DNA from: an uncultured Lachnospiraceae bacterium
GTDB taxonomy: Bacteria; Bacillota; Clostridia; Lachnospirales; Lachnospiraceae
DNA length: 41,508 bases
NCBI GenBank assembly: GCA_947168905.1
Contig: CAMVNR010000011.1
Span: forward strand, 1 to 41,508
Reading direction: 5' to 3'
Numbering within the stretch: the first letter of the stretch is position 1; each line of letters begins with the position of its first letter. The notes beneath the pieces are model-generated. The model was not told the origin of the DNA. It was given only the letters and a program-made list of their open reading frames with translations, and ran no database searches. This document shows positions 1-41,508 of the stretch, one piece after another. The position numbers were made by a program, and so were the translations under genes.

Positions 1-29
1 CTCACTCAAAATTCTTTACTCCTGCTTAC

Positions 30-881
30 TTAGGTTTCATCCAGATATTCAATTGCGCTGTGAGCCGCGACGTTGCCTTCCCCGACGGCTTTCGTGTACT
101 GGTACGGACGACCCGTACAGTCCCCTGCGGCATAAACGCCCGGGAAATTTGTTTCCATCCGACGGTTGACCAGAATATGATTGTCTTCGGACTGAAGCCC
201 CTTCATCAGGCTGTTCAGACTGATACTGTCCCTCAGGATAAAGACGCCGTCAATTTCAAGCGTTCCGGAGGCAAGCGTCAGGGCATTCACCTTCATCGCG
301 CCTTCGATTCCGAGAATCTTCTCCTTCCGGACCGTGACATTCTCCGGAAGATTTCCGATTTCTTTGTACTGCGGAAAATACTGTACGTCGGCAGCAATCT
401 CGGCCAGGTAGCGCACCTCATGCTCAAAGCGCGCGTTATTGCACAGAACCGCAATCTTTTTCCCGCGGTAAAGAGATCCGTCGCAGGTAGCGCAGTAGCT
501 GACGCCGCGCCCGAGGTATTCCGCTTCGTTTTTCAGGGTGGCTTTGACAGACACGCCCGTCGTGAGGATGACCGTCTTCGCCTCATAGAAGTCCGCCCCG
601 GCCATCAGCGCATAGTGATCGCCGAATTTCACGATCTCGTTGATCATGGACTCTGTGATTTCAATTCCCATCCGGTTGATCTGATCCATAAAGGCCGCCT
701 GAAGCGTGTCTCCCGATGCGGCATAAAAACCGGGATAATTCAGGATCTGCTCCGCCTTCTGTACCTTCTCGCTCAGCTTTCTGGAGCCAAAGAAAAGAAA
801 CTGTTTATTGTGAATTTTCAGATTTAAGGCCGCAGAAATGCCTGCAGGCCCGGTTCCGATCACGGCTGCGTCGTAAATCAT
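30..881 (-). CDS. Thioredoxin reductase-like flavoprotein lacking NADPH motifs (FFTR-like)
   Basis: This 283-aa flavoprotein has the thioredoxin reductase fold. An N-terminal FAD site GTGPAG lies at residues 9-14, a redox pair C130-A-T-C133 sits in the usual CATCDG context, and a C-terminal FAD motif GVYAAGDC lies near 248-255. The second dinucleotide site, which binds NADPH in normal TrxB (GxGxxA then HRRxxxR), is not recognisable: residues 145-152 read VLCNNARF and no HRR motif follows. This pattern is known from ferredoxin-dependent flavin thioredoxin reductases (FFTR) of clostridia, so the electron donor is probably not NADPH (inference). I start it at ATG 881 because AAAGGGG lies just upstream; a longer ATG at 911 has no ribosome binding site and overlaps a likely promoter. 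It follows pyrI on the same strand but appears to have its own promoter. Confidence 0.85.
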   Translation of the reverse strand: MIYDAAVIGTGPAGISAALNLKIHNKQFLFFGSRKLSEKVQKAEQILNYPGFYAASGDTLQAAFMDQINRMGIEITESMINEIVKFGDHYALMAGADFYEAKTVILTTGVSVKATLKNEAEYLGRGVSYCATCDGSLYRGKKIAVLCNNARFEHEVRYLAEIAADVQYFPQYKEIGNLPENVTVRKEKILGIEGAMKVNALTLASGTLEIDGVFILRDSISLNSLMKGLQSEDNHILVNRRMETNFPGVYAAGDCTGRPYQYTKAVGEGNVAAHSAIEYLDET

Positions 882-913
882 AAGTACCCCTTTATCTTTT
901 GATGTCAACATAT

Positions 914-942
914 ACTATAGCAGAAGTTCCGGAAAAAGAGAA
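914..942 (-). promoter_or_regulatory. Probable promoter of the FFTR-like gene (extended -10)
   Basis: On the minus strand TGCTATAGT (914-922) forms an extended -10 element, with a weak TTCTCT (937-942) at 17-bp spacing. Predicted transcription starts about 26 nt before the ATG at 881. It lies in the 82-bp gap after pyrI, where no good terminator is visible, so read-through from the pyr operon is also possible. Confidence 0.4.
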
Positions 943-963
943 GCAAAAATTTTTTCGGCAGTC

Positions 964-1380
964 CTATTCGGCTTTCGTCTCGCAGTAAAGACAGCGGTAG
1001 GTTTTGCTCTTCCTGTCAGAGAGCACAAAAATCTGCGTCAGTTCCTGTTCCGTCGACGAAATACATCTCGGGTTTTTGCAGCGGAGCACATTGGTCAGGC
1101 GCTCCGGTGCTTCGATGCTCTTCTTCTCAATCAGTTTCCCGTCACGGATGATATTCACCGTAGCATCCGGATCCACGAAACCGATGACATCGAGGTCAAC
1201 ATCCGTGATTCCGTCGATTTTGATAATATCCTTTCTTCCGAGCTTTTTACTGGTCACGTTTTTCATGATCGCAACCGTAAGTTCGGGATCCGACAGGCCG
1301 AGAAGATCATACAGACGCATTCCCTGTCCCGCCCGGATATGATCGATCACAATACCGTTCTGAATCGAGTCAACGTTCAT
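964..1380 (-). CDS. pyrI: Aspartate carbamoyltransferase regulatory subunit
   Basis: The 138-aa protein is the PyrI subunit that binds nucleotide effectors and pairs with PyrB. The N-terminal allosteric domain is followed by a zinc domain with four cysteines in the family pattern: CKNPRC, then CLYC about 30 residues later near the C terminus. Its ATG overlaps the pyrB stop codon (ATGA), which indicates translational coupling and a balanced PyrB:PyrI ratio. It is the last gene of the pyrimidine operon. Known biology: PyrI gives ATCase feedback control by CTP and ATP. Confidence 0.97.
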
Positions 1381-2327
1381 ACAGAGTCTCCTTTTTTCGG
1401 AAGAGTTTTCAGGCTTCCCGCCTCATACAGAAGCTTCAGGATCAGCGCCATCCGCATGTACTTTCCATTCAGAACCTGTTTGAAATAGCAGGCTCTTCTG
1501 TCGTCATCGATCGCCACGCTGATCTCATTGACGCGCGGCAAAGGATGCATAACGCTGAGATCCTCCCGTGCCGACTTCATTTTATCCGGGGTCAGGATAT
1601 AGCTGTCCTTCAGTCTCAGATAATCCTCCTCGTTGAAGAAGCGCTCCCGCTGCACTCTCGTCATATAGAGAATGTCCAGGTCTCCGATGACGGACATCAG
1701 GTCCCCGGTCTGTACATAGGGAATTTCCTTTTCCTTCAGAACATTTTTGACATAACTCGGGACTTTCAGCTCGTCCGGCGAAATCAGGACGAAACGGTTG
1801 CCCTCGTAGCGGCTCATTGCCGATATCAGCGAATGAACGGTCCGCCCGAATTTCAGGTCTCCGCAAAGCCCGATAGTAAGTCCCGTAAAGCGTTTCTTTT
1901 CGCGCCAGATCGTCAGAAGGTCGGCAAGCGTCTGCGTCGGATGCAGATGTCCGCCGTCTCCGGCGTTGATGACAGGAACAGAGGCGTTTTTTGCAGCCAC
2001 ATAGGCTGCGCCTTCCTTGGGGTGACGCATTGCGATAATATCCGCATAGCAGCTGACGGTTTTCGCCGTATCCGCCACGCTCTCGCCTTTGGCCGCAGAG
2101 CTTGAGGAAGCGCTTGACACCGAGAGCACATTTCCGCCAAGCTCGTACATCGCCGCCTCAAAGCTCAGTCTCGTCCGGGTCGAAGGTTCAAAAAAAAGCG
2201 TTGCAAGCTTCTTATGGCGGCAGACATCCTGATACTTCTCCGGATCCGCGATGATGTCCTCAGCCCTTGCAATAAGGTCCTGAAGCTCCTCCTTTGACAG
2301 ATCCAGAATATCTATGACCGATCTCAT
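1377..2327 (-). CDS. pyrB: Aspartate carbamoyltransferase catalytic subunit
   Basis: The protein (316 aa) catalyses carbamoyl phosphate + aspartate to carbamoyl aspartate, the first committed step of pyrimidine synthesis. The carbamoyl-phosphate loop [12 protein letters not shown] (about residues 46-57), the [12 protein letters not shown] segment and the HPLPR motif near the C terminus are all present. I chose ATG 2327 because GGAGG lies 8 nt upstream; an in-frame GTG at 2354, which would overlap the pyrE stop, has no ribosome binding site. The 3' end overlaps pyrI by four bases. Length and motifs are normal for the family. Confidence 0.97.
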
Positions 2328-2350
2328 TCCCGATTCCTCCAATAGACTCT

Positions 2351-2989
2351 TCACCCGCCGATCCAGCTTTCATCGGAGGGATTGTTCCTGAAACGGATCA
2401 GCTTCTCCACGTCTTCCCCGCGCACATAGCCTTCTTCTCCGGCTTTTGCGGCAATGACGTCAAAATTCGTCAGGGATACATTCCTGACACCGGCGCTTTT
2501 CAGTCTCTCCAGGCCCTTCTTCATGCCGTAGGTGAAAATCGAAGCGATTCCCAGAACCTCTGCGCCGGCGCTTTTCAGCACATCGACAACCTCCAGCACC
2601 GAACCGGCGGTCGAAATCAGGTCCTCCACAACGACCACCTTCTGCCCCGGAAGAAGCTTTCCCTCAATCTGATTCTGCCTGCCGTGGTCCTTCGCTCCCG
2701 AGCGTACATAGCCCATCGGAAGGCCCATCAGATATCCCGTGATCGCGGCATGCGCAATTCCCGCCGTAGCGGTTCCCATCAGAACCTCTGCCTCCGGATA
2801 ATTTTCCCGGATCATGTCCGCCAGTCCGTTTTCGATATCGGAACGTACTTCCGGGTCGGAAAGCGTCAGCCGGTTGTCGCAGTAAACCGGGCTTTTGATT
2901 CCGCTTGCCCAGGTAAAGGGCTCTTCCGGACGGAAGAAGACGGCCTTGATTTTCAGAAGATCCTTTGCTATTTTCTCTTCTCTTGTCAT
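2351..2989 (-). CDS. pyrE: Orotate phosphoribosyltransferase
   Basis: The protein (212 aa) transfers ribose-5-phosphate from PRPP to orotate to make OMP. The PRPP-binding signature [13 protein letters not shown] lies around residue 120 and the N-terminal substrate segment [15 protein letters not shown] is typical of PyrE. A GAAAGGAT site precedes the ATG. It sits between pyrF and pyrB, with a 72-bp gap from pyrF in which I see no promoter or hairpin, so it should share the operon transcript. Confidence 0.97.
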
Positions 2990-3061
2990 GATTTCGTATC
3001 CTTTCGTGTATGTTAACGCATTCGCCTGCCGGCCGTACCGCTTCGTATTCCCAGCCTTCGT

Positions 3062-3766
3062 TTATTCCCCGACGAATTCCGCGACGGCGCGGCGGTAAGC
3101 CGCGACTGGATCCTGAGCCTGGGTAATCGGCCGGCCCATGACAATATAGTCCGATCCGATCCGTCTGGCCTCTTCCGGACTCATCACGCGCTTCTGGTCT
3201 CCGACTTCGCCGCCCGGGAAGCGTACGCCCGGAGTGACGGTAATAAAGCCGCTTCCGAGCGCTTCATGGACTTTTCCCGCTTCGAGGGGCGAGCATACAA
3301 TGCCGTCGAGTCCCGCTTTTTTCGCGTTTGCGGCATAATGCATCACCACCTCCGGAAGAGCGGTCCCGCGGATCAAAAGATCCTCTTCCATCGCCTTCTG
3401 ATCCGTAGAGGTCAGCATGGTTACGGCGATAAGAAGCGGTCTTGTGCCGTCGGGGCGCGTAAGTCCTTCCAGCGCGGCTTCCATCATCGCCGTGGTTCCC
3501 CCGGCGTGCACGTTGGTGATGTCCACGTCCAGATCCCGAAGCACGCTCATTGCTTTTTTCACGGTATTCGGAATATCGTGGAGCTTCAGATCCAGGAATA
3601 TTTTATGCCCGCGTTTTTTGATTTCCCTGACAATCGATGGCCCTTCGGCGTAGAAAAGCTCCATTCCGATCTTGACAAAAGGCTTCTCTTCCGTAAAGAG
3701 GTCAAGAAAGCTGTACACCTTTTCCGAGCTCGGGAAATCACAGGCGATAATCACATCTTTTCCCAT
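3062..3766 (-). CDS. pyrF: Orotidine-5'-phosphate decarboxylase
   Basis: The protein (234 aa) decarboxylates OMP to UMP, the last de novo step. It has the catalytic D-x-K-x-x-D pattern in FLDLKLHDIPNTV and the phosphate-binding end GSDYIVMGRPITQA typical of subgroup 1 OMP decarboxylases. I start it at ATG 3766, preceded by GAAAGGAG at 6-nt spacing; a longer start at 3784 would contain this site inside the gene and overlap pyrD. It directly follows pyrD. Confidence 0.97.
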   Translation of the reverse strand: MGKDVIIACDFPSSEKVYSFLDLFTEEKPFVKIGMELFYAEGPSIVREIKKRGHKIFLDLKLHDIPNTVKKAMSVLRDLDVDITNVHAGGTTAMMEAALEGLTRPDGTRPLLIAVTMLTSTDQKAMEEDLLIRGTALPEVVMHYAANAKKAGLDGIVCSPLEAGKVHEALGSGFITVTPGVRFPGGEVGDQKRVMSPEEARRIGSDYIVMGRPITQAQDPVAAYRRAVAEFVGE

Positions 3767-3780
3767 CGTCTTCTCCTTTC

Positions 3781-4707
3781 TCACTTTCCGGACAGTTCCC
3801 GGAGTGTCCGTATGCCGTACCGGTCCATCACGCCCGGGAGCGCTTCGATAATCTTCTTGCAGGCGAAGGGGTCCGTAAGGTTTGCGGAGCCGATTTCAAC
3901 TGCCGCTGCCCCCGCCATCATCATCTCGAGAACATCCCCCGCGGATGATATTCCGCCCATTCCAATCACGGGAATGCCGACAGCATGCGACACCTGCCAC
4001 ACCATCCTCAGCGCGACCGGAAAAACCGCCGGACCGGAAAAACCGCCCATGATGTTCTTAATCACCGGCCTGCGGGTCTTCAAATCAATCCGCATCCCAA
4101 GGAGCGTATTGATCAGGCTGATCCCGTCCGCGCCGGCGTCTTCGACCGCCTTTGCGATTGAGACGATGTCGGTTACATTCGGCGTCAGTTTTACGATGAG
4201 CGGCTTCCTTACACTTTCTTTGACAGCCCTTACGACCTCTGATGCTGCCGCGGGATCGGTTCCGAAGCTCATTCCGCCGCCGTGTACATTCGGACAGCTG
4301 ATATTCAGCTCGATCCACCCGACCTGTTCCTCCCGGTCCAGAAGGCTGCAGGTTTTGACATACTCTTCCACCGAGAAGCCGCTGACGTTGGCCATGACCG
4401 GCTTATGAAAATACCTTTTCATTGCAGGCAGCTCATGCGCGATGACATGAGAAACGCCGGGATTCTGAAGTCCTACAGCGTTGATCATGCCGGCAGTGCA
4501 TTCCGCAATCCGCGGAAGCGGATTGCCGTAGCGCTCATGAAGCGTCGTCCCCTTGAAGGAAAAGGTTCCGAGAATATTAATATCGTACAGTTCGGCAAAT
4601 TCCGCGCCGTATCCGAAGGTTCCGGAAGCCGGTATCACCGGATTGTCCAGCCGGATTCCGAGAAGGTCGACCGAAAGGCGGTCATTTTCACGATTCAGCT
4701 CTCCCAC
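3781..4707 (-). CDS. pyrD: Dihydroorotate dehydrogenase class 1B, catalytic subunit
   Basis: The protein (308 aa) oxidises dihydroorotate to orotate with FMN and passes electrons to PyrK, which reduces NAD+. The class 1 fold is shown by NPVIPASGTFGYG at the N terminus, the catalytic-cysteine loop NISCPNVHGGG, and the FMN phosphate-binding GGISSAGD / GAAAVEIGSAN region. It uses a GTG start at 4707 with AAAGGAGG 7 nt upstream. The start overlaps the end of pyrK by 13 bases, as expected for subunits made in equal amounts. Confidence 0.96.
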   Translation of the reverse strand: MGELNRENDRLSVDLLGIRLDNPVIPASGTFGYGAEFAELYDINILGTFSFKGTTLHERYGNPLPRIAECTAGMINAVGLQNPGVSHVIAHELPAMKRYFHKPVMANVSGFSVEEYVKTCSLLDREEQVGWIELNISCPNVHGGGMSFGTDPAAASEVVRAVKESVRKPLIVKLTPNVTDIVSIAKAVEDAGADGISLINTLLGMRIDLKTRRPVIKNIMGGFSGPAVFPVALRMVWQVSHAVGIPVIGMGGISSAGDVLEMMMAGAAAVEIGSANLTDPFACKKIIEALPGVMDRYGIRTLRELSGK

Positions 4708-5435
4708 AGGATTTCCTCCTTTCGAAGCACCGGACCGTCCTTGCAGATCCGTTTGTATCCGTCCCTGACTTTCACGGAGCAGCCCATGCAGGCGCCGAAG
4801 CCGCAGCCCATGCGCTCCTCGAAGCTGAATTCGCCGTCACAGGAAGATTTCTCATACACCGCCTTCAGCATCTGCAGCGGACCGCAGGTATAGAAATAGC
4901 TGTGCCACTCCCTGAATAACCCGGCATCCGTGACAAAGCCCTTCGTCCCGCAGGATCCGTCCGCCGTCGTCACTTCGACGCGGCAGCCGAGGGCTTCAAA
5001 TTCGTCCCTGTAGAAAATTTCGGAAGCCGTATTAAAGCCGAGGACAACATCGACCGGCAGGCCCTTCTCACGAAGCTTCGCTGCAAGGTACAGTAAGGGA
5101 GGTACGCCGACACCGCCGCCAAGAAGCAGCGGACATTCTCCTGCGCTTGGAAGGTCGTAACCGTTTCCGAGGCCCGTAAGGATATCCAGCTCTTCGCCCG
5201 GCTGCATTTTCGACATCACTTCGGTCCCGTGACCGACAGACTTAAAGGTCAGCGTGAGGACATCCCCTTCAGCCTTTGCGACCGAGATCGGCCTGCGAAG
5301 ATAAAAGCCGGGCAGCCGGATATTCACGAACTGTCCGGGACCGGCAATCGCCGAAGTATCGCCCCTAAGAGACATTTCGAATACGCTTTCTGTCAGCGCC
5401 CGGTTCTCTGTAATGGTAAAAACTGACTGTTTCAT
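4695..5435 (-). CDS. pyrK: Dihydroorotate dehydrogenase electron transfer subunit
   Basis: PyrK (about 246 aa) carries FAD and a [2Fe-2S] cluster and links PyrD to NAD+. It has the ferredoxin-reductase FAD motif RRPIS, a pyridine-nucleotide domain starting at PLLLGGGVGVPPLL, and the cluster ligands CGFGACMGC plus a later cysteine (RICKDG). The start is uncertain. ATG 5435 fits homologue length, but the SD-like AGGAGAGG lies about 12-17 nt away. An ATG at 5462 would add nine residues and also lacks a well-spaced site. It overlaps pyrD at the 3' end. Confidence 0.94.
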   Translation of the reverse strand: MKQSVFTITENRALTESVFEMSLRGDTSAIAGPGQFVNIRLPGFYLRRPISVAKAEGDVLTLTFKSVGHGTEVMSKMQPGEELDILTGLGNGYDLPSAGECPLLLGGGVGVPPLLYLAAKLREKGLPVDVVLGFNTASEIFYRDEFEALGCRVEVTTADGSCGTKGFVTDAGLFREWHSYFYTCGPLQMLKAVYEKSSCDGEFSFEERMGCGFGACMGCSVKVRDGYKRICKDGPVLRKEEILWES

Positions 5436-5502
5436 AAGGCTTCTATGCACCTCTCCTGTCATCTCCTGAAAAAAGCCCTCCAGCAGGCGTTTTTATTCAG
5501 CG

Positions 5503-8500
5503 TCAGTTCGCGTCGATCGTCGAGATCGTCTGCGTGGTCTCCTCGAGGACGTCCAGAAGCACCCGGACGGTATCCAGCGAGGTGAAAAGCGTGACGTTGT
5601 TCTCGGTTGCGCACAGACGGATCGCCACGCCGTCATCATAGTGTACGCCGGACATAATTGCGCGGGTGTTAATGATATAGCTCACGTAGCCGGAGCGGAT
5701 CGACTCCAGAATCTGATCGGAGCCTTCGCTGATCTTCCCGCGCACCCGCGTACGGATTCCGTTCTCACGAAGGAAATTCGCGGTTCCGATCGTCGCTTCG
5801 ATATTGAAGCCCAGATTATAGAAGCGGCGGATCAACGGAAGCGCTTCCTCCTTGTCTTCATCGGCAAGCGTTACGAGAACCGTTCCGTAATTCTGCAGGT
5901 TCATGCCCGAGGCAACAAGAGCCTTGTACATGGCGCGGTGAAGCGTCCTGTCGTAGCCGATGGCTTCGCCGGTAGATTTCATTTCCGGAGACAGGTAGGA
6001 ATCCAGGCCCTTCAGTTTATTGAACGAGAACACCGGAACCTTGACGTAATAGCGCTTCTTTTCTTCCGGATAAAGATCGAAAATCCCCTGCTCCTTCAGC
6101 GTCTTTCCGAGGATCACTTCCGTCGCAATGTCCGCAAGCGAATAGCCCGTCGCTTTCGAAAGGAAGGGCACGGTGCGGGAAGAACGCGGATTGACCTCGA
6201 TAATGTATACATCATCCTCCGGTGTAACGATGAACTGGATATTGTAAAGACCGATAATGCCGATTCCGAGGCCGAGCTTTTTCGCATAGGTCAGGATCTT
6301 TCCCTTGACCTTGTCGGAAATCGAGTCGCTCGGATAGAAGCTGATCGAATCGCCAGAATGAACGCCGGTACGCTCCACGAGCTCCATAATGCCCGGTACA
6401 AAGACATCCCTTCCGTCGCAGACCGCATCCACCTCAACTTCGCGTCCAAAGATGTATTTGTCGATCAGGACCGGCTTGTCCGTGTCGATTTCCACGGCGC
6501 TCTTCAGGTAGCGCACCAGCTGCTCGTCCTTGGAGACAATCTGCATCGCCCGTCCGCCGAGCACAAAGCTCGGACGCACCAGCACGGGATAACCGATTTC
6601 ATTGGCGACGCGGATGCCGTCCTCGAGGTTGGTGACCGCTTCTCCCTTCGGCTGCGGGATCGAGAGCTCCTGAAGGATCTTCTCAAAGCTGTCCCGGTTC
6701 TCCGCGCGCTCGATCGCCGCCGTATCGGTGCCGATAATTTTCACGCCGCGTTTGAAAAGCGGCTCGGCAAGGTTAATTGCCGTCTGTCCGCCGAGGGAGG
6801 CGATAACGCCTTCCGGTTTTTCAAAGTCGATGATTGCCATGACGTCTTCCGGCGTCAGCGGCTCGAAATACAGCTTATCGGAAGTCGTATAGTCTGTGGA
6901 AACCGTCTCCGGGTTATTGTTGATTATAATCGCCTCGTAGCCTGCGCGCCGGATCGTCTGGACAGCGTGAACCGTCGAATAGTCGAATTCCACACCCTGG
7001 CCGATACGGATCGGGCCGGCGCCGAGCACGATCACCTTCTTCTTATCCGTGAGCCGCGACTCGTTCTCGCCGGTATAGCTCGAATACAGATAGGGGATAT
7101 ATTTCCCGGTATGCAGCGTGTCGACCATCCTGAAAATCGGGGTCAGCCCCTTCTCTTTCCTGAAATGATAGACCTCGAGCTCGGTGCATTTCCACATTCT
7201 GGCGACGTATCCGTCGGAGAAGCCCATCTTCTTGGCGGAAGCAAGGACGTCGATATCGAAGGGATGCACTTTCAGCGTCTCCTCCATATCGATGATTCTT
7301 TTCAGGCTTTCGAGGAAGATCTCGGTGATCATCGTGATCTCGTGAATTTCCCGGACCGATACCCCGTGATACAGAAGCTCCGCGACCGCGAACAGTGAAT
7401 CCGCATGGAATTCCTTCAGATAATCCTTCAGCTCGTCGACCGTATAGTTATCGAACTTCGGAATATACAGGTGATTGACGCCGACCTCCAGCGAACGGAC
7501 CGATTTCAGGAAGCACTCTTCCAGATTTGCGCCGATGCCCATGACTTCGCCGGTCGCCTTCATCTGCGTCCCGAGCGTATTGGGCGCTTCCGTAAATTTG
7601 TCAAAGGGGAATCTCGGGAATTTCGCGACGATATAGTCGAGCGAGGGCTCGGTGGAGGCAAGGCCGCCTGCTACCGGAATTTCCGACAGCAGCATGCCCA
7701 TCGCGATCTTCGCGGTCACACGCGCGATCGGATACCCGGAAGCCTTGGAGGCCAGTGCGGAGGAACGTGAAACTCTGGGATTGACTTCGATCAGGAAGTA
7801 TTCGGAGTTCTCCGGATTCAGCGCAAACTGTACATTGCATCCGCCGGCGATTTTGAGTTCGCGGATAATCTTGATCGCCGAATCATTCAGCATCTTCAGG
7901 TCATGATCGTTCAGCGAGAGGATCGGCGCTACGACGATCGAATCTCCGGTATGCACGCCGACCGGGTCGACGTTTTCCATGCCGCAGATCGTGATCGCGT
8001 TGTCCTCGGAATCCCGCATCACTTCGAATTCGATCTCCTTATAGCCTTTGACGCTTTTTTCGACAAGCACCTCATGCACCGGAGAAAGGCGGAAGGCATT
8101 GGTTCCGACCTGCACAAGCTCTTCCTCATTGTAGGCAAAACCGCCGCCGGTGCCGCCTAAGGTAAAGGCAGGACGCAGGACAACCGGATAGCCGATTCGC
8201 TTCGCGGCTTCTTTTGCGGATTCGAGATCATAGGTGATTTCCGAGGGGATGACCGGCTCGCCGATCGATTCGCACATTTCCTTGAAAAGCTCGCGGTCCT
8301 CGGCTCGCTCAATCGAATCATACGGCGTACCGCACAGCTCGACGCCGCATTCTTTCAAAACGCCCTTTTTCTCCAGCTGCATCGCGAGGTTCAGGCCTGT
8401 CTGTCCGCCGATGCCCGGCACAATCGCGTCCGGACGCTCGTAGCGCAGGATCTTCGCGATATATTCGAGCGTCAGCGGCTCCATATAGACCTTGTCTGCG

Positions 8501-8679
8501 ATCTGCGTGTCGGTCATGATCGTCGCGGGATTGGAATTGCAGAGGATGACCTCGTAGCCTTCTTCCTTCAGCGCGAGGCAGGCCTGCGTGCCCGCATAGT
8601 CAAATTCCGCAGCCTGGCCGATTACGATCGGGCCGGAACCGATAATCAGTACTCTCTTGATATCTGTACGTTTTGCCAT
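5503..8679 (-). CDS. carB: Carbamoyl phosphate synthase large subunit
   Basis: The 1058-aa protein makes carbamoyl phosphate from ammonia, bicarbonate and two ATP. Two homologous ATP-grasp halves are present, each beginning with a GSGPIVIGQ / GAGPIRIGQ motif (near residues 14 and 557). The C-terminal methylglyoxal-synthase-like allosteric domain binds regulatory nucleotides. It has full family length and a strong AGGAGGT site. No carA (glutaminase subunit) lies next to it or anywhere in the window, although the two are adjacent in most bacteria. A small hairpin precedes it in the gap from pyrC. Confidence 0.98.
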   Translation of the reverse strand: MAKRTDIKRVLIIGSGPIVIGQAAEFDYAGTQACLALKEEGYEVILCNSNPATIMTDTQIADKVYMEPLTLEYIAKILRYERPDAIVPGIGGQTGLNLAMQLEKKGVLKECGVELCGTPYDSIERAEDRELFKEMCESIGEPVIPSEITYDLESAKEAAKRIGYPVVLRPAFTLGGTGGGFAYNEEELVQVGTNAFRLSPVHEVLVEKSVKGYKEIEFEVMRDSEDNAITICGMENVDPVGVHTGDSIVVAPILSLNDHDLKMLNDSAIKIIRELKIAGGCNVQFALNPENSEYFLIEVNPRVSRSSALASKASGYPIARVTAKIAMGMLLSEIPVAGGLASTEPSLDYIVAKFPRFPFDKFTEAPNTLGTQMKATGEVMGIGANLEECFLKSVRSLEVGVNHLYIPKFDNYTVDELKDYLKEFHADSLFAVAELLYHGVSVREIHEITMITEIFLESLKRIIDMEETLKVHPFDIDVLASAKKMGFSDGYVARMWKCTELEVYHFRKEKGLTPIFRMVDTLHTGKYIPYLYSSYTGENESRLTDKKKVIVLGAGPIRIGQGVEFDYSTVHAVQTIRRAGYEAIIINNNPETVSTDYTTSDKLYFEPLTPEDVMAIIDFEKPEGVIASLGGQTAINLAEPLFKRGVKIIGTDTAAIERAENRDSFEKILQELSIPQPKGEAVTNLEDGIRVANEIGYPVLVRPSFVLGGRAMQIVSKDEQLVRYLKSAVEIDTDKPVLIDKYIFGREVEVDAVCDGRDVFVPGIMELVERTGVHSGDSISFYPSDSISDKVKGKILTYAKKLGLGIGIIGLYNIQFIVTPEDDVYIIEVNPRSSRTVPFLSKATGYSLADIATEVILGKTLKEQGIFDLYPEEKKRYYVKVPVFSFNKLKGLDSYLSPEMKSTGEAIGYDRTLHRAMYKALVASGMNLQNYGTVLVTLADEDKEEALPLIRRFYNLGFNIEATIGTANFLRENGIRTRVRGKISEGSDQILESIRSGYVSYIINTRAIMSGVHYDDGVAIRLCATENNVTLFTSLDTVRVLLDVLEETTQTISTIDAN

Positions 8680-8725
8680 GATGATTTTACCTCCTGATGT
8701 ATGATTATTCCTCTTTGCCGTTCTA

Positions 8726-8751
8726 AAAAGGGCGGCGTTCCTTTTGCCGCG
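8726..8751 (-). terminator. Weak terminator-like hairpin between pyrC and carB
   Basis: On the minus strand the 105-bp pyrC-carB gap holds GCGGC-(9 nt)-GCCGC followed by CC and five T. An alternative pairing, AAAAGG with CCTTTT, uses the same bases and excludes the first. This could be an attenuator or a processing site inside the operon; the stem is only 5-6 bp, so it may be fortuitous. Confidence 0.35.
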
Positions 8752-8784
8752 CTTCTATCCCCGTCCGGATGAGGATGATAAAGA

Positions 8785-9993
8785 TCAGCTTTGTCTGTAT
8801 ACGATTCTCCCGTCATGCACTGTCAGCATGCACCTTCCGTAAAGCTCCATGCCGGTAAAAGGCTGCGCTTTTCCCATGGACAGGAATTCCGAAGGGTCAA
8901 CGGTAAATTTTTCGTCAAGCTTCCAGACCGTAAAGTCCCCGTTCTTTTTCAGGCCGAAGCGCTTCCTTGGCGAGACGGTGAGAAGCTCAACCAGTTTTTC
9001 GAGGGTGATGACGCCTTCTTTTACGAGCTTTGTGTAGAGAAGCGGGAAGGCGGTTTCCAGCCCGACAATTCCAAAAGCACTTTTTTCGAGGCCCTTCGAT
9101 TTCTCCTCTTCACCGTGCGGGGCATGATCCGTGGCAATACAGTCGATTGTGCCGTCCTTCACGCCCTCGATCAGCGCTATCCGGTCTTCTGTCCCCCGAA
9201 GCGGCGGATTCATCTTGAACCAGCCGTCCTCCCGAAGATCATTCTCGTCCATCACCAGATAATGCGGTCCTGTCTCGCAGCTGACATTCAGGCCTTCTTT
9301 TTTGGCTTTCCGTATAATTTCGACGCTCTCCTTCGTGGATATATGACAGGCGTGGAAGGCGCATCCGGTTTCGCGCGACAGCCGCACATTCCGTTCGATC
9401 TCAGCCCATTCGCTCATGGATGAAATCCCGCGGTGCCCGTGCGCTTTTGCGTATGCGCCGTCATGAATATATCCCCCGTGCAGCATGGAATCGACCTCGC
9501 AGTGCGCCGCAATGATTTTATGAAGGCGGGCAGCGCTTTCAAAAGCCGCACGCATCATCTCTTCCGACTGGACGCCCTTCCCGTCATCGGAGAAGCCGGC
9601 GCACAGGTCTTTCAGCGCCTGGAAATCCACGAGCTCCTGCCCTTTCTCGCCGACCGTAATCGATGCGTAAGGGATCACCGTAATGAGCGCGTCCCGGTCG
9701 ATAATCTCCTGCTCCGCACGGAGGTGCTCTATACTGTCGGGAACCGGGTTCAGGTTCGGCATGGCAAGAACCGTCGTATATCCGCCTCTTGCGGCCGCCG
9801 CGGTTCCTGTCCGAATGGTCTCCTTATACGAAAAACCCGGCTCCCTCATGTGCACGTGCACATCAGTAAAGCCGGGAAAAATATAATAATCACTTCCGTC
9901 CTCGGGAAGAAACTCCGAAATGCCGGTGATTTCCGGATGAAAATCCGAAAAGCACTGACCGGACAGGATATGGAGTTTACGCATTTTCTGCAT
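8785..9993 (-). CDS. pyrC: Dihydroorotase
   Basis: The protein (402 aa) cyclises carbamoyl aspartate to dihydroorotate. It is an amidohydrolase-fold class I dihydroorotase. The metal motif DVHVHMREPG lies near residue 44, GFSDDGKG supplies the conserved aspartate region, AAHCEV and HACHIST give further metal histidines, and CIATDHAPH supplies the catalytic aspartate. ATG 9993 has AAAGGAG 7 nt upstream. It is the first gene of the pyr operon and follows a strong promoter with a short leader of about 66 nt. Confidence 0.96.
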   Translation of the reverse strand: MQKMRKLHILSGQCFSDFHPEITGISEFLPEDGSDYYIFPGFTDVHVHMREPGFSYKETIRTGTAAAARGGYTTVLAMPNLNPVPDSIEHLRAEQEIIDRDALITVIPYASITVGEKGQELVDFQALKDLCAGFSDDGKGVQSEEMMRAAFESAARLHKIIAAHCEVDSMLHGGYIHDGAYAKAHGHRGISSMSEWAEIERNVRLSRETGCAFHACHISTKESVEIIRKAKKEGLNVSCETGPHYLVMDENDLREDGWFKMNPPLRGTEDRIALIEGVKDGTIDCIATDHAPHGEEEKSKGLEKSAFGIVGLETAFPLLYTKLVKEGVITLEKLVELLTVSPRKRFGLKKNGDFTVWKLDEKFTVDPSEFLSMGKAQPFTGMELYGRCMLTVHDGRIVYRQS

Positions 9994-10065
9994 TCTTCTC
10001 TCCTTTATTTTAAGGGAATGTGGGCCGGGTCGGTAGGTACATGAAGCCTTAAATCCATCTTCTGC

Positions 10066-10103
10066 ATTCTACACTATTTGACTTCCTGTGTCAATTGTGT
10101 CAA
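10066..10103 (-). promoter_or_regulatory. pyr operon promoter with tandem 9-bp repeats
   Basis: On the minus strand TTGACA (10089-10094), a 17-bp spacer and TAGAAT (10066-10071) form a near-consensus sigma-A promoter for pyrC. The 9-mer TGTCAATTG (plus-strand reading) occurs twice in tandem, giving a second TTGACA at 10098-10103. The repeat could be a regulator site or simply a duplicated -35. Predicted transcription starts near 10059. No PyrR-type terminator/antiterminator is visible in the short leader. Confidence 0.75.
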
Positions 10104-10174
10104 TTGCCCAAACTTCCCCCCGGGATGCCTGAAGATGTTGTCACGGCACGTCAAAGAGCCTGAAAAGAAAGCAC

Positions 10175-10203
10175 TTGTCATCCGGCGGGAAATCAGTTAG
10201 AAT
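10175..10203 (+). promoter_or_regulatory. Promoter of the ABC-F gene
   Basis: TTGTCA (10175-10180), 17 bp, TAGAAT (10198-10203). The predicted start near 10210 is almost at the GGAGG (10211-10215), so the 5' leader would be only about 15 nt. The promoter is back to back with the pyr promoter. Confidence 0.65.
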
Positions 10204-10224
10204 GTCAACCGGAGGCATAAAGCT

Positions 10225-12126
10225 ATGATACTTTCACTCAGTCATATTTCGAAAGCATTCATCGACGACGTGGTCATCAGGGATGCGACTTTTCATATTG
10301 AAGACCGGCAGCGGGCGGCGCTCGTCGGAAACAACGGCGCGGGGAAAACCACGCTGTTCCGGATCATTACCGGCGCGCTCTCCTGCGACAGCGGAGAAGT
10401 CGTCTTCCCCCGCGATAAAAGTATGGGATATCTCTCGCAGCATACGGAGCTGGAGTCCGAGGCCCCCCTTTTTGACGAAGTAATGAGCATTCGGAAGGAC
10501 CTTCTGGACCTGGAGACCGAAATGCGCCGTCTTTCGCAGGAAATCCAGCACGCACAGGGCGAAGTGCTGGATGCTCTTGTGAAAAAGCTCAGCGCGCTTC
10601 AGGACCGCTTTGATCAGGAAAACGGGTATGCGCTCGAAAGCGAAGTGACGGCGGTACTGAAGGGCCTCGGCTTTACCGACGCCGAATTTTCGCTTCCCGT
10701 CAGCGCACTCTCCGGCGGCGAGAAGACCCGGGCCTCCCTGGGGAAGCTTCTCCTGGTGAAGCCGGACCTTCTTCTTTTGGATGAGCCCACGAACCACCTG
10801 GACATCAAGGCGATCTCCTGGCTGGAGGGATACCTTCAGAATTATCCCGGTGCGGTTTTCATCATTTCCCACGACCGGTATTTCCTCGACAAGCTGGTTT
10901 CCAAAGTCATTGATCTTGAGCGCGGAACCTGCTACTCCTACAACGGAAACTACAGCGATTTCACGCAGAAAAAGAAAGCCGTATGGGCTGCGAAGCTTAA
11001 GGAGTATGAAAAGCAGCAGCGCGAAATCCGGCGGCAGGAGGAAATTATCGAGCGTTTCCGTCGCTATAACACAGAGGAATACTATGTCAAGGCCAAGAGC
11101 CGCGAGAAGCTCCTTGCAAAGGTGGAGCGCGTAGAGAAGCCGGTCGAGGAAGACAACGAGATGCGTCTGAAGCTCGTTCCGAACGTGCTTTCCGGAAATG
11201 ATGTGCTCAGTGTCCGGGGATTAAAGAAAGCCTACGGCGCGCGGGTGCTCTTTGAAAACGCGGATATTGAAATCCGGCGCGGAGAAAGAGTCGCCGTTAT
11301 CGGAGACAACGGCACCGGGAAATCCACGCTTCTTAAGATGATCATGGGACAGGAGCCGATTGACGAAGGGGAAATCGAAACCGGAAGCAAGGTCTATATC
11401 GGCTACTTTGATCAGGAGCATCAGACCCTCTCCCCCGATAAGACGCTGTTCGGCGAAATATCCGATGAATACCCGCTGATGAACAATACCGCGATCCGCA
11501 ACATGCTTGCGGCCTTCCTGTTCACGGGCGACGACGTTTATAAACTCGTAAGAGACCTCTCCGGCGGCGAACAGGGACGCCTGTCTCTTGCGAAAATCAT
11601 GCTCTCCGACGTCAATTTCCTGATTCTCGACGAACCGACGAACCATCTGGACATGACCAGCAAGGAAATCCTCGAGAACGCGCTTGTCTCCTATGAAGGA
11701 ACCCTGCTGTACGTTTCGCATGACCGCTACTTTATCAATGCCACAGCAACGAGGATCCTCGAGCTTTATCACGGGATTTTCCTGAGCTATCAGGGAAACT
11801 ACGACTACTATCTCGAAAAGCGCGACGAAATGCATGCGCTCGCGGACAGAAACCGGGAAGACGAAAAGCGTGACGAAAAGGACGGACGGCAGCTGTTCCT
11901 GCAGAAAAAGGCAGAGGAAGCAAAACGCCGGAAGGCGGAAAACGAGCTTCGCCGCCTCGAGGATGAAATCTCGGATATCGAAGAAAGCATCCGGGCGATT
12001 GACCGGGCGATTTCAGATCCGGAAAATGCCACAAACAGTGAAAAACTGACAGAATTATCCAAAGACAGGGATAGCTTGTCTCGATTATTAGATCAAAAAT
12101 ACCAGCTATGGGAAGAACTCGTTTGA
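10225..12126 (+). CDS. ABC-F family ATPase (YdiF-like)
   Basis: The 633-aa protein has two ABC ATPase domains and no membrane segments. Domain 1 has GNNGAGKTT (about residue 36), signature LSGGEKTR and Walker B LLLLDEPTNHLD. Domain 2 has GDNGTGKST, LSGGEQGR and LILDEPTNHLD. Between them lies a long charged helical linker (about 240-310), the ribosomal P-site tRNA-contacting element of ABC-F factors, and a C-terminal charged coiled coil runs from about 540 to 633. ABC-F proteins are translation factors that rescue stalled ribosomes. The arrangement fits the housekeeping YdiF/Uup type better than an antibiotic-resistance type, but the subclass is inferred. GGAGG lies 9 nt before the ATG. Confidence 0.93.
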   Translation: MILSLSHISKAFIDDVVIRDATFHIEDRQRAALVGNNGAGKTTLFRIITGALSCDSGEVVFPRDKSMGYLSQHTELESEAPLFDEVMSIRKDLLDLETEMRRLSQEIQHAQGEVLDALVKKLSALQDRFDQENGYALESEVTAVLKGLGFTDAEFSLPVSALSGGEKTRASLGKLLLVKPDLLLLDEPTNHLDIKAISWLEGYLQNYPGAVFIISHDRYFLDKLVSKVIDLERGTCYSYNGNYSDFTQKKKAVWAAKLKEYEKQQREIRRQEEIIERFRRYNTEEYYVKAKSREKLLAKVERVEKPVEEDNEMRLKLVPNVLSGNDVLSVRGLKKAYGARVLFENADIEIRRGERVAVIGDNGTGKSTLLKMIMGQEPIDEGEIETGSKVYIGYFDQEHQTLSPDKTLFGEISDEYPLMNNTAIRNMLAAFLFTGDDVYKLVRDLSGGEQGRLSLAKIMLSDVNFLILDEPTNHLDMTSKEILENALVSYEGTLLYVSHDRYFINATATRILELYHGIFLSYQGNYDYYLEKRDEMHALADRNREDEKRDEKDGRQLFLQKKAEEAKRRKAENELRRLEDEISDIEESIRAIDRAISDPENATNSEKLTELSKDRDSLSRLLDQKYQLWEELV

Positions 12127-12157
12127 TACATTTGTGCAAGAGTGACAATAAAATTTG

Positions 12158-12186
12158 TTAATAATTGGGGTATTGCTCAATATTAA
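12158..12186. repeat. AT-rich imperfect inverted repeat upstream of mgsA
   Basis: TTAATAATTG and CAATATTAA flank a 10-nt loop; the arms match except for one extra base. It sits in the 156-bp, unusually AT-rich gap between the ABC-F gene and mgsA. No T-run follows, so it is not a clear terminator; it could be an operator. Confidence 0.3.
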
Positions 12187-12282
12187 AGTTTGTGATAAAA
12201 TTGTCAAAACGTTATATGGGGATCATGTATTATTAGTTTCATGCATGATGAATCACACAGTAAAGGAGACACTTATACGTCG

Positions 12283-12687
12283 ATGCTTACTATCGGATTA
12301 CATGCAGATAATGAAAAAAAGATACTCCTTGAGAATTTTTGCATCGCCTACAAGCATATTCTTGAAAATTACCGCCTGATCGCGACACAGGCGACGGCCC
12401 AGCATATCCGTCTGGCCGCCGGCCTGAATGTCGTGGAGCTTCTTGCGGGCGGATTAGGAGGCGACAGACAACTGGAAACCGCCATTATGAATGATGAGAT
12501 TGATCTCCTCTTTACTTTTGAGCGCGTTTCTCTGGAAAATTTTCATGATCCGGCGGATCACAATTCGCTGATCAGGCTCTGCGACTTCTATTCCATCCCG
12601 GTTGCAACCAATATTCCGACCGCGGAATGCCTGATTATGGCGCTGTACCGGGGCAACCTCGACTGGCGCGAAGAAATGAGACACTAA
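12283..12687 (+). CDS. mgsA: Methylglyoxal synthase
   Basis: The 134-aa protein converts dihydroxyacetone phosphate to methylglyoxal and phosphate, an overflow bypass of lower glycolysis. The family pattern is clear: IGLHADNEKK at the N terminus, AGLNVVELLAGGLGGDRQ with the catalytic-aspartate loop, FHDPADHNSLIRL with the substrate histidine, and IPVATNIPTAECLI. I start it at ATG 12283; AAAGGAG lies 14 nt upstream, which is long, while an upstream ATG at 12241 has no site at all. The gene may be co-transcribed with the ABC-F gene or use one of two weak promoter-like pairs in the gap (-10 candidates near 12213 and 12228). In many clostridia mgsA lies after rodA; here it does not. Confidence 0.9.
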   Translation: MLTIGLHADNEKKILLENFCIAYKHILENYRLIATQATAQHIRLAAGLNVVELLAGGLGGDRQLETAIMNDEIDLLFTFERVSLENFHDPADHNSLIRLCDFYSIPVATNIPTAECLIMALYRGNLDWREEMRH

Positions 12688-12694
12688 TATCCAT

Positions 12695-12708
12695 TATTCA
12701 TATGAATA
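12695..12708. repeat. Perfect 14-bp palindrome after mgsA
   Basis: TATTCATATGAATA reads the same on both strands. It lies 8 bp after the mgsA stop and just before the terminator. Its role is unknown. Confidence 0.4.
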
Positions 12709-12716
12709 CTCCTTTC

Positions 12717-12766
12717 AAAAAAAGAGAGACGGCAGGCCTTAAAAACCTGTCGCCTTCTCTTTTTTT
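12717..12766. terminator. Bidirectional terminator between mgsA and prfA
   Basis: A run of A, an imperfect GC-rich stem (AGAGAGACGGCAGG with CCTGTCGCCTTCTCT) and a run of seven T form a terminator readable from both strands. It ends mgsA on the plus strand and, overlapping the prfA stop codon, the rpmE-prfA group on the minus strand. Confidence 0.85.
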
Positions 12767-13838
12767 ATGAAAGGTCTGACTCTGAAAGCTTCATTGCCTG
12801 GTCCTCTGCTGTCAGACTGTCGATCAGCTCCGTGAGATCTCCGTCCATGATGCTGTCGATCCGGTAGAGACTTAAATTGATACGATGGTCCGTGACTCTT
12901 CCCTGCGGGAAATTATAGGTGCGGATCTTTTCCGAGCGGTCCCCCGTGCCGATCTGGGACCGTCTTTCAGAGGCCTCCGCCTGCTGCTTCTTCTGAAGCT
13001 CCAGGTCATACAGACGCGCCCTCAGCACTTTCAGCGCCTTGTCCTTATTCTTCAGCTGCGACTTTTCATCCTGGCAGGAAATCACGATTCCCGTCGGAAG
13101 ATGCGTTAGGCGTACGGCGGAATCCGTGGTATTGACACACTGACCGCCGTTTCCAGAGGCGCGGAAAACATCGAACTTCACATCGTTCATATCGATTTTG
13201 ACATCCACATCCTCGGCTTCCGGCATAATCGCGACCGTACAGGTGGAGGTATGGATCCTTCCTCCGGATTCGGTTTTCGGAATCCGCTGCACCCGGTGAA
13301 CGCCAGATTCATATTTCAGCCTGGAATACGCGCCTTTTCCGCTGATCATCCCGACCACCTTGGAGAAGCCTCCGATTCCGGACTCGTTTACATCCATGGT
13401 CTCGACCTTCCAGCGGTTTTTTTCGGCGTAATGCGTATACATCCGGTATACATCGGCGGCAAAGAGCGCCGCTTCCTCTCCGCCCGCTCCGGCGCGGACC
13501 TCGATGAAGATGTTTTTGTCATCATTCGGGTCCTTCGGAAGCAGCAGAAGCTTCAGCCTGGAGGAAAGCTCCTCCGCCGCTTTTTCCGCCTCCTGGATCT
13601 CTTCCTTCAGGAGAGAACGCATTTCCTCGTCCTTCTCTTCTTCAAGCATGCTCCGATCTTCCTGCAGGCGTTCCTTTTCCTGTTTGTATTTTTTATAAGC
13701 ATCCACGATCGGCTGCAGCTCCGCCTGCTCCTTCATCAGCATCCGGTACCGCTTCTGATCGGACGCGGTTTCGGACGACATGAGCTCTGCCGAAATCTCT
13801 TCAAAATGCTTCAGTATGTCTTCCAATCTGTCAAACAT
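12765..13838 (-). CDS. prfA: Peptide chain release factor 1
   Basis: RF1 (357 aa) releases finished proteins at UAA and UAG codons. It has the peptidyl-hydrolase motif GNGGQ (in [11 protein letters not shown]), and the codon-reading segment is of RF1 type ([14 protein letters not shown], a PxT motif rather than the SPF of RF2). The N-terminal coiled coil is intact. GAGGAAAG precedes ATG 13838. It is 31 bp downstream of prmC, whose product methylates the glutamine of GGQ, a standard pairing. Confidence 0.97.
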
Positions 13839-13869
13839 CTGTCTTTCCTCATGGCTTATTCAAAAGCTT

Positions 13870-14730
13870 TCAGGCTTTCTTTCCTGTAATCACCCGTTCC
13901 ATCCCTGCAAGGTCGCGAAATACCCGTATTTCGGTGAAGCCGTGCTGAATAAGGAGCTTTTCCACGTCCGATGCCTGGGAGGCGCCGATCTCGAAAAACA
14001 GCTTTCCCCCGGCGCACAGATGCTCCGGCGCTTCTTCCGTGATTCTCCGGTAGAAATACAGTCCGTTCTCCGGCGCAAAAAGAGCGATTTCCGGGTCGAA
14101 AAGGCGTACCTCCGGCTGCAGGTCTTCCCGCTCCGATTCCGCGATATATGGCGGGTTCGATACAATGATGTCAAATTCTTTCTGATTCTCCGGGAGCGCG
14201 TCAAAAAGGTCGCCCCGGCAGAATTCCACCTTGGCATTCAGGCGCTGTGCATTTCTCTTTGCAATGCGAAGCGCCTCGGGATCGATATCCGATGCCATGA
14301 CAAGGCCGAAGCCTCCGAGCTTCTTCAGTACGGCGGCGATACAGCCGGAGCCGGTGCAAAGGTCCAAAAGCCTCATCGCCCCGGGGTCTTTTCCTTCTGT
14401 CAAATGATCGTCCCGAAGGACTGCGTCAACCAGTGTCTCCGTATCGTAGCGGGGAATCAGCACATGGCTGTTCACTTCGAATTCAAAGCCGTAAAAATCG
14501 GCCTTTCCCGTAATATGCTGCAGCGGGACCCTCTGCATTCTCCGCCGGATCAGCGAAAAGTACGCGTCTTCGTCGGTTTTTTCGAGTGTCTCAAAAATCC
14601 GCGAAATGTACCCGGAAAGCGAGATGCCAAGAAGATACAGCATCAGCTGTCTCGCATCGTTTCCGGGGTCCGGAACCGCGGCTTCTTCAAGCATTCCTGT
14701 TCCGCAAAGAACCGCTTCCTGAACCGTCAC
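13870..14730 (-). CDS. prmC: Release factor glutamine methyltransferase
   Basis: PrmC (286 aa) uses S-adenosylmethionine to methylate the GGQ glutamine of release factors, including the RF1 encoded next to it. The N-terminal helical domain is followed by the SAM motif LLDLCTGSGCIAAVL (near 160), the acidic residue at ASDIDPEAL, and the catalytic NPPY motif in IVSNPPYIAES. It uses a GTG start at 14730 with AAGGAGAG 8 nt upstream and begins three bases after the yqhQ stop, so it is translationally coupled. Confidence 0.95.
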   Translation of the reverse strand: MTVQEAVLCGTGMLEEAAVPDPGNDARQLMLYLLGISLSGYISRIFETLEKTDEDAYFSLIRRRMQRVPLQHITGKADFYGFEFEVNSHVLIPRYDTETLVDAVLRDDHLTEGKDPGAMRLLDLCTGSGCIAAVLKKLGGFGLVMASDIDPEALRIAKRNAQRLNAKVEFCRGDLFDALPENQKEFDIIVSNPPYIAESEREDLQPEVRLFDPEIALFAPENGLYFYRRITEEAPEHLCAGGKLFFEIGASQASDVEKLLIQHGFTEIRVFRDLAGMERVITGKKA

Positions 14731-14733
14731 TTC

Positions 14734-15678
14734 TTACTCTCCTTCGGAATTTTCTGGCTGAACAGCGCCGAAATTTTCCTTCAGGAAAGCGCGCCAGTCG
14801 AAAACGGCCTCCACCGCCTGTATTGCCACTTCCGCCATATCTTCGGTGGGTTCTCTGGTCGTGAGCGCCTGCATCCACATCCCCGGGCGCGACAGGATCC
14901 AGGTCAGTTTGTTGTCAAAACGCCCGTTCAGCCTGAGAAGCTCATAGGAAAGCCCCGCCACGACCGGGATCAGCAGAATCCGTGAAAGCATCCTCAAGGG
15001 GAGGTTTTCAACTCTGACAAAAATAAACAGAATGATGGAAATCAGCATGACAAAGAGCATGAAGGAGGTTCCGCACCTGCGGTGCTCCTTGGAGCTTTTC
15101 ATCACATTCTCAACCGTCAAAGGAAGCCCGGATTCGATGCAGTTGATGCACTTATGCTCTGATCCGTGGTACATATAGACCCTGCGGATATCCTTCATCA
15201 AAGAAATCACAGACACATAAGCGATGAAAATCACCAGCCGGATCAGGCCTTCGCATACGGCAATCAGGGTCATTGAGCTGATAAAGCGCTTCAAAAGCGA
15301 GGAAAGGAAGGTCGGAAGCACGACAAAGACGCCAACAGCCAGAAGAACGGCAATAATCACCGTGACGGCCGTTTCCGTCTTCGAGAGTCCCTGGGAATCC
15401 TTTTTGTCGGACGGTTCCCCCTTTCCCGGTTCCTCTTCGGCAAATGATGCAGAATAGCTTAAGGTACTCATCCCCAGCACGAGAGAGTCGACAAAGGCGA
15501 AAATACCGCGGATAAAGGGCCATTTTGCCCATCTATGCCGATCCGAAAAAGCGGTATGACGGTCCTTTTTTACTTCAATCCCGCCGTCGGGTTTCCGGAC
15601 AGCCACTGCATAGTCCTGTCCGTTTTTCATCATAATTCCTTCAAGTACGGCCTGTCCGCCGATTCCCGAAAATTTCAT
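14734..15678 (-). CDS. DUF1385 family membrane protein (YqhQ-like)
   Basis: The 314-aa protein belongs to the DUF1385/YqhQ family. It begins with the typical IGGQAVLEGIMMKNG, has several hydrophobic segments (about residues 105-165 and 205-245), and carries the conserved YHGSEHKCINC and RRCGTSF blocks, whose H, E and C residues suggest a metal site. Its function is not established. Its place between rpmE and prmC-prfA is conserved in Firmicutes. GGAGAAT lies about 10 nt before the ATG. Confidence 0.9.
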   Translation of the reverse strand: MKFSGIGGQAVLEGIMMKNGQDYAVAVRKPDGGIEVKKDRHTAFSDRHRWAKWPFIRGIFAFVDSLVLGMSTLSYSASFAEEEPGKGEPSDKKDSQGLSKTETAVTVIIAVLLAVGVFVVLPTFLSSLLKRFISSMTLIAVCEGLIRLVIFIAYVSVISLMKDIRRVYMYHGSEHKCINCIESGLPLTVENVMKSSKEHRRCGTSFMLFVMLISIILFIFVRVENLPLRMLSRILLIPVVAGLSYELLRLNGRFDNKLTWILSRPGMWMQALTTREPTEDMAEVAIQAVEAVFDWRAFLKENFGAVQPENSEGE

Positions 15679-15807
15679 ATCGTGTTATTCTCCGATCCGG
15701 CCTGCAGCTCCTAAAGGCAGGCAATTTGCGCATTTTTTTTGACGCAGTCACCGGAAAATGCATAGAGCCGCATTCCGGGACTGTGCGCATTCGTCAAATC
15801 TTTGTAC

Positions 15808-15828
15808 GAAAATCGTATGCCGATTTTC
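15808..15828. repeat. Perfect 8-bp inverted repeat (GAAAATCG/CGATTTTC)
   Basis: Two perfect 8-bp arms are separated by 5 nt in the intergenic region between rpmE and yqhQ, 19 bp from the rpmE terminator. No T-run follows on either strand, so an operator or RNA structure is more likely than a second terminator. Confidence 0.5.
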
Positions 15829-15841
15829 CTCATTGTGAACC

Positions 15842-15886
15842 AAAAAACAGCCACGAAGGCATCCGCGATACCTCCGTGGCTGTTTT
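15842..15886 (-). terminator. Terminator of rpmE
   Basis: On the minus strand CAGCCACG...CGTGGCTG (8 perfect bp plus an inner AGG/CCT) is followed by six T. It lies about 10 bp after the rpmE stop and partly insulates yqhQ-prmC-prfA from rpmE. Confidence 0.88.
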
Positions 15887-15895
15887 AAGAAAATC

Positions 15896-16102
15896 CTAAT
15901 TATTGCCGACGCCGTATTTCTTATTGAAGCGTTCGATACGTCCGCGGGCAGAAACCGCTCTCTGCTGTCCGGTATAGAACGGATGGCACTTTGAACAGGT
16001 TTCAACATGGATTTCCGGCTTTGTGGAGCCGGTCACAAAAGTATTGCCGCAGTTGCAGGTTACCTTGCACTCGTAATACTTGGGATGGATTCCTTCTTTC
16101 AT
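15896..16102 (-). CDS. rpmE: Ribosomal protein L31 (zinc-binding type)
   Basis: The 68-aa large-subunit protein begins [11 protein letters not shown]. It is the C+ form that binds zinc: the cysteines in CKVTCNCG and CSKCHPF are all present. I chose ATG 16102 because AGAGGTGA lies at good distance; the in-frame GTG at 16111 is too close to that site. It has its own strong promoter and its own terminator. Confidence 0.97.
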
Positions 16103-16162
16103 AATAATCACCTCTTCTTTTTCACGCTGGTTTCCGAACAGCGCTTTATTAGCAACTTAGGT

Positions 16163-16191
16163 ATAATAACACAGAACACGGACAATTGCAA
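16163..16191 (-). promoter_or_regulatory. rpmE promoter
   Basis: On the minus strand TTGCAA (16186-16191), 17 bp and TATTAT (16163-16168) give a good sigma-A promoter. The leader is about 55 nt; no strong hairpin is seen in it. Confidence 0.7.
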
Positions 16192-16224
16192 GCACTTTTT
16201 GAGGCTTCTGCCGTTCCCGCCGTC

Positions 16225-16737
16225 TTACATCAGACGGTTCATGACATCTGCATAGACCGACTGTGCATTTTCCTTCCAGTGCCCGGCAATTACGCGCGCC
16301 AGATCGTCCGTCGGAACCGTCAGGTTGATTTCAAACACAACCGAATTCCCTTCCCGGACTTCGCAGTGCACCAGCCAGTCGAAGTTGTCGGTCTTCCGGT
16401 AGTCCGCGACCACGCCGGTCTCGTTTCTGAGCTGGAATTTATTCTCGGAAATGAAACTGTCCATATCCTCCCGGACGCCTTCCGGAATGTCTCTCTTGAA
16501 ATAGTACAGTGCCTCTTCGCCTTCCCTGGTCAGCTCATAGCGCTGGACGGAACGCACCTCGTCCTCCTTGATCAGGTTCGCTTCAAGAAGCTCCGAAACC
16601 GTATTGGAAAAAGTGAAGAAATTCGTATATCCCTTCTGCTCGAAAAAAGTCCAGAGCTGCGGATTTGACAGCGGAAAATTCACTTTCTTAAGCATATAGA
16701 GAATCATCAGTTTGTAAAGGGTCGATGGTTCTGTCAT
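16225..16737 (-). CDS. DUF4364 family protein, winged-helix-like
   Basis: The 170-aa protein matches the clostridial DUF4364 family. The N-terminal TLYKLMILYMLKKVNFPLSN and the following helices (to about residue 85, ending LTREGEEALYYF) resemble a PadR/MarR-like winged-helix DNA-binding domain. The C-terminal half is a beta-rich domain of unknown ligand. A regulatory role is inferred. It is divergent from the CYTH gene. AAAAGGAGAG lies 11 nt before the ATG. A palindrome lies between the two divergent genes and may be its operator. Confidence 0.82.
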   Translation of the reverse strand: MTEPSTLYKLMILYMLKKVNFPLSNPQLWTFFEQKGYTNFFTFSNTVSELLEANLIKEDEVRSVQRYELTREGEEALYYFKRDIPEGVREDMDSFISENKFQLRNETGVVADYRKTDNFDWLVHCEVREGNSVVFEINLTVPTDDLARVIAGHWKENAQSVYADVMNRLM

Positions 16738-16817
16738 GGCTTTCTTGTCTCTCCTTTTCTCTATATTCCTTTTTTCTTATGTCCTTTTCCCCGAAGTCTG
16801 TACCTTAAAAAGGCGCT

Positions 16818-16829
16818 CTTTTCGAAAAG
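16818..16829. promoter_or_regulatory. Palindrome beside the CYTH -35 box
   Basis: CTTTTCGAAAAG is a perfect 12-bp palindrome located two bases upstream of the TTGACA at 16832. The position suits an operator for the divergent DUF4364 or CYTH genes. Confidence 0.4.
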
Positions 16830-16831
16830 CT

Positions 16832-16860
16832 TTGACATCGGCCGGTAAATCCATTACAAT
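16832..16860 (+). promoter_or_regulatory. Promoter of the CYTH gene
   Basis: TTGACA (16832-16837), exactly 17 bp, then TACAAT (16855-16860). Transcription should start near 16867, leaving an 80-nt leader that contains AAAAGAAA (16874-16881) and its complement TTTCTTTT (16894-16901). Confidence 0.8.
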
Positions 16861-16947
16861 AACAAATACATAAAAAAGAAAACGCATTCCCGCTTTCTTT
16901 TAAAGGCAATTATACAACAAAGTATTCGGAAAAGGAAGTACTTTTAT

Positions 16948-17403
16948 ATGGAAATCGAGCGCAAATTTCTTGTCAAAAAACTGCCTGACCGACTGAAAGA
17001 TTTTCCTTCCTGCGAAATCGAGCAGGCCTATCTTAACCGCCGTCCGGTCTTAAGAATCCGGAAAGCCGATACCCGGTATATTCTGACGATGAAGGGGGAC
17101 GGCGTTCTCGCACACGAAGAGTACGAGCTTCTGATGGACGAAGAATCCTACCGGCATCTTCTTACGAAAGCCGACGGCAGGATCATCACCAAGCGCCGTT
17201 ATAAAATCCCTTATCAGGGATACACGATCGAACTGGATATCTTCTCCGGCTGCATGGAAGGCCTCGTGCTCGCGGAAGTCGAGTTTCCCTCTGTAGAAGA
17301 GGCCGAAAGCTTCACGCCTCCGGCCTGGTTCCATAAAGATGTCACTTCTGATCCGCGTTATCGGAATGCTGTGATGGCGTACGGAGGAACGGATCCCGCA
17401 TAA
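16948..17403 (+). CDS. CYTH domain triphosphate-hydrolase-like protein
   Basis: The 151-aa protein is a single CYTH (triphosphate tunnel) domain. It starts MEIERKF, the ExExK signature, followed by an alternating pattern of charged strands: LRIRK, EEYELLM, KRRYKI, IELDIF, LAEVEFP. Such proteins usually hydrolyse inorganic tripolyphosphate or thiamine triphosphate with a divalent metal; the substrate here cannot be told. AAAGGAAG precedes the ATG. The last 62 bases overlap the 3' end of the convergent transglutaminase gene. Confidence 0.88.
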   Translation: MEIERKFLVKKLPDRLKDFPSCEIEQAYLNRRPVLRIRKADTRYILTMKGDGVLAHEEYELLMDEESYRHLLTKADGRIITKRRYKIPYQGYTIELDIFSGCMEGLVLAEVEFPSVEEAESFTPPAWFHKDVTSDPRYRNAVMAYGGTDPA

Positions 17404-20026
17404 GGTACCGGTCCGCATACACTTCATAAAGCATCCGGACACCGTCATTTGACTCGTCCTCCTTCGCGTAGTACACTTCCTTGATAATGCGCTGCATTTC
17501 AGAAAGACGTGTTTTTGAAAGTTCAGGATACAGCTCCGAGAGATGTTCTCCGGAGGAATCTGGATTGAATCTGAACCCGTTTCTTCCCGCCTGCCTGCGG
17601 ATTCTGTCATAGATCCTGCGGCAGGTCTTTTTGTTGTCTTCCCCCTTCAGCTTCTCCAGAGGAACAATATGGTATCTCAGGTAGATGATAAGCGCGATCA
17701 GTGCGCCGGCAGCCAGCACCGAAAGGACGACGGGCCAGAACCAGCTGGGAAGCCTGAACGGCTCCTTCTTTTCGTCCCCCTGGCCGGAAGGTTCATTTTC
17801 CGAGGCGTCGTTCGACGGCATGGGGCTTTCGCCGGTTTCGGGCATAGAGCCTTCTCCGCCCGATTCCGTAATGTCCGCCTCGGCATCAGCCGTCGGATCC
17901 TCGGAAACAGACACATCCGCTTCCGTCTCTGTCCCTGTGCTGGTCTCGAGCGTAAACTCGCTCTCTCCCATTTCATCCTCTTCCCGGCTCAGGGTCATTT
18001 CCACCGGATACCAGCCGAAGCCGCGGATAAAGACCTCCGTCCAGGCATGCGCATCCTTATCGGAAACCGTCACCTTTTCGCCCTTCATGGCCGGCGGGAC
18101 AAGATAGCCCTCCACATAACGGCAGGGAATGCCGAGCTCCCTTAAAAGGACCGTACCCGCGGATGCGAAATGAACGCAGTATCCGCTCTCCCTTTCAAAC
18201 AGGAAGTCCTCGACAAAATCGGTGTCTCTTGGCGTCATTCCGGGATTCAGCGAGTATTCTTTCTGCGCGAAAAGGTAATCCTTGACAGCGTTTACGGCCT
18301 TCTCGATTTCCATCGCGCTTACGTCGATCTGAAACTCGGACGCAAGCTCCCGCGCAAGGTCTTTCACTCTCGCACTGGCTCCGGAAACGAGGTTTTTCTG
18401 TATCATTGCCTCTTCATATGCGCTGACACAGTCCTCTTTTAAGCGCATGTGGATTTCATGCCCTTCCGCGTCATTGAATACATATTCCGTATAGGGGGAT
18501 GCCAGAAGTTCCTCCGCCGTCACCGTGATATTGTAACGGTCCCTCAGAAGAGCGATCATCGTATCTAAGTCTTCGTAGCCGAACAGCGGCTTTCCCGAAG
18601 GCCCGCTAAGGCCGTACAAATACTGCCGAAGCGATGCGTTTGCAAGGGCCTCCGACAGCGAATCGTAGGAAACCGTCTGGAACATCGCGCGTTCCTTTTC
18701 ATCCGACCTTAAATAAAGGTCACCGACAAAGGAAGCCTCCGAAAGCTGTTCCGTCTCGCCGCCGATGATAAAGTACGGCAGATAAATATAATTGTCCCGC
18801 TGATCCGTTTCGCGTATCGTGACAAGGTTGTAGTCATTCGCGCTGTGCAGGAAGGTTCCCGAATACAGCGCTGTAACGTACAAAAGCGGATTTCTGAAGT
18901 TCGCGTCCTCCGGATCGACACGCCCGGAATACACATCGGTAAAGCCGATTTTTTCTGGAACCCAGGCGGGATTTACTTCTTCCCCGGATTTCTCCCAGCC
19001 CTGTCCGGTATAAACATCGCCGGTAAAGCCTCTTAAGTAGACCGAAGAGGTGCTGTTTTCCGAGAAGCTGACGGAAAGGATCGGGTTCTCGTTTCTGACA
19101 ACGGTTCCCACGTTGGAAAAATCCCCGCCGCTCATGCCGGGCTTTGAAATATCAAAGGGATTCCCCTCGATTTTCGCAAGCAGGTCGGAAATACTGCTCC
19201 TCGAGTACACATCGGATGCCCGGCTGAAAGGTTTTTTCAGCATCGGGAAGAGCATGTAGGCGCACACTGCCGTCAGAAGAAGCACAAACAATACACATGA
19301 TGCTGCCAGAAGGAAACGAAGCCGAAGCTGCAGCGAACGCGACATTTCGTGAAGCTCCAGAAGGCATTCGCTTCTGCAGAGCACAAACTGCAGAATAATG
19401 CAAAGAAGCAGCACAAGAAGCGGAAACAGCCCCGGGGCCGAAAGGCACAGTGCTGAGAGAAACAGCGGAATCAGAAGGAATGCCGTCGCTATAAAGGGCG
19501 GAATATTCCTGCCGTAGCTGTAGCCGGTCTGCCAGATCGGAAGCACGGCAAAAATCACCATGATAAAGGTTACATCCGTATCCGGGGGCACACTGTAGTG
19601 AATATCTGTTTCCGTCTGATACGCCCGGTCAAAGGCCGATACCAGCCGGTCGTAGATGCCGGTGCACTCTGCCACCAGGTCCTGCAGCCGTATGATCGAT
19701 AAGACGACTGCCGCCGCGATCACGCCCGCGAAAAGGAAGACACCCAGTTTTTTGTCTCTTGCGATCAGAAGCACAATCACAGACAGGACAAGCACGGCGG
19801 GAAGGAAAATCAGTTCGTTCACCGTCAGGCTGAATGCAGAGGTAAAAACATGGACAAAGCTCCATCCCGACAGGACGGAAATCAGAAGCTCCGCGATGAT
19901 ATCCGTCACTGCAGCGGCGCGGGGTGAAAGCTTCATTTCCCCGTCCTGGCGGATCTCGGATACACCGTCAAAAACCGGAAGAGATGGGGACGATGTCTTT
20001 TTTCTGAAGAAATCAAGCTTCATCAT
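17342..20026 (-). CDS. Membrane-bound transglutaminase-like protein (TgpA-like)
   Basis: The protein (about 894 aa) starts with around six membrane helices (first 260 residues), then a large outside region with a transglutaminase-like core. The cysteine motif GYCVHFAS and the histidine motif DAHAWTEVF are present; the third position reads GWYPVEMT, where many relatives have an aspartate. A Ser/Thr/Glu-rich stretch and a final membrane helix (FWPVVLSVLAAGALIALII) follow. I start it at ATG 20026 (MMKLDFF), preceded by AAAGGTGG; a longer start at 20065 lacks a site. It forms a module with DUF58 and MoxR, a known three-gene set whose substrates are mostly unknown. Its end overlaps the CYTH gene. 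Confidence 0.88.
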   Translation of the reverse strand: MMKLDFFRKKTSSPSLPVFDGVSEIRQDGEMKLSPRAAAVTDIIAELLISVLSGWSFVHVFTSAFSLTVNELIFLPAVLVLSVIVLLIARDKKLGVFLFAGVIAAAVVLSIIRLQDLVAECTGIYDRLVSAFDRAYQTETDIHYSVPPDTDVTFIMVIFAVLPIWQTGYSYGRNIPPFIATAFLLIPLFLSALCLSAPGLFPLLVLLLCIILQFVLCRSECLLELHEMSRSLQLRLRFLLAASCVLFVLLLTAVCAYMLFPMLKKPFSRASDVYSRSSISDLLAKIEGNPFDISKPGMSGGDFSNVGTVVRNENPILSVSFSENSTSSVYLRGFTGDVYTGQGWEKSGEEVNPAWVPEKIGFTDVYSGRVDPEDANFRNPLLYVTALYSGTFLHSANDYNLVTIRETDQRDNYIYLPYFIIGGETEQLSEASFVGDLYLRSDEKERAMFQTVSYDSLSEALANASLRQYLYGLSGPSGKPLFGYEDLDTMIALLRDRYNITVTAEELLASPYTEYVFNDAEGHEIHMRLKEDCVSAYEEAMIQKNLVSGASARVKDLARELASEFQIDVSAMEIEKAVNAVKDYLFAQKEYSLNPGMTPRDTDFVEDFLFERESGYCVHFASAGTVLLRELGIPCRYVEGYLVPPAMKGEKVTVSDKDAHAWTEVFIRGFGWYPVEMTLSREEDEMGESEFTLETSTGTETEADVSVSEDPTADAEADITESGGEGSMPETGESPMPSNDASENEPSGQGDEKKEPFRLPSWFWPVVLSVLAAGALIALIIYLRYHIVPLEKLKGEDNKKTCRRIYDRIRRQAGRNGFRFNPDSSGEHLSELYPELSKTRLSEMQRIIKEVYYAKEDESNDGVRMLYEVYADRYLMRDPFLRTPSQHSDNADQK

Positions 20027-21086
20027 CGCTGTTCCACCTTTCCCCGAGTACGGACAGTTCTTCATCGGTCACGACAAACTCGCGGATGAAGCGGCGCGCA
20101 CCGAAGCGCTGATGGTACTCCTCGAGAATTTCAGAAGCCGTATGCGGCGAAAAAAGGCCTTTTTCCGCGTTTTCTTCATTATCCTCGTAAGAGTCCCGCA
20201 TGAAGGCCGTAAACAGCGTTAAAACGGCATTTTCGAGATCACGCTCATCCTCCACGGGAATCTCCTCTGTCTCTCCCTTCGGATCCTCAAATAAAAGTAC
20301 ATGACCTTTCTCCTCCTCCGGAAGGGACGAGGCCAGATTGAAATAGTTGCCGACCACCCGGTCGAACTCCGACTGGGTTCTTTCCCGAAGATCCAGCACA
20401 AACAGGAAGCGTGCGCTGTCCTCCCTGGAGAATTCGCGGATCATCGGAACCTCCCGCTTGGCGGAAAGCTTCCAGTGCATTCTGGAGATCCGGTCTCCTT
20501 CCCGGTATTCCCGGATGTCAAAGGTTTCCGAAGCGTCGTCGCCGATACGCTGTACAGTTCTCGTATACTCGGAGTAATAATTCTGCTGCGGATCGCCGGA
20601 GGGCTCCAGGAAGAGACTCTTCTCCTGCGGCATGAGGTCGATCGGTATGCACTGCGGACGGCTTTTCCTGACAAGGGGCAGCCTGAAAAAACCCGCATAA
20701 TCGCTGATCGAGCATTTTTGCAGTTCAAAAACGCCCGAACCGGCATACAGAAGCTCCGGGTATACGATAATGTCCGTAGATCCCTTCAGAGAGGAAATAC
20801 TGTTCTTCAGTACAGCGCCTTCCTCGGACTGGTCATAGGTAAAGGCAATCGTATATTTCAGCCCCGACACTGGCAGAAAGCCGCGCTTTTCGATGTGCAG
20901 CACGAGCTCCGCCCCGGAAAGCTCCAGTTCGATCCGGGTCAGCCTCTTCTGTATAAGGAGCATCGCAAAAAGACACAGCGGCACGAGAAGCAGGATCATG
21001 GCAAGAATGGCAAAAACCCTGTTTCCCGACATCAGTGCGCTGTGCAGTATAAAGATGCTGAATGCAAGATACAGAATAATCAGCAT
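20013..21086 (-). CDS. DUF58 domain-containing protein
   Basis: The 357-aa protein has two N-terminal membrane helices (about 1-20 and 25-48), a beta-rich region, and the DUF58 signature YREGDRISRMHWKLSAKR near residue 200. The fold that follows is a vWA-like domain. It starts one base after the moxR stop and overlaps the start of the transglutaminase gene, so the three are coupled. DUF58 proteins are thought to work with MoxR AAA ATPases in assembling or activating partner proteins at the cell surface; the detail is not known. Confidence 0.9.
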   Translation of the reverse strand: MLIILYLAFSIFILHSALMSGNRVFAILAMILLLVPLCLFAMLLIQKRLTRIELELSGAELVLHIEKRGFLPVSGLKYTIAFTYDQSEEGAVLKNSISSLKGSTDIIVYPELLYAGSGVFELQKCSISDYAGFFRLPLVRKSRPQCIPIDLMPQEKSLFLEPSGDPQQNYYSEYTRTVQRIGDDASETFDIREYREGDRISRMHWKLSAKREVPMIREFSREDSARFLFVLDLRERTQSEFDRVVGNYFNLASSLPEEEKGHVLLFEDPKGETEEIPVEDERDLENAVLTLFTAFMRDSYEDNEENAEKGLFSPHTASEILEEYHQRFGARRFIREFVVTDEELSVLGERWNSDDEA

Positions 21087-21087
21087 G

Positions 21088-22032
21088 TTACTCCGATCTT
21101 CTGCGCTCCGTCGGACGTTTTTCCTTTTTCAGCACCGCTGTCAGAATATCTTCCACGGAGACTTTATCGATGCGGGCCTTGCGGCTTCTCTGAATCCGGT
21201 GATTCATAACCGGAATGAAGACCGCCGCAGCATCTTCCGGAAGTACATAATTCCTTCCCGAAAGATAGGCGTAGGCCATACTCATCTGCATCAGTGCGAC
21301 GGTTGCACGCGGGCTTCCGCCGAGTTCCACATAAGGATTGTTTCTCGTCGCCTGAGTCAGGCGGACCATATAGTCGTTCACGGCATCATGAACGAAAATC
21401 TCGCGGACCTCCTGCTGCATCTGCAGAATCACGGTGCGGTCCGTCACGCGCATCACTTCCCCCGCGCTCTGGTTCTTTCTCTTCAGAATCTCCCGCTCCT
21501 CCTCGAGCGTCGGGTAGCCCATCGACACGGAGATCAGGAAGCGGTCAATCTCGGACTCCGGAAGCTTCTGCGTTCCGACAGAACCCGTCGGGTTCTGGGT
21601 CGCGATGACAAAGAACGGATCGGGAAGCTTATGGGTCTTCCCGTCAATCGTTACCTGATGCTCTTCCATACACTCCAGAAGCGCTGCCTGCGTCTTCGGA
21701 GAGGTCCTGTTGATCTCGTCTGCAAGGAACAGGTTGCAGAAAACCGCGCCTTCGCGGAAATTCATGCGTCCGGTATCCTTGTCATAAACGCTGAAGCCGA
21801 CAATGTCGGAAGGAAGGACATCCGGCGTAAACTGCATACGCTTTCCGGAGAGGCCCATCGCGCGTTCGAAGGCCACGGCCATCGTCGTCTTTCCGACCCC
21901 CGGAATATCATCAATCAGTACATGTCCGCCCGAAAGAAGCGCACAGAGAATCAGGCCGAGCGTCGTATCCTTGCCGACGACCTGCTTTCTGACTTCATCC
22001 AGGATTCTGCTGCCAAAAATAGCGTTGCTCAT
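21088..22032 (-). CDS. MoxR family AAA ATPase
   Basis: The 314-aa AAA+ ATPase has Walker A GVGKTT (near 45), Walker B LFLADEINRTSPKTQAALLE, sensor 1 in FFVIATQNP, and the arginine-finger region typical of the MoxR group. MoxR proteins act as chaperone-like ATPases for vWA/DUF58 partners, and both partner types are encoded downstream. GAGGT lies just before the ATG. It follows plsY by seven bases. Confidence 0.93.
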   Translation of the reverse strand: MSNAIFGSRILDEVRKQVVGKDTTLGLILCALLSGGHVLIDDIPGVGKTTMAVAFERAMGLSGKRMQFTPDVLPSDIVGFSVYDKDTGRMNFREGAVFCNLFLADEINRTSPKTQAALLECMEEHQVTIDGKTHKLPDPFFVIATQNPTGSVGTQKLPESEIDRFLISVSMGYPTLEEEREILKRKNQSAGEVMRVTDRTVILQMQQEVREIFVHDAVNDYMVRLTQATRNNPYVELGGSPRATVALMQMSMAYAYLSGRNYVLPEDAAAVFIPVMNHRIQRSRKARIDKVSVEDILTAVLKKEKRPTERRRSE

Positions 22033-22039
22033 AACTACC

Positions 22040-22669
22040 TCATTGTTTTTTCTTCCCGAAACGGTTTTCCGTTCCGTTTTTCAGCCTTTTCAGGTTTTCC
22101 CAGTGCCGGATGACGAGAATACTCTGCGCGATACAGATCAGAATCATAACCTCTGCAAAATTCTTCTCAATCGTCAGCCAGCCGAAATGGACATAAAACG
22201 GCACCTGGACAAGTGCGAAAAGCGCCGCCGTAATCGAAGAAATGGATACATATCTGGTGGAAAAGGCCAGAATGAAGAACAGGCTGATCGCAATCAGCGC
22301 TATCCGCCAGTCGAAGGCCAGGAACCATCCGAAACAGGCAGCCACCCCTTTTCCGCCCTTGAACTTCAGGTAGAAGGGGAAATCATTTCCGAGAACGACG
22401 CCGATCGCCGTATACATCAGATAGACATACTTCAGCGGATCGTCCTTAAAAAGCATTTTCACGATCATACAGGGAATGAAAGCCTTCAACGCATCGAAGA
22501 AAAAGACAATCAGTCCGCCTTTTACACCCAGCACACGAAGCGCGTTGGTCGCGCCGGTATTGCCGGAGCCTTCCTTATGCAGATCCCTGTGGACCAGTTT
22601 TCCGTAAAAATGTCCTGTCTGGAACAATCCGAAAACATATCCAGCCAGTAAAAATACTATCCTCAGCAT
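22040..22669 (-). CDS. plsY: Glycerol-3-phosphate acyltransferase PlsY
   Basis: The 209-aa integral membrane enzyme moves an acyl group from acyl-phosphate to glycerol-3-phosphate, starting phospholipid synthesis. It has about five membrane helices and the three family motifs: KEGSGNTGATN near 33, FKGGKGVA near 105, and an R-Y/H segment near the end. AAAGGAGATG precedes the start. It is 19 bp after der, an order conserved in Firmicutes. Confidence 0.96.
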   Translation of the reverse strand: MLRIVFLLAGYVFGLFQTGHFYGKLVHRDLHKEGSGNTGATNALRVLGVKGGLIVFFFDALKAFIPCMIVKMLFKDDPLKYVYLMYTAIGVVLGNDFPFYLKFKGGKGVAACFGWFLAFDWRIALIAISLFFILAFSTRYVSISSITAALFALVQVPFYVHFGWLTIEKNFAEVMILICIAQSILVIRHWENLKRLKNGTENRFGKKKQ

Positions 22670-22688
22670 CAGTTCACATCTCCTTTTA

Positions 22689-24011
22689 TCAGTCTTTCTC
22701 GCCGCGTTCTCGGATAATAAACTTCAGCGGAGTCCCCCGGAAGCCGAAAGCCTCGCGGATTTTATTCTCCAGATAACGCGTATAGGAAAAGTGCATCAGT
22801 TCTTTATTATTTACAAAGATCACAAATGTCGGCGGTTTGACGCTGACTTCCGTCGCATAGAAAATCTTCAGGCGTTTGCCCTTATCCGACGGCGGCTGCT
22901 GCATGACGACAGCCTCGGAGATAATTTCATTCAGTACGCCGGTTGCAATACGGAGGCTGTGATTTTCAATGACCATATCGATCACTTCGAAAATCCTGCC
23001 GATGCGCTGTCCGGTCTTGGCCGAGATAAAGAGGATTTCCGCGTAGGGCATAAAGGAAAGCGTCTTCCGGACGTTTTCGGTAAAGCGGTAAATCGTTTTG
23101 TCGTTCTTCTGCACAAGGTCCCATTTATTGACCGCTATAATCACGCCTTTTCCGCGTTCATGCGCTATTCCGGCCACCTTGGCATCCTGCTCGGTCACGC
23201 CCTCCGAAGCGTCAATCATCAGAATGACAACGTCGGAACGCTCAACGGCAGTCACCGCCCGGATAATGGAATACCGTTCGATTTCCTCCTTGATCCGGCT
23301 TTTTCTTCTTAAGCCCGCCGTATCGATAAAGACATAATCCTTATGATTATAGCGGACAGTCGTGTCGATCGCATCCCGGGTGGTCCCGGCAATATCGGAG
23401 ACAATCACGCGGTCCTCACCCGCCAGCTTATTGACAAGCGAGGATTTGCCGACGTTCGGTTTCCCGATAATCGCAATCCTCGGACGTTCGTCCTCGGTCT
23501 CCTCCTCATTGTCCTCGGGAAAGGCTGCGGTTACCGCATCCAGAAGGTCACCGAGGTTTTTCCGGCTTGCCGCACTGATCGGAATCGGATCGCCGATTCC
23601 GAGATTGTAGAATTCGTAGACATCCGCCATCTGCGTGTCAAAATTGTCTACCTTGTTGACGCACAGGACCACCGGCTTCTCCGCCTTTCTGAGCATATCC
23701 GCCACCTTGCTGTCCGTATCAACAAGGCCCTGTCTGCAGTCAACGATAAAGATGATCACATCCGCCGTCGCAATGGCGATCTCCGCCTGCTCGCGCATCT
23801 GTGACAGGATAATATCCTTGGATTCGGGCTCGATTCCGCCCGTATCGATCAGGGTGAAACTGTGATTCAGCCAGACAGCGTCCGCGTAAATCCTGTCACG
23901 GGTTACGCCGGGCGTATCCTGTACTATCGCTATATTTTCGCCTGCGAGCGCATTGAAAAGTGTCGATTTTCCGACATTCGGGCGCCCGACGATCGCAGCT
24001 ACCGGTTTCAT
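22689..24011 (-). CDS. der: Ribosome-assembly GTPase Der
   Basis: Der (EngA, 440 aa) is an essential GTPase for 50S assembly with two tandem G domains and a C-terminal KH-like domain. G1 motifs are [12 protein letters not shown] (start) and [12 protein letters not shown] (about 185), with matching DTPGVTR / DIAGTTR and NKVD / NKWD motifs. I start it at ATG 24011 ([12 protein letters not shown]) because the G domain begins there; AAAGGAG lies 14 nt upstream, with another GGGAAG closer. A longer ATG at 24077 lacks a site. Confidence 0.96.
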
Positions 24012-24091
24012 TTTATCTTCCCGGGCTCCTTTCCGTATATTCCCCGCCGGCTTTTCGCCGGACAGCTTCGATGACATAAACGCGCTTCGGT

Positions 24092-25450
24092 TTACATCTG
24101 TTTCAGTTCATATTCACCATGGGAGGAGTCAAAATCCTCTTTCCTCATGATTCCGCACATGACCCTTACAAGGCAGTCTCCGCCGCCTCTTAACACCGCG
24201 ACGGGCGTATTCAGGATCCTCTGCACATCGTGAAGATGCATATCATCCAGGAAAACGTCCTCCCCCGAACGGAGCATGCAGCCCGGAATGATGAGAAGCT
24301 CCCCGAGGTCCTTCCCCTGAAGCTGGGATGTGAGGTCCTGTCCCGTGACAAGACCAGCGACCGTGATATTCTCGCCGAAAAAGTCATTCCGGATTCCGTA
24401 GATCAGGTTCTCATGACCCGGAAATTTTTCTTCGCACAGTCCCCGCACATATGCAAGCATCGGAGCTGCCATGAGCCCCGTCGCGAAGCTTACGCGCCGC
24501 TTTTTCCCGTCTTTTTTCAGCCGTTTCAGTTCCGCCTTCGCCTCTTCATAAAGAGACCGCACCATCCCGACGCCGTTCTCGATCTGCAGATACCCGTCAT
24601 AGCTTTCTTCCGGCGGGACCTCCAGTCCGGCAGTGACGTAAAACTCATCGCTCGCATGCACGAAATGAATTCCGAACTCCCGGAAGGCCTTTTCCTGCCA
24701 GCTTTCCACCATACGGATCACTTCCAGACAGTCTTCCTTATTGAAAGGCTTAAGAGGAGTCAGTCCCTCCCTGTACTTTGTCAGTCCGACCGGGACAACG
24801 GAAAGCGACTCGAGCACCGGCAGATAGCGGTAGAGATCGGAAAGCGTGCGCATAAGCTGCTGCCCGTCATTGATCCCTTTCAGAAGGACGATCTGCATAT
24901 TCATATGCAGCCCGGCCTCGTAAAAGCGGTCCAGATACTTCAGGCATTCACCGGCGAAGCGGTTTTTCAGCATCTTCACCCGAAGCTCGGGATCGGTCGT
25001 ATGCACCGATATATTCATCGGCTCCATATGATAACGGATGATCCTCTCTACATCCTTCTCCTTCATATTGGTGAGGGTAATGTAGTTGCCCTGAAGGAAG
25101 GAAAGTCTGGAATCGTCATCCTTGAAATACAGCGTTTCCCTGAGGCCCGGAGGCATCTGATCGATAAAGCAGAAGATGCAGGCGTTCGAGCAGCGTCTGT
25201 AATCGCTCATGAGGTCGCTCGCAAAAACGATGCCGAGATCTTCGTAGGCATCCTTTTCTATCTCGAGTTCCCATTCCTCGCCGTCTTTTTTTTCAATGAG
25301 AAGCGTGAGCTCTTCGTCCGAGGTCAGCGCTCTCCAGTCAAAAACATCTTCAATTTCCTGTCCGTCCGCCTGCAGGACAAAATCTCCCGCCTCGATCTCC
25401 AGTTCTTCGGCGATTGACCCCGGCTCCACATGCGCGATCAAATGTTTCAT
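24092..25450 (-). CDS. DUF512 radical SAM-like protein with PDZ domain
   Basis: The 452-aa protein begins with a PDZ-like domain ([18 protein letters not shown], about 5-75). It continues with a radical-SAM-like domain holding the cysteines of [16 protein letters not shown] (about 107-120) and ends with the DUF512 domain, including an [16 protein letters not shown] motif. The CxxxCxxC spacing suggests a [4Fe-4S] cluster, but the reaction is unknown. It is next to der and plsY, as in many clostridia. GGAGTGA precedes the ATG. It has no clear promoter and may be read through the rpsT terminator. Confidence 0.9.
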
Positions 25451-25475
25451 CAGGCTTCACTCCAAACAAAAGACA

Positions 25476-25513
25476 AAATAAAAACCCCGTGCCTTTATGA
25501 AAAGCCGGGGTCT
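25476..25513 (-). terminator. Terminator of rpsT
   Basis: On the minus strand ACCCCG...CGGGGT with a 16-nt loop is followed by TTTTTATTTT. It ends 13-50 bp after the rpsT stop and precedes the DUF512 gene. Confidence 0.85.
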
Positions 25514-25526
25514 TTTCCATGTTTGC

Positions 25527-25790
25527 TTATGCCATAGCATTTACTGCTTTAGCCAGACGTCCAATCTTCCTGCTGGAAGTATTCTTATGATAGACACCCT
25601 TCGATGCAGCTTTGGAAAGCTCTGTTTCCGCTACTCTGAAGGCTTCCTGTGCAGCCGCCTTGTCGCCGGATTCGATTGCACTGTAAACCTTCTTCACATA
25701 AGTCTTCACTCTCGACTTGATAGCCTTATTTCTCTCAGTCTTTGTCGCAGTAACGATTACACGTTTCTTAGCAGATTTAATGTTTGCCAC
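25527..25790 (-). CDS. rpsT: Ribosomal protein S20
   Basis: The 87-aa small-subunit protein starts with the family sequence (V/M)ANIKSAKKR and is rich in Lys, Arg and Ala. The start is GTG at 25790, directly after GGAGGTG at 6-nt spacing. An upstream ATG at 25853 would add 21 unrelated residues and has no site. It is transcribed alone: promoter at 25902-25929, terminator after the stop. It carries a long 5' leader of about 105 nt with a large inverted repeat. Confidence 0.97.
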   Translation of the reverse strand: MANIKSAKKRVIVTATKTERNKAIKSRVKTYVKKVYSAIESGDKAAAQEAFRVAETELSKAASKGVYHKNTSSRKIGRLAKAVNAMA

Positions 25791-25852
25791 TTTAAGCACC
25801 TCCGTATATTTTCTTTGAGCGTCACGGGGTAGAGGGTGCCCGGAACATCTCA

Positions 25853-25889
25853 TTACATTAAAACCGGAGACACGTTCGTTTTAATGTAA
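25853..25889 (-). promoter_or_regulatory. 11-bp perfect inverted repeat in the rpsT leader
   Basis: TTACATTAAAA (25853-25863) and TTTTAATGTAA (25879-25889) are exact inverted copies with a 15-nt loop. The repeat lies at the very 5' end of the predicted rpsT RNA, so a stable hairpin would form there. It could be the site of S20 feedback control or an RNA-stability element, or a DNA operator. Confidence 0.65.
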
Positions 25890-25901
25890 ACATACCCGAC
25901 T

Positions 25902-25929
25902 ATAATAACACATTTATAAGAAAAGTCAA
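25902..25929 (-). promoter_or_regulatory. rpsT promoter
   Basis: On the minus strand TTGACT (25924-25929), 16 bp and TATTAT (25902-25907). Predicted start is near 25895, six bases before the inverted repeat. Confidence 0.65.
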
Positions 25930-25946
25930 GGGCTTTTTCGAGAGAT

Positions 25947-27752
25947 TTACGAGAACCAGTCTCTGGCGGATACTGCCTTTCCGTTTTTCAGATAAACCCT
26001 CGGAACACGCCTGGAGATATCGCAGGCAAGCTCATAGTTGAAGCGTCCGGAAATCTGAGCGAGCTCTTCCATCGTGATTCTTTCGTCCCCGGATCTTCCG
26101 ATCAGGGTAACCCGCGTTCCTTCCGAAGCCTCCGGAACATCCGTCACGTCGATCATCATCTGGTCCATGCAGACGCGGCCGAGAATCCGGCAGCGTACGC
26201 CGGAAACAAGCACCTCCGCGCGGTTGGACAAGGCGCGCGGATATCCGTCCGCATAGCCTACAGAGACGGTCGCGATGCGCATTTCCCGGTCTGTCACAAA
26301 GGTTCCGCCGTAGCTTACGGGCATCCCTTCCGGAAGGGTTTTCACATAGCTGATCTCGGAATACCAGGATAGCGCGGGCTGCAGCTTGGCCGCGCTGTAG
26401 TCGCATTCGTCAGACGGGTTCAGCCCGTAGAGCGCAATTCCCACTCTTAGAAGCGCCGAGTCGCTGCAGTCAAAAAGAATCGAAGCCGCACTGTTCGCAT
26501 AGTGGGAAACCGGGACTTTCACGCCGTTTTCCCTTAAGCTTTGCACAAAGGCGCGGAAGACATCTATCTGCCTTTTCGACGCTGTATTCTCCTGCATGTC
26601 GGCTGTCGCCAGATGCGTGAAGATGCCCTCGGCTTCGATGCCGGGAAGCCCGGCGGCCGAAATCGCTGTCTGAAGCCCCGATTCATCCGGCAGGAATCCG
26701 ATCCTGTGCATTCCGGTATCGACTTTCAGATGGATACAGGCCTTTTTCCCCAGTGAAAGCGCCGTATCCGAAAGGATCTCAGCGTCCTTCAGAGAATATA
26801 CGGGCAGGCGGATTTCGTTCAGAATCATCTCCGGATAGCGCTCTTTTTTTACATGTCCGAGAATGATCACCGGCTTTGTGATTCCGGCTTTTCGAAGCTC
26901 CAGCGCCTCCTCCGGCGTTGCTGCTGCAAAGCCCCAGACAAGATCCTGTATTTCTCTGGCCACCGGCACTGCCCCGTGTCCGTACCCGTCCGCCTTGACG
27001 ACAGCCGTAAAGCCATCGCTTCTTCCGGCATTTTTCATAATGGACAGGACATTATTCCTGACCGCATCCAGGTCGACAGCAGCATAGCAGCGCTCATACC
27101 CTTCTTTGAAACAGCTTTGCAGCTTTTCTTTCCTTTCGGCGGCCTGCTTGGAAAAAACGCAGCCGCAGTAATTCTGGCGGTAGAGTCCGAACTCTTTCGA
27201 CAGTTCGATGGAACGCTGGTATCCGCCCCGCTTTTTAAAATCCGACGGAAGGAAACGGACATCGAATTCCTTCGCCGCTTCTTCTCCGATTTCATTCAAA
27301 AGCGCAGCGTTCTTTAAGGGGCTGATCGTCAGCGTCGTCGTAAAGAAATCATATCCGCCTTCCTTTGCGCGCCGCGCCGTTTCATACAGCCGCAAGCGAA
27401 AGCATTTTTCACAGCGTTTTCCGCCTTCAGGAGCATCTTCAAGCCCCTTCGCAGCGCCGAAAAACGCTGAAGGCTCGTAGCTGCCTTCCATAAAGTCGAT
27501 CCGGTGTGCGGGGTTCATTTCCCGGATCAGGCGCTTTGTCTCTTCTTTTCTTAAGCGGTATTCCTCTTCTTCGGAGATATTCGGATTGTAATAGAAAACC
27601 GTGATTTCAAAAAAATCCGACAGATACTCCAGCACATAGGACGAACACGGCGCGCAGCAGGCATGCAGAAGGAGCCGCGGCACACTTCCCGTCTGCTGCA
27701 GCTCCAGAGTCATTTTATCCAGTTCTTTCTGGTAGTTTCGTTTTTGATTCAT
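25947..27752 (-). CDS. Fusion: epoxyqueuosine reductase QueH + alanine racemase
   Basis: This 601-aa frame joins two full enzymes. Residues 1-215 are QueH (DUF208), which reduces epoxyqueuosine to queuosine in tRNA; its metal-site cysteines are in HACCAPCSS (32, 33, 36), CEKC (114, 117) and YCGC (196, 198). Residues 218-601 are alanine racemase (L-Ala to D-Ala for peptidoglycan), with PLP lysine K253 in VVKADGYGHG, the catalytic-tyrosine region SVGYADGYP and RVCMDQMMID. No stop or usable ATG/GTG/TTG start lies at the junction. The ATG at 27752 has a weak site and sits two bases after the GNAT stop. The fusion is unusual; a base-calling error at the junction is the main alternative. Confidence 0.88.
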   Translation of the reverse strand: MNQKRNYQKELDKMTLELQQTGSVPRLLLHACCAPCSSYVLEYLSDFFEITVFYYNPNISEEEEYRLRKEETKRLIREMNPAHRIDFMEGSYEPSAFFGAAKGLEDAPEGGKRCEKCFRLRLYETARRAKEGGYDFFTTTLTISPLKNAALLNEIGEEAAKEFDVRFLPSDFKKRGGYQRSIELSKEFGLYRQNYCGCVFSKQAAERKEKLQSCFKEGYERCYAAVDLDAVRNNVLSIMKNAGRSDGFTAVVKADGYGHGAVPVAREIQDLVWGFAAATPEEALELRKAGITKPVIILGHVKKERYPEMILNEIRLPVYSLKDAEILSDTALSLGKKACIHLKVDTGMHRIGFLPDESGLQTAISAAGLPGIEAEGIFTHLATADMQENTASKRQIDVFRAFVQSLRENGVKVPVSHYANSAASILFDCSDSALLRVGIALYGLNPSDECDYSAAKLQPALSWYSEISYVKTLPEGMPVSYGGTFVTDREMRIATVSVGYADGYPRALSNRAEVLVSGVRCRILGRVCMDQMMIDVTDVPEASEGTRVTLIGRSGDERITMEELAQISGRFNYELACDISRRVPRVYLKNGKAVSARDWFS

Positions 27753-27754
27753 AT

Positions 27755-28225
27755 TCAGAGAATTATTTCCATCTGGGTTTCTTTCGGCTTCATCCCGAGA
27801 TTTTCATAAAAACTGCGGGCATTTTCATTGCCTTCCCATACATTCAGTGTAACTTCACGGCAGCCGCGTCGGACAGCTTCCTCCTTCACGAAGGCAAAAA
27901 GCGCTTTTCCGATGCCCTGTCCCCGCAGCTTTTCATCGACGCACAGATCGTCGATGAAAAGCGACGTGAACGGAACCATGTTGTTGGAAAAGGGCTGATG
28001 TTTCAGAATGCAGAAGGCATAGCCGAGAACATTGTCCGCTTCGTCCGAAGCGACAAAAACCGGCCGCGCGTCATCCCGGAAAATCTCCAGGAGCTCTTCC
28101 CCGGTATACTTGGTCGTACCGGAAATAAAGATGTCCGGCCGGATCTTTGCATGAAGCTCCAATACCTCCTGAAGGAGACGGATCACTGCAGGGATGTCCT
28201 TTTCTTCTGCTCTTCTGATCTGCAT
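27755..28225 (-). CDS. GNAT family N-acetyltransferase
   Basis: The 156-aa protein has the GNAT fold with the acetyl-CoA motif LRGQGIGKALF (near 100) and the C-terminal VWEGNENARSFYENLGM. A short N-terminal RRAEEKDIPAVIRL helix is typical. The substrate cannot be told. GGGAGG lies just before the ATG. It sits between rpoD and the QueH-Alr fusion and is likely in the same transcript. Confidence 0.9.
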   Translation of the reverse strand: MQIRRAEEKDIPAVIRLLQEVLELHAKIRPDIFISGTTKYTGEELLEIFRDDARPVFVASDEADNVLGYAFCILKHQPFSNNMVPFTSLFIDDLCVDEKLRGQGIGKALFAFVKEEAVRRGCREVTLNVWEGNENARSFYENLGMKPKETQMEIIL

Positions 28226-28270
28226 TCTTGCCTCCCGTAAATAAAGGTTTCTGCCTGTCAGCAGCCCTTC

Positions 28271-29506
28271 TTACTGCAGAAAATCGCGGATTCTTTTCGA
28301 CCGGACGGGGTTGCGGAGCTTTCTTAATGCCTTCGCCTCGATCTGGCGGATTCTCTCACGCGTCACATTGAACTCCTTGCCGACCTCCTCGAGTGTCCGC
28401 GGATGCCCGTCCAGAAGGCCGAAACGCAGGATGATTACCTGGCGTTCCCTGTCCTTCAGGTCCCCGAGAAGGGTATCAATCTCCTCCCGGAGCATGACGT
28501 TCTCCACATTCACCTCGGGCGTAACCGTATTGGTATCCGCCACAAAGTCCCCGAGGTTCGAATCGTCCTCTTCGCCGATCGGCGTTTCCAGAGACGCGGG
28601 TTCTCTCGCGATCTGCATGATCTCCATCACCTTGGATTCGGAAAGGTCCAGCGCCTTGGCAAGCTCTGTGACAGAAGGCTCGTAGCCGAGCTCCAGGGTA
28701 AGCTTTCTCTGCATTTTGGACATCTTGTTGATCGTTTCCACCATATGCACGGGCACACGGATCGTACGCGCCTGATCTGCAAGCGCACGCGTGACAGACT
28801 GCCGGATCCACCAGGTAGCATAGGTGGAGAGCTTGTAGCCCTTCGTGTAATCAAACTTCTCGACGCCCTTGATGAGTCCGAGATTTCCCTCCTGGACAAG
28901 GTCCAGGAAGCTCATTCCCCGGCCGGTATAACGTTTCGCAATGCTCACGACCAGACGAAGGTTCGCCTCGATCAGCCGCTGCTTCGCAGCTTCGTCTCCA
29001 TCGGCTTTTTTCTTGGCAAGCTCGATTTCCTCGTCCGCGGAAAGAAGCGGAACCATACCGCTTTCCTTCAGATACATGCGGACGGGATCTCCCGTGCCTA
29101 CGCCCTCCAGAAGGTCCAGATTCGTCAGGTTGATGTCCTCGGTCTCGTCCATGTCGCCGTCCGAGAAATCATCATCGAGAATATCCACATCCAGGAGCAG
29201 ATCGTCATTCATGATCCGGAGCACATCGATTTTCTTCCGCTCCAGATGAGAGATAATGCTTTCAATCTGATCCGGTGAAAGCGTAATGCCCTTGAAGAAG
29301 TTATTGATATCGTCAACTTCCAGAATGGAATTATGCTGGCGTCCGTATTCCACGAGCTTTTCAAGCATCTGCGGAGTCACCGAATTCTTGTCCTGGCCGG
29401 ACCGCAGCGCTTCTTCTTCTCTTTTCTCGTCGGCTTCATCCGTATATTCGTCTGAGATAAGTTCCTCTTCCTGCAGCTCGTTATTTTCTACGTTGTTTTT
29501 TCTCAT
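28271..29506 (-). CDS. rpoD: Primary sigma factor RpoD (sigma-A)
   Basis: The 411-aa housekeeping sigma factor has all regions: acidic 1.1 (about 45-110), 1.2 near [12 protein letters not shown], region 2 with [19 protein letters not shown] and [16 protein letters not shown] (-10 recognition), region 3, and region 4 with the helix-turn-helix [26 protein letters not shown] precedes the ATG. It follows leuS by 22 bp. In many Firmicutes rpoD follows dnaG, which is not in this window. Confidence 0.98.
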
Positions 29507-29528
29507 GAAATATCCTTTCGTGTCCCTG

Positions 29529-31928
29529 TTATCTGACTACGATATTCACAATTCTTCCCGGAACGTAAATCTCCTTCACGATCGAGCCGGTCAGCCGGCT
29601 GCCGAGGGCTTCTTTCGCAGCAGCGATTGCGGTATCCTTATCGGCGCCGCGCGCAATTTTCACACTGCCCCTCACGCGCCCGTTCACCTGAATGCCGATC
29701 TCGATCATGTCTTCGACCGTCTTCTCCTCATCGTGCTCCGGCCAGTCCGCCTGATACAGCCTTCCTCCGAAGCCCTGCGTCTCCCAGATTTCTTCGGTCA
29801 TGTGCGGCGCCACCGGATTCAGGAGCTGAAGGAGGGTCTTCAGTTCGCCCTTTGTCACGGAGCCCGCCCGGTAGAAGTCATTAACAAGAGACATCATTGC
29901 AGCGATCGCGGTGTTGAACTTCAGATTTTCAAAATCCGAGCTGACCTTTTTGATCGTCTGATGCACTCTCGTCTCGAGCGCTTTGGAGTACCCTTCGTCT
30001 TCTGTCAGCATATCCTGAAGCTTCCAGACGCGCTCAAGGAATTTTCTGCATCCCCGGACTCCTTCCTGGGACCAGGCGGCGGAAAGCTCGAATGCTCCGA
30101 TGAACATTTCGTAGGTTCTGAGCGTATCCGCGCCGAACTCACTCACGATATCATCCGGATTTACAACATTTCCGCGGGACTTTGACATCTTTTCGCCGTT
30201 CTCGCCGAGAATCATTCCGTGAGAGGTACGTTTCCTGTAAGGCTCCTTGACCGGAACGGCTCCCTGATCGTAGAGGAAGCGGTTCCAGAATCTCGAATAC
30301 AGAAGGTGCAGCGTTGTGTGCTCCATGCCTCCGTTATACCAGTCGACGGGCATCCAGTACTTCAGCGCCTCCGGGCGTGCGATTCCGGTCTCACAGTGCG
30401 GATCACAGTAGCGGAGGAAATACCAGGAAGAGCCTGCCCACTGGGGCATTGTATCCGTTTCCCTCTTTGCCGGGCCGCCGCAGCACGGGCATGTGACATT
30501 GACCCAGTCGGTCATCTTCGCAATCGGCGATTCCCCGTTGTCGGTCGGCTCATAAGACTCCACATCCGGCAGGATTAAAGGAAGTTCGGATTCGTCAAGC
30601 GGTACAAAGCCGCATTTTTCACAGTGAATCACCGGGATCGGCTCGCCCCAGTAGCGCTGGCGGGAGAAGACCCAGTCGCGGAGCTTGTAATTTGTCTTCG
30701 GCGTACCCACGCCATGCTCCTCCATCCACTCTGTAATCTTCTTTTTCGCCTCTTCGACTTCCAGGCCGTTCAGGAATCCCGAGTTCACCATCGTTCCGGA
30801 CTGTGTATTGGTATAAGCCGCTTCTTCGACGTTTCCGCCGGAAACGACCTCGATAATGGGCAGATTGAATTTTTTCGCGAAGTCCCAGTCTCTCTCGTCA
30901 TGGGCCGGAACCGCCATGATCGCGCCGGTTCCGTAGGTCATCAGCACATAGTCGGAAATCCAGATCGGAATTTCTTCGTTTGTCACGGGGTTGACGGCGC
31001 GAAGGCCCTTGATCTCGACGCCGGTCTTGTCCTTGACAAGCTCTGTACGTTCGAATTCGCTCTTTTTCGCGGCTTCCTCGCGGTACGCAAGGAGTTCGTC
31101 GTAGTTTTCGATATCATCCTTGAAAAGGTCGATATAAGGATGTTCCGGCGAAATGACCATATAGGTTGCGCCGAACATCGTATCGGGACGCGTCGTATAA
31201 ATGCGGAGCTTTTCCTTCTTTCCAACGAGCTGGAATTCAGCCTCGGCACCCTGGGATTTTCCGATCCAGTTAATCTGGGAAGTCTTGATTTTCTCCATAT
31301 AATCGACTTCCGACAGGCCTTCGATCAGCTTCTCGGCATATTCCGTAATCTTCAGCATCCACTGGGACTTCACGCGCCGGATCACTTCGGTGCCGCATCT
31401 CTCGCAGCAGCCGTTCACCACTTCCTCGTTCGCGAGGCCGCACTTGCAGGACGGACACCAGTTGATCGGCATTTCCGCCTTATATGCAAGGCCCGCCTTG
31501 AAGAGCTTCAGGAAGATCCACTGCGTCCAGTGATAGTAGGACGGATCGGTCGTATTGACTTCGCGGTCCCAGTCGAAGGAATAGCCCAGCGACTGAAGCT
31601 GCTGCTTGAAGCGTCTGACATTATTCTCGGTGACGATCTTCGGATGAATATGGTTTTTGATCGCATAGTTCTCCGTCGGAAGGCCGAATGCGTCCCAGCC
31701 CATCGGATAAAGCACATTGTAGTGCTGCATCCGGCGTTTTCTTGCAACAATATCCAGTGCGGTATACGGACGCGGGTGTCCGACATGCAGGCCCTGCCCC
31801 GAAGGATACGGGAACTCTACGAGTGCATAGAATTTCGGCAGCGTATAGTCTTCCTTCGCTGCGAATGCTTTCTCGTCTTCCCAGATTTTCTGCCACTTAG
31901 GTTCAATTTTCTTCGGTTCGTACCGCAT
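29529..31928 (-). CDS. leuS: Leucyl-tRNA synthetase
   Basis: The 799-aa class I enzyme charges tRNA-Leu. It has the HxGH motif HVGHPRP, zinc-site cysteines in NWCPSCKCG and CCERCG, the CP1 editing domain ([20 protein letters not shown]) and KMSKSRGN. I start it at ATG 31928 because AAGGAG lies 8 nt upstream; the GTG at 31937 overlaps that site. The 5' region holds a separate small RNA rather than a T-box leader. Confidence 0.98.
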
Positions 31929-31984
31929 GTTTTTCACTCCTTACTGTTTTTTGGCATTGACTTCATTTTATGGAAAAAGCCACA

Positions 31985-32016
31985 GAAAACAAACAAAACC
32001 GTAAACACAGGTTTTG
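31985..32016 (-). terminator. Terminator of the noncoding RNA
   Basis: CAAAACC and GGTTTTG form a perfect 7-bp stem with a 9-nt loop, followed by TTTGTTTTC. It lies 56 bp before the leuS start. Confidence 0.8.
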
Positions 32017-32227
32017 TCTGCCGCCTATGGATTTTCTGCATATAAAATCCCGGGAGTGCCGTTTCCCCGCAAGTTGACTCCCAGCATATCGCCAGGTGGG
32101 TTTCCGCATCATGACTTCTGCCTTCCACTGATAAAAGATGAGGCCTGACATCCGCCATGAGATATAGGAATCCCGTATTATGTCATGTAGGTTCAAAATA
32201 GCGGGAATATCGTACACCCCAGGACAG
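31985..32227 (-). ncRNA. Structured noncoding RNA, class uncertain (raiA-motif-like candidate)
   Basis: A promoter of TTGATA-17-TATAAT and an intrinsic terminator delimit a transcript of about 210 nt plus terminator with no coding frame. On the minus strand I can pair: a closing stem CTGTC (32223-32227) with GGCAG (32018-32022); GATAT+TCCCG with CGGGA+ATATC (32202-32211 with 32161-32175, a 5-nt bulge); TCATGGC with GTCATGA (32154-32160 with 32109-32115), enclosing GCCT/AGGC; CTGGGAGT with ACTCCCGG (32077-32084 with 32050-32057); GGATTTT with AAAATCC (32044-32050 with 32029-32035, sharing one base with the previous stem). The result is multibranched. Size, architecture and clostridial host suit the raiA motif, but I cannot confirm a family. 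No T-box core is present. Confidence 0.75.
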
Positions 32228-32231
32228 CTGT

Positions 32232-32260
32232 ATTATAACAAAAATCTGACGGATTATCAA
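32232..32260 (-). promoter_or_regulatory. Promoter of the noncoding RNA
   Basis: TTGATA (32255-32260), exactly 17 bp, TATAAT (32232-32237). The -10 is a perfect match. The -35 overlaps the rluD stop codon. It is one of the strongest promoters in the window. Confidence 0.82.
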
Positions 32261-33195
32261 TGACTTCTGAGAGAATTCAGTATTTTTTCAAAATATTCCG
32301 GATCCGGGACCGAAAATTCCATATACCTGCCGTCTTTCGGATGCACAAATCCGAGAAGATATGCGTGCAGACACTGTCCCTGCGATGCATCCTTTGTCTT
32401 CCGTCCCCCGTAGACCTCGTCTCCGAGAAGCGGATGTCCAAGATGCGCCATATGTACGCGGATCTGATGCGTTCTCCCGGTTTCCAGACGGCATTCAATG
32501 AGCGTACAGCTCCCGAAGCGCTCGAGCACGCGGCAATGCGTTACGGCGTTCTTCCCGTTCTGCTCGTCAACCGCCATTTTCTTCCGGTTCTTTTTGTCTC
32601 TGCCGATCGGAAGATCTACCGTTAAGCTGTCTTCCTTCAGGTTTCCCATGACGATTGCCCGGTAGCGGCGGTTTACGGAATGCTCCTTCAGCTGCTCCGA
32701 GATCTTAAGATGCGCCTCATCGTTTTTGCAGGCAATCACAATTCCGGTCGTATCCCGGTCGATTCTGTGCACAATTCCCGGGCGAAGCACCCCGTTGATT
32801 CCGGACAGATCGCTGCAGTGATACAGAAGCGCATTGACAAGCGTCCCGGCAGTATGTCCCGGGGCTGGGTGGACAACCATGCCCTTCGGCTTGTTCACCA
32901 GAATCACGTCCTCGTCCTCATAGACAATGTCCAGCGGAATATTCTCCGGAGAGATTTCAAGGCGAACCGGCTCCGGAAAACGGATACGGATTTCGTCATC
33001 CTCCTTCAAAAGGACGGATGGGCGCACCGTCTTCTCGTTCACCAGGACAGCACCGTCCTTAATCAGGCGCTGAAAAAAGGTCCGGCTCTTCTCGGGAAAG
33101 GCCTCGGAAAGATAGATATCCAGCCGAAAGTCCTGGTCTTCGGGTCCGGCAATCAGGACCTTACTGTCTTCATTTTTGTCCGAATATCCTGTCAT
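32257..33195 (-). CDS. rluD: RluA/RluD family pseudouridine synthase
   Basis: The 312-aa enzyme makes pseudouridine in 23S rRNA. An S4 RNA-binding domain (about 18-75) precedes the catalytic domain with the aspartate motif HRIDRDTTGIV (near 140) and the conserved GRTHQIRVHMAHLGHPLLGD. The exact target is inferred from the RluD-like layout. It starts three bases after the lspA stop and has a weak site. Its stop codon lies inside the promoter of the downstream RNA. Confidence 0.93.
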   Translation of the reverse strand: MTGYSDKNEDSKVLIAGPEDQDFRLDIYLSEAFPEKSRTFFQRLIKDGAVLVNEKTVRPSVLLKEDDEIRIRFPEPVRLEISPENIPLDIVYEDEDVILVNKPKGMVVHPAPGHTAGTLVNALLYHCSDLSGINGVLRPGIVHRIDRDTTGIVIACKNDEAHLKISEQLKEHSVNRRYRAIVMGNLKEDSLTVDLPIGRDKKNRKKMAVDEQNGKNAVTHCRVLERFGSCTLIECRLETGRTHQIRVHMAHLGHPLLGDEVYGGRKTKDASQGQCLHAYLLGFVHPKDGRYMEFSVPDPEYFEKILNSLRSH

Positions 33196-33198
33196 AGC

Positions 33199-33879
33199 TT
33201 ACTTTTCGCCGCTTTTCAGGCTGTCCGGTGATTCTGCCTCAGCCTCCGCATTTTCTTTAGACAGCTCTTCTTTTGCTTCTGTCTCTTCTTCTTCCTTCGA
33301 AGTCTCGTCCGGTGTTTTAGTCTTCTCGTCATCCGGCGTATTCGGAGCAGTCATCTCCTTCGCCGCTGTTTCCTTTTTCCCGAATCCGTAGACTTTCGTG
33401 AATTCCTCGTCCTTATAGACGAACAGAAGCAGGATAAACAGGGAAATCGCGCTCAGGGTGACAAAGCTGTCCGCCACATTGAAGATCGGGAAATTAATCA
33501 GCTTGAAGAACAGGAAATCCACAACATATTTCGTTGAAATCCTGTCGATCAGATTGCCGACTGCCCCGCCCGTCATGACGGTCAGAACGATAATCATCGG
33601 AAGGAAGCGTTTCGTAAACGGTGTCCGGTACAGGAGGTAGAGAACAGCCAGAAGAATCAGCGCGCTTGCAATATAAAAGAAAACCTGCTGGTTCTGCAGA
33701 AGGCCGAAAGCCATCCCGTAATTCTCAAGATAATGAAATTCAAACACGCCGGGCCACAGTTCGATCGGTGCCTGGCCCATCAGCCTTTTGACCGCCCAGT
33801 TTTTGGACAGGCGGTCAAGGAAGACGAGAAGCGCCGTTCCTGCCGCAAAAAGTCCGTATTTTGCTGCCTTTTCCTTCAT
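33199..33879 (-). CDS. lspA: Signal peptidase II with acidic C-terminal tail
   Basis: LspA (226 aa) cuts lipoprotein signal peptides. Four membrane helices and the conserved aspartates are present: GNLIDR (D112), VVDF (D121) and NVAD (D137). The family is usually 150-170 aa. Here about 65 extra residues follow the last helix, made mostly of Glu, Lys, Asp, Ser and Thr and predicted disordered on the cytoplasmic side. GGTGG precedes the ATG. A terminator lies between sepF and this gene, so it likely has its own promoter, which I could not identify. Confidence 0.93.
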   Translation of the reverse strand: MKEKAAKYGLFAAGTALLVFLDRLSKNWAVKRLMGQAPIELWPGVFEFHYLENYGMAFGLLQNQQVFFYIASALILLAVLYLLYRTPFTKRFLPMIIVLTVMTGGAVGNLIDRISTKYVVDFLFFKLINFPIFNVADSFVTLSAISLFILLLFVYKDEEFTKVYGFGKKETAAKEMTAPNTPDDEKTKTPDETSKEEEETEAKEELSKENAEAEAESPDSLKSGEK

Positions 33880-33915
33880 AAATCCACCAATTATTATTTC
33901 TGCCTTTCGACATTT

Positions 33916-33949
33916 ATAAAAGGGAGTGGAATGAACTCATCCCCCTCCC
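33916..33949 (-). terminator. Terminator of sepF
   Basis: On the minus strand GGGAGGGGGATGA and TCATTCCACTCCC pair at 11 of 13 positions with a 2-nt loop, followed by TTTTAT. It separates sepF from lspA-rluD. Confidence 0.7.
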
Positions 33950-33990
33950 CGCGTTATAAGCAAGTCAGTTTTCGGGCCAAACTTCCCTGA

Positions 33991-34635
33991 TCAGATGTTT
34001 CCCGACAGCGAGCTTAAGTCAACCATGTCGCCCATCAGTTCGTCAAAATCTCCGGAGAGATTCATGTCACGGGGTACGACAATGAAAATCTTCCTGCTGA
34101 TCTTCTGGAGATTGCCGCCGACCGTATAGCAGGCACCGGAAGCGAAATCAATAATCCGCTGCGCGGCGGACATATCGATGCCCTCAAGGTTCAGTACGAC
34201 AGCCTTGCGGTCCAGAAGGAGCTCCGCGATGGTATTCGCATCATTGAAGCTCTTCGGCATCACCATACAGACCTCCGGTCCCCCGCTTCGGTTCATGCCG
34301 ACAACGTTCTGGCGCTGCTGGGTGTAGGATGAACTGTTTCCGGAAGCATAGGAGCTCTGCGTGTAGGAAGGCGTTTTCTTCGCTGCGGGCTTACTCTTTT
34401 CGCGTTCTCTCGGGGAAACAGGCGCTACCTTATCCTCAAAATCATCGAAATCATCCAGGTCGTCGTCATTATCCGCAGGACGGGACTTGACTCTGGACTT
34501 TTCTTTCTTTTCAGGCTTCTTTTTGGGAAGGATTTCTTCGTCGTCCTCGTAGTCGTCATAATCGTCATAGTCATCGTAGTCGTCTTCTTCGTTGACCATT
34601 TTCATCTTCTTCAAAAAGTTATCTACAACGCCCAT
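33991..34635 (-). CDS. sepF: Cell division protein SepF
   Basis: SepF (214 aa) anchors FtsZ to the membrane. The N-terminal amphipathic helix (MGVVDNFLKKMKMV) is followed by a long acidic, low-complexity linker and the conserved SepF domain (about 118-214; VVLNLEGIDMSAAQRIIDF and IFIVVPRDM). Residues 16-34 are a DDY repeat. I chose ATG 34635 because GGGAGA lies 8 nt upstream. It overlaps the end of yggS. Confidence 0.94.
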   Translation of the reverse strand: MGVVDNFLKKMKMVNEEDDYDDYDDYDDYEDDEEILPKKKPEKKEKSRVKSRPADNDDDLDDFDDFEDKVAPVSPREREKSKPAAKKTPSYTQSSYASGNSSSYTQQRQNVVGMNRSGGPEVCMVMPKSFNDANTIAELLLDRKAVVLNLEGIDMSAAQRIIDFASGACYTVGGNLQKISRKIFIVVPRDMNLSGDFDELMGDMVDLSSLSGNI

Positions 34636-34637
34636 TT

Positions 34638-35333
34638 TCAAGATCTCCCATAATTTCTTTCTCCGAAGATCGCCGTTCCGATACGCACGATGGTCGCGCC
34701 CTCTTCAACAGCCACTTCAAAGTCTGATGTCATCCCCATGGATAACACATTCATGTCTATATTATCGTAGTTTTTATTTCCAATGTCAACCGCTAATTGA
34801 AACATTTTTCGAAAAATCGGCCGGTTTTTTTCCGGGTCGTCTACAAAGGGCGCCACACACATGAGGCCGCACAGATGCACTCCGGGGAGCGAACTTACGG
34901 CGACTGCTGCGTCCTCCGCCTCCGAAAAATCATATCCGAATTTGCTTTCTTCATTTCCGCCGTTGATTTCGAGAAGGATATCCGTCACCTGGCCTTTTTT
35001 TACGGACTCCTTAGAGATTTCCTCGGCGAGGCGCAGGGAATCCACCGAATGAATCAGGACCGCCGCGCCAAGCGTCTGGCGGACTTTATTGCGCTGCAGA
35101 TGGCCGATCATATGAAAGCGCGCTTCCGGTATCAGCGCCGCCTTCTCGGAAAGCTCCTGCACATAATTTTCCCCGAAATCCCTGTGGCCTGCCGCTAAAA
35201 GCTCCCGGATATCCTCCGCGGGCTTCGTCTTGCTGACCGCAAGGATGGTCACTTCCTTCGGATCTCTCCCGGCCCTGAGGCAGGCTTCGTTCACTCTTTT
35301 CTGAACTTCATTAAAACGTTCCGTCACTGACAT
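34638..35333 (-). CDS. YggS/PROSC family PLP-binding protein
   Basis: The 231-aa protein is a TIM-barrel PLP carrier that keeps vitamin B6 in balance. The PLP lysine is in AVSKTKP (near 36), with FGENYVQEL, HMIGHLQRNK and the final SMGMTSDFEVAV / VRIGTAIFGER motifs. It lies directly before sepF (ylmE-ylmF order in Bacillus). AGGAAAC precedes the ATG. Confidence 0.95.
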   Translation of the reverse strand: MSVTERFNEVQKRVNEACLRAGRDPKEVTILAVSKTKPAEDIRELLAAGHRDFGENYVQELSEKAALIPEARFHMIGHLQRNKVRQTLGAAVLIHSVDSLRLAEEISKESVKKGQVTDILLEINGGNEESKFGYDFSEAEDAAVAVSSLPGVHLCGLMCVAPFVDDPEKNRPIFRKMFQLAVDIGNKNYDNIDMNVLSMGMTSDFEVAVEEGATIVRIGTAIFGERNYGRS

Positions 35334-35355
35334 ATCTGATGTTTCCTGTCATCCT

Positions 35356-36777
35356 TTACTCATAAATATAATCGTATTCTCCCACCGACGCCCCGTCAAG
35401 AAGAATTCTGTCATAGGGCTGCAGGCCGTAACGCATGCCGGATGCAATCACCGTGTAGGAGGTATCCATGGAATTTGCCACTCTGAGAATGGGTTTGAAA
35501 ATACAGTAGCCCTGGTTGACCTGATATACGCCTTCCACCACAGTAGTCAGTCCGAGCGAAGACCTCTCCTGCTGCCGGTCATCCGCCATGCTGATGATCG
35601 TCATGCCTGCCGTAAGCTCGCTGCTGTACACATAGGCGGTATTATCTTCCCCGATAATAAAGGAATCCTCTTCGCCGTGCTTCAGGTAAACGGTGGCGGG
35701 AATAAAGCGCGCCCCTTCTTCCGTCTCAACAAGAAGCCCGTTCTGGCTGGAATTGCCTCCCGTCGTGATGTATGCGCTGTCGACAACGAAAAAGCTTTTC
35801 TTCACGATGGAGGACTCCGGAATTTTGTAACCGGTGATTTCGGTATCCAGAATCTGGAAATCAAGGAACCTGGAGTCCAGGTAGTTTCCGCCGAATTTCT
35901 GGAAGAAAAGCACCCCGGCGGGCGTCCTGTCCGCAAGCTCCCGGATCGAGAACGCGCCTTTAAGCTCGGTCCCGTCCGACAGACGAATGCTCAGGCTTTT
36001 CTTGTTCTGCAGCCGGTCGGCATCTCCTTCCGACAGCATAAAAACGACAGAAAACTGATTGTCCGGCGCCAGTTTATAGACAAAATCGCCGCGGCTGATC
36101 TGTTCCGTACTCGAACGAAGCTCCAGCGAATGATAGTTCTCAGGATCGAAATCCTGGGCGGTCAGCTGGCTTACAGACCTGCCTTCATACCCATCCTTCC
36201 AGAGGAGAAAGAAGCCGCTTCTGTCCGTACGCTGCTCTGTGAACGAGCCCTCGGGAAGGATATTATCGACACTGCTCGCGCCGTTTTCCAGAAGGCTGTT
36301 CAGAACCGCGGCGCGCACAGAGGTCTGCACATAGCGGGAGGTTTCAAAATTCACAGGATCATACTGACGGGAAGCATCTGTAATCGCCTCCCGGATCCGC
36401 ACCAGGCTGTCCCGGCTGAGCACGTCTTTTCCGCTGTACAGAAGATGGAGCCTCTCCTCAATCTTCCCGTTCTGGTCAATCGTGAGTGCAAGTGTTCCGG
36501 CCTTCAGACGTTCCTTCGCCGTGGCATAGTAGCTTAAATAGCCGTCGCTCTCGGCATTCACCGTAATCTCTTCCCGCAGGATCATTCCGCGGAAGGTTCC
36601 TGCCGCGCGGTCGGAATCCGCAGCCCCGATATTATATACCTGGATGCTGCTGCGCACAAGAAAAAGAATCCCCTGCACCACAAGGTACACGAGAATCAGC
36701 GCAAACACGACGCCGACAAAGGTGACCGGCAGCCGATGCGGATGCTTGATTATTTTCTTTTCTTCGTCCTGTGCCAT
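35356..36777 (-). CDS. HlyD-like membrane-anchored protein
   Basis: The 473-aa protein has one N-terminal membrane helix (about 18-42) and a long outside part with a biotinyl-lipoyl-like first segment (ITVNAESDGYLSYY) and beta-rich repeats, as in HlyD/adaptor proteins. No ABC transporter or outer-membrane partner is near. Its place between the carboxypeptidase and yggS-sepF is typical of Lachnospiraceae and suggests a wall or division role. AAAAGGAA precedes the ATG. Confidence 0.8.
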   Translation of the reverse strand: MAQDEEKKIIKHPHRLPVTFVGVVFALILVYLVVQGILFLVRSSIQVYNIGAADSDRAAGTFRGMILREEITVNAESDGYLSYYATAKERLKAGTLALTIDQNGKIEERLHLLYSGKDVLSRDSLVRIREAITDASRQYDPVNFETSRYVQTSVRAAVLNSLLENGASSVDNILPEGSFTEQRTDRSGFFLLWKDGYEGRSVSQLTAQDFDPENYHSLELRSSTEQISRGDFVYKLAPDNQFSVVFMLSEGDADRLQNKKSLSIRLSDGTELKGAFSIRELADRTPAGVLFFQKFGGNYLDSRFLDFQILDTEITGYKIPESSIVKKSFFVVDSAYITTGGNSSQNGLLVETEEGARFIPATVYLKHGEEDSFIIGEDNTAYVYSSELTAGMTIISMADDRQQERSSLGLTTVVEGVYQVNQGYCIFKPILRVANSMDTSYTVIASGMRYGLQPYDRILLDGASVGEYDYIYE

Positions 36778-36791
36778 GGATAGATTCCTTT

Positions 36792-37760
36792 TTATCCGCA
36801 GTATTGTGCCAGAAGTTTTACAATCTGCTCGTACAGCGCGTCATGCGACGCAGCGCCTGCAATCACCCCGATGCAGTCGGAGCCGTCTGCGCTTCGGACA
36901 GCGATCACTAGACATCTGCCCGCGGATACCGTATAGCCAGTTTTTGCCGCCGTCAGTGAAACTCCCTCCGGAAGGGCTGTATATCCGAGGCAGATAGAAT
37001 TCGTGGAGCGCCAGCTGCGGATAATATAGGATCCGTCCGGCTGGAGCGCCGCTCCGGTCGCGTCCCTTGAAGAAGCCAGCTCCGCAAGCTCCCGGTGCGT
37101 GATGAACGTGCGCATCAGAAGATACAGATCATAGACAGAGGTATAGTGGTTTTTGTCATGCAGCCCGTTCGCGTTTACAAAATGCGTGTTCAGCATCCCG
37201 AGTTCTTTTGCCCGGGAGTTCATTCTCTCCACAAAAGCCTCGATGCTTCCGTCGATGAAAACGGCGAGGACATTCGCAGCATCATTCCCGGAGGGGACGA
37301 GGAGCGCCGCGAGAAGGTCCGAAACGCTGTACTTCTCTCCTTCGACAAGCCCGGCGAGAGAGCTTCCCTCCCGCACACTTTCGAGCGCTTCTGCGGTGAC
37401 GGGAACCATCACAGTAAGATCCGGACAGTTTTCGGCAACCAGAAGCGCCGTCATCACCTTCGTCATACTCGCCGGGTAGATTCTGTCAGCCGCATTTTTC
37501 GCATACAGGACTTCTTTCGAGGTTTCGTTAAAAAGCCCCGCATATTTGGACAGAATCAGTTCTTCGTCATAACGAATTTCCGGATCAAGCACACACAGAT
37601 CCCTGCTGAAGGAAGGAAGCCGCGTCTTTGCGCCAATCCCTTCGGTAATCTTGCCGAGGATTTCACGCTCGTAGTCCGACACGGGCTCTTCCTTCCCGCA
37701 TGAAAGCATGCAGAAAGAAAATATAAGAAGGCAGGCAAAAAAGAATTTGATCTGTTTCAT
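36792..37760 (-). CDS. D-alanyl-D-alanine carboxypeptidase lipoprotein
   Basis: The protein (322 aa) is a serine DD-carboxypeptidase of the S11 type. It has SxxK in ASMTKV, SxN in PSGNDA and KTG in AAKTGYT. The N terminus (MKQIKFFFACLLIFSFCMLSC) is a lipoprotein signal with the lipobox cysteine near residue 21, so it needs LspA, encoded downstream. I start it at ATG 37760, whose ATGA overlaps the rodA stop; a longer reading to 38006 runs antiparallel to no homologue and lies inside rodA. Confidence 0.93.
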   Translation of the reverse strand: MKQIKFFFACLLIFSFCMLSCGKEEPVSDYEREILGKITEGIGAKTRLPSFSRDLCVLDPEIRYDEELILSKYAGLFNETSKEVLYAKNAADRIYPASMTKVMTALLVAENCPDLTVMVPVTAEALESVREGSSLAGLVEGEKYSVSDLLAALLVPSGNDAANVLAVFIDGSIEAFVERMNSRAKELGMLNTHFVNANGLHDKNHYTSVYDLYLLMRTFITHRELAELASSRDATGAALQPDGSYIIRSWRSTNSICLGYTALPEGVSLTAAKTGYTVSAGRCLVIAVRSADGSDCIGVIAGAASHDALYEQIVKLLAQYCG

Positions 37761-38941
37761 CAGTAAAATACCCTCTTTTTCAGCCTTCCGCGCAGCCCTA
37801 CCGACAAAGAGAGCCCGAGAAGAATGAAGGAGCTCAGAAGAGAACTCATTCCGGCGCTGACAAACGGAAGCGGGATCCCGGTATTCGGAATCAATAGAAG
37901 CGCCACCGCAATATTGATAAAGCTCTGGAATCCGATCGCCGCGCCTGCGCCGCCCGCAATCACCTTGCCGACGACGTCCTGGCATTTCCGGGCCATCCGG
38001 AAGCATTCAAACACAATCAGAAGTATGAGGATAATGACCACGACAGCGCCGATAAAACCAAGCTCCTCTCCGACCACCGCAAAGATGAAGTCACACTGCT
38101 CCTCCGAAAGGAACTGCCCGTTTTTGACGGATTCCAGGGAAGAGGTATTCAGGCCTTTTCCGAAAAGACCGCCCGAACCGATTGCCATCACGGAGTTGTT
38201 TTGCTGGTAAACGTTCGCTGGATACAGCTCCGGGAAGAAATAGGCATTGATACGCGCAATCTGGTGCTCTTCAAAAAGCTTCCACAGGATCGGCTGTCCT
38301 TCCTGGTATACGGCAAAAAAGAACAGTCCCACGAGCGGAATCATTGCGATCATCACGCCGACAATCCACTTGTAGCTGATATCCGCCAGGTAGAGAAGCG
38401 AGATAATCATCAGCGTCAGCACGATACTCGTGGACAGGTCCGGCTCCATCAGGACGAGGACAAGGACGGGCGCCGCCACCGCGAAATACAGGAGCAGCAT
38501 ATAGACCTTATTGATGCGGTCCTTCATCTTGTACAGGACAAAAGCCAGGAAAAGAAGAAGCGCCGGTTTGGAAAACTCGGACGGTTGGATGGTCCCGAAG
38601 AAAGGCACATAAATCCAGCGGTGCGCTCCGTAAATCGCGCGTGTAAAGAAACGGACATAGACCAGGCTTGCGATCGAAACCAGCAGAAATACCCAGGAGT
38701 ATTTCACCAGCTTCCGGTAATCGATAAAGGCCAGGATCAGCATGACCGCGAGCCCCATTCCGACACCGACAATCTGCTTGACGGTCGTCGAAACAATCGT
38801 CTGCGTCACTTCATTGGAGGTGGCGGAATGCACAACGAAAACGCCGATCGTACTGAGCAGAATGACATAGAAAATCAGCCGGAAATTAATATCCCTGGCC
38901 CGAAACTTTGTTTCATTCAGATAACCGAATTTGCCTGCCAT
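37760..38941 (-). CDS. rodA: Rod-shape protein RodA (SEDS glycosyltransferase)
   Basis: The 393-aa integral membrane peptidoglycan polymerase has about ten membrane helices. Family motifs include WIYVPFFGTIQPSEFSKPALL, FVLILVLMEPDLSTSIVL and GIPLPFVSAGMSSL near the end. It works with a class B PBP, here mrdA upstream. Two genes, minD and rodA, follow mrdA. The start at ATG 38941 has only a weak GAGAG site. Confidence 0.95.
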   Translation of the reverse strand: MAGKFGYLNETKFRARDINFRLIFYVILLSTIGVFVVHSATSNEVTQTIVSTTVKQIVGVGMGLAVMLILAFIDYRKLVKYSWVFLLVSIASLVYVRFFTRAIYGAHRWIYVPFFGTIQPSEFSKPALLLFLAFVLYKMKDRINKVYMLLLYFAVAAPVLVLVLMEPDLSTSIVLTLMIISLLYLADISYKWIVGVMIAMIPLVGLFFFAVYQEGQPILWKLFEEHQIARINAYFFPELYPANVYQQNNSVMAIGSGGLFGKGLNTSSLESVKNGQFLSEEQCDFIFAVVGEELGFIGAVVVIILILLIVFECFRMARKCQDVVGKVIAGGAGAAIGFQSFINIAVALLLIPNTGIPLPFVSAGMSSLLSSFILLGLSLSVGLRGRLKKRVFY

Positions 38942-38961
38942 ACTGCTTTACTGAACTCTCT

Positions 38962-39699
38962 TTACTTCAGATGAATGGGGATATCCTCCCCGTCGATTCT
39001 TCCGGCGATCCGTTCGAAACTTCTGTACGCCGGATCGCGCGTGTCATTTGTCATACTGCCTTCCTCGGCAGAAAGGAGGAGCGCTTCCGATTCCGGGATA
39101 ATCCCCAGAAGCGGTTCCCCGATTTCCGCGACAGCTTCTTCCGGAGAAAGCGTTTTTTCCTCCCGGAGGAGCTTACGGTCAAACCGGTTCAGGAGCACGC
39201 TTTTGCGAACGCCCTGAAAGCCCTGGTGCGCAAGAAGCATTCCGGAATCCCGGACAGACAGCCGGCCGAAGTCCGACACAATCACCGCAGCGTCCGCGGC
39301 GGCAAGCGCATAGTCCAGTCCGTCCGAAAAGCCCGAAGGCGCATCGATCAGAATATGTCCGAAGGACTCCTTCAAAAGTCCCGTAAGCTTCAGGAAGCTT
39401 TTTTTCGGGACCTGCAGAAGCTCCCTCTCCCGGGATGCGGGCAGGAGAAACAGATCCGAAGGATTCCCGCAGGGTATCAGCGCCTGGATGATCCTGCAGT
39501 TTCCTTCGATGACATCCAGAAGGTGATAGGAAACCCTGTTCTGGGCACCGAGGAGAACAGGCAGATCGTCCATTCTGAAATTCAGGTCTATGAGAAGCGT
39601 CTTTTCCCCACGCCTCGCAAGCGCGGCGCCAAGGTAAGCTGCTGCCGTCGTTTTGCCGGTTCCGCCTTTACCGGAAACCATCGCAATGATCTCTCCCAT
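38962..39699 (-). CDS. MinD-like ATPase, C-terminal membrane helix missing
   Basis: The 245-aa protein is a ParA/MinD ATPase with the deviant Walker A SGKGGTGKTT and a MinD-type DLLVLLG-like / HLLDVIEGNCR segment near 55-70, followed by ILIDAPSG. It ends IAGRIDGEDIPIHLK, before the amphipathic membrane-targeting helix that closes typical MinD. minC and minE normally flank minD between mrdA and rodA; both are missing. AAAGGAGAGAAGG precedes the ATG. Loss of the tail and partners suggests a changed role. Confidence 0.88.
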   Translation of the reverse strand: MGEIIAMVSGKGGTGKTTAAAYLGAALARRGEKTLLIDLNFRMDDLPVLLGAQNRVSYHLLDVIEGNCRIIQALIPCGNPSDLFLLPASRERELLQVPKKSFLKLTGLLKESFGHILIDAPSGFSDGLDYALAAADAAVIVSDFGRLSVRDSGMLLAHQGFQGVRKSVLLNRFDRKLLREEKTLSPEEAVAEIGEPLLGIIPESEALLLSAEEGSMTNDTRDPAYRSFERIAGRIDGEDIPIHLK

Positions 39700-39737
39700 C
39701 CTTCTCTCCTTTTTCGCCGCATGTTACAGGGACAGCG

Positions 39738-41508
39738 TCAGTCAAGCGTATCGTTCAGGCCGCCGGATGAAGCGGAATTCTTCAGAATCTCCTCCAGCGT
39801 AATATCGCCCTCCAGATACTCATACACACCTTTGCTGATCAGCGCCGCGTTTCCCGAAGAGTAGCCGTTCGGGATCTGCACGGCCATTGCATACTGAATA
39901 TTGTCGTAGGGTCCGTAGGACACATACCAGCCGTGTTCTGGGCGCGTACGGTTTTCCTGCGCCGAGCCGGACTTGGCGGCATAATCGTAACGGAGTGCGT
40001 TGAAGTCCGTTGAACGGGAGCCGCCCTCGTGGACAACCGTATACATGCCCTCATGGATGCGTTCCCAGGTGGAATCCTCCAGAGACAGCGTGCTCACAAT
40101 TTCCGGAGCGCGCGACAGAAGGATATTGCCCTCGCTGTCCTCAATCTTCTGAAGGAGTTTGAAATCATATACATTTCCGCGGGACGCAATCGCCGTAACA
40201 TAACGCGCCAGCGATATCGTCGTAAAGGCATGCGTTCCCTGTCCGATGGCTGAAGTCACCGGGAGGTCTTCGGAAATAACGGAAACATTTTCATTAGTTT
40301 CAATGCCGGTCAGGCTTCCAAAGCCGTACATTTCCGCGTATTTCTTCAGCACTGCCAGACCGAGTCCGGGGCTGTAGCGGCCGTCCGCGGTAAGACTGAA
40401 GCGGTAACCGCACTCGTAGAAGAAGCAGTTGCAGGACTGCCCGATCGCATGGATCAGGTCGAGATATCCGTGCTCTCCGTTCTGCGCACGGTAAATCCAG
40501 CATCTGGGATGGTCGAGTTTATCATAAATGCCTTCGCATTTGATGCGTTCGTTCGGTCTGAGATACCCGCCCTCCAGCGCTGCTGTTGCGGTAATCATCT
40601 TGAAGGTGGATCCCGGCGCCAGCCGGCTCTGCGTTGCACGGGAGTACAGGGGGCTCGACTGGTCCGAAAGCAGGCTCATATAGTAAGCCGAATTATTGAT
40701 TCTGTTGGAATCATATCCGGGGTAGGAAACCACCGCCAAAAGATCTCCCTTATTCGGGTCGGTAAGCACCAGTCCCGCGGAACACGGATCGAGTGCGATC
40801 TGGCCGGGGAGGAGCTCCATCGACGTGATCTTGGCAGCAAAGAAATCATACGCGGTATCGTTTGTATTGTCTGCAAGCTTCGTCTGCCACTCTTCATCTT
40901 CCTTGATGACGCCCTGGCGGAACATCGCCAGACCGATTTCACAGCCGGAAATCTGGTTGGTATGAATCAGCTCGTCATAGATCAGCTTGTCAAAGTCTCC
41001 GTACGACTCCGAAAGATTCCGAAGCATCGCCTCGGTCATAAACTGATAACAGGCATCTACGGTATTGTAACGCGAGTCCTCGGAGAACTTCGTCATGTCG
41101 ATCCAGCCTTCCGACAACGCGTGCAGCAAAAACTCCGGGAAGGCGCAGGTGCCCTCTTTCCAGCCAAGATAAACACTGTCCTCCGGATTGACAGAGGAGG
41201 TATTCAGGTATTCCTCACGTACCATGAAACTGTAAAGGTAGCTGATATACGCCTGTTCGTATTCATCAAATTCCGACAGCTTCTTCTCCTCGCGGTCCTC
41301 CAGATATCTCCGGATCCGGGAGAGAATCTCTTCCTTCCGGCGGCCGAGCACGCTGTTCATGCGTTTCTCCGCATCGCAGGCGCTGTCGGCGGCAAAAGCC
41401 TCCATCGACAGGATATTGTTGTTGATCATCTGGAAGTAAACGTCCCGGATCGGCAGCAGGTAATTGGATTCCTGATATGCCTGCATCGGATCGTAGTCGT
41501 CTTCCTTA
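39738..41508 (-). CDS. mrdA: Penicillin-binding protein 2 (C-terminal part, cut by the window end)
   Basis: The frame stays open to the right edge, so the N terminus lies outside. The 590 visible residues contain the transpeptidase core: active-site STFK in LAPGSTFKMIT (serine near 40610), the SxN-like SCN in IGQSCNCFF, and KSG in AAKSGSAQ. The preceding region holds a long helical insert of the elongasome PBP2 type. It precedes minD and rodA, its usual partner. The first in-frame ATG inside the window (41486) is not the true start. Confidence 0.92.
   Translation of the reverse strand, partial: KEDDYDPMQAYQESNYLLPIRDVYFQMINNNILSMEAFAADSACDAEKRMNSVLGRRKEEILSRIRRYLEDREEKKLSEFDEYEQAYISYLYSFMVREEYLNTSSVNPEDSVYLGWKEGTCAFPEFLLHALSEGWIDMTKFSEDSRYNTVDACYQFMTEAMLRNLSESYGDFDKLIYDELIHTNQISGCEIGLAMFRQGVIKEDEEWQTKLADNTNDTAYDFFAAKITSMELLPGQIALDPCSAGLVLTDPNKGDLLAVVSYPGYDSNRINNSAYYMSLLSDQSSPLYSRATQSRLAPGSTFKMITATAALEGGYLRPNERIKCEGIYDKLDHPRCWIYRAQNGEHGYLDLIHAIGQSCNCFFYECGYRFSLTADGRYSPGLGLAVLKKYAEMYGFGSLTGIETNENVSVISEDLPVTSAIGQGTHAFTTISLARYVTAIASRGNVYDFKLLQKIEDSEGNILLSRAPEIVSTLSLEDSTWERIHEGMYTVVHEGGSRSTDFNALRYDYAAKSGSAQENRTRPEHGWYVSYGPYDNIQYAMAVQIPNGYSSGNAALISKGVYEYLEGDITLEEILKNSASSGGLNDTLD

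What the first reader, a model, noticed from the sequence alone, without database searches (positions are those of the whole stretch)
25853..25889. Perfect 11-bp inverted repeat at the 5' end of rpsT mRNA
TTACATTAAAA...TTTTAATGTAA sits immediately after the predicted transcription start and about 60 nt before the GTG start, within a 105-nt leader. This fits a ribosomal-protein autoregulatory or stability element. I know of no described S20 leader of this form in Firmicutes.
Basis: partly seen in the sequence, partly recalled or inferred. Interest (0 to 1): 0.55.

Follow-up and report, generated by a model that had tools for sequence, protein, structure and literature searches.

The report
Conserved RNA leader of rpsT
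The repeat is the stem of a conserved RNA hairpin at the start of the messenger for ribosomal protein S20 in a group of gut bacteria, probably a feedback control element, and we found no description of one for this protein.

Summary
The repeat is real (perfect 12-bp arms, 25853-25889, minus strand) and belongs to a conserved structured RNA. In the window's family, 51 of 54 rpsT leaders read contain the loop core CGUGUC, and in 48 of these 51 at least seven pairs can enclose it (58% with shuffled flanks). Stem bases covary: 119 double changes against 40 in shuffles. A covariance model built without the window finds its element; all 25 hits in 295 genomes lie just upstream of rpsT. The window's genus adds a second hairpin (P2) with invariant loop ACCCUCUAC (10 of 11 leaders) and a predicted three-way junction ending at the Shine-Dalgarno sequence. 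In one related family the hairpin takes in the Shine-Dalgarno sequence. No Rfam family matches the leader. Best explanation: an autoregulatory leader through which S20 limits its own translation; S20 binding and repression are inferred. The loops also match, antisense, one stretch of 16S rRNA, but a 23S control yields equally good single matches, so that remains a lead.

The parts
25902..25929 (-). predicted promoter of rpsT: TTGACT (25929-25924), TATTAT (25907-25902)
   Evidence: conserved spacing to the element in relatives
25889..25895 (-). P0 5' strand GUAUGUU, predicted to pair with 25804-25810
   Evidence: minimum free energy fold; same pairing in 8 of 10 genus leaders folded singly; an 8-9 bp helix is possible in 9 of 10 (7 or more pairs in 7.6% of shuffles), but the strands are nearly invariant, so no covariation support
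25853..25889 (-).
   Evidence: model R1 match 25896-25848, 27.9 bits, E 2e-4; covariation of P1 in relatives
25869..25874 (-). CGUGUC core of the P1 loop
   Evidence: CGTGTC in 102 of 110 leaders of the first two searches, 2.6 expected; 51 of 54 in the window's family
25816..25852 (-). P2 hairpin
   Evidence: fold; in the genus 88.9% of 36 pair cells paired, shuffles 59.1%, 0 of 2000 reach it
25829..25837 (-). invariant P2 loop ACCCUCUAC
   Evidence: identical in the 10 genus leaders with P2
25804..25810 (-). P0 3' strand AAUAUAC, directly before the Shine-Dalgarno sequence
25799..25803 (-). Shine-Dalgarno sequence GGAGG
   Evidence: sequence
25527..25790 (-). rpsT, ribosomal protein S20, GTG start, 87 aa
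   Evidence: Pfam PF01649, E 2.2e-29

Best explanation
The repeat is helix P1 of a cis-acting RNA leader on the rpsT mRNA. The RNA folds next to the transcription start and presents a conserved loop (CGUGUC). In this genus it also presents a second loop (ACCCUCUAC) within a three-way junction whose closing helix ends at the Shine-Dalgarno sequence. Most likely mechanism: when S20 exceeds free 16S rRNA, surplus S20 binds the leader loops, stabilises the fold and lowers translation initiation. Shown by comparison: conservation, covariation of P1 and P2, restriction to rpsT, invariant loops. Predicted by folding only: the three-way junction and Shine-Dalgarno occlusion. Inferred: S20 as ligand, repression as outcome.
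For: Conservation across the family. Hairpin round the core in 48 of 51 family leaders against 58% with shuffled flanks. P1 covariation in 86 windows not selected for pairing. P2 covariation with an invariant loop. All 25 model hits in 295 genomes sit upstream of rpsT: 23 read directly, 2 by position. In family f2 an uninterrupted helix of 8 or more pairs takes in the first two G of the Shine-Dalgarno in 19 of 21 leaders, against 9.0% with the upstream part shuffled. Weak start codons, as in E. coli rpsT: UUG 99, AUG 50, GUG 12 of 161. General knowledge: conserved structured leaders of r-protein genes are usually autogenous operators.
Against: No S20 binding data. No sequence resemblance of the conserved loops to 16S in the sense direction, so mimicry of the S20 site is not seen. 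In the family the core ends a median 46 nt before the Shine-Dalgarno, with no pairing to it that I could see outside f2 and the window's genus. Simple pairing of the Shine-Dalgarno in the best fold says nothing: 21 of 21 f2 leaders, but also 94.5% of shuffled controls. E. coli S20 showed no measurable affinity for its mRNA (review). The fold energy of the window leader is not unusual (z -1.24). P0 has no covariation and L005 forms at most 3 pairs there. The f2 and genus sequences are related, so counts are not independent events.
Confidence: 0.58

Rival explanations
1. The leader is a conserved regulatory RNA, but its ligand is another protein or a small RNA that reports growth or ribosome assembly, not S20.
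For: The loop is a short sequence-specific signal that many partners could recognise; no S20-site mimicry found in sequence.
Against: It occurs only upstream of rpsT in 25 of 25 genome hits; a general regulator would usually mark several genes.
Confidence: 0.17
2. P1 is a 5'-terminal stability hairpin that shields the mRNA from 5'-end-dependent decay, with no ligand.
For: It starts close to the predicted transcription start in the leaders where a promoter was found.
Against: A shield needs a stem, not an invariant loop; here the stem sequence varies and the loop core does not. P2 also has an invariant loop.
Confidence: 0.13
3. The loops base-pair with 16S rRNA (by recalled numbering helices 12 and 13 and the stretch near E. 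coli position 357), so the leader senses S20-free 16S rRNA.
For: CCGUGUC(UC), UUCCCCA and ACCCUCU, each enriched de novo in its clade, are antisense to positions 311-378 of a 16S of the family, in colinear order. By chance all three within 75 nt: 0.7% in random targets, 1.4% with shuffled motifs; colinear 0.1%. Local alignment puts the best site there in 3 of 10 genus leaders (0.6 expected), 23 of 131 family leaders (5.4), 12 of 29 of the order of G137 (1.1) and 7 of 73 others (3.0). Duplex prediction: 20 of 30 of the order of G137 (12 of 90 shuffles) and 10 of 21 f2 (5 of 63).
Against: Post hoc. 23S rRNA gives equally good single matches (CGTGTCTC, TTTCCCCA). Other equally enriched leader words have no 16S match. 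Of 10 motif variants, TTTCCCCAAA, AACTCTCTCA and ACACTCTCAA have their longest match elsewhere. f2 does not stand out in the alignment test (1 of 21, 1.5 expected); genus (5 of 10; shuffles 11 of 30) and family (14 of 131; shuffles 55 of 393) do not in the duplex test. GACACGG did not vary in the 16S sequences of 15 genomes, so covariation cannot be tested there; G080, whose 16S has UGGGGGAU, has no UUCCCC in its leader.
Confidence: 0.08
4. The palindrome is a DNA operator for a transcription factor overlapping the start site.
For: Perfect inverted repeat next to the promoter.
Against: Arm sequences vary with compensating changes while the non-symmetric centre is fixed.
Confidence: 0.02

Closest known systems
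Ribosomal-protein leaders (r-leaders), e.g. those of Eckert and Weinberg 2020 (PMC7247131)
   Same: Conserved, covarying structure upstream of one r-protein gene; restricted to a lineage.
   Different: None of the 20 new leaders in its Table 1 is for S20. The one row naming rpsT has ligand L20, and the passages on L20 treat it as an L20 leader, so the gene name is probably a slip for rplT. Protein binding is unknown here.
E. coli rpsT (S20) proposed autoregulation
   Same: Same gene; weak start codon (UUG in E. coli; UUG or GUG in 111 of 161 leaders here).
   Different: The review section says no conserved operator structure was found, writing mainly of E. coli and proteobacteria. The 261 bases read at E. 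coli K-12 rpsT hold neither CGTGTC nor the P2 loop.
Clostridia S4 and S10 leaders (named in PMC7247131)
   Same: r-protein leaders of the same class of bacteria.
   Different: Different genes. The leaders scanned here (window, 15 and 16 loci) match no Rfam family; I did not compare structures with these two leaders directly.

Membership tests
r-protein leader (r-leader) | consistently located upstream of an r-protein gene | tested here: met
   25 of 25 model hits in 295 genomes are upstream of rpsT
r-protein leader (r-leader) | secondary structure supported by covariation | tested here: met
   P1: 78.1% paired, shuffle mean 61.6, max 65.4; 119 double-change cells, shuffle mean 40, max 60. Further pair types not exceptional (26, shuffle mean 23.2, max 29). 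Shuffles ignore relatedness.
r-protein leader (r-leader) | binds the encoded protein | not testable with these tools
   needs a binding assay
r-protein leader (r-leader) | represses expression when the protein is in excess | not testable with these tools
   needs a reporter
r-protein leader (r-leader) | resembles the rRNA site of the protein (common, not required) | tested here: inconclusive
   the 10 loop variants have sense matches of 5-6 nt only in 16S; sense-strand scans show promoter words and short matches; structural mimicry not examined
Rfam families | score at or above the gathering cut-off | tested here: not met
   window: only 6S elsewhere; 16 loci: none; 15 loci at E up to 1: one weak match in L020, downstream of rpsT
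transcription attenuator | intrinsic terminator in the leader | tested here: not met
   no terminator-like site on the minus strand between promoter and gene in the window; relatives not scanned

The most novel reading that the evidence does not exclude
The rpsT leader is an rRNA-sensing element: its loops pair with the h12-h13-h5 part of 16S rRNA, next to where S20 binds by recall, so nascent 16S lacking S20 switches S20 synthesis on directly, without S20 as ligand.
Probability: 0.08. Interest if true: 0.92.

Novelty: new member of a known kind. Interest (0 to 1): 0.62.

Why it matters
S20 is a primary 16S-binding protein. A 2024 review says that its acting as an autogenous repressor has been neither confirmed nor refuted, citing work from 1988, and that no conserved operator structure was found. 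A compact leader with invariant loops, present in 51 of 54 leaders read in one bacterial family, many of them from gut and rumen samples (titles), gives a concrete RNA to test. The same gene appears to carry differently built leaders in related families.

Tried and rejected
DNA operator: rejected on covariation. Attenuator: no terminator in the window's leader. Small leader peptide: considered by eye only and dropped, as indels between relatives break the frame. Pairing of the P1 loop with the rpsT coding region: GACACG in 0 of 110 coding regions, 1.8 expected. Sense-strand mimicry of 16S: not seen. Free duplex prediction leader-16S: mixed and noisy. Pairing of CCCC or CCUCU loops with the Shine-Dalgarno: possible (22 of 29 leaders of the order of G137 have a GGGGG Shine-Dalgarno) but not shown. 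Bare pairing of the Shine-Dalgarno in f2 folds: dropped as evidence after the shuffle control (94.5%) and replaced by the helix test; odds left as they were. 16S of the own genome: no match in the assembly. The order-wide model search used strict filters and missed the window's own element, so 25 of 295 is a lower bound. I cannot say that rpsT is alone in its mRNA: no terminator was found after it by the scan.

Full report
Observation. A promoter-like pair lies just upstream and rpsT (S20, GTG start at 25790) begins 62 nt downstream. Perfect 11-bp arms with a 3-20 nt spacer give 7 overlapping hits at 3 places in the window; random windows give 0.17 on average, at most 3 in 60.

Conservation. 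Among the first 110 leaders, 102 contain CGTGTC; shuffles predict 2.6. The eight without are L027, L029, L044, L065, L078, L098, L102 (contig end) and L110. By kinship, leaders with the core are: window's genus 11 of 11 (of 15 genomes; three had no S20 match and one only a fragment); other genera of the family 40 of 43 (of 45 genomes); other families of the order 9 of 34 (of 36 with S20; L207 could not be parsed, and G073, left out there, lacks the core too); other orders of the class 0 of 44 leaders read, which are part of the 140 class genomes with S20, 3 of the 44 having TTCCCC. Titles of the named contigs are mostly Lachnospiraceae.

Structure. In 48 of the 51 family leaders with the core, at least 7 pairs enclose it when it is held unpaired (median 15); with flanks shuffled the fraction is 58% (median 9); L023, L172 and L194 fall short. 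In 86 ungapped windows chosen only by the loop and its closing bases, the seven middle pairs of P1 are paired in 78.1% of cells (shuffle mean 61.6, maximum 65.4 of 500) with 119 double changes (mean 40, maximum 60); sliding the partner by 1-3 bases gives at most 48% and 65. The count of further pair types is not exceptional (26, shuffle mean 23.2, maximum 29). A set of 24, taken from 38 preselected for pairing and so biased, shows the same more strongly. Shuffles ignore relatedness. The loop core stays while the stem changes, which speaks for RNA rather than DNA.

Specificity. A covariance model of those 24 sequences, which do not include the window, finds the window element as the only convincing match (27.9 bits, E 2e-4; next 12.8 bits, E 0.92). 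In 295 genomes of the order it gives one hit in each of 25 genomes at E up to 0.01 (strict filters, a lower bound). All 25 lie upstream of rpsT: 23 read directly, G233 and G062 by position.

Anatomy in the window's genus. Ten of 11 leaders have a second hairpin, P2, with the invariant loop ACCCUCUAC; in 9 distinct sequences 88.9% of cells are paired against 59.1% in shuffles, with 9 double changes against 2.4, neither reached in 2000 shuffles (the register was set by eye). In 8 of 10 full-leader folds the first bases GUAUGUU pair with AAUAUAC right before GGAGG, closing a three-way junction (in L007 the P1 part of that fold differs; the window fold is). Nine of 10 can form 8-9 pairs there, L005 only 3; shuffles reach 7 in 7.6%. 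This helix is nearly invariant, so it has no covariation support. The fold energy of the window leader is not unusual (z -1.24).

Other families. In family f2 (22 S20 loci; 21 leaders read) 21 of 21 have CGTGTC and 20 of 21 TTCCCC. An uninterrupted helix of 8 or more pairs takes in the first two G of the Shine-Dalgarno in 19 of 21, against 9.0% with the upstream part shuffled; 9 or more in 16 of 21, against 3.0%. That two or more bases around the Shine-Dalgarno are paired in the best fold (21 of 21) is not evidence, since 94.5% of shuffled controls do the same. In the order of G137, 30 of 56 S20 loci were fetched and 29 read: 27 have TCCCC and 22 a GGGGG Shine-Dalgarno; in about 5 of the 12 folded the C-run sits in a small hairpin (read by eye). 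These may be further versions of the same control.

What it does. The common thread is a loop-presenting hairpin on the rpsT mRNA, tied to the ribosome-binding site in f2 and, by prediction, in the window's genus, with weak start codons (UUG 99, AUG 50, GUG 12 of 161). In the rest of the family the link to the ribosome-binding site is not visible: the core ends a median 46 nt before it. The simplest explanation is autogenous control by S20 at translation. S20 binding and repression are not shown. Stability alone does not explain invariant loops. A different ligand is possible.

The rRNA lead. A count of leader words antisense to 16S rRNA finds, after the Shine-Dalgarno, GACACGG as the top site. 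The three clade motifs fall within 16S 311-378 in colinear order; chance for three within 75 nt is 0.7-1.4%, colinear about 0.1%. Against it: the test was devised after seeing the motifs; other enriched leader words have no 16S match; three of ten motif variants match best elsewhere; 23S rRNA gives equally good single matches; and the duplex and alignment tests disagree between clades. In 15 genomes with a readable 16S the GACACGG site did not vary, so covariation cannot decide. I keep it as the novel reading at 8%.

Known or not. Rfam 15 has no match to the leaders scanned (window, 15 and 16 loci). Literature searches (listings seen) showed no S20 or rpsT leader of this kind. PMC10931766: section 2.9 read and passages. 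PMC7247131: section 5 read and passages. PMC8040213: passages. PMC5591316: passages. Supplements, subscription papers and preprints were not searchable here.

Noticed in passing
window 25947-27752 (-): One 601-aa frame joins QueH (epoxyqueuosine reductase, residues 27-203) to alanine racemase (226-587), directly upstream of rpsT.
   Followed up: partly
window 32043-32228 (-): 6S RNA, Rfam RF00013, 69.3 bits; a 411-aa frame at 28271-29506 (-) reads like the main sigma factor, by eye.
   Followed up: no
window 15845 and 27928: Two other perfect inverted repeats with 11-bp arms: a terminator-like stem-loop (by eye) and a palindrome inside a 156-aa frame.
   Followed up: partly
L044 and L027 leaders: These two leaders lack CGTGTC but seem to carry a second hairpin with a CUCUCUCA loop; L048 and L057 have both P1 and a CACUCUCAA loop (by eye).
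   Followed up: partly
L266-L295 upstream of rpsT: In the order of G137, 27 of 29 leaders read have TCCCC before rpsT, often with a GGGGG Shine-Dalgarno (22 of 29); a possible separate S20 leader.
   Followed up: partly
L316 (E. coli K-12 rpsT): The E. coli rpsT leader holds ATATTCCTC, one base off the 16S antisense word ATATTCCCC; probably chance.
   Followed up: no
161 rpsT leaders of the window's family and relatives: The start codon is UUG in 99, AUG in 50 and GUG in 12, although the review calls UUG typical only of some gammaproteobacteria.
   Followed up: partly

Follow-up and report, generated by a model that had tools for sequence, protein, structure and literature searches.

A 6S RNA gene (ssrS) between rluD and leuS in an uncultured Lachnospiraceae bacterium

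The noncoding stretch between an RluD-family gene and leuS on the minus strand encodes a structured RNA, which is almost certainly the 6S RNA gene (ssrS) of this genome and presumably acts as 6S RNA. The window, i.e. the whole stretch of 41,508 nucleotides that was analysed, was scanned with all 4227 Rfam families, and RF00013 (6S RNA) was the single match above the gathering score. This match was located at 32043-32228 on the minus strand, with 69.3 bits vs a gathering score of 46.4 (E = 8.4e-12); it comprised 186 nt and covered the 6S model end to end (positions 1-187 of 187). The initial annotation had considered a possible new RNA class and had also listed 6S RNA among the candidates for an Rfam covariance scan. 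This standard scan resolved the RNA as a housekeeping 6S RNA, i.e. an ordinary gene of an already known class and not a new one. The features of the locus, in the direction of transcription, were as follows:

32257-33195, minus strand: RluA-family (RluD-like) pseudouridine synthase, upstream gene (TIGR00005, 327 bits)
32232-32260, minus strand: promoter of the sigma-70/sigma-A type, TTGATA-17-TATAAT, its -10 element preceded by TG (from sequence; conserved in relatives)
32043-32228, minus strand: 6S RNA, ssrS (full-length RF00013 match, covariation, sole 6S copy found)
32174-32210 (approximate), minus strand: 5' strand of the central region with the UUUUGA.CCUAC block, presumed pRNA template (conserved columns, homology to Bacillus subtilis 6S-1)
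32079-32100 (approximate), minus strand: 3' central-bubble hairpin (helices 9-10, 5+1 pairs, 97-99.5% of cells paired)
31966-32030, minus strand: hairpin resembling a terminator (31980-32030), with a T tract after it (folding energy)
29529-31937, minus strand: leucine--tRNA ligase (leuS), downstream gene (TIGR00396, 1004 bits)
28271-29506, minus strand: rpoD/sigA-type primary sigma factor, next after leuS (TIGR02393, 372 bits)

Fold, covariation and occurrence of the 6S RNA

The RNA showed the 6S layout, i.e. a rod: helix 1 forms the closing stem, helices 4-8 make up the apical arm, and the central bubble carries a side hairpin on its 3' side (helices 9-10). Five helices in a multibranched arrangement had been proposed beforehand; a structured noncoding RNA was thereby correctly recognized, but the layout is better described as a rod that has a central bubble and a single side hairpin. 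Compensating changes in relatives, which the initial annotation had suggested as a check, were readily found. In an alignment of 38 family sequences, which was built from 6S-model matches and so favours sequences fitting the model, 20 of the 43 pairs of the consensus fold had changed on both sides, vs a mean of 11.5 in shuffled alignments. In the same 38 sequences 95.9% of cells were paired (87.3 shuffled), double-change cells numbered 157 (46.8 shuffled) and the covariation score was 0.350 (0.174 shuffled). None of 500 shuffles reached any of the five covariation measures, and pairing dropped to about 50% when the 3' partners were slid by one column. The shared 6S fold is strongly supported by this covariation. 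The folding energy of the RNA body alone was only mildly unusual (z about -1.7); the Rfam match and the covariation were decisive for the identity of the RNA, and not the folding energy.

The UUUUGA.CCUAC block on the 5' side of the bubble was nearly invariant in the aligned family sequences and is presumed to be the pRNA template region, with a putative start site. Together with the full-length model match, the covarying closing stem and apical arm, the conserved central block, the 3' central-bubble hairpin, the size of about 186 nt and a sigma-70 type promoter of its own are all shared with 6S/SsrS RNA (RF00013); nothing in the RNA itself differs, only its genomic place in the order rluD-6S-leuS-rpoD. 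Judged from the 186 nt match and the conserved promoter, the predicted transcript has the length of a 6S RNA encoded as its own gene (about 180-200 nt). The rod, the central bubble and the 3' central-bubble hairpin, the latter already predicted in the free RNA, are likewise features of B. subtilis 6S-1, and, as in 6S-1, the 5' side of the bubble is presumed to template pRNA synthesis here (PMC8876501).

One 6S match was obtained in the whole genome and no second copy was found in it. This differs from B. subtilis, which has two 6S RNAs, 6S-1 and 6S-2. Among 100 sampled genomes of the family, 94 contained a 6S RNA (88 above the curated cut-off), almost always as a single copy. Within the genus it was present in 12 of 15 genomes, and two of the three members without a match were only 54-59% complete. 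G024 was the sole genome of the 100 sampled in the family with two 6S matches over the threshold, at L015 (C37:31301-31479) and at C55:91379-91557.

Promoter and 3' end

The promoter at 32260-32232 agreed with the consensus in 11 of 12 positions, its -10 element ended 3 nt upstream of the 6S match, and it overlapped the 3' end of the rluD-like gene, whose stop is at 32257. In a promoter scan one such site per region was expected by chance; added support came from its conservation in relatives, as an equivalent promoter with the -10 element ending 2-5 nt before the 6S match was present in 10 of the 12 genus members with 6S RNA. The presence and conservation of TTGATA-17-TATAAT, the Rfam match and the covariation bear out the earlier proposal that a structured RNA is encoded here independently, under a promoter of its own. 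At the other end, the hairpin at 31980-32030 was strong (-24.5 kcal/mol, z = -6.3) and was followed by CTTTTTCC, i.e. an interrupted T tract; a simple scan for terminators did not report it. It is plausibly an intrinsic terminator. The description of a clean terminator was right as to the hairpin but overstated as to the T tract.

Gene neighbourhood and alternative readings

In all 12 genus loci rluD was located upstream and leuS downstream of the 6S RNA. Coordinate comparison placed a primary-type sigma factor gene (rpoD/sigA) after leuS in nine genus genomes, this one included; of the remaining three loci, one was cut by the contig end and two lay on contigs ending inside leuS. None of 28 6S loci from other genera had leuS or rluD beside the 6S RNA (flanks up to 1.5 kb), and no 6S RNA was found in the neighbourhoods of rluD in 13 named genomes of clostridia, most of them Lachnospiraceae. 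Since these 13 rluD neighbourhoods lacked 6S RNA, the placement between rluD and leuS is not a general one, and the order rluD-6S-leuS-rpoD seems to be particular to the genus. That the genus keeps its 6S RNA next to leuS and the gene of the primary sigma factor is the mildly useful result that remains beyond the identification. In lactic acid bacteria the 6S gene neighbourhood is reported to be a family-level trait, and co-transcription with the next gene to be likely in some species; the rarA context described for 6S-1 and lactic acid bacteria differs from the neighbours found here (PMC8414754).

Two LeuS types were observed at the same position 3' of the 6S RNA in the genus. The type of the window was about 70-92% identical in G111, G106, G109 and a fragment of G107, while the others were only about 47-49% identical. 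It looks as if leuS had been replaced in place by a distant version within the genus.

As the RNA immediately precedes leuS and is encoded on its strand, its position would also suit a cis-acting leuS leader (a T-box or another attenuator), in which case the region would be the leuS 5' UTR and the hairpin at 31980-32030 a regulated terminator. Several genus relatives had no evident terminator 3' of the 6S RNA, and their leuS started about 30-60 nt past the 6S end; because of this, readthrough from 6S into leuS may occur in them, which is in keeping with a leader. However, a permissive Rfam scan (E <= 1) of 31900-32400 yielded no T-box, other riboswitch, raiA, SRP or other bacterial family, as the initial annotation had anticipated for the T-box; the RNA matches 6S over its full length, and other sampled family genomes carry their 6S RNA away from leuS and rluD. 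A leuS leader is therefore very unlikely. SRP RNA was rejected, as the Rfam scans gave no match. MicroRNA and snoRNA matches obtained at the terminator hairpin and the promoter were taken as artefacts, lying far under the gathering scores and belonging to eukaryotic or viral families.

The raiA motif RNA (RF03072), the earlier best guess, resembles the RNA in length class (its model has 209 positions) and in its occurrence in Clostridia, to which the host belongs. The region had no sequence-structure match to it, none was found in the genome by a search run without a positive control, and the region fits 6S over the full length; the covariance-model result refutes the raiA motif, and we give this reading practically no weight. 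That the RNA represents a new class of structured RNA is extremely improbable, given a full-length Rfam match well above the curated cut-off and the presence of 6S RNA in nearly all of the related genomes sampled.

Presumed mode of action and the primary sigma factor gene

Because of the RF00013 homology, the covarying fold and the conserved locus, the 6S mechanism was assigned to this RNA, so that polymerase binding, pRNA synthesis and a growth-phase role are inferred by homology. RNA polymerase would transcribe the gene from the promoter at 32260-32232, starting near 32225-32228, and the primary transcript would end at the hairpin and T tract, at about 31966-31990. Once mature, the RNA (about 185 nt) would fold into the rod of closing stem, central bubble with a small 3' hairpin, and apical arm. 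Its central bubble would mimic melted promoter DNA, so that the RNA would occupy the sigma-70/sigma-A holoenzyme and transcription would be damped as growth slows. Once nucleotides are available again, the 5' side of the bubble would serve the polymerase as template for a short pRNA, and the 6S RNA would be released. In Escherichia coli and B. subtilis, 6S RNA binds the housekeeping holoenzyme by mimicking an open promoter, and pRNA synthesis releases it (PMC8876501). The 6S RNA of Clostridium acetobutylicum is strongly expressed and was seen on a Northern blot (PMC3879012).

The rpoD/sigA gene at 28271-29506 was the only primary-type sigma factor gene of the genome over the family cut-off (TIGR02393). 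The cluster 6S-leuS-rpoD is co-directional in the genus, with 6S at its head. Since 6S heads this cluster and some species have no evident terminator after it, a cis link might exist between transcription of 6S and expression of rpoD/sigA, the gene of the sigma factor in the holoenzyme inhibited by 6S; this is an improbable reading, and the regulatory meaning of the gene order is hypothetical.

The rpoD/sigA gene sits 2.5 kb from the 6S RNA. Its TIGR02393 score was about 372 bits, while most other family genomes had about 400-418 bits, often with a second gene near 375. In another genus of the family (L003:1501-3179, G073 contig C39), the 6S RNA immediately preceded a second RpoD-like gene with a lower score (301 bits), and the higher-scoring rpoD of G073 was located about 6 kb from the 6S RNA. 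An rpoD gene was also observed within about 3-20 kb of the 6S RNA in G020, G033, G046, G049 and G070.
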